The notes beneath the pieces are model-generated. The model had not been told where the DNA came from. It worked only from the letters and a program-made list of their open reading frames with translations, and searched no databases. A stretch of 25,109 nucleotides of DNA, taken from a virus. Position 1 is the stretch's first letter. The number at the start of each line of letters is the position of its first letter. Shown piece after piece: positions 1 through 25,109 of this stretch. The DNA lies in the IMG/VR virus record IMGVR_UViG_3300034407_002180, positions 1 to 25,109 of that record. The stretch is one strand, 5' to 3'. The translations under genes were made by a program, and so were the position numbers.

Positions 1-474
1 GGTGGGTGGCAAACCGTTATTGACCATTTAAATGATAAAGGCTATAAAGTTGTAATGATTACACAAGAACCTCTAGGGGACAAATGGCATGATTCTAAAA
101 TAGGAGGAACATTAAAAAATGTTATTGATAAAACAGGAGACTTTCCTCTAAGTGAAAGGGCTAATGATTTAATGAATGCAAAATCTTTTATAGGGTTAGG
201 TAGTGGGTTAAGTTGGTTAAGTTGGGCTGTAGGATGCCCTACAACATTAATATCAGGCTTCAGTGAGGCTTACAGTGAATTTGAAGACTGTCAAAGAATA
301 TCCCCACCTAAAGATAAATGTAGTGGGTGTTTTAATGTTACAAGATTAAATGCTGGGGATTGGGAATGGTGTCCTGAACATAAAAATACCTCAAGACATT
401 TTGAATGTACTAAATCTATTCACCCTGAAACCGTAATTGATGCTATAAACCATCAATTAGAAATTACTCCCTGA
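1..474 (+). CDS. BAHT-family O-glycosyltransferase (TibC/Aah heptosyltransferase-like), 5' end missing
   Basis: The frame is open from base 1, so the gene enters from the left and only the last 157 residues are visible. These fit the C-terminal part of the bacterial autotransporter heptosyltransferase family (TibC, Aah): a GWQ..ID.L...GY start, the donor-site segment IGLGSGLSWLSWAVGCP followed by LISGF, and a cysteine cluster (CSGC, then WCPEHK, then FECT) matching the iron-binding cysteine finger known in that family. The family transfers ADP-heptose-type sugars to serines in repeated strand-loop-strand adhesin units. In this window the gene ends 27 bases before a Ser-rich repetitive virion protein, which makes that protein the obvious candidate acceptor (inference). 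The catalytic N-terminal half lies outside the window, so activity and sugar donor cannot be judged. Family assignment is strong; heptose specificity is not established. Confidence 0.82.
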   Translation, partial: GGWQTVIDHLNDKGYKVVMITQEPLGDKWHDSKIGGTLKNVIDKTGDFPLSERANDLMNAKSFIGLGSGLSWLSWAVGCPTTLISGFSEAYSEFEDCQRISPPKDKCSGCFNVTRLNAGDWEWCPEHKNTSRHFECTKSIHPETVIDAINHQLEITP

Positions 475-483
475 TATTTATAA
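473..483 (+). promoter_or_regulatory. Candidate phage promoter element (site 1)
   Basis: GATATTTATAA followed by TAAAAT, 18 bases before the ATG of the fibre gene. It belongs to a seven-member family with the core TTATAA and an A-rich right flank. The element overlaps the stop codon region of the glycosyltransferase gene, so the fibre would head its own transcription unit. Function is inferred from recurrence only. Confidence 0.5.
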
Positions 484-501
484 TAAAATCATAAATAAAT
501 T

Positions 502-1743
502 ATGGCATTATCTTTTACAAATACGGGGGTAGTAACAGGACAACCCGTAGAAACTTTTCAAGTATCCCAGTCGTTTGACGCGTTTACAGGTACAGAAGCT
601 TATAACATTGTAATCTCAGGTTCATTAACCGTTGATGGGAATGTAGACTTAACCAATGGGTTAGTGACAGGTAGTTCATTTACTGGTAGTTTTACTGGTA
701 GTTTTGAAGGTACATCATCATTTACAATATCATCTTCAACGGCAATTTCATCATCATATGCTTTAAGTTCATCAATTTCAAACACAGCATCATATATACA
801 AGGATCAAATGTTGATGGTCCAGTTGCATCTTCACAAGATGCAATTTCATCTTCCTACGCCTTATCTTCTTCATATGCTTTAAGTGCATCTCAAGCAGAG
901 TCATCATCATATTCTCTATCATCATCATACTCAGTAACAGCTTCATACGCCTTAAACGGTGGTGGTGGAGGTTCAAATGTTTGGTTTGATGGGACTACAT
1001 ACATTTCATCATCAGTTCCTGTAAGTTCCTCAGTATTTGAAGGTACAGAGTTTACAGCATCTAATTTTATGGTTACTCCAGTAATACGTAATATAGCTAC
1101 TACATCTGAAATACAATTCAGTGGAACTGATACAATATTTAGAAATAATGGAACTCAAATTGGTAAAATTAGCCCAAATGGTTTAGAAATAGATGGTAAG
1201 CCTATTTCGGCTTCAGGTGTGTTTTTATCAGGAGGTGATATTGTACCTCGTGATACTAGCATTAATGTAGGATTACCACCAAAACCTTTTAATAATATTT
1301 ACCTATCAGAATCATTATATATAAGTGGCTCTACTAATTTCATGACAGCTAGTTATGATAATAATAATTTATTAATTAATGGTAATGCTGTTGTCCAATC
1401 ATCATCTACGGGGTCAATGTACGCTGGAGGGATTATTACTAAAGCTGTTGATCTTAGTGGGAATGTTACACAACCTAACAACTCTAAAGTATTAGTGGGA
1501 GCTGTCAGATTTTTAGCTGGAACTCAAACCACATCAATAACAGCATTTGCCCCTGAATTAATAGCACACGTACAGGGAGTAGATATGTTTATTACAGCTA
1601 CTTATATAGGTTTATCTGCCCCTACTTCAGACATATTCACTAATTTAGACACATCAACTGGAAATATTGCAATGAAAATTACAAACGCACAGGCTTTCGA
1701 CCAAGATGTTTCGTTTATAATAGTATATTTTCCATTTCCATAA
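502..1743 (+). CDS. Ser-rich repetitive fibre-like virion protein
   Basis: A 413-residue protein with three regions. Residues 1-57 look like a virion-attachment segment with short beta-prone stretches. Residues 58-151 are a low-complexity array built on a six-residue period (YALSSS, with F, I or T replacing Y), very rich in Ser, followed by a Gly5 linker at 153-157. Residues 158-413 are a mixed beta-type region, probably the distal or oligomerising domain, ending in a hydrophobic FIIVYFPFP. It has no cysteine and no signal peptide. Position upstream of the tail sheath, together with composition, suggests a tail fibre, whisker or head-decoration protein; the exact site on the virion cannot be told. 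The neighbouring O-glycosyltransferase makes the Ser array a plausible glycan acceptor. The start at 502 follows the A-rich leader ATAAATAAATT, with no Shine-Dalgarno sequence. Confidence 0.6.
   Translation: MALSFTNTGVVTGQPVETFQVSQSFDAFTGTEAYNIVISGSLTVDGNVDLTNGLVTGSSFTGSFTGSFEGTSSFTISSSTAISSSYALSSSISNTASYIQGSNVDGPVASSQDAISSSYALSSSYALSASQAESSSYSLSSSYSVTASYALNGGGGGSNVWFDGTTYISSSVPVSSSVFEGTEFTASNFMVTPVIRNIATTSEIQFSGTDTIFRNNGTQIGKISPNGLEIDGKPISASGVFLSGGDIVPRDTSINVGLPPKPFNNIYLSESLYISGSTNFMTASYDNNNLLINGNAVVQSSSTGSMYAGGIITKAVDLSGNVTQPNNSKVLVGAVRFLAGTQTTSITAFAPELIAHVQGVDMFITATYIGLSAPTSDIFTNLDTSTGNIAMKITNAQAFDQDVSFIIVYFPFP
673..954 (+). repeat. Hexapeptide Ser-rich repeat array in the fibre gene
   Basis: Residues 58-151 repeat about every six residues with the pattern aromatic/aliphatic-A-L-S-S-S. 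Tyr-to-Tyr spacings are 6 or 12 in the second half (116-151); one phase break falls around residues 99-113. At the DNA level this appears as runs of TCATCA and TCTTCATATGCTTTAAG. A six-residue period is typical of beta-helical or beta-stacked fibre shafts. Confidence 0.7.
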
Positions 1744-1764
1744 TAATTTAAATACGTATAATAG

Positions 1765-2013
1765 ATGATCAAAAAGTTAACACAAGAAGAAATTGATAAT
1801 TTAACTAATCTTAAAAAAGGTTATGAAGAATTAACAAAAGTTATAGGTAATACGGAGGTTCAAATTTTAACCCTCGAATTACGAAAAGAACAATTTAAAG
1901 CAAATTTGTTTCAATTTCAACAGGATGAAGCAAAATTAGCTAAAGAATTAGAAGATAAGTATGGAAATGGATCAATTTCATTAGAAAAAGGCGAATTTCT
2001 TCCAAACGATTAA
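1765..2013 (+). CDS. Small coiled-coil protein of unknown function
   Basis: An 82-residue, highly charged protein predicted to be almost wholly helical: residues 1-65 show regular spacing of Leu/Ile/Val among Lys and Glu, giving a coiled coil. It then ends in a Gly-containing tail with the pattern KYGNGSISLEKGEF. Small proteins of this shape are common in tail gene blocks of T4-like marine phages, but I know no assigned function. It sits 21 bases after the fibre gene and 53 bases before the sheath gene, with no promoter element of its own, so it is probably co-transcribed with the fibre. It could be an assembly chaperone for the fibre or a minor virion part; the sequence does not decide between them. 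Confidence 0.65.
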   Translation: MIKKLTQEEIDNLTNLKKGYEELTKVIGNTEVQILTLELRKEQFKANLFQFQQDEAKLAKELEDKYGNGSISLEKGEFLPND

Positions 2014-2031
2014 ATTTTTGACAAAAACTCA

Positions 2032-2042
2032 TATATTTATTA
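2032..2042 (+). promoter_or_regulatory. Candidate phage promoter element (site 2)
   Basis: TATATTTATTA followed by TCAAAATAA, 24 bases before the sheath ATG. It is the most diverged of the seven sites (TTATTA rather than TTATAA). A TTGACA lies at 2018-2023, but it is too close to form a standard -35/-10 pair. Confidence 0.45.
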
Positions 2043-2066
2043 TCAAAATAAAACAACTACAATAAC

Positions 2067-4643
2067 ATGGCAGAAACATTAATTTCCCCAGGAGTATTAG
2101 CAAGAGAGAACGATCAGTCTCAAATAACTTCTCAACCCATTCAAGCAGGAGCTGCTTTAGTAGGTCCTACAGTAAAAGGTCAAGTTGGTATACCAAAGCT
2201 TATAACTACCTATAGTGAGTATCAAGCAACATTTGGTACTACTTTTGACAGTGGTTCGGATGAATACACATTTTTAACTTCGATTTCAGCTTATAACTAC
2301 TTCCAAAATGGAGGTAATACTTTGCTAGTAACAAGAGTTGCTTCTGGAAACTTTACAGCAGCAGATTCTTCAGTAATATACAACGACCAAGAAAGCGGTG
2401 CTGTAGTTACTGGAACTAATTTATTAGGTTCTTTTACTAGTGGAGGAGAAGGAGGTACTGCCGGTACTTTTACTGGTGAAGCAACTACCACTTCCGGTGG
2501 AGGTACAGGAATTACTTTAGATGTTACAACTTCAAATTCAAATGGAAAATTAGTAGTAACAGCTGATGATTTACTTTCAGAAATAACAACCAACCCAGTA
2601 AATGCAGGAGCTGCTACTTATACAGGAGTTGCTTTAACGGGTGGTACTGGAACAGGTGCTGTAGCTACAGTAGTAGTAACAGGAACAACTGCTCCAACTA
2701 TAACAGGTATAACAGTTACATCAACTGGATCAGGATTTATAGCAACAGATGTTTTAGCAATAGCAGCTGGAGCTTTAGGAACAGGACAATTAATAACTGG
2801 AGATGACATTTTATCAGAAACAGCAGCAACCGCAATCGGAAACGTTACAGGTCCCTTTACAGTAGCTCAAACCTCTACTTCAGGTGTAGGTGCAGGAGCA
2901 ACACTTACCATAACAGGTGATGGTGCAAATGCTTTATCAGCAGTAGCCGTAGCATCAATTGGTACTGGGTACGTTTTAAATGATACAATTACAATCACCT
3001 CAGCAGATTTAATAACAGCAGGGTTTACAGGCGCAACTGCAGATTTAGTAGTAACAGTTTCAGCTGCAATGTTACAAAATTCAACAGCAGCAGCTATTAC
3101 ATTAGTTTCAACAAACCTATTTATTGAACCAACAGCAATTTCAACAGTGGGTGTAGGTGCCGGATACGCAGTAGGTGATACACTTACAGTAGCATTAACT
3201 GATATAGGAAGCCCATCAGCAGATTTAGTATTAACTTTAGTTGATGCCGATATTGTAGATGCAAATGCTTTTACATTAGAAACAATTGGACAAGGTATTA
3301 TTATGAATAGTACAGGAGCTGAAAATTCTCAAGGTGCTTTAACAAATGGAACATCAGATAACCTCAGATGGGAAATTTCATCACCAGATACAGGTTCAGG
3401 TACATTTAGTGTAATTATAAGACAAGGTAATGATACAACAAGAGCAAAATCAGTTGTTGAATCATTTAATAATGTGTCATTAGATCCTAAAGCATCAAAT
3501 TACATATCTAGAATAATTGGTGATCAAACACAAGTATTAAGAGGAGCTGGAACAGCTGATCCATATTTACAAACATCTGGATCTTATCCAAATGCTTCAA
3601 GGTACGTAAGAGTAAAATCAGTAGCATATAAAACACCAGATTATTTTGATAATAGTGGAAATGCAAAAAGTCAATATACAGCATCAATCCCAGTTGCAGC
3701 ATCCGGTACATTTGGAGATGCATTAGGAACAATTTTAACAGGAACTGGAAAGTACTATGAAAATATTGATGGTAGTGATTCACAAGGGTTAGTAGGTACT
3801 GATTACACAGATACATTTAACTTATTAGCAAATAAAGATGATTATAGATATAACCTTATATCAGCACCTGGTTTATACCAATCAGATTACAGTTCAGTAT
3901 TGAATACCTTAGTAGCAAATACAGAAAATAGAGGAGACAATATTGTAATTTTAGATCTTGAAGCTTATGATTCATCAATTACGGCCGCTGTAGGAACAGC
4001 TGCAAGTAAAGATTCATCATATGCCGCTTCATATTGGCCTTGGTGTATGGTTACAGATCCAGATTCAGGACAAAGAGTTTGGGTTCCAGGTGGAACTTTA
4101 ATACCAGGAGTTTATGCTGCAAATGATAGAACAGCAGAAGCATGGTTTGCACCAGCAGGTATTAATAGAGGTGGATTAGGTCAAGTAGTTCAAGCAGAAA
4201 GAAAATTAACTCAAGCTAACAGAGATTCATTATATCAAGGTAAAGTTAATCCAATCGCAACCTTCCCAGGAAGAGGAGTAGTAGTATTTGGACAGAAAAC
4301 ATTACAAACACAAGCAAGTGCTTTAGATAGAGTAAATGTTAGAAGATTGCTAATTTCACTTAAAAACTATATTTCACAAGTAGCAGATAATTTAGTATTC
4401 GAACAAAACACAGCAGCAACAAGAAACATATTCTTAGCTAACGTCAACCCATATTTAGAATCAGTACAACAAAGACAAGGTTTATACGCGTTTAAAGTTG
4501 TTATGAATGAGTCAAACAATGGTCCCGACGTAGTTGATAGAAATGAATTGAGAGGTGCTATATACGTTCAACCAACAAAAACAGCAGAATTTGTTTACCT
4601 AGATTTCAACATTCTCCCAACAGGAGCTGAATTCCCGGCATAA
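2067..4643 (+). CDS. gp18: Tail sheath protein (gp18-like)
   Basis: The contractile sheath subunit that polymerises around the tail tube and shortens on infection. It has 858 residues against 659 in T4 gp18. The N-terminus (SPGVLARENDQS, then GPTVKGQVG and FGTTF) and the C-terminal third (residues about 640-858: W.PGG..PGVYA..DR, GG.GQV, NPIATFPGRGVVVFGQKT, INVRR-type VNVRRLLISLKNYI, YVQPTKTAEFVYLDFNI) match the phage sheath family. Extra length comes from a Gly/Ala/Thr-rich insertion at about residues 120-405, with three GxGY/F...D.(L/I)(T/A) repeats. The insertion probably forms surface domains on the outside of the sheath. It is preceded by a candidate promoter and followed directly by the tube gene, the normal T4-like order. 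Confidence 0.95.
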   Translation: MAETLISPGVLARENDQSQITSQPIQAGAALVGPTVKGQVGIPKLITTYSEYQATFGTTFDSGSDEYTFLTSISAYNYFQNGGNTLLVTRVASGNFTAADSSVIYNDQESGAVVTGTNLLGSFTSGGEGGTAGTFTGEATTTSGGGTGITLDVTTSNSNGKLVVTADDLLSEITTNPVNAGAATYTGVALTGGTGTGAVATVVVTGTTAPTITGITVTSTGSGFIATDVLAIAAGALGTGQLITGDDILSETAATAIGNVTGPFTVAQTSTSGVGAGATLTITGDGANALSAVAVASIGTGYVLNDTITITSADLITAGFTGATADLVVTVSAAMLQNSTAAAITLVSTNLFIEPTAISTVGVGAGYAVGDTLTVALTDIGSPSADLVLTLVDADIVDANAFTLETIGQGIIMNSTGAENSQGALTNGTSDNLRWEISSPDTGSGTFSVIIRQGNDTTRAKSVVESFNNVSLDPKASNYISRIIGDQTQVLRGAGTADPYLQTSGSYPNASRYVRVKSVAYKTPDYFDNSGNAKSQYTASIPVAASGTFGDALGTILTGTGKYYENIDGSDSQGLVGTDYTDTFNLLANKDDYRYNLISAPGLYQSDYSSVLNTLVANTENRGDNIVILDLEAYDSSITAAVGTAASKDSSYAASYWPWCMVTDPDSGQRVWVPGGTLIPGVYAANDRTAEAWFAPAGINRGGLGQVVQAERKLTQANRDSLYQGKVNPIATFPGRGVVVFGQKTLQTQASALDRVNVRRLLISLKNYISQVADNLVFEQNTAATRNIFLANVNPYLESVQQRQGLYAFKVVMNESNNGPDVVDRNELRGAIYVQPTKTAEFVYLDFNILPTGAEFPA
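2727..3194 (+). repeat. Three GxGY...D repeats in the sheath insertion
   Basis: Units begin at 2727 (GSGFIATDVLAI), 2961 (GTGYVLNDTITI) and 3156 (GAGYAVGDTLTV). Spacings of 234 and 195 bases indicate repeated small beta domains of about 65-78 residues, each closing with a similar turn and strand. All three are in the sheath reading frame. Confidence 0.7.
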
Positions 4644-4657
4644 AAATAAAATTAGGC

Positions 4658-4668
4658 AATATTTATAA
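4658..4668 (+). promoter_or_regulatory. Candidate phage promoter element (site 3)
   Basis: AATATTTATAA followed by CCGAATAAA, 28 bases before the tail tube ATG. The 11-base core is identical to sites 5 and 6. It lies in the 53-base gap between the sheath and tube genes, so the tube, needed in very high copy, could have its own transcript ending at the hairpin at 5208-5237. Confidence 0.55.
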
Positions 4669-4696
4669 CCGAATAAAAAATAAAACATAATATAAA

Positions 4697-5185
4697 ATGG
4701 CAGTATTAGATCCAAACGAAATATTTTTCACAGCATTTGAACCAAAACAAGCAAATAGGTTTATAATGTATGTAGACGGGATTCCATCATATATCATTAA
4801 AGGTATAAGTGGATTAGGTTTCTCACAAGATGAAATTAAATTGAACCACATTAACACCTACCGTAAAGTAAAAGGTAAGTTAGCATGGAACGATATCACA
4901 ATGCAATTGTTTGATCCTATCACCCCATCTGGAGCACAAGCTGTAATGGAGTGGGTACGTTTGCATCATGAATCTGTAACAGGTAGAGATGGATATAGTG
5001 ATTTCTATAAAAAAGATTTAACTATTGACGTATTAGGTCCTGTAGGTGATGTAGTATCAGAATGGATTATTAAAGGAGCATTTATTAAAGATGCATCGTT
5101 CGCTGATATGAACTGGGATACCGATAACGAAGCCCAGAATATCGATTTAACAATCGGAATGGATTATTGTGTTTTAAATTTCTAA
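4697..5185 (+). CDS. gp19: Tail tube protein (gp19-like)
   Basis: A 162-residue protein matching T4 gp19 in length (163) and family (phage T4 gp19-type tail tube). It forms stacked hexameric rings inside the sheath, through which DNA passes. Recognisable parts are the N-terminal DPNEIFFTAFEPKQANRF.(M/V)YVDGIP, the TYRKVKGKLAWNDI strand, the EWVRLHHESVTGRDGYSDFY helix and the C-terminal half LTIDVLGPVGDVVSEW..KGAF. There is no insertion or truncation. The gene is bracketed by a candidate promoter and a strong terminator hairpin, which would allow high separate expression. Confidence 0.95.
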   Translation: MAVLDPNEIFFTAFEPKQANRFIMYVDGIPSYIIKGISGLGFSQDEIKLNHINTYRKVKGKLAWNDITMQLFDPITPSGAQAVMEWVRLHHESVTGRDGYSDFYKKDLTIDVLGPVGDVVSEWIIKGAFIKDASFADMNWDTDNEAQNIDLTIGMDYCVLNF

Positions 5186-5207
5186 GAAAAAGGAAAATTA
5201 TTTTTAA

Positions 5208-5237
5208 GGAGAGCTTGGCTAACGTCAAGCTCTTTCT
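5208..5237 (+). terminator. Factor-independent terminator after the tail tube gene
   Basis: The stem AGAGCTTG (5210-5217) pairs perfectly with CAAGCTCT (5226-5233), extendable by two G-U pairs; the loop is GCTAACGT. A T-rich tract (TTTCTTAT) follows. It sits 23 bases after the tube stop codon and is the clearest terminator in the window. Confidence 0.85.
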
Positions 5238-5267
5238 TATATTCAATATGTATTACATGACAACAAA

Positions 5268-5283
5268 GTTATAATTAAATAAA
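5268..5283 (+). promoter_or_regulatory. Candidate phage promoter element (site 4)
   Basis: GTTATAATTAAATAAA, sharing the TTATAA core and A-rich right flank with the other sites, 6 bases before the gp26-like ATG. It lies between the terminator at 5208-5237 and the next gene, a position where a new start is expected. The left part (AAAG instead of ATAT) differs from the other virion-block sites. Confidence 0.4.
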
Positions 5284-5289
5284 ATTTAT

Positions 5290-6090
5290 ATGAGTGAATT
5301 AAAACCAAGTGTAGAAGGTTTACAACCCCCCACAACTTTAAAAGAAGAACCAACATACAACTTTCCTGTTGAAACTGTTGAACTTCCATCTAAAGGTTTA
5401 GTATACCCTGAATCATCCCCTTTATCCGAAGGTAAGATTATTATGAAGTATATGACAGCCAAAGAAGAAGACATTATTACCAATCAAAACTACATCTCAA
5501 AAGGAACAGCTATTGATCATTTACTACAAGCCCTAATCGTAACTCCTGGAGTTAAAGAAAGTGACTTGATTGTGGGTGATAAGAATGCTATATTAATAGC
5601 AGCTAGAGTTTTAGGATATGGTGCCAATTATAAATTCGAGTATATGGGTGATACTGTTGAAGTAGACTTATCTAGTTTAGAAAATAAAGACATAGATTAC
5701 AGCTTATTAGAAGGTAGAACTAATGAGTTTGAGTTTACTCTCCCTCACACACAAACACCAATTACTTTTAGAATTTTAACTGGAAAGATTGAGCAAGCAA
5801 TTAATTCAGAATTAAAGGGTCAAGCAAAAATCAACAAAAATGCATCTAAAGAAATGTCAACAAGAATGATGTATCTTATTATGTCAGTTAATGGGGATTC
5901 AGAAAGAAAAACCGTTAGAGATTTTGTAAACAATAGTTTACTAGCTAGAGATGCTAAAGCTTTAAGAGATCACATAGCAAAATTCCAACCGGATGTAGCT
6001 ATGAAATTTGATTGGGAAGACTATGATGGCACTCTCGTTGAGAGAGAAATACCTATTACTTCAGGGTTTTTTTTCCCTGACCCCGAGTGA
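5290..6090 (+). CDS. gp26-like baseplate hub assembly protein / tail-assembly chaperone
   Basis: A 266-residue protein resembling the T4 gp26-type baseplate family found across T4-like marine phages: VELPSKGLVYP near residue 35, IIMKYMTAKEEDIIT near 57, then the KGTAIDHLLQALIV and VGDKNAILIAARVLGYG helices, and a C-terminal part with FEFTLPHTQTPITFRILTGK. Its place between the tail tube and the tape measure gene is that of the lambda G/GT-type chaperones. The last codons run through a T8 tract (6067-6074), and the stop at 6088-6090 lies inside the next frame. The two products are therefore probably a short form and a frameshifted long form (inference). It has its own candidate promoter and lies downstream of the terminator. 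Confidence 0.75.
   Translation: MSELKPSVEGLQPPTTLKEEPTYNFPVETVELPSKGLVYPESSPLSEGKIIMKYMTAKEEDIITNQNYISKGTAIDHLLQALIVTPGVKESDLIVGDKNAILIAARVLGYGANYKFEYMGDTVEVDLSSLENKDIDYSLLEGRTNEFEFTLPHTQTPITFRILTGKIEQAINSELKGQAKINKNASKEMSTRMMYLIMSVNGDSERKTVRDFVNNSLLARDAKALRDHIAKFQPDVAMKFDWEDYDGTLVEREIPITSGFFFPDPE
6061..6080 (+). promoter_or_regulatory. Candidate frameshift site: T8 run inside an inverted repeat
   Basis: TCAGGG, eight T residues and CCCTGA form a perfect 6-base inverted repeat with the homopolymer as its loop. Zero-frame codons are GGG TTT TTT TTC CCT. A +1 or -2 slip (or loss of one U in the transcript) moves reading into the frame ending at 6403; gain of one U would stop at once at TGA. 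Confidence 0.5.
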
Positions 6091-6403
6091 GGCTAGGGAT
6101 TATAGGGTAAATCTATTTTCACAAATACACGATATAATATTTCATGGTAATGGTGGATTTGATTATATGACAGTGTATAATATGCCTTTATGGCTACGAA
6201 AGTTTACATTTAATAAAATTAACGCTTACTTTGATGAGCAAAATAAAGAAAAGTCAGGAACGACGACAAATGACTTAAACGAAGCTAGAAGTATTTTACA
6301 AAAAGCTGGAAGACAGGGTGGTCCTTCACCTCAACAATCAAAAACTTCTAACCCATCCGTAAAAGTCCCTGATTTTGTTACTAGTACTAGAAAGACATCA
6401 TAA
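6062..6403 (+). CDS. Overlapping second frame: C-terminal extension of the chaperone (or gp51-like protein)
   Basis: This frame is open from an ATG at 6008, but its recognisable protein begins only after the T8 run: SLTPSEARDYRVNLFSQIHD, then the GGFDYMTVYNMPLWLRKF segment, typical of C-terminal chaperone or gp51-type domains in T4-like phages, then a polar tail ending KTS. The feature is drawn from the slippery site. Upstream residues in this frame (6008-6061) only mirror the overlapping gp26-like gene. I see no leader resembling the other starts near 6008. A +1/-2 shift would give a fusion of about 370 residues (261 + 109). If instead translated alone from 6008 it would be 131 residues. The stop codon lies inside the hairpin at 6390-6417. 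Confidence 0.6.
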   Translation, partial: QGFFSLTPSEARDYRVNLFSQIHDIIFHGNGGFDYMTVYNMPLWLRKFTFNKINAYFDEQNKEKSGTTTNDLNEARSILQKAGRQGGPSPQQSKTSNPSVKVPDFVTSTRKTS

Positions 6404-6417
6404 AAATGGTGTCTTTC
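6390..6417 (+). terminator. Long hairpin at the chaperone gene end
   Basis: GAAAGACATCAT (6390-6401) pairs with ATGGTGTCTTTC (6406-6417) over 12 base pairs with one T-G wobble and an AAAA loop. The stop codon TAA lies at 6401-6403. No clean T tract follows, so it may be a weak terminator or an RNA-processing/stabilising element. The next promoter element begins at the very next base. Confidence 0.6.
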
Positions 6418-6428
6418 AATATTTATAA
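6418..6428 (+). promoter_or_regulatory. Candidate phage promoter element (site 5)
   Basis: AATATTTATAA followed by CAAAATAAC, 17 bases before the tape measure ATG. It abuts the hairpin at 6390-6417, a terminator-then-promoter arrangement. The core is identical to sites 3 and 6. Confidence 0.55.
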
Positions 6429-6445
6429 CAAAATAACATCTATAG

Positions 6446-9400
6446 ATGGCGAATAAACGACAATTACAAGAACTTCAGAAATTACTAACAGACATAGAAA
6501 AAAAATATGCTTCTATAAGTAAGGTTTCTCCTTTCAAAGGGAAGGATGCTGCAGAAGTTGCAAAACAATTTGACTCTATAGATGATGCATTAAAGTCTGC
6601 TGAAATCTCAATGAAAGGGATTAGGGCAGAAATTCAAGATATAGACTCAGGTTTAGATGGTTTAAAGGAAAGTTTTAGAGATATTGGTAGAGAATTAGGG
6701 AATATAAATTCTCCTATGAAAGCCATGAAAAAAGACTTTAATAAACTTACAAGTCTAGCAGAAAAACTATCAGATGTTAATTATGATATTGCAAGTTCAA
6801 GTTTAAAAGAAACAGCAAATATTAGAAAACAGGTTAATTTAAGCTTTAATAGATTATCCCAAAGAAAAAAAACCCTAAAATTTCAAATAGAGAGTGGAAA
6901 GCTATCAGGTCAAGAATTATCGGATGCACAAGAATTATTAGCAATAGCTGAAGATGCTACTAAAGAATTAGAAGAAAAAGTAGGTTACCAAGATGATTTT
7001 AATTCAGCTTTAGATTCTACTGAGAAGAAACAAAGAAAAATAAATAAAGCCATGGGTATTTCCGGTGGTTTAGTTAAAGGTCTTGGAAAATTTGCTAGTA
7101 AAATAGGATTTGGAGAAATTTCATCTAATTTAGAAGATATCAATGATGATATGTCTGAAATGGCTATTAAGCTAACAGATAATGGTAGCAAAGCCGCATC
7201 TCTTGGAGATAAGTTCAAGGTTATGCGTGTTGGGTTAAAAGGGCTAGGAAAATCATTATCAAAACAACTAGCAGACCCTGCAGTTATAGGTGGTTTCTTA
7301 ATGAAAGCAGTTAAAGGGTTATATGATTTAGCAGGCCAACAAAGAAAGTTTGCAAAAGAAGCAGGCCTTGCCACTTCTGGAGCTGTTTCAAGTGAGACTT
7401 TAAGGAGGATGGAATCAGTTCATGGTATGTTTGAGGATTTAGCGGCATCAGCAAACATCTTACGAACTGAATTAGGCTTTGTTCCTGAAATGACTGAAAA
7501 AACCCTACAGGGAGTAACAGCATTAACTCATGGGTATGGTCTTGCAGGTAATGAGGCCGCAAATTTATTTAAAACAAGCTCAGAATTAGGAACAGAGTTG
7601 ATAAAAATGCCTGAAGTTGTAGCTGGGGTAGGTGGTGAGGTAGAAAATGCTACTGGATACGCCGTAGATTTCCAAAAAGCTATGAAAAATCTAGGAAGTT
7701 CTAGTGCTTCCGTTAGATTTAATATGAAAGGCCAAGCTAATGAACTTATAAAAGCAGCAAATTATGCTGCTCTTTTGGGAATGAGTATGGATGATGTTAG
7801 GAATGCAGCTGAAAGTACACTATCCTTTGAAAGTTCAATTCAAAAGGAAATGGAAGCAGAAATGTTCCTCCAAAAGAATTTAAATTTAGATAAATATAGA
7901 TATGCTGCATTAACAGGAGATGCAGCTACACAAGCCTCAGAATTACAACGTTTAATAAAAGAAAATGGACCTGCTTTAAAAGGTAATGTTTTAGCACAAA
8001 GAGCATTTGCAGACTCTATAGGAATATCTCAAGAACAACTTGCATCCTCCTTAGAATCTATGGAGTTGCAAAAAGAATTAGGTTTTGAATCTGCGGATGC
8101 CCAAAAAGCAATGGGTATTCTGATGGCTAAAGGAATGACAAAAGAACAAGCCCTTATAAAAATGAGAAAGGATGGGGCTGCTGGCGTTACTAAATCTATT
8201 AAAGATGAAGAAGCATTCCAGAATAGATTTAAAATGGCCATGAGAAAATTCCAAGAAGCCTTTGCTACTTTAGCAGATAGAATTTTTAATCCGGACAACA
8301 TGAAAAAAATCGATAAAATGATTGAAGGCATTGGCGATTTTTTAATGTCACCTATATTACAAAAAATAATAAAATACCTCCCCGAAATAGCAATTGGTTT
8401 TGGTGCTCTTTCTCTATTAAAGAAATTTAACCCTATCCAAAATGTAGGGATAATGAATGTAGCAAGAATGAATGGTGGTGGTATGGGTGGCGGCGGCGGT
8501 GGCGGCGGTGGAGGTTACCATGAAACAGGGGGTGGAAGAAGTAAAAGCAAAGGAAGATATAGAGACCCCAAAACCGGAAGATACGCAAAACGCCCAAAAG
8601 GAAGATCATCAAGACCTAGAAGAAGAAGGGGAGGAAGAGGACGAGGTCTGTTAGGACTGGCTGGTGGTTTACTAGGTTATGAATTAATGAGCAATATGTT
8701 CTCAGATTCAGAAACGGGTGAAACATCAGTAGGAGGAGACATGGCAAGTATGGCTTCTATGTCAGCTGTAGATGCTGGTGTGAGTAGTATGGGAAGTGGC
8801 GGAGCTTCCAGTAAAGCATCATCAGCATCACCAAAAAGCAAACCAAGAAGCAAACCAAGAAGCAGGCCAAGAAGCAAACCAAAAGCAGGTAAGAGTTTTC
8901 TTGGAAGTTTATGGGGTGGTATTAAAAGTATTGGTAGCAGTGTATACAGTGCTGGTAAAGGTGTATATGATATGGGTGCAAGTGCTATATCTAAAGTAAG
9001 TGATATAGGTGGATCAATAAAAAAATGGTTTGGTAAAAAGATAGGTGGTTTATTTCCTAAATTATTAAAAATGGCTAAAGGTCCTATAAAAAACATTGCA
9101 GGTAAAATACCTATTTTAGGATCAATACTTGAAATGATATTCACAGGGATGGATGTAAACTCAATTGCTCAATCAAAAGATATGTCTAAACAAGAGATGT
9201 ATGGGGAAATGGGTAGATCTGTAATAAGTGGAGGTATGGGATTGCTAGGGGGTAGTTTAGCCGCAGCTGGGGTTTCATCACTTCAAGCAATAGGAATACC
9301 AGGATGGTTACTTTCAGGGGCTGCTTATATGGGTGGTGATTACTTAGGGAGAATGTTAGGAAGTGCTATATCAGATTATGTTGGAGGTCCATCTTTAGGA

Positions 9401-9685
9401 AAAGGGATATTTAATTTATTCTATGAAGGAGGGGCAAATAAAAAAGCATCAACAGCAGGGGGCAATATGGAAAAATCACCAAAAATGATGGCTACTGGGG
9501 GAATTGTAACATCCGCAACAAACGCTATTGTAGGTGAAGCTGGAGCAGAAGCTGTAGTTCCTTTAAATGATTTTTATGCTAAATTAGATGAATTAATAGC
9601 TGTAGTAAAACAAGGAGGTGATGTGTACATGGATGGAGCTAAGGTAGGTAAATCAATGGCTATGTCAACTTCTAGATTAGGTTAA
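6446..9685 (+). CDS. Tail tape measure protein
   Basis: A 1,079-residue protein that sets tail length and leaves the tube ahead of the DNA. The N-terminal ~220 residues are helical, charged coiled coil. The middle (about 260-640) is helical, followed by a hydrophobic stretch near 642-662. Then come a Gly run (677-690), a strongly basic Arg-rich segment (696-733, with GRYRDPKTGRYAKRP) and four KPRS units (798-813). A second hydrophobic block lies near 925-965. The C-terminus carries the classic tape-measure motif GGIVT..TNAIVGEAGAEAVVPL at about 1017-1040. It follows the chaperone pair, as expected because such chaperones coat the tape measure. It is much longer than T4 gp29 (590 residues); part of the excess is the low-complexity basic region. 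It has its own candidate promoter. Confidence 0.92.
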   Translation: MANKRQLQELQKLLTDIEKKYASISKVSPFKGKDAAEVAKQFDSIDDALKSAEISMKGIRAEIQDIDSGLDGLKESFRDIGRELGNINSPMKAMKKDFNKLTSLAEKLSDVNYDIASSSLKETANIRKQVNLSFNRLSQRKKTLKFQIESGKLSGQELSDAQELLAIAEDATKELEEKVGYQDDFNSALDSTEKKQRKINKAMGISGGLVKGLGKFASKIGFGEISSNLEDINDDMSEMAIKLTDNGSKAASLGDKFKVMRVGLKGLGKSLSKQLADPAVIGGFLMKAVKGLYDLAGQQRKFAKEAGLATSGAVSSETLRRMESVHGMFEDLAASANILRTELGFVPEMTEKTLQGVTALTHGYGLAGNEAANLFKTSSELGTELIKMPEVVAGVGGEVENATGYAVDFQKAMKNLGSSSASVRFNMKGQANELIKAANYAALLGMSMDDVRNAAESTLSFESSIQKEMEAEMFLQKNLNLDKYRYAALTGDAATQASELQRLIKENGPALKGNVLAQRAFADSIGISQEQLASSLESMELQKELGFESADAQKAMGILMAKGMTKEQALIKMRKDGAAGVTKSIKDEEAFQNRFKMAMRKFQEAFATLADRIFNPDNMKKIDKMIEGIGDFLMSPILQKIIKYLPEIAIGFGALSLLKKFNPIQNVGIMNVARMNGGGMGGGGGGGGGGYHETGGGRSKSKGRYRDPKTGRYAKRPKGRSSRPRRRRGGRGRGLLGLAGGLLGYELMSNMFSDSETGETSVGGDMASMASMSAVDAGVSSMGSGGASSKASSASPKSKPRSKPRSRPRSKPKAGKSFLGSLWGGIKSIGSSVYSAGKGVYDMGASAISKVSDIGGSIKKWFGKKIGGLFPKLLKMAKGPIKNIAGKIPILGSILEMIFTGMDVNSIAQSKDMSKQEMYGEMGRSVISGGMGLLGGSLAAAGVSSLQAIGIPGWLLSGAAYMGGDYLGRMLGSAISDYVGGPSLGKGIFNLFYEGGANKKASTAGGNMEKSPKMMATGGIVTSATNAIVGEAGAEAVVPLNDFYAKLDELIAVVKQGGDVYMDGAKVGKSMAMSTSRLG
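8837..8884 (+). repeat. Four 12-base tandem repeats (KPRS units) in the tape measure gene
   Basis: Consensus AGCAAACCAAGA, four copies in frame; copy 3 has AGG for AAA and copy 4 ends AAA. It encodes Ser-Lys/Arg-Pro-Arg/Lys repeats in a positively charged linker. Simple tandem arrays like this change copy number easily. Confidence 0.85.
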
Positions 9686-9694
9686 TATTTATAA
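9684..9694 (+). promoter_or_regulatory. Candidate phage promoter element (site 6)
   Basis: AATATTTATAA followed by TAAAACAAT, 23 bases before the ATG at 9718. It overlaps the tape measure stop codon. No further copy is seen before any gene from 9972 to 15738, so it probably drives the whole baseplate block 9718-16400. Confidence 0.55.
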
Positions 9695-9717
9695 TAAAAC
9701 AATTAAACAGTAAAATT

Positions 9718-9963
9718 ATGTCAACATCTCTATTAAAAAAGTATGAAGCCGGAGGAAATCCATTAGCTTTAGCAGGTAGTCCAGCTTCACCAGCAATTCC
9801 TGTACGTTCAACGTCTACATTACATGATGAATATTCATTAGATGGGATTCCAAACGCTGCAACAGTAAAACCTAAAAATGGTTCTTTACCAGACCCAACA
9901 AAATTAGCAAATCTGGATCCAACAACTTATAAAGATAATTCTCCAGAAGGAGCTTCATTTTAA
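9718..9963 (+). CDS. Small protein of unknown function at the head of the baseplate block
   Basis: An 81-residue, Pro/Ser/Ala-rich protein with little predicted secondary structure, beginning MSTSLLKKYEAGGNPLALAG and ending SPEGASF. It has no cysteine, signal peptide or membrane segment. I do not recognise a family. Its place, just after the tape measure and 8 bases before the 831-residue baseplate protein, and its candidate promoter suggest a structural or assembly role in the tail tip, perhaps a linker bound to larger partners. Codon use matches the neighbouring virion genes, and the ATG has the usual A-rich leader, so I take it as real. Confidence 0.6.
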   Translation: MSTSLLKKYEAGGNPLALAGSPASPAIPVRSTSTLHDEYSLDGIPNAATVKPKNGSLPDPTKLANLDPTTYKDNSPEGASF

Positions 9964-9971
9964 ATTAAAGT

Positions 9972-12467
9972 ATGCCTTTAATAACCTCAACAACTCAACT
10001 TAATAAGTGGAAGTTTGGGATGGGTCCTTGGAGTGATACACGTAGTGGAGGTAATTCAAACCAACCATATATTGTACGTGGTATCCCAGGGGTTAATCCA
10101 GACGACCCAAACCAAACCTTTGAACAGGTAGCGGATGGCGATCTACCTGCAAGGTCAGGCCCTGACTTTATTTTAAGAGATGGGTTTCTAGCACCTGTTA
10201 GTGCTGTTAGAGATGTAAGTAGGTTAGCACAAATGTTTTTTGATTTGAAGTCCCCAAATGGGCCTTTATTCATTGCAAAACAAAATATATTATCAAGGGC
10301 ATCAGTTAAAACACCCGCTTCTTACGGTTTAGGATATGCAGGTCCTGAAGATTACTTTTTTACTGATTCCGAAAGTGGATTAAGAGTTGAAGGTGGGGGA
10401 TTCGTAAATCAAGGTGTATATACTCCATTATCAACTTTAGGACAAGCTTTAGGAGGTTTTGCAGGTCTTCATTTAAATGCTTTTGGTATAGACCCAACAT
10501 CCCCTATGAGTGGGGTAGTTGAAGGTGGACTCTTCCCAGGAGCTGGTTTAAATACTTATGAAGCAGCTACTAAAAAATTTAATGAAACCTCTGAAGGTAA
10601 TAGATTAGTAATATTTAGTGATAGAAAAAAAGAAGTTGGTGCTAAAGTCCATGGACCTACTGGAGATACAATTGAACAAAATCTATATTCCTACTCAGGA
10701 GGCCCGGGTTCAATATTAGGTATAGGAAGAACAAACATAAAATTTGCAGATCAAAGAACAGGTGCTTCTGGTAGGTATGGTACGGAAATTATGAATACTA
10801 GCTCTTATGCTGCTGGTGACTACCAAACATCTAGAATTTCAAGTAAAACTAAAAATGATTGGTTAGACCCATTTGCAAGAGGAGTATCTAAAGAGTATGA
10901 TTTATTATCCCCAGGAACAGGTTCCATATCATCAGGTTCTTTTTCTTCTGATGGGGGTTATACATACACCCCAATATTTTCCCCAAGAACAACAGAAACA
11001 TTTAAATCATTAGAACCTAGAACAGATATAAAAGATTACCAAACTTCTAGACCTAATGGTAGAACTACTGGTAGTTTTATATCTCCTGTTTCAAACTCAC
11101 TCTCAACTGAGTATAAGGAGTATACAGGTATAGATTTACCACAGTCAATCACACCAGGATCTCAAACATTTAACCAAGATTTTTTTACACAAACAACAGA
11201 CCCTGGAACCTTAAATCCTATAGGTACTATAAAGGATTACCAAGCTTTAGGTAAATCAGTAGTAAATAACACTTCATCAGTTAAAAACCCAGAAGGAGGT
11301 ATTAGAGTTAATTATAGCAATTCAATATCCCCATCCGGCTCTTCTGGTTTGTATGAAACATTAACTAAAGTAAACATCAATAATGATGTTCAATCCAATA
11401 CTTTTAATGTATACGACTCAAATTTAACACCAGGTAACACATGGCCTGATAATATTAATAATGTAGTGTATGCAAATGGTACTAAAACATATACTCAACA
11501 ACAGTTAATTGATAAAGAAAATGTCATTGCAGGGGGTAATGCTGGTTTGTACCCTAAAGATTTTAGAAAAGAATTATATGACGTAAATGAGGATAACTTA
11601 GAAGTTACAAAAGATTCATCTGTAATAAGTCTATCTCCTAACTATAGATCAAAGAATAAAGATGTAAGACTTTACCAAGGACAACCTGGTAAAAGCAATA
11701 ATGCTGATGGTACTAAAAATGTTTGGAATTATGGAGTAAAAGCTACAGATTTAACAGCTTTAGATAAAGTAACAGCATCCCCAATGTATGATGGTGTTGG
11801 TCCTGACACAAACCAAGCAATTAATGATTTATGTAAGTTTAGAATAGCAGCTATAAATAATGATAAAACCAATGGGTCAGCTGTATACATGCATTTTCGA
11901 GCATTTTTAGATAGCTTCCAAGATAGCTATAATGCAACTTGGAATCAGGTAAATTATGTAGGAAGAGGTGATACTCTTTACAATTATGGTGGGTTTGGCC
12001 GAAGTCTTTCATTATCATTCACGGTAGCAGCTCAATCTAAAGCAGAACTTATTCCAATGTATAAAAAATTAAATTACTTAGCATCAACTTTAGCTCCGGA
12101 TTATTCGGAACAAGGATTTATGAGAGGTAACTTGGTAAGATTAACTGTAGGGGGATATTTATATGAACAACCAGGTTTTATTACTTCATTAACTTATGAC
12201 GTCCCACAAGAAACCCCTTGGGAAATAGGAATTAATGCAGATGGTGGATCTGATTCTAGTGTAAAAGAATTACCTCATATGATTAAAGTATCAGGTTTTC
12301 AATTTACTCCAATCCACGATTTCTTAGTACAAAAACCAAATAGTGCAAATAATCCAACATCAAGATTTATTTCATTATCTAATGGTGTAAATTCAAACTA
12401 TGATGATAGTTACAGAAAATATACAGGTTTAGGTGATGGTGGAGGTGATAATAATATAGCAACATAA
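9972..12467 (+). CDS. Large baseplate or tube-initiator-type structural protein
   Basis: An 831-residue protein without enzymatic motifs. The N-terminus (about 1-120) holds a segment with FFDLKSPNGPLFIAKQNIL, which I associate with large structural proteins of Bacteroidetes phages. The middle (about 280-560) is Ser/Thr/Gly-rich with three DYQ-containing repeats. The C-terminal ~210 residues (from about 615) look like a folded beta domain: KFRIAAINND, YVGRGDTLYNYGGFGRSLS.SF, VRLTVGGYLYEQPGFI.SLTYDVP. This resembles tail-tube-like initiator proteins such as T4 gp48/gp54 in general character, but I cannot prove that assignment. It lies between the tape measure and LysM-like genes, and its stop codon overlaps the next ATG by one base, indicating coupled translation. 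Confidence 0.6.
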   Translation: MPLITSTTQLNKWKFGMGPWSDTRSGGNSNQPYIVRGIPGVNPDDPNQTFEQVADGDLPARSGPDFILRDGFLAPVSAVRDVSRLAQMFFDLKSPNGPLFIAKQNILSRASVKTPASYGLGYAGPEDYFFTDSESGLRVEGGGFVNQGVYTPLSTLGQALGGFAGLHLNAFGIDPTSPMSGVVEGGLFPGAGLNTYEAATKKFNETSEGNRLVIFSDRKKEVGAKVHGPTGDTIEQNLYSYSGGPGSILGIGRTNIKFADQRTGASGRYGTEIMNTSSYAAGDYQTSRISSKTKNDWLDPFARGVSKEYDLLSPGTGSISSGSFSSDGGYTYTPIFSPRTTETFKSLEPRTDIKDYQTSRPNGRTTGSFISPVSNSLSTEYKEYTGIDLPQSITPGSQTFNQDFFTQTTDPGTLNPIGTIKDYQALGKSVVNNTSSVKNPEGGIRVNYSNSISPSGSSGLYETLTKVNINNDVQSNTFNVYDSNLTPGNTWPDNINNVVYANGTKTYTQQQLIDKENVIAGGNAGLYPKDFRKELYDVNEDNLEVTKDSSVISLSPNYRSKNKDVRLYQGQPGKSNNADGTKNVWNYGVKATDLTALDKVTASPMYDGVGPDTNQAINDLCKFRIAAINNDKTNGSAVYMHFRAFLDSFQDSYNATWNQVNYVGRGDTLYNYGGFGRSLSLSFTVAAQSKAELIPMYKKLNYLASTLAPDYSEQGFMRGNLVRLTVGGYLYEQPGFITSLTYDVPQETPWEIGINADGGSDSSVKELPHMIKVSGFQFTPIHDFLVQKPNSANNPTSRFISLSNGVNSNYDDSYRKYTGLGDGGGDNNIAT

Positions 12468-12787
12468 TGAATCGTTATTCAAGAATAGATAAATTAAAAA
12501 ATACAAATGAATTTGTAGGAACTTTAGGGACACAATATTATGGTACTGTGACATACCCAGAAATTCCTCAAAGTCAAGATGATATTTGGGTAGAAACTGA
12601 ATTTGGCGATAGATTAGACTCATTAGCCTTTCAATTTTATAGTGATGTTACTTTATATTGGATCATATCCATAGCAAATCCAAACCAAATTAATATGGGC
12701 TCCTTATATTTAACCCCGGGAGCACAGATAAGAATACCTACAAATGTAGGAACAATTATAGATAGTTATTATAGTTTAAATAGTTAA
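12467..12787 (+). CDS. LysM-like baseplate wedge protein (gp53-type)
   Basis: A 106-residue protein with a LysM-like fold typical of T4 gp53 and of P2 gpX-type tail proteins: FGDRLDSLAFQFYSDVTLYW (residues about 45-65), then IISIANPNQIN and LTPGAQIRIP. In T4-like phages this protein clamps the baseplate inner ring. It is shorter than T4 gp53 (196 residues), having mostly the LysM part with a 40-residue leader. The start codon overlaps the previous stop (TAATGA) and the hub gene begins 3 bases after its stop, so the three are translationally linked. gp53-like is the best guess; a gpX-type tail protein would do the same job. Confidence 0.7.
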   Translation: MNRYSRIDKLKNTNEFVGTLGTQYYGTVTYPEIPQSQDDIWVETEFGDRLDSLAFQFYSDVTLYWIISIANPNQINMGSLYLTPGAQIRIPTNVGTIIDSYYSLNS

Positions 12788-12790
12788 TGT

Positions 12791-15727
12791 ATGTCAAATT
12801 TTTCAGGTTTACCTTTTAGAGACTTTGTTAGAAAACAGATTAATGTACGGCAAAAATCTTTAGGAAAGTATACAAAAATACCTTCCCAAGATCTACAACA
12901 TTATACTACTAAAACCCCTTTTTTAAGGTTAGTTAGTTCTGTTAACTTAACTAAAGGAAAAAACATTAAAAACCCAGTACTAGATAAAGTTGCTATGCTT
13001 ACGGGCATACCAGAATCAGAACTAATTGGTAAAAATTTAGCTCAAAGATTTATGCTTCAAGGTGGGGTAGCAGATGATAAAGCTGGGAAAGGATTAAAAG
13101 AAGGATTAAATGATGGTAAATCACTATTTGATGGAGCTTATGGTTGGGGTGGTCCTACAGAAAGAGGATATGTTCCTATGCCTGGTATACTAAATGCTGA
13201 TGTTACTTATTATAATGATGGTGCATTTGCAAAAACCATTATAAACTGTAAAGTATATAGTAAAACTCAATTTGCTCTTTTTGATGTTCTTTATATGAGA
13301 CCTGGTTATACTTGCTTAATGGAGTTTGGCTGGACCCAGTATCTTGACAACAATGGAAAATTAAAAACCCAAGATAACTTTAAAACACCAGCTTTAAAGG
13401 CTGTGTTAGGTGGTGGTAAAACCCAATTTGAAGTGTATGAAGCAATTCAAAAACATAGAACTGAAACAAATGGAAATTATGATGGTGTTTTTGGGAAGGT
13501 TTCAAAATTTAATTGGACCTTAAACACTGATGGGAGTTATAACTGTACTATAGTTTTAACAGCTATGGGGGACTTAATCCAAGCTTTAAAAGTAAACATA
13601 GCATCCCCAAATTTAAAATCAGTAAAAACCTCAGATGTGGGGTTGGCTATGGAGGTTGCTGCTGGTGCTGTAGGACCCTTACCTCCATTAATTGCAAACG
13701 CAAATAAAACCGTTTTAAATAGGGAGTTACTTGATATATATCTTAACAAATCGGATACGGGCACATCTGGTTGGGGAGAGTATGTAGTTAAAAACTATAT
13801 AGGAGTAGAAAATAGTACTGGTAAGTCCCTCCCACCAACTGATTTATCTATCCCTAATTCTATCTATTCACTAACGGGAACAACTACAGATGCCGAAAAT
13901 CCAGTAGGACAATCACCTCAAGTTTTTATTAAATATGGAGCTTTTTTAGCATTTGTTCAATCAAGACTTCTATTATTTAATAGTAAAGATAATTCTCCTA
14001 TATTTTCATTTGATATGAATTTTAAAAATTTAGATAAAGATGAAAATGTAATATTAAAAATGCCCGGAATGTTTTCATCAGATCCTAGGGTATGTCTTAT
14101 TCCTTGGGAAAATTCTATAGTTCCTGAAGGGGGTTTAACAATGCCTGAATCATCTATTAACAAAATTCTTAGTGAATCAGCTTGGTCCTATAGTCAATAT
14201 TTAGGAAGACTTTCCCAAATTTGTATTAATATTAACTTTATTGCAAGTTGTTTAGAAACTGTTCCTGAAGAAAATGGTAAAATAAATTTACTTGCTTTGC
14301 TTAAAGCTATAAATAAAGGAATAATTAAAGCATTAGGGGGGGTTAATTCTTTTGATATAAAACTAGATGATGAAAATCCATCTTTAATTAAATTTATTGA
14401 AGATATACCTCAAAGGAGAGATGATGGTACTAGTAAAGAAGAAGGAACATATACTAGATTTAACATTTTTGGTGTTAAACCTGGTGTAGATGGTTCCTTT
14501 GTTAGAGACATAAATCTAACAGCAGAAATAAGCGACAATTTTGCATCAATGATTGCAATAGGAGCTCAAGCAAGTTCCAACCAAATATCTGAAAATGCAC
14601 TTTCATTTTCGCAATATAGTTCTGGGTTAATTGACAGAGTAATTGAAGAAAAACTAAACCAAGGCCCCAAAGAATCCATAATTGAAGAAGAAGAACAAAT
14701 ACCAAAAACAATAAAAACCAACTGGGAAACAAACATAAACCCTCCAGAAAATAGTTTATTTGTCCAAACTTATGGTGCCTTACAATGGACAGCAGAAACC
14801 CTAGACCCATTAACATCTCATAATTCTACCCATTGTAGTCTAATATTAGGGGAATTAACATCAGAAAAATTCTCAGGAGGACAACAATTACAATCACCTC
14901 AATTCCTACCATTTAATCTTAGTTTAGAAATGGATGGTTTATCCGGAATGAGACTTCGTGAGAAATTTTTAGTAACGGAGGCTGTTTTACCCCCATCATA
15001 TCAAGAAGATTCAATTGATATGCAAATACAAGGTATTAACCATTCAATAAACCCAACAGCATGGCTAACTAAAATTGAAACAATATCAGTACCTGCTGAA
15101 AAACTAGCACCTATTAAAAGACCACCATCACTATCTAGTGAAGTTACGGTTCAAACCGGAGCGGGTGGTGGAAGTGGAGGAGCAGGAAATTCAAATGGTC
15201 CAACATTATTACAAGATCCACCTCCACCTTTAAATCCCTCTAGTATAAATCGTAGAAATGCTATGCAATCTAGTTATAATGGGGTATTTGGTAGAGATGG
15301 GCAAGTATCAGGTATGTGCGCTCAGTGGAGTTGGAATTTAGCTAAAAATTATGTGGAATATTTAAGAGGAAGAGGATTATCAAATCCAAAACAAACCGCT
15401 GGTGGTAATGCTAATCAAAATGGGTATCATAAAAGATTAGTATCTGCAGGGTATACCCAAACAAAAGCAGGAACTAATATATCTAAAGCAAAGTTAAAAA
15501 ATCTTCTTATTACTACGACTTGGGGTTATGGTGATGTTGTAGTATTTTATGGTACGAATGGAAATGGTACTCATACAAAATATGGTCATACTCAAATTTA
15601 TGTAGGAAATATAAATTCATCTAAATGGGCATCATCAAAAAGCACCAACTATAATACACCTTTCCCATATAATAGTAGGAATAGCACAAAATGGGATTAT
15701 TATGTGTTTAGAGCCCCAGCAACCTAA
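12791..15727 (+). CDS. Baseplate hub protein with C-terminal CHAP-type peptidoglycan hydrolase
   Basis: A 978-residue fusion. Residues about 1-785 resemble hub proteins of T4-like marine phages (gp27 role): GVFGKVSKFNWTLN.DGSY.C near 230, and PFNLSLEMDGLSGMRLREKF, LPPSY and SWLTKIE-type elements near 710-770. A Gly-rich, Pro-rich linker spans about 788-825. The last ~150 residues form a CHAP-like domain: GMCAQW with the likely nucleophile Cys843, YGDVVVFYG, YGHTQIYVGN with His933 and Asn940, and a closing WDYYVF.AP. CHAP domains cleave peptide bonds or amide links in peptidoglycan, so this would open the cell wall at the tail tip, the role T4 gives to the gp5 lysozyme domain. Hub assignment is by similarity of pattern; catalysis rests on the Cys/His placement. 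Confidence 0.75.
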   Translation: MSNFSGLPFRDFVRKQINVRQKSLGKYTKIPSQDLQHYTTKTPFLRLVSSVNLTKGKNIKNPVLDKVAMLTGIPESELIGKNLAQRFMLQGGVADDKAGKGLKEGLNDGKSLFDGAYGWGGPTERGYVPMPGILNADVTYYNDGAFAKTIINCKVYSKTQFALFDVLYMRPGYTCLMEFGWTQYLDNNGKLKTQDNFKTPALKAVLGGGKTQFEVYEAIQKHRTETNGNYDGVFGKVSKFNWTLNTDGSYNCTIVLTAMGDLIQALKVNIASPNLKSVKTSDVGLAMEVAAGAVGPLPPLIANANKTVLNRELLDIYLNKSDTGTSGWGEYVVKNYIGVENSTGKSLPPTDLSIPNSIYSLTGTTTDAENPVGQSPQVFIKYGAFLAFVQSRLLLFNSKDNSPIFSFDMNFKNLDKDENVILKMPGMFSSDPRVCLIPWENSIVPEGGLTMPESSINKILSESAWSYSQYLGRLSQICININFIASCLETVPEENGKINLLALLKAINKGIIKALGGVNSFDIKLDDENPSLIKFIEDIPQRRDDGTSKEEGTYTRFNIFGVKPGVDGSFVRDINLTAEISDNFASMIAIGAQASSNQISENALSFSQYSSGLIDRVIEEKLNQGPKESIIEEEEQIPKTIKTNWETNINPPENSLFVQTYGALQWTAETLDPLTSHNSTHCSLILGELTSEKFSGGQQLQSPQFLPFNLSLEMDGLSGMRLREKFLVTEAVLPPSYQEDSIDMQIQGINHSINPTAWLTKIETISVPAEKLAPIKRPPSLSSEVTVQTGAGGGSGGAGNSNGPTLLQDPPPPLNPSSINRRNAMQSSYNGVFGRDGQVSGMCAQWSWNLAKNYVEYLRGRGLSNPKQTAGGNANQNGYHKRLVSAGYTQTKAGTNISKAKLKNLLITTTWGYGDVVVFYGTNGNGTHTKYGHTQIYVGNINSSKWASSKSTNYNTPFPYNSRNSTKWDYYVFRAPAT

Positions 15728-15737
15728 TTAATAAAAA

Positions 15738-16400
15738 ATGTATACACCTAAAAATAGAATAATAACTAACCAATTTACTCAAGGGGAGGAATATGTTTAT
15801 AAAAACATTATTCCTCAACAATTCTATGTGGGTTTTTATTATAAAACATATACAGGAAAATATTATACAGGTAAAACCCCAAATGACCCACCTAATGAAG
15901 AATTAATAGTTGTTAAAAATACAGAAGTAGGATATGAACAAAATGTCCTTCAATCTGAAATAGCATATGGGGATTTTCCTACAGTATTTGATGATTTAGA
16001 CACACCTGGTTATTCTCCTGAAATGATAGAAGAATATGCTTTACTACAAGAAATAAATCTTGATGAATCTATTATTAGAAAATTACTACCAAACCAATTT
16101 TACCCCAACCCTAACATTGAAGATTATGCTTTGGGTAGTTTTACACGATATTTTTGTGTTAAAGCAAACCAACCCATATATTTAGAGTTAAGCAAAGAAG
16201 TATATAATAAGCTAGTAAACAAAGATAATAACTACTTATGGGAACCTTATATACCCTTTAAATTTCAATGGACTCTTAAAGGAGATGAAAAAACAGTTTA
16301 TAATGCTAATAAAGACACTACACTATTAATCCAAAGAAGATTAAAAATTATAGGATTAGGGAGGTTTTTAAATGAAAATTACTTAAAGTTTTATAAATAA
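15738..16400 (+). CDS. Probable baseplate protein of unknown function
   Basis: A 220-residue protein rich in Tyr and Asn: an N-terminal beta-type region (QFYVGFYYKTYTGKYYTG, where Tyr-Thr-Gly recurs), a central acidic segment, and a C-terminal part with FTRYFCVKANQP, then LGRFLNENYLKFYK at the end. It has one cysteine and no membrane segment. I cannot name a family, though proteins with this C-terminal pattern recur next to hub genes in T4-like marine phages. It starts 10 bases after the hub gene and closes the virion block; the next gene belongs to replication. A wedge or hub accessory subunit is likely (inference from position). Confidence 0.6.
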   Translation: MYTPKNRIITNQFTQGEEYVYKNIIPQQFYVGFYYKTYTGKYYTGKTPNDPPNEELIVVKNTEVGYEQNVLQSEIAYGDFPTVFDDLDTPGYSPEMIEEYALLQEINLDESIIRKLLPNQFYPNPNIEDYALGSFTRYFCVKANQPIYLELSKEVYNKLVNKDNNYLWEPYIPFKFQWTLKGDEKTVYNANKDTTLLIQRRLKIIGLGRFLNENYLKFYK

Positions 16401-16429
16401 TTTGTTTACCATCTAAATTTATTGTATAT

Positions 16430-16449
16430 TATACCAAAATAAAGGTATA
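16430..16449 (+). promoter_or_regulatory. Hairpin at the DNA polymerase start, possible translational operator
   Basis: TATACC (16430-16435) pairs with GGTATA (16444-16449) around an 8-base loop AAAATAAA; the last stem base is the A of the ATG. Upstream, TTTACC (16405-16410) and TATTAT form a plausible -35/-10 pair with about 16 bases between. A short stem with an 8-base loop at the polymerase start is the form of the T4 gp43 autoregulatory operator, but this could be chance in AT-rich DNA. Confidence 0.35.
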
Positions 16450-17714
16450 TGTTTTGGTTAGTTGAATCGAAGGAACAATTAGATAGGTTTTACAATAGTA
16501 GTTATAAAGAGGCATTTGTTGAAATAATTCCTTATAATGATAAGGTTCACCCTACCCAAAATTCCATATGTGCTGTTTATATTCGCCCGTTACAATCGAC
16601 AAAAGGATTCATTATACCCATCTCGCATAGCGAAACGTTGTCCGTGCATATAGACGATGTAAAACACATACTATCGCAATATAATAGCATATATGTTAGG
16701 GATAAAAAGGAATTTTTACATTATTTTATCTTTAAAACTCTTTATGACATAACACTCAACTCTCCTCCGTATATACAAGAGTATACACAAACACATTCCT
16801 TCTTCTACCATAAGATGGGAGAGAAAAAAGACATAAACCGCATTATTCCGATTGTAAAACACTATGAATATTGTGAGAAATTATTTAATGATTTAAAACC
16901 AAGAATAGATGAGCCAATCAACGACTTTTACAATGAAAAAACCACAGTGGTATTCAACGCCATTGAAAGAAGTGGTATACGAATTGATCGAGAGGAATTC
17001 CAATCGCGTTTTCATGATATCGATGGAGAATACGCCTACACGCAATTCAACTTCAAAACCCTTACAGGAAGACCATCAAATAGATTTAAAGGAGTAAATT
17101 ATGCAGCAATCAATAAAGACAATGGAGACCGAAAGTCTTTCATCCCACGTAATGACATTCTTCTTGAATTGGATATTAGCGCCTATCACCCTACTTTGCT
17201 TTCTCATCTGCTTGATTATGAGTTTGATAGTGGTGATATTCACATGGCCTTTGCTAAAATGTATGGGGTGGAATATGGTAAGGCGAAGGAATTAACTTTT
17301 AAGCAGATGTATGGTGGGGTATTTGATCAATATAAGGAGCTGGAGTTCTTTAAGAAGATGCAAGTATATACTGATGATTTGTGGGCTCGCTTCCAAAATG
17401 AGGGTTCAATTGAATGTCCTGTTTCAAAGCATGTGTTTAAAAAAGAAGAGCTTCATGATATGAAGCCTCAAAAACTATTGAATTATGTTCTTCAAAACTT
17501 GGAGACGGCTACTAACGTTCGTATATTATGGGAAATATTTAAAATATTAAAAGGAAGAAATACTAAGTTAGTACTTTACACATATGATTCATTCCTATTT
17601 GATTTTGATGATAGCGAAAGAGAAATAATAAGAGAAATACTAAATGTATTTAAAATAAATAAGTTACAAATAAAACACAGTTATGGAGAGACATACGATT
17701 TTACAGAATCCTAA
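16449..17714 (+). CDS. Short family A DNA polymerase, thumb-deleted
   Basis: A 421-residue protein with Pol I-type palm and fingers. Motif A is ELDISAYHP (Asp242 = E. coli Pol I Asp705). The O-helix K..(x)F...YGG has Lys280, Phe284 and Tyr288 at the exact +4/+4 spacing of Lys758, Phe762 and Tyr766. Motif C is TYDSFLFD (Asp380 = Asp882, with Tyr-Asp-Ser in place of His-Asp-Glu). TGRPSNRFKGVN (206-217) matches TGRLSS..NLQN. Between IERSGIRID (172-180) and TGR only about 25 residues remain where Pol I has about 110, so the thumb is nearly absent. The N-terminal ~130 residues look like a decayed exonuclease domain with no DxE motif. It probably serves as the replicative polymerase, since no gp43 is visible. 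Whether it is processive alone is unknown. Confidence 0.8.
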   Translation: MFWLVESKEQLDRFYNSSYKEAFVEIIPYNDKVHPTQNSICAVYIRPLQSTKGFIIPISHSETLSVHIDDVKHILSQYNSIYVRDKKEFLHYFIFKTLYDITLNSPPYIQEYTQTHSFFYHKMGEKKDINRIIPIVKHYEYCEKLFNDLKPRIDEPINDFYNEKTTVVFNAIERSGIRIDREEFQSRFHDIDGEYAYTQFNFKTLTGRPSNRFKGVNYAAINKDNGDRKSFIPRNDILLELDISAYHPTLLSHLLDYEFDSGDIHMAFAKMYGVEYGKAKELTFKQMYGGVFDQYKELEFFKKMQVYTDDLWARFQNEGSIECPVSKHVFKKEELHDMKPQKLLNYVLQNLETATNVRILWEIFKILKGRNTKLVLYTYDSFLFDFDDSEREIIREILNVFKINKLQIKHSYGETYDFTES

Positions 17715-17718
17715 TAAT

Positions 17719-18156
17719 ATGTATAAAGTGGACGATTTCCAAGATTTCAACACTTTAAACATAAATGATTTGAACAATAAGTTATTCTGTACGTTTACCA
17801 CTTTAGAAGACCTAGATGGGTTGTTGGAGCGTATTACTACTACATATAATATAATGTATAATAAAATTTTTGTCTTGCATATTAAAAGTAATGATGAGTA
17901 TGTTTGTACATATAATATAGACCAGGGCAACATTAATAATTTACCTTCTAACACTATTATGGTGCATAGAAAAAAAGACTCAAACACATTGTATACTATA
18001 AATGCTTTAAATGAGTTAATTAAAAGACTAAATGGAGGGGTAGTTGATACTCGATTCCCTATAGACTGGCAGCATTATAGAAATACAATATTACTCACAC
18101 AGCATGACGAATTAAAACAACTAAAAACAAAAATATATAAAATTCTTGAAGTATAG
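17719..18156 (+). CDS. Unknown protein between DNA polymerase and SSB genes
   Basis: A 145-residue protein, alpha/beta in character: LDGLLERI helix, YNKIFVLHIKSNDEYVCTYNID strands split by polar turns, NTIMVHRKKDSNTLYTINAL, and RFPIDWQHYRNTILLT near the end. I chose the ATG at 17719, which follows the polymerase stop by 4 bases and has an A-rich leader; an in-frame ATG at 17683 would overlap the polymerase by 32 bases and add 12 residues. I do not recognise the family. Lying between the polymerase and gp32 genes, it is a candidate replisome accessory factor, for example one that compensates for the missing polymerase thumb. That role is a guess from position only. Confidence 0.6.
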   Translation: MYKVDDFQDFNTLNINDLNNKLFCTFTTLEDLDGLLERITTTYNIMYNKIFVLHIKSNDEYVCTYNIDQGNINNLPSNTIMVHRKKDSNTLYTINALNELIKRLNGGVVDTRFPIDWQHYRNTILLTQHDELKQLKTKIYKILEV

Positions 18157-18193
18157 GTTGGAGTACCTCAATCAGCTCCGTATATTAGATATA

Positions 18194-18209
18194 GTTATAA
18201 ATTAAACAA
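18194..18209 (+). promoter_or_regulatory. Candidate phage promoter element (site 7)
   Basis: GTTATAAATTAAACAA, sharing the TTATAA core and A-rich flank, 11 bases before the gp32-like ATG. It is the only site of the family in the replication block and is closer to site 4 (GTTATAA) than to the ATATTTATAA sites. Confidence 0.4.
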
Positions 18210-18220
18210 AAGTTATAAAA

Positions 18221-19051
18221 ATGGATTTAAACGCAATTAAAAAACGCCTTAATGACATGCAAAGTCAGGCAAACAACCAAGGAGGTCAAAAAACAAATCT
18301 CTTCTGGAAACCCTCAGTAGGAAAACAACTTATTAGAGTTGTCCCTTCAAAGTACAACAAAGATTTCCCATTCACAGAAATGAAATTTTATTATGGAATT
18401 GGAAGCAAACGAGTAATGGCTTCTCCTTCGAATTGGGGTGAGAAAGATCCAATTGAAGAGTTTGCTAAAAAATTACGTAGTACAAATGACAAAGAAAATT
18501 GGAGATTAGCTAAAAAATTAGATGCTAAAGTTCGTACTTTTGCCCCTATTGTAGTTAGAGGTCAGGAAGATGAAGGAGTTAAATTATGGCAATTCGGTAA
18601 AGAAGTTTACCAAGAATTCTTAAATTTAGCTGCTGATGATGAAATTGGTGATTTTACTGATATCGTTCAAGGTAGAGATATTAAATTATCAACAGTAGGA
18701 CCAGAATCAACTGGAACTCCTTACAATAAGACTTCAATTGGTCCTTCTCTAAAACAAACTCAACTTGCAGATACAGAAGATGCAATTAAGCAACTTTTAG
18801 AAAATCAAGCAGATCCTATGAAGGTATTTAAACCACTTACTTATGATGAGATGAAAGCTTCATTGCAAGAATGGTTATCACCAGAAGGAGAAGAAGAGGA
18901 AGGTTCAATTGTTAAAGAACCAGCAGTTGCTTTTGATAGTCAACCAAAATCAAATTATTCTTTAGATACTAAACCTGCTAAGCAGACTAAAGCAGATAAA
19001 TTTGATGATTTATTTGGAGACGATAACAAAACCGACGATTTACCCTTTTAA
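18221..19051 (+). CDS. gp32: Single-stranded DNA-binding protein (gp32-like)
   Basis: A 276-residue T4 gp32-type SSB (T4: 301). It coats single strands during replication and recombination and works with UvsX and the helicase. Landmarks: the basic N-terminus MDLNAIKKRL for cooperative binding, the core FWKPSVGKQLIRVVP (residues 28-42), F.EMKFYYGIG, and WQFGKEVYQEFL near 124, then a long acidic linker and tail (EGEEEEG near 220, DDLFGDD and final DDLPF). The protein has no cysteine, so the zinc site of T4 gp32 is absent. The last five residues copy the bacterial SSB tip (DDDIPF type) that binds host repair and replication partners. It sits directly upstream of uvsX, 10 bases apart, in the expected functional cluster. 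Confidence 0.92.
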   Translation: MDLNAIKKRLNDMQSQANNQGGQKTNLFWKPSVGKQLIRVVPSKYNKDFPFTEMKFYYGIGSKRVMASPSNWGEKDPIEEFAKKLRSTNDKENWRLAKKLDAKVRTFAPIVVRGQEDEGVKLWQFGKEVYQEFLNLAADDEIGDFTDIVQGRDIKLSTVGPESTGTPYNKTSIGPSLKQTQLADTEDAIKQLLENQADPMKVFKPLTYDEMKASLQEWLSPEGEEEEGSIVKEPAVAFDSQPKSNYSLDTKPAKQTKADKFDDLFGDDNKTDDLPF

Positions 19052-19061
19052 CAAATAAAAC

Positions 19062-20138
19062 ATGGCAAGACCAAAAAAATCACTATCGGAGGCAGTCTCC
19101 TCAGAAATTAAATCCAAATTCAATCTAGATGGGTTTAAAACTAAGAAGGGACTGTCTTCAAAAGCAAAATTTAAAGAACAAACATGGATACCTTTATCTA
19201 AGGCATACCAGGAAATTACTTCGGTACCTGGTATTCCTCAAGGTCATATTGTATTACTTAGAGGACACTCTGATACTGGTAAAACCACAGCAATGATTGA
19301 AGGAGCTGTCTCGGCTCAAAAACGAGGAATACTACCAGTATTTATTATTACAGAGATGAAATGGTCTTGGGAACACGCCAAGATGATGGGTCTAGAAATT
19401 AATGAGGTTATAGATGAAGAAACAGGTGAAGTCATTGATTATAATGGTAACTTTATTTATGTAGATAGAGAAACTATTAACTCAATTGAAGATGTATCTA
19501 GCTTTATCTTAGATTTAATTGATGAACAGAAAAATGGTAATTTACCATATGATTTAATGTTCTGTTGGGATTCAATTGGGTCTGTACCGTGTGAAATGTC
19601 GTTAAAATCAAATAAAAATAATAACGAATGGAATGCGGGTGCTATGTCTACCCAATTTGGTAATAACGTAAACCAACGCATCGTTATGTCTCGAAAAGAA
19701 AGTAGCCCTTACACAAATACTCTAGTTTGTATTAATAAGGTATGGACTTTGAAAGCAGAATCTCCTATGGGTCAACCTAAATTAATGAATAAAGGAGGAT
19801 ACGCTATGTGGTTTGATTCAACATTTGTAGTAACATTTGGTAATGTAATGTCAGCTGGAACATCTAAAATTAAAGCAATTAAGGATGGTAAGCAAGTAGA
19901 GTTTGCTAAACGTACAAATCTTCAAATTGATAAAAACCACATTAATGGGGTTACAACACGGGGAAAAATTGTTATGACACCTCATGGTTTTATTCTGGAT
20001 GATGATAAAGCTTTAAAACAGTATAAAAATGAACAAGCTGAAACTTGGAAAAAAATTCTAGGTGGTAGCGATTTCATAATTGCTGAAGAAAATGAAGCTT
20101 ATACTGACATCACAGCTCATACAGATGAGCCCAAATAA
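19062..20138 (+). CDS. uvsX: UvsX recombinase (RecA family)
   Basis: A 358-residue recombinase that forms filaments on single-stranded DNA and drives strand exchange and recombination-dependent replication. The Walker A motif GHSDTGKT spans residues 68-75 and Walker B ends at Asp170 in DLMFCWDSIGS. The following segment rich in Asn and Gln (NNEWNAGAMSTQFGNN) matches the DNA-binding loop region, and MWFDSTFVVTFG the core beta strand. Length is close to T4 UvsX (391). It begins 10 bases after the gp32 gene. A hairpin that may end the transcript follows at 20153-20176. No UvsY was seen in the window. Confidence 0.94.
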   Translation: MARPKKSLSEAVSSEIKSKFNLDGFKTKKGLSSKAKFKEQTWIPLSKAYQEITSVPGIPQGHIVLLRGHSDTGKTTAMIEGAVSAQKRGILPVFIITEMKWSWEHAKMMGLEINEVIDEETGEVIDYNGNFIYVDRETINSIEDVSSFILDLIDEQKNGNLPYDLMFCWDSIGSVPCEMSLKSNKNNNEWNAGAMSTQFGNNVNQRIVMSRKESSPYTNTLVCINKVWTLKAESPMGQPKLMNKGGYAMWFDSTFVVTFGNVMSAGTSKIKAIKDGKQVEFAKRTNLQIDKNHINGVTTRGKIVMTPHGFILDDDKALKQYKNEQAETWKKILGGSDFIIAEENEAYTDITAHTDEPK

Positions 20139-20152
20139 AAATTAGGTTATCG

Positions 20153-20176
20153 GGGGGAATTTTCGTATATTCCCCC
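20153..20176 (+). terminator. Hairpin between uvsX and the 5' nuclease gene
   Basis: GGGGGAAT (20153-20160) pairs perfectly with ATTCCCCC (20169-20176) around the 8-base loop TTTCGTAT. It is the most GC-rich short stem in the window but has no T tract afterwards, only ATAAATAAAAG, then the ATG 14 bases on. It may be a terminator or a leader hairpin of the next gene. Confidence 0.6.
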
Positions 20177-20190
20177 ATAAATAAAAGCAA

Positions 20191-21219
20191 ATGAAACATA
20201 AAGATTTACTTAATCTCCTCGACAGCGTCGATGAGCAAGGAAAAGAGACTGTAGAAGGAGAAAGAATTTTAATGATTGATGGGTTAAACCTATTTTTTAG
20301 AAATTTTGCAATTCTTAATATGGTTAATCCTGATGGAGTTCACATTGGAGGTTTAGGTGGGTTTTTTCGCTCATTAGGTGCTATGATTAGACAAATGCAG
20401 CCAACCCAAGTTTATGTAGTATTTGATGGAGCCGGTTCTGCTAATAATAGAAAAAACCTACTCCCTGAATATAAATCAGGTAGAGATCTTCAACGTATTA
20501 CTAATTGGGATGCCTTTGATGATAAAGATGATGAGGATGATGCTAAAATAGACCAAATGGTTCGTATTATTCAATATCTAAAAACATTACCTGTTAAGGT
20601 AGTAACATTAGATAAAGTAGAAGCTGATGATATTATTGCTTATTTAAGTGAGACTACTCCTACAAAGAAAGAAGATAAAGTATTTATAGTGTCTTCAGAC
20701 AAGGATTTCCTCCAACTAATAAATGAGAATGTTATTGTATATCGCCCTATGGAAAAAGAATACTATACTACAGATACAATGGAGGAAAAATTTAAAATGT
20801 CTCCTAATAATTTTATCCTATATAAAACATTAATGGGGGATAATTCAGATAAAGTTAAAGGTATTAAAGGGTTAGGACCTAAAAAATTGTATAAGCTATT
20901 CCCTGAATTAACTGAACGAGATATAACACTAGAAGATATATATCAAATAAGTGAAGAAAAATTTAAAGAAAATGTAATATATGCTCGCATCATTCAAAAT
21001 TGGTCATCTATAGAAACTAACCATAAAATTATGGATTTATCTAAACCCATGATTGATAAAAATGATGAAAATTATTTAGATGAGGTTGTTAAATCAAAAG
21101 ACATTCATTATCTTCCCGACCAGTTTGTATCTATGTACAATACAGATCAATTAGGAGGAATAATTAGAAATGTAGAGTATTGGGTAAAAGATTGTTTTGA
21201 ATCACTACAAATAAAGTAA
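20191..21219 (+). CDS. rnh: 5'-3' exonuclease / flap nuclease (T4 RNase H type)
   Basis: A 342-residue member of the FEN/5'-nuclease family, removing RNA primers and 5' flaps from lagging-strand fragments. Metal-binding acidic residues are in place: Asp30 (LMIDGLN), Asp79 (VVFDG), Glu144/Asp146/Asp147 (VEADDI), Asp170/Asp172 (SSDKDF) and Asp217/Asp220 (GDNSDKVKG). The helix-hairpin-helix KGIKGLGPKKLYKLF follows at about 223-237. Length is near T4 RNase H (305), with a 25-residue N-terminal extension and an acidic insertion (about 108-120). Since the family A polymerase has no fused 5' nuclease domain, this separate protein supplies that activity. The helicase gene follows after 20 bases. Confidence 0.92.
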   Translation: MKHKDLLNLLDSVDEQGKETVEGERILMIDGLNLFFRNFAILNMVNPDGVHIGGLGGFFRSLGAMIRQMQPTQVYVVFDGAGSANNRKNLLPEYKSGRDLQRITNWDAFDDKDDEDDAKIDQMVRIIQYLKTLPVKVVTLDKVEADDIIAYLSETTPTKKEDKVFIVSSDKDFLQLINENVIVYRPMEKEYYTTDTMEEKFKMSPNNFILYKTLMGDNSDKVKGIKGLGPKKLYKLFPELTERDITLEDIYQISEEKFKENVIYARIIQNWSSIETNHKIMDLSKPMIDKNDENYLDEVVKSKDIHYLPDQFVSMYNTDQLGGIIRNVEYWVKDCFESLQIK

Positions 21220-21239
21220 AAATAAAGAAAATAAAAGTT

Positions 21240-22601
21240 ATGACATTAACCAGTTTAAATCAGTATGGTCCACACTTTCAAACAAAAGTGTTATCTTCAC
21301 TATTAACTCATAAAGAGTTTCTAGTTAACATTCATGATATTTTAAGTGAAGAATATTTTGATAATCAAGCACATCAATGGATTATCCAAGAAATTCTAAA
21401 ATATTACGATAAATATCATACAACTCCTTCAATGGAGATCCTAAAAATTAAAGTACAAAAAACTGAAAATGAAGTACTAAAATTATCAATTAAAGAACAA
21501 TTAAAAGCTGCATACCAATCATCAGATGAAGATTTAGAATATGTGCAAGAAGAATTTTCAACATTTTGTAAAAACCAACAATTAAAGAAAGCATTACTTA
21601 ACAGTGTTGATTTATTGAAAGCTGGTGATTTTGATGGTATTAAATTCTTAGTAGAATCAGCATTAAAAGCAGGTAATGACAAAAATGTAGGACATGAATA
21701 TAATAAAGATATAGAATCTCGATTTAGAGAAGATGCTAGAACCACAATTGCAACTCCTTGGGATAAAGTTAATGATATACTTCAAGGTGGGTTAGGAAAT
21801 GGTGATTTTGGGTTGATATTTGGTAACCCGGGAGGTGGTAAATCATGGTCATTAGTAGCATTAGGAGGATATGCTGTAAGGATGGGGTTTAATGTTTTAC
21901 ATTATACTTTAGAATTAGGAGAACAGTATGTTGGAAGACGATATGATGCTTTTTTCTCCAAAATACCTGTAGACCAAGTTCTTCAAAATAGAGGAAAAAT
22001 AGAAGAAATTCTACCTGAACTACCAGGTGAGTTAATTATTAAAGAGTTCCCTACAGGGAGAGCTACAATTTCAACGATAGAATCACATATTCAAAAAGTT
22101 GAAAGTATGGGAATTAAAGCAGATTTAATTATAATTGATTATGTAGATCTTCTTTCAACAAAGAAACGAACAGCAGATCGTAAAGGAGAAATTGATGATA
22201 TTTATACAAGCACTAAAGGATTAGCCCGCGAATTAGATGTACCTATTTGGTCAGTTTCTCAAGTTAATCGTGCAGGTGCAAAAGATGATGTTATCGAAGG
22301 TGATAAGGCAGCAGGGTCATATGATAAAATTATGATTACTGACTTCTGCTTATCTCTTTCAAGAAAAGCTAAAGATAAAGTAAACGGAACTGGAAGATTC
22401 CATATTATGAAAAATAGATATGGAATGGATGGTTTAACTTTTGGAGTTAAAGCAGATACTTCAACAGGACATTTCGATGTTATCGACTACAATCCTGATG
22501 ATTATGAATCTGAAGAACCCCAAGCATCTAAAAGCTATGATAATTTTGATAGTTTTGATAAACAAACATTGAAAAATAAGTTTTTTGAATTAAATTCATA
22601 A
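21240..22601 (+). CDS. gp41: Replicative DNA helicase (DnaB/gp41-like)
   Basis: A 453-residue hexameric 5'-3' helicase (T4 gp41: 475). The N-terminal ~140 residues form the helical DnaB-type domain. The RecA-like motor has Walker A GNPGGGKS at 195-202, the LHYTLELGE segment with the catalytic Glu near 225, Walker B LIIIDYVDLL with Asp300, the sensor SVSQVNR near 330 and an Arg-rich DFCLSLSRKAKD region near 365. The C-terminus is acidic and polar (YNPDDYESEEPQ), possibly a primase- or SSB-interaction tail. No primase is encoded within the window. It is co-oriented with rnh and nrdB, with 20-base gaps and A-rich leaders, indicating one operon. Confidence 0.94.
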   Translation: MTLTSLNQYGPHFQTKVLSSLLTHKEFLVNIHDILSEEYFDNQAHQWIIQEILKYYDKYHTTPSMEILKIKVQKTENEVLKLSIKEQLKAAYQSSDEDLEYVQEEFSTFCKNQQLKKALLNSVDLLKAGDFDGIKFLVESALKAGNDKNVGHEYNKDIESRFREDARTTIATPWDKVNDILQGGLGNGDFGLIFGNPGGGKSWSLVALGGYAVRMGFNVLHYTLELGEQYVGRRYDAFFSKIPVDQVLQNRGKIEEILPELPGELIIKEFPTGRATISTIESHIQKVESMGIKADLIIIDYVDLLSTKKRTADRKGEIDDIYTSTKGLARELDVPIWSVSQVNRAGAKDDVIEGDKAAGSYDKIMITDFCLSLSRKAKDKVNGTGRFHIMKNRYGMDGLTFGVKADTSTGHFDVIDYNPDDYESEEPQASKSYDNFDSFDKQTLKNKFFELNS

Positions 22602-22621
22602 TAAAAAAAATAATAAAACGA

Positions 22622-23605
22622 ATGAGTAAAAAAGATTTAATGAAAGAAAGGATTGTCTATAAACCTTTCGAGTATCAAGAAGCAGCAGATTTTTGGCTGA
22701 AACAACAACAGGCACATTGGCTACACACAGAAGTACCTATGATGTCGGATCTTAATGATTGGAATTCTAATCTATCGGATACAGAAAAAAACATTATAGG
22801 TTCAATCCTAAAAGGATTTGCTCAAACCGAAACAGTTGTAAATGATTATTGGACTCAGTTAGTTACAAAATGGTTCCGTAAACCCGAAGTTATAATGATG
22901 GCAACCACTTTTGGAGCATTTGAAACCATCCACGCAGAAGCTTATTCACTGTTAAATGAAACACTTGGACTCGAAAATTTTGCTGAATTTATGGAAGATG
23001 AAGCTACAATGGCAAAAATTGAAAATCTTACTGCTGTTAGGGATAGTTTTAATGGTGAAAAAGACATTCACGAGATTGCTAAATCACTCGCTATATTCTC
23101 AGCATTTACAGAGGGAGTTAATTTATTTTCTTCCTTTGCTGTTCTCTTATCTTTCAAAATGCGAAATAAGCTTAAGGGAGTGGGTCAAATTGTTGAATGG
23201 TCTATTAGAGATGAGAGTTTACACTCAGAAGCAGGATGCTGGTTATTCAGAACTCTTATCGAGGAGAATCCTAAACTTAAAACACCAGAACTTGAGGCAG
23301 CAATAAATGAAGCAGCTTTACTTTCATTACAACTTGAATTAGATTTCATCCGTAAGTGTTATGAATTGGGAGATTTAGAAGGTTGTTCACAATATGATTT
23401 AGAAAACTTTATAAAAAATAGAATTAATACTAAATTAGGTGATTTAGGCTATAAAGGAATTATTACAGACATAGATACAACAGCTGTTGAAAGAATGAAA
23501 TGGTTTGATCACTTATCAGGTGGTAAACAACATACAGACTTTTTTGCAAATAGAGTAACCAACTATTCTAAGGGTAACATGGAATGGGATGAAAGCATAT
23601 TTTAA
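22622..23605 (+). CDS. nrdB: Ribonucleotide reductase class I, beta (radical) subunit
   Basis: A 327-residue small subunit that stores the radical needed for ribonucleotide reduction. The metal ligands are visible: Glu70 (AQTET), Glu101 and His104 (FETIHAEAY), Glu164 (FTEGVNLF), Glu198 and His201 (IRDESLHSEAG). The radical-site Tyr108 is kept, as in class Ia/Ib. The first ligand is Glu rather than the Asp84 of E. coli NrdB. The C-terminus ends WDESIF, the usual short acidic tail that docks into the alpha subunit. The nrdA ATG lies 2 bases after the stop, so the subunits are translationally coupled. It supplies dNTPs for the replisome encoded just upstream. Confidence 0.95.
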   Translation: MSKKDLMKERIVYKPFEYQEAADFWLKQQQAHWLHTEVPMMSDLNDWNSNLSDTEKNIIGSILKGFAQTETVVNDYWTQLVTKWFRKPEVIMMATTFGAFETIHAEAYSLLNETLGLENFAEFMEDEATMAKIENLTAVRDSFNGEKDIHEIAKSLAIFSAFTEGVNLFSSFAVLLSFKMRNKLKGVGQIVEWSIRDESLHSEAGCWLFRTLIEENPKLKTPELEAAINEAALLSLQLELDFIRKCYELGDLEGCSQYDLENFIKNRINTKLGDLGYKGIITDIDTTAVERMKWFDHLSGGKQHTDFFANRVTNYSKGNMEWDESIF

Positions 23606-23607
23606 TT

Positions 23608-25109
23608 ATGGATAATAACAGTTTAGTAGCAGATTATACAAAATGGGAAAAAGGTAAAGACTACCCAGATTTTTTTGATGATGTAGCATTATCAACAATT
23701 TCAAAAGGATATTTACTACCAGGGGAAACTCCCCGCAAAGCGTATAGACGTGTAGCTAATGCAGTGGCCGAAAGATTAAATCGCCCTGATTTAGCAAATA
23801 AATTTTTTAAATATATTTGGAATGGATGGATTGGACTTGCTTCTCCTGTGCTTAGTAATACTGGTACCGATCGTGGATTGCCTATTAGTTGTTTTGGTAT
23901 TGATACGCCAGATTCAATACGAGGTATTGGTCTCACTAACGCAGAACTTATGCGGCTTACCTCGTACGGGGGAGGCGTGGGAATATCCCTTAGCAGAATT
24001 CGAGGCAGAGGTGAAAGCATTACGGGAAATGGAAAATCGGAAGGAATAGTTCCGTGGGCTAAAATTTATGATTCTACTATAGTTGCAACAAACCAAGGCT
24101 CAGTTCGTAGGGGAGCAGCATCCGTAAATTTAGATATTAATCATAAGGATATTAAAGAATTTTTACAAATTCGTAGACCTAAAGGTGACCCTAACAGACA
24201 ATGTCTAAATCTACACCAAGCTGTAGTTGTAGATGACGCGTTTATGAAGCGCCTACAAGATCGTGACAGCGAAGCCATGTCACTTTGGTTGGAAATACTT
24301 AAATCACGTGTAGAGACGGGTGAACCATACATAATGTTTAAGGACAATGTTAATAAAGATAACCCTTTAGCGTATAGGATGAACAATCTAGATGTTACAA
24401 TGACTAACATCTGTTCTGAAATTACTTTACACACAGATGAGGAACATTCGTTTATTTGTTGTTTATCTTCTCTAAACTTAGCTAAGTATGATGAGTGGAA
24501 GAATACAGATGTAGTTGAAATGGCTACTTATTTTTTAGATGGGGTGATGGAGGAATTTATTGTTAAAACTAATGGTAAAGAATCAATGGAACGCTCACAT
24601 AGATCAGCTAAAAAAGGAAGAGCATTAGGTTTAGGTGTAATGGGGTGGCACACGTTTTTACAACAAAAAGGTCTACCATTTAATTCGCTAGCATCAACAG
24701 CTTGGACTCATACTATCTTTAGTGATATTAGACAAAAAGCAGAAGCTGCCTCTCGCCAAATGGCTGAAGAGTATGGAGAACCTTTATGGTGTAAAGGAAC
24801 TGGAATGAGAAATACACACGTAATGGCAGTTGCTCCTACGGTATCAAATTCTCGAATTAACAGTTGCTCAGCAGGTATAGAACCCCAACCAGCAAACGTT
24901 TATGTGTTTAATGGTGCAAAAGGAACATTTATAGTGCGTAATCCTGAATTAGAGCAACTTCTAGAGTCTAAAGGTAAAAATTTAGATAAATATTGGGATC
25001 AAATACTAGTTGATAATGGTTCTGTAGCTAATTTACCAAATGATATTTTAACAGAAGAGGAAAAAGAAATATTTTTAACCTTCCCAGAAATAAACCAACT
25101 TGCATTAAT
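23608..25109 (+). CDS. nrdA: Ribonucleotide reductase class I, alpha (catalytic) subunit, 3' end missing
   Basis: The frame stays open to the window edge, giving about 500 residues without a stop. Active-site features are present: Cys95 (LPISCFG, equal to E. coli Cys225), Asn267-Cys269-Glu271 (TNICSE, equal to Asn437-Cys439-Glu441) and Cys284 (CCLSSLNL, equal to Cys462). Further family marks are SYGGGVGISLSRIRGRG and NSCSAGIEPQPANVY. Only about 70 residues precede the first conserved domain, so the N-terminal ATP-cone that switches off the E. coli enzyme with dATP is absent; phage enzymes often lose it. The C-terminal thioredoxin/glutaredoxin-reactive cysteines are beyond the window. Local GC is higher around 23,860-24,060 than in the virion genes. 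Confidence 0.95.
   Translation, partial: MDNNSLVADYTKWEKGKDYPDFFDDVALSTISKGYLLPGETPRKAYRRVANAVAERLNRPDLANKFFKYIWNGWIGLASPVLSNTGTDRGLPISCFGIDTPDSIRGIGLTNAELMRLTSYGGGVGISLSRIRGRGESITGNGKSEGIVPWAKIYDSTIVATNQGSVRRGAASVNLDINHKDIKEFLQIRRPKGDPNRQCLNLHQAVVVDDAFMKRLQDRDSEAMSLWLEILKSRVETGEPYIMFKDNVNKDNPLAYRMNNLDVTMTNICSEITLHTDEEHSFICCLSSLNLAKYDEWKNTDVVEMATYFLDGVMEEFIVKTNGKESMERSHRSAKKGRALGLGVMGWHTFLQQKGLPFNSLASTAWTHTIFSDIRQKAEAASRQMAEEYGEPLWCKGTGMRNTHVMAVAPTVSNSRINSCSAGIEPQPANVYVFNGAKGTFIVRNPELEQLLESKGKNLDKYWDQILVDNGSVANLPNDILTEEEKEIFLTFPEINQLAL

Follow-up and report, generated by a model that had tools for sequence, protein, structure and literature searches.

The viral DNA analysed here, 25,109 nucleotides of the IMG/VR record IMGVR_UViG_3300034407_002180 (positions 1 to 25,109; the window), carries two overlapping reading frames, A and B, at positions 5290-6403 (Table 1). 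The pair is placed like the G/GT genes of long-tailed phages, between the tail tube gene and the tape measure gene, as had been read from the sequence alone. The tape measure gene is assigned by its position and length, and by Flavobacterium phage immuto, a relative in which the counterpart of this gene is annotated as tail tape measure. The A protein matches PHROG 150, the family that holds both T4 gp26 and gp51 (E=1.9e-6), and its residue F260 is invariant across 46 relatives. A Pfam search with the window's own A and B gave no match, and B alone found no PHROG in a profile search; Pfam family PF12322 (T4_baseplate) is matched by 22 of 39 relatives of A, with a best value of 5e-22.

Table 1. 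Features of the A/B locus and its neighbours in the window.
Feature	Position	Strand	Description
Tail tube (gp19-like) gene	4697-5185	+	5' of A; PHROG 4542 E=1e-23, PF06841 E=4e-6
ORF A	5290-6090	+	266 aa, T4 gp26-type; stop codon TGA 6088-6090; zero-frame product ends ...PITSGFFFPDPE followed by the stop
ORF B frame	6005-6403	+	frame +1 with respect to A, opening at about 6005; stop codon 6401-6403
ORF B, conserved part	from about 6068 only	+	putative counterpart of the T4 gp51 C-terminus
Inverted repeat TCAGGG-T8-CCCTGA	6061-6080	+	arms 6061-6066 and 6075-6080
T8 shift site	6067-6074	+	A reads TTT TTT TTC (FFF)
Probable tape measure gene	6446-9685	+	3' of A/B; 1079 aa; weak TMP_N match E=0.022

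A strong hairpin GAGCTTGGC-TAAC-GTCAAGCTC followed by TTTCTT is present between the tube gene and A (window 5211-5232). The spacer that contains it (5186-5260) has a shuffle z of -4.0 for RNA folding. The hairpin resembles a terminator or a processing signal, and could reduce the amount of chaperone mRNA relative to tube mRNA; Bacillus phage SP-15 has an annotated terminator in the equivalent place. Elsewhere in the window, a 421-aa ORF (16449-17714) shows by eye motifs like those of family-A DNA polymerases (TGRPSNRF...LELDISAYHPTLLSHL) and has no match in Pfam or PHROG. The sheath protein (2067-4643, 858 aa) features a long Gly/Thr/Ala-rich insert ahead of its conserved sheath domains.

Two sets of related loci were assembled. 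For the first, 80 IMG/VR contigs and three phage records were searched by BLAST with A and B as queries, and it comprises 84 B loci including the window; the second, gathered with a protein of Microcystis phage Mel-JY01, comprises 79. Two contigs common to both sets were taken out of the site statistics (n=83 and n=76). Wherever BLAST allowed B to be assigned, its frame relative to A is +1/-2 (84/84 and 79/79), as originally proposed, and not the usual -1, and B begins at the same Phe-Phe codons. Alignments of B by tblastn start at the T run in nearly all of the 84 loci, which bears out the view that the conserved part of B opens there. Inspection of Rhodothermus phage RM378, SP-15, Listeria phage LIS04 and Streptococcus phage GXN1 also places a B-like frame at +1. 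Differences within B follow the codon-position order 3>1>2; B is translated and evolves as a protein, since the changes fall mostly at third positions.

The codons of the shift site are under synonymous-site constraint. The first is TTT in 83/83 loci, although TTC accounts for 19% of the remaining Phe codons of A, and the second is TTT in 81 and CTT in two. The base preceding the run is T in only 12/83 loci of the first set, where codon usage predicts 50.7, and in none of the 76 of the second set, where 37 are expected. The loci share kinship, and these counts therefore describe constraint rather than independent trials. The slip site was seen in all A/B loci, with L206, L210 and L090 lacking the shared slip configuration. 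In the +1 clade, just 5' of the site, the Gly of an IPxG motif is encoded by GGG in 22/50 cases, compared to a background of about 10%, and this codon is a possible ribosome-pausing (Shine-Dalgarno-like) element.

Joining A to B requires a slip of one base forward or of two bases back, and the original prediction had allowed for both. All the site variants encountered, TTT TTT T, CTT TTT T, TTT CTT T, TTC TTT T, TTT CTA, TTT TTT C and TTC TTT C, are compatible with +1 re-pairing at one of their two Phe codons. A -2 shift of the ribosome like that of phage Mu, leading to the product ...SGFFFSLTPSEAR, would be feasible at T7/T8 sites, where tRNA-Phe can re-pair two bases back, and could also account for the T that occupies position 3 without exception in both main clades. 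It is ruled out, however, at TTC TTT TGG (14 loci, L195-L209), at TTT CTA TTC (L003, which also carries an ATG able to start B) and at TTC TTT CGT (GXN1), all of which permit +1; TTT CTT TGG, found in immuto and L080, is good for +1 and poor for -2. For the family +1 is preferred on account of the three sequences that allow it and do not allow -2, and the Mu-like shift is improbable. A +1 slip is likely in the window itself, although its sequence cannot exclude -2 on the T8 run.

Less credible is synthesis of B as a separate protein by independent or coupled initiation, in which ribosomes terminating on A, or loading internally, would start at TTG 6008, ATG 6023/6026 or a similar codon. The window does carry these candidate B-frame starts and some other loci have a possible start 5' of the site. 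Separate B proteins can exist, given that B has its own ATG immediately past the A stop in L206 and L210 and that the A/B junction of L090 is a TAATG overlap. Those three loci lack the shared slip configuration, however, and no ATG, GTG or TTG precedes the conserved B block in 35/83 loci of the first set, 27/76 of the second and 8/14 further loci. A B-frame stop lies directly ahead of the slip site in several relatives. Start positions vary while the slip site is conserved, B homology begins at the slip site and at no start codon, and T4 gp51 contains A and B in one chain. L206, L210 and L090 represent a few lineages that have split A and B into unlinked genes and have an obvious other route to B. 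Cleanly separated genes without a slippery run, named beforehand as an observation that would refute frameshifting, were thus encountered in these lineages and in T4, but only as exceptions.

Slippage of RNA polymerase on the T8 run, which would generate U7/U9 mRNAs encoding the fusion, is more doubtful still. The run lies in an AT-rich genome and T8-T9 tracts occur in a subset of relatives, but most have T7, and relatives of identical arrangement have TTTCTT or TTCTTTT. The mechanism is unlikely for the family because no run exceeds four T in immuto, L080 and L195-L209, and the codon-phased constraint points to the ribosome. A sequencing error in the T8 run, or a pseudogene split of one ancestral A-B gene, might be suspected from the homopolymer and from the continuous chain of T4 gp51, but is excluded for practical purposes by the same frame relation in well over 150 independent contigs and in the isolates immuto, Mel-JY01, SP-15, RM378 and LIS04, among which the junction runs differ in composition.

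The perfect inverted repeat reported around the T8 run is present in the window, where the RNA hairpin that spans it (6055-6090) has a folding energy of -10.7 kcal/mol. It is not a conserved feature: a perfect copy occurs in 2/83 loci of the first set and in 0/76 of the second, and the repeat is lost in L308, a near relative with 75% identity in B that keeps both the T8 run and the frame. The repeat was rejected as a required signal on these grounds. It is confined to the closest sub-clade, in which six contigs keep it, a biased count because these contigs were found by exact pattern. Conserved RNA structure downstream of the site gave no consistent signal, with mean z values of -0.78 and -0.47 compared to -0.34 and -0.18 for controls within A.

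The frames, the conserved site, the missing starts and the homologies, all established by computation, together with the synonymous constraint, support the proposal of a gp26/gp51-type tail-chaperone pair joined by frameshifting. On comparative grounds it is close to certain that the frameshift in this A/B family is real, protein and ribosome-profiling evidence being absent. The window and hundreds of relatives look as though they carry overlapping tail-assembly genes joined by a programmed ribosome slip.

The same A-B pair, with the shift at the same Phe-Phe position, is found in cyanophages such as syn9 and P-SSM7 as gp26 and a short gp51. These are annotated as two genes and, in contrast to the +1 relation of the window, their frames differ by -1 at U_UUU_UUC. 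In syn9, the T4 gp26-like gp12 precedes the T4 gp51-like gp13, whose annotated start is an internal ATG, while in pairs of this type the conserved B frame opens 5' of the annotated ATG. The relation is -1 in 81/81 cyanophage relatives at an invariant T_TTT_TTC, the A stop being located one codon further on; the TTC codon is found in all 81, compared to a background of 28%. A -1 pair is present also in KVP40, DLP6, BUCT-ZZ01, P-SSM7, Atu_ph07 and PA5oct (T_TTT_TTC in the last two) and in RAS14 (T_TTT_TTT). P-SSM7 and KVP40 have, like the window, a tube-like gene 5' of the pair. Sullivan et al. 2010 described cyanophage and vibriophage gp51 as lacking the first ~200 residues and Aeh1 as lacking gp51 (PMC3037559), and frameshifting is not mentioned in their account of the short gp51. 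In Aeh1, B is hidden after gp26 in the -1 frame at GAT TTT TTC GAC TGA, as predicted beforehand from the frameshift model. The cyanophage B is matched by 541 phage records, many of which carry it as a separate gp51 or without annotation. To judge from these genomes, the pair would be shifted +1 in the window clade and -1, with U_UUU_UUC as the slip sequence, in cyanophages and in part of the Straboviridae, at one homologous site; experimental evidence of a fusion product is lacking for all of them.

T4 is the textbook exception to the conserved tail-chaperone frameshift. The equation of A and A-B with T4 gp26 and gp51 is well supported through the profiles of the cyanophages. Their A-B fusion aligns with the gp51 family over the full length (hhalign 99.4%), their A with gp26 (98.5%) and their B with the gp51 carboxyl terminus (95.5%), and gp51 aligns with gp26 (99.7%). 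PF12322 spans residues 1-206 of gp26 but only 1-201 of the 249 residues of gp51. These matches and the PF12322 coverage lead to the inference that gp26 equals A, and gp51 equals A plus B. The single profile PHROG 150 accounts for the whole of gp51 (13-282), for gp26 (14-235) and for the A and B of cyanophages, which it finds in two frames, and the B of the syn9 short gp51 matches PHROG 634 with E=1e-31.

The link of the window clade to T4 is weaker than that of the cyanophages and passes through PHROG 150, PF12322 and SP-15, whose hhalign score with the window clade is 100%. The window clade scores 43% with the cyanophage fusion. Compared directly with T4 gp51, the window-clade fusion profile gave an hhalign value of 0.1%, and direct hmmsearch and hhalign comparisons of the window-clade profile with T4 gp26 and gp51 were not significant. 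For B of the window the link is weak, depending on one relative, L047, with a PHROG 634 match of E=0.0035, on a B-B profile comparison (W_b against C_b, hhalign 14.8%, pairwise E 4e-4) and on alignment by eye. As in the window, the T4 proteins share A (gp26, and residues 1-201 of gp51) and the B family matches the carboxyl terminus of gp51, whereas in T4 these are two separate paralogous genes with no slip site: gene 26 ends in GAG TTC TTT GAG with no B after it. T4, Aeromonas phage 31, RB43 and phiP4-3 have two copies of the A family, while the frameshift phages have one. It appears that in T4 recoding was replaced by duplication, with gp26 as the shorter product and gp51 as the longer. The two-gene tail chaperonin of phage 0305phi8-36 is a precedent for paralogous genes replacing a G/GT frameshift, though its gene names and lineage are unrelated (PMC2147016). 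A search of the open-access literature, subscription papers being outside its scope, found no report of a gp26/gp51 frameshift, in agreement with the initial impression that it is not a standard annotation.

Hub assembly chaperone is the listed role of T4 gp26 and gp51, gp51 being required and absent from the particle (PMC3004832). Comparison of the A sequence with the PDB gave nothing relevant. The structural model of A is of high confidence (pLDDT 87), and its N-terminal domain, modelled separately, has its best PDB matches in the tail assembly chaperone of HK97 (2ob9, Z 5.5, rmsd 3.5, 76 aligned) and in YqbN (3klu, Z 5.6, rmsd 4.6, 85 aligned), with 3fgx at Z 6.5. These fold matches, of which the one to HK97 is a likeness to the G/GT proteins of long-tailed phages, are weak, with non-significant Foldseek E values of 0.29-0.64. 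Lambda therefore serves as the analogy from which both the chaperone role and a G/GT-like division of labour are inferred.

The best explanation, held to be highly probable, is that A and A-B are tail-assembly chaperones, counterparts of G and GT, of a T4-superfamily myovirus and are made by frameshifting. Most ribosomes would translate A alone and terminate at its TGA (6088). The remaining minority would slip +1 on the Phe codons, the P-site tRNA-Phe moving on TTT_T from UUU to the overlapping UUU; these ribosomes would bypass the A stop and add the 109-residue B extension, yielding a 370-residue fusion (...SGFF-SLTPSEARDYR...) that has not been detected. By analogy with lambda, A is expected to cover the tape measure protein and B to recruit tail tube subunits, and both are expected to depart ahead of tail completion. 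The slip direction in the window and the slip efficiency are likewise inferred.

It is also likely, if held with somewhat less confidence, that the T4 superfamily shares the G/GT frameshift, that its direction has changed between +1 and -1 at a single homologous Phe-Phe site according to the bases flanking the UUU codons (one ahead of them, several behind), and that T4 duplicated the gene instead. If this is true, gp26 and gp51 are the G/GT chaperones of T4-like phages, produced via a +1 or -1 frameshift, or by duplication in T4. One site in related genes that is used in both directions would then be a natural experiment on the determinants of frameshift direction.

The lambda G/GT genes (Xu, Hendrix and Duda 2004, in PMC5009743) resemble the window in that two overlapping genes are flanked by those for tube and tape measure and give a short zero-frame product and a frameshift-extended one. 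The lambda shift is -1, while the window family belongs to T4_baseplate (PF12322) and shifts +1. Phage Mu (-2), HSTV-2 (+1) and Listeria phage PSA (+1) are further cases of alternative shift directions in tail or structural genes of phages, but their protein families differ from that of the window and a Mu-type -2 shift is incompatible with several window relatives. There is a mechanistic likeness to influenza PA-X (UCC_UUU_CGU) and bacterial RF2 (CUU_U), where the tRNA in the P site leaves YUU for the codon that overlaps it at +1; at the window site, unlike in these systems, there is no stop codon in the A site and no established stimulatory element. The site of phage GXN1 (L089, 3001-3760), TTC TTT CGT, shares its UUU_CGU with the +1 site of influenza PA-X.

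Follow-up and report, generated by a model that had tools for sequence, protein, structure and literature searches.

Family A DNA polymerases with a truncated thumb, an inactivated exonuclease domain and an intact palm were named divPolA1 by Yutin et al. in 2024, with gp001 of Flavobacterium phage immuto as the named representative (PMC11348598). Its authors note that, in several genomes, divPolA1 lies among genes of a more replicative character than those around the regular polymerases. The same source describes divPolA2 (Vibrio phage AUR84708), which is likewise a thumbless phage PolA found beside a regular polymerase but differs in having no exonuclease domain, an unrelated N-terminal domain and a variable gene context. 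Our literature search found no biochemical data on any divPolA1, and the term was met only in Yutin et al. (2024) and its preprint. In E. coli Pol I, Glu710 blocks ribonucleotides and is highly conserved among PolA enzymes (PMC9324360).

We analysed a 25,109-base stretch of phage DNA, referred to below as the window, in which a sequence-only reading had recognized a minimal family A polymerase. The gene was present at exactly the limits assigned to it (Table 1), encodes 421 amino acids, and proved to be a genuine family A polymerase reading frame. Its product aligned with immuto gp001 at 38.6% identity across 95% of the length (E 4e-84), and the two have in common full-length homology, the truncated thumb, the lost exonuclease acids and the intact palm. 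Sequence comparison places the window protein in divPolA1, which occurs in T4-like phages of water bacteria. Because the earlier description matches this published, uncharacterised family, the surprise it contained is already on record; the thumbless, exonuclease-dead kind was published in 2024, and the window protein adds another sequence to the family.

The window protein alone matched no Pfam family, PF00476 included, and gave only a weak match to the PHROG family "DNA polymerase I" (E 0.013). However, PF00476 (DNA_pol_A) was matched by 17 of 21 aligned family members (best 4.6e-11), and the family profile found the Klenow fragment with co-linear motifs (E 4.6e-4). The AlphaFold2 model, built from 87 aligned sequences (pLDDT 94.5, pTM 0.91), matched Klenow-type structures in Foldseek with a best E of 3e-17, and E. 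coli Pol I with a TM score of 0.75 over the query (E 7e-17). The family A assignment is thus firm on the profile and fold matches of the relatives and the model, although the single sequence escapes Pfam. All 279 full-length relatives were 400-476 amino acids long and pairwise dN/dS of the polymerase was approximately 0.08-0.19, which rules out a decaying gene or an artefact; the product is a polymerase fold under purifying selection.

The structure prediction and Klenow comparison proposed in the sequence-only reading gave a Klenow-type fold without a thumb. Thirty-three residues separate Glu173 of the ER motif from Thr206 of TGR, whereas 125 lie between Glu541 and Thr666 of E. coli Pol I; the short span had been put at about 25 residues against about 110, the counting points being slightly different. 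In the model, a helix at residues 181-187 runs into a strand at residues 199-201 with no long thumb helices between them, so that both the short link and the absence of long helices in it bear out the missing thumb, which is truncated as in divPolA1. The ER-to-TGR spacing was 21-39 residues in all 162 non-redundant relatives, and the constancy of spacing and length indicates that the shortness is shared by all members and did not arise by truncation of the window copy. The decay of the exonuclease domain was likewise confirmed: the exonuclease-type order of strands and helices is kept in the N-terminus (AlphaFold2 model, Foldseek), but the first exonuclease strand has no conserved acid, position 25 being Glu in 72, Ile in 31 and Asp in 30 of the 162 members. 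The domain is therefore kept with its catalytic Asp replaced, as described for divPolA1, the equivalence of motifs II and III being judged by eye.

Table 1. Features of the polymerase gene and the genes downstream of it in the window.
Feature	Position	Strand	Evidence
divPolA1-family polymerase, 421 aa	16449..17714	+	motifs, model, Foldseek, 39% identity to immuto gp001
N-terminal RNase H-like (3'-5' exonuclease-type) domain, residues ~1-154, without conserved catalytic acids	16449..16910	+	strand/helix order in model; boundary approximate
33-residue link replacing the 125-residue Pol I thumb region, residues 173-206 (ER-SGIRID to TGR)	16965..17066	+	alignment, model
Motif A, D242-I-S-A-Y-H247	17172..17189	+	profile alignment to Klenow, hhalign to immuto gp199, His in 162/162
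Motif B (O helix), Y276...K280...F284...Y288	17274..17312	+	Klenow alignment, family conservation
Motif C, Y377-T-Y-D380-S-F-L-F-D385	17577..17603	+	family conservation
Partner protein, 145 aa (157 aa if earlier ATG at 17683)	17719..18156	+	no family match, confident alpha/beta fold, co-occurrence
gp32-like single-strand DNA-binding protein	18221..19051	+	PF08804 4.6e-16
UvsX-like recombinase	19062..20138	+	phrog_97 2.1e-12; 63% to immuto recombinase
5'-3' exonuclease (flap/RNase H type)	20191..21219	+	PF02739 3.9e-35
DnaB/gp41-like replicative helicase	21240..22601	+	phrog_19 3.9e-81

The palm retains both catalytic aspartates, and Asp242, Asp380, Lys280, Phe284 and Tyr288 were all as the sequence-only reading had listed them. 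All 162 non-redundant members keep Asp242, Asp380, Tyr288 (Pol I Tyr766) and Arg208 (Pol I Arg668), together with Gln349 (Pol I Gln849), Glu352, Asn217 and His247; Phe284 was found in 161, as was Lys280, its sole exception being an unread residue. The replacement of HDE by YDS also holds, the third position being Ala or Ser throughout the family. The window protein thus shares with the Klenow fragment the fold, motifs A, B and C, the TGR arginine and the Gln849 equivalent, whereas Klenow has a thumb and an active 3'-5' exonuclease, and Glu710, Arg754 and Glu883 of Klenow correspond to His247, Tyr276 and Ser381. Tyr276 stands for Arg754 in 149 of the 162 members. In the gap-free profile alignment to Klenow, Asp242 pairs with Asp705 and His247 with Glu710, placing an invariant His (162/162) at the steric-gate position of Pol I as judged by alignment. 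The hhalign comparison of the family with the full-length PolA of immuto was not significant (probability 0.1%), and its residue pairing was consistent with that of His247 and Glu710. Glu is kept at the steric gate in the full-length PolA of immuto (DYTSLE) and in divPolA2 (YDFKAFE), the latter indicating that the change to His in divPolA1 is not common to thumbless PolAs in general. Neither a steric-gate His nor an obligate partner is mentioned in the text of Yutin et al. (2024) (PMC11348598).

As in immuto, the polymerase gene heads a replication cluster, followed by genes for the 145-residue partner, ssb, uvsX, the 5'-3' exonuclease, DnaB, NrdB and NrdA. Wherever 3 kb or more of sequence followed divPolA1, the partner was present (203 of 203 loci); conversely, all 89 loci in which 4 kb or more preceded the partner contained divPolA1. 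A search of 50,697 phage records found the partner in exactly the six that carry divPolA1 over at least two-thirds of the query. Where both genes were on the same strand, the partner lay no more than 100 bases downstream of divPolA1 in 215 of 276 cases. The partner family matched nothing in Pfam or PHROG apart from scattered weak matches of a few members. The partner model was a confident alpha/beta fold (pLDDT 89.3) with no Foldseek match in the PDB at E 0.001. Below this threshold, domains of the origin-binding or Rep-like kind recurred among the matches at E 0.2-0.7 (SV40 T-antigen OBD, CRESS Rep, adomavirus helicase), which we regard as a lead only. The constant presence of this neighbour lends circumstantial support to the suggestion that a separate protein helps the polymerase to grip DNA; co-occurrence within one phage lineage is no proof of interaction, as both genes may just belong to the core set of that lineage.

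The sequence-only reading had also held that this enzyme is the replicative polymerase and replaces the family B gp43 of T4-like phages, an idea that a second full-length polymerase in the genome would contradict. No other polymerase was seen in the window, which is a 25,109-base fragment of the genome. We therefore surveyed 22 records from relatives, each 75 kb or longer and carrying divPolA1 or the partner gene, and 21 of them encode a regular polymerase elsewhere; the exception was a 120-kb record (G024), in which none was seen. The regular polymerase was PolB in most and full-length PolA in immuto, G035, G036, G037 and G042, so that its family varies among relatives in which divPolA1 is constant. 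The two long relatives closest to the window both carry a split gp43-like PolB: G030 (164 kb), with a divPolA1 74% identical to that of the window and PolB in two ORFs, and G023 (158 kb), with a 70% identical divPolA1, the gene order of the window and PolB in two ORFs (phrog_262). The clamp genes looked for along with PolB were found in G023, which encodes a gp44-like clamp loader (phrog_168), a gp45-like clamp (phrog_223) and a DnaG-like primase (phrog_47). Judged from its gene content, G023 has a T4-like replisome beside the thumbless enzyme, with the split PolB and the gp44/gp45-like genes as counterparts of the T4 gp43 replisome. The presence of a regular polymerase in these records argues that divPolA1 does not replace gp43, to which it is unrelated and with which it coexists; a role as sole replicative polymerase was rejected, as PolB or full-length PolA is present in relatives including G030 and G023. 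Of the earlier reading, a family A polymerase without a thumb and with a dead exonuclease in a T4-like phage thus stands, and the replicative, gp43-replacing role is unsupported. The window shares the downstream cluster with immuto, and in relatives divPolA1 coexists with a regular polymerase.

The split PolB of G023 (L172 9170-11769) has parallels in G013, G016, G025, G027, G030 and G034, with one ORF of 556-584 aa (exonuclease, motifs A and B) and another of 310-324 aa (motif C, YSDTDS), and more distant relatives have a single ORF of 835-880 aa. A search among the relatives for a DNA polymerase III alpha-type polymerase found it only in the 484-kb LR756508 (L063, uncultured phage), where divPolA1 and the partner occur alongside ORFs resembling PolB and DNA polymerase III alpha.

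Beyond a polymerase fold lacking the thumb and proofreading residues, what we say of the role of divPolA1 is inferred. We give about an even chance to divPolA1 being an accessory polymerase that is active but does not proofread, and that synthesizes short patches during lagging-strand maturation or UvsX recombination. A family A polymerase that lost its thumb and proofreading residues would carry out short-patch synthesis of low processivity, closing the gaps that the 5'-3' exonuclease encoded nearby leaves during Okazaki-fragment maturation and/or extending 3' ends made by the UvsX recombinase. The 145-residue partner or gp32 may supply the DNA contact normally given by the thumb, and a separate PolB or full-length PolA would serve the main fork; PolB was observed in the relatives and presumably acts there as the replicase. 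The invariant catalytic residues and the low dN/dS suggest that divPolA1 is active. The regular polymerase in 21 of 22 records, together with the clamp, clamp loader and primase of G023, points to an accessory role, and the gene order from the polymerase to the helicase, common to the window and immuto, suggests a link to recombination or lagging-strand synthesis. The present evidence fits either gap filling or recombination synthesis.

That divPolA1 could instead be the main replicase, with the partner as its thumb and processivity factor and the "regular" polymerase as the accessory enzyme, seems unlikely. A larger role would fit the more replicative neighbourhood of divPolA1, which, according to Yutin et al. 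(2024), lies in a conserved replication cluster while regular polymerases lie in variable neighbourhoods (PMC11348598), and G024 showed no regular polymerase. However, the other 21 records did, the PolB of G023 has retained an exonuclease domain and is encoded close to the clamp and clamp loader, and a thumbless, non-proofreading enzyme would presumably be a poor replicase for 160-kb genomes. The same two losses might give an open, tolerant enzyme, and divPolA1 is linked to UvsX and ssb, as could be expected of a translesion or repair polymerase acting on damaged phage DNA and unconnected to lagging-strand or recombination steps; this is still less probable, as nothing damage-specific was seen and the constancy of the partner and of the close position in the replication cluster, even between very distant phages, suggests a core and not a conditional role. 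A catalytically dead structural or regulatory protein, which could be imagined from a divergence so great that Pfam misses the window protein, is very improbable given the purifying selection and the invariant or near-invariant metal-binding Asp pair and nucleotide-binding Lys, Phe and Tyr.

A relaxed or changed sugar selection, in which His in place of Glu710 allows ribonucleotide addition or the start or extension of RNA-containing primers in the manner of Pol alpha, appears rather unlikely. It would fit the invariance of His247 at the position that blocks ribonucleotides in Pol I (PMC9324360) and the Glu kept in divPolA2; but the bulk of His may be enough to keep the 2'-OH out, and the position of His247 rests on a sequence-profile alignment. 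Nor is a primase missing, since a DnaG-like one is annotated in immuto and Mel-JY01 and was found in G023, which also makes a primase role for the thumbless PolA less likely. We also consider it rather unlikely that divPolA1 and the partner make up a polymerase of two subunits, the partner taking the place of the thumb and the His steric gate conferring a sugar selectivity that sets the enzyme apart from the rest of family A, such as tolerance of ribonucleotides in synthesis at primers or recombination ends. What may give divPolA1 importance is that it belongs to the core of a large group of T4-like phages from marine and fresh waters, that the residue by which dNTPs are told from rNTPs is invariantly changed in it, and that it always occurs with a small protein whose fold matched no family.

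Seven contigs from bacterial genomes contained a divPolA1 relative, all of them in MAGs; the closest was in a Flavobacteriales MAG and others were in Winogradskyella and Flavobacteriaceae MAGs. The contigs are probably of phage origin and were binned with the MAGs, but taken with immuto they suggest that the nearest relatives infect Bacteroidota. Beside the regular polymerase, QueC, QueD, QueE, QueF, FolE and DpdA are annotated in immuto (L060 18607-37015), and QueE-, QueD-, QueC- and FolE-like ORFs, recognized by eye, adjoin it in G023 (L172 12325-18379). The position of these queuosine/7-deazaguanine genes suggests that DNA in the divPolA1 lineage may be modified. Elsewhere in the window (12791-15727), a 978-aa baseplate-region protein ends, after a Gly-rich linker, in approximately 150 residues that were read by eye as a separate domain of cysteine-peptidase/amidase type.
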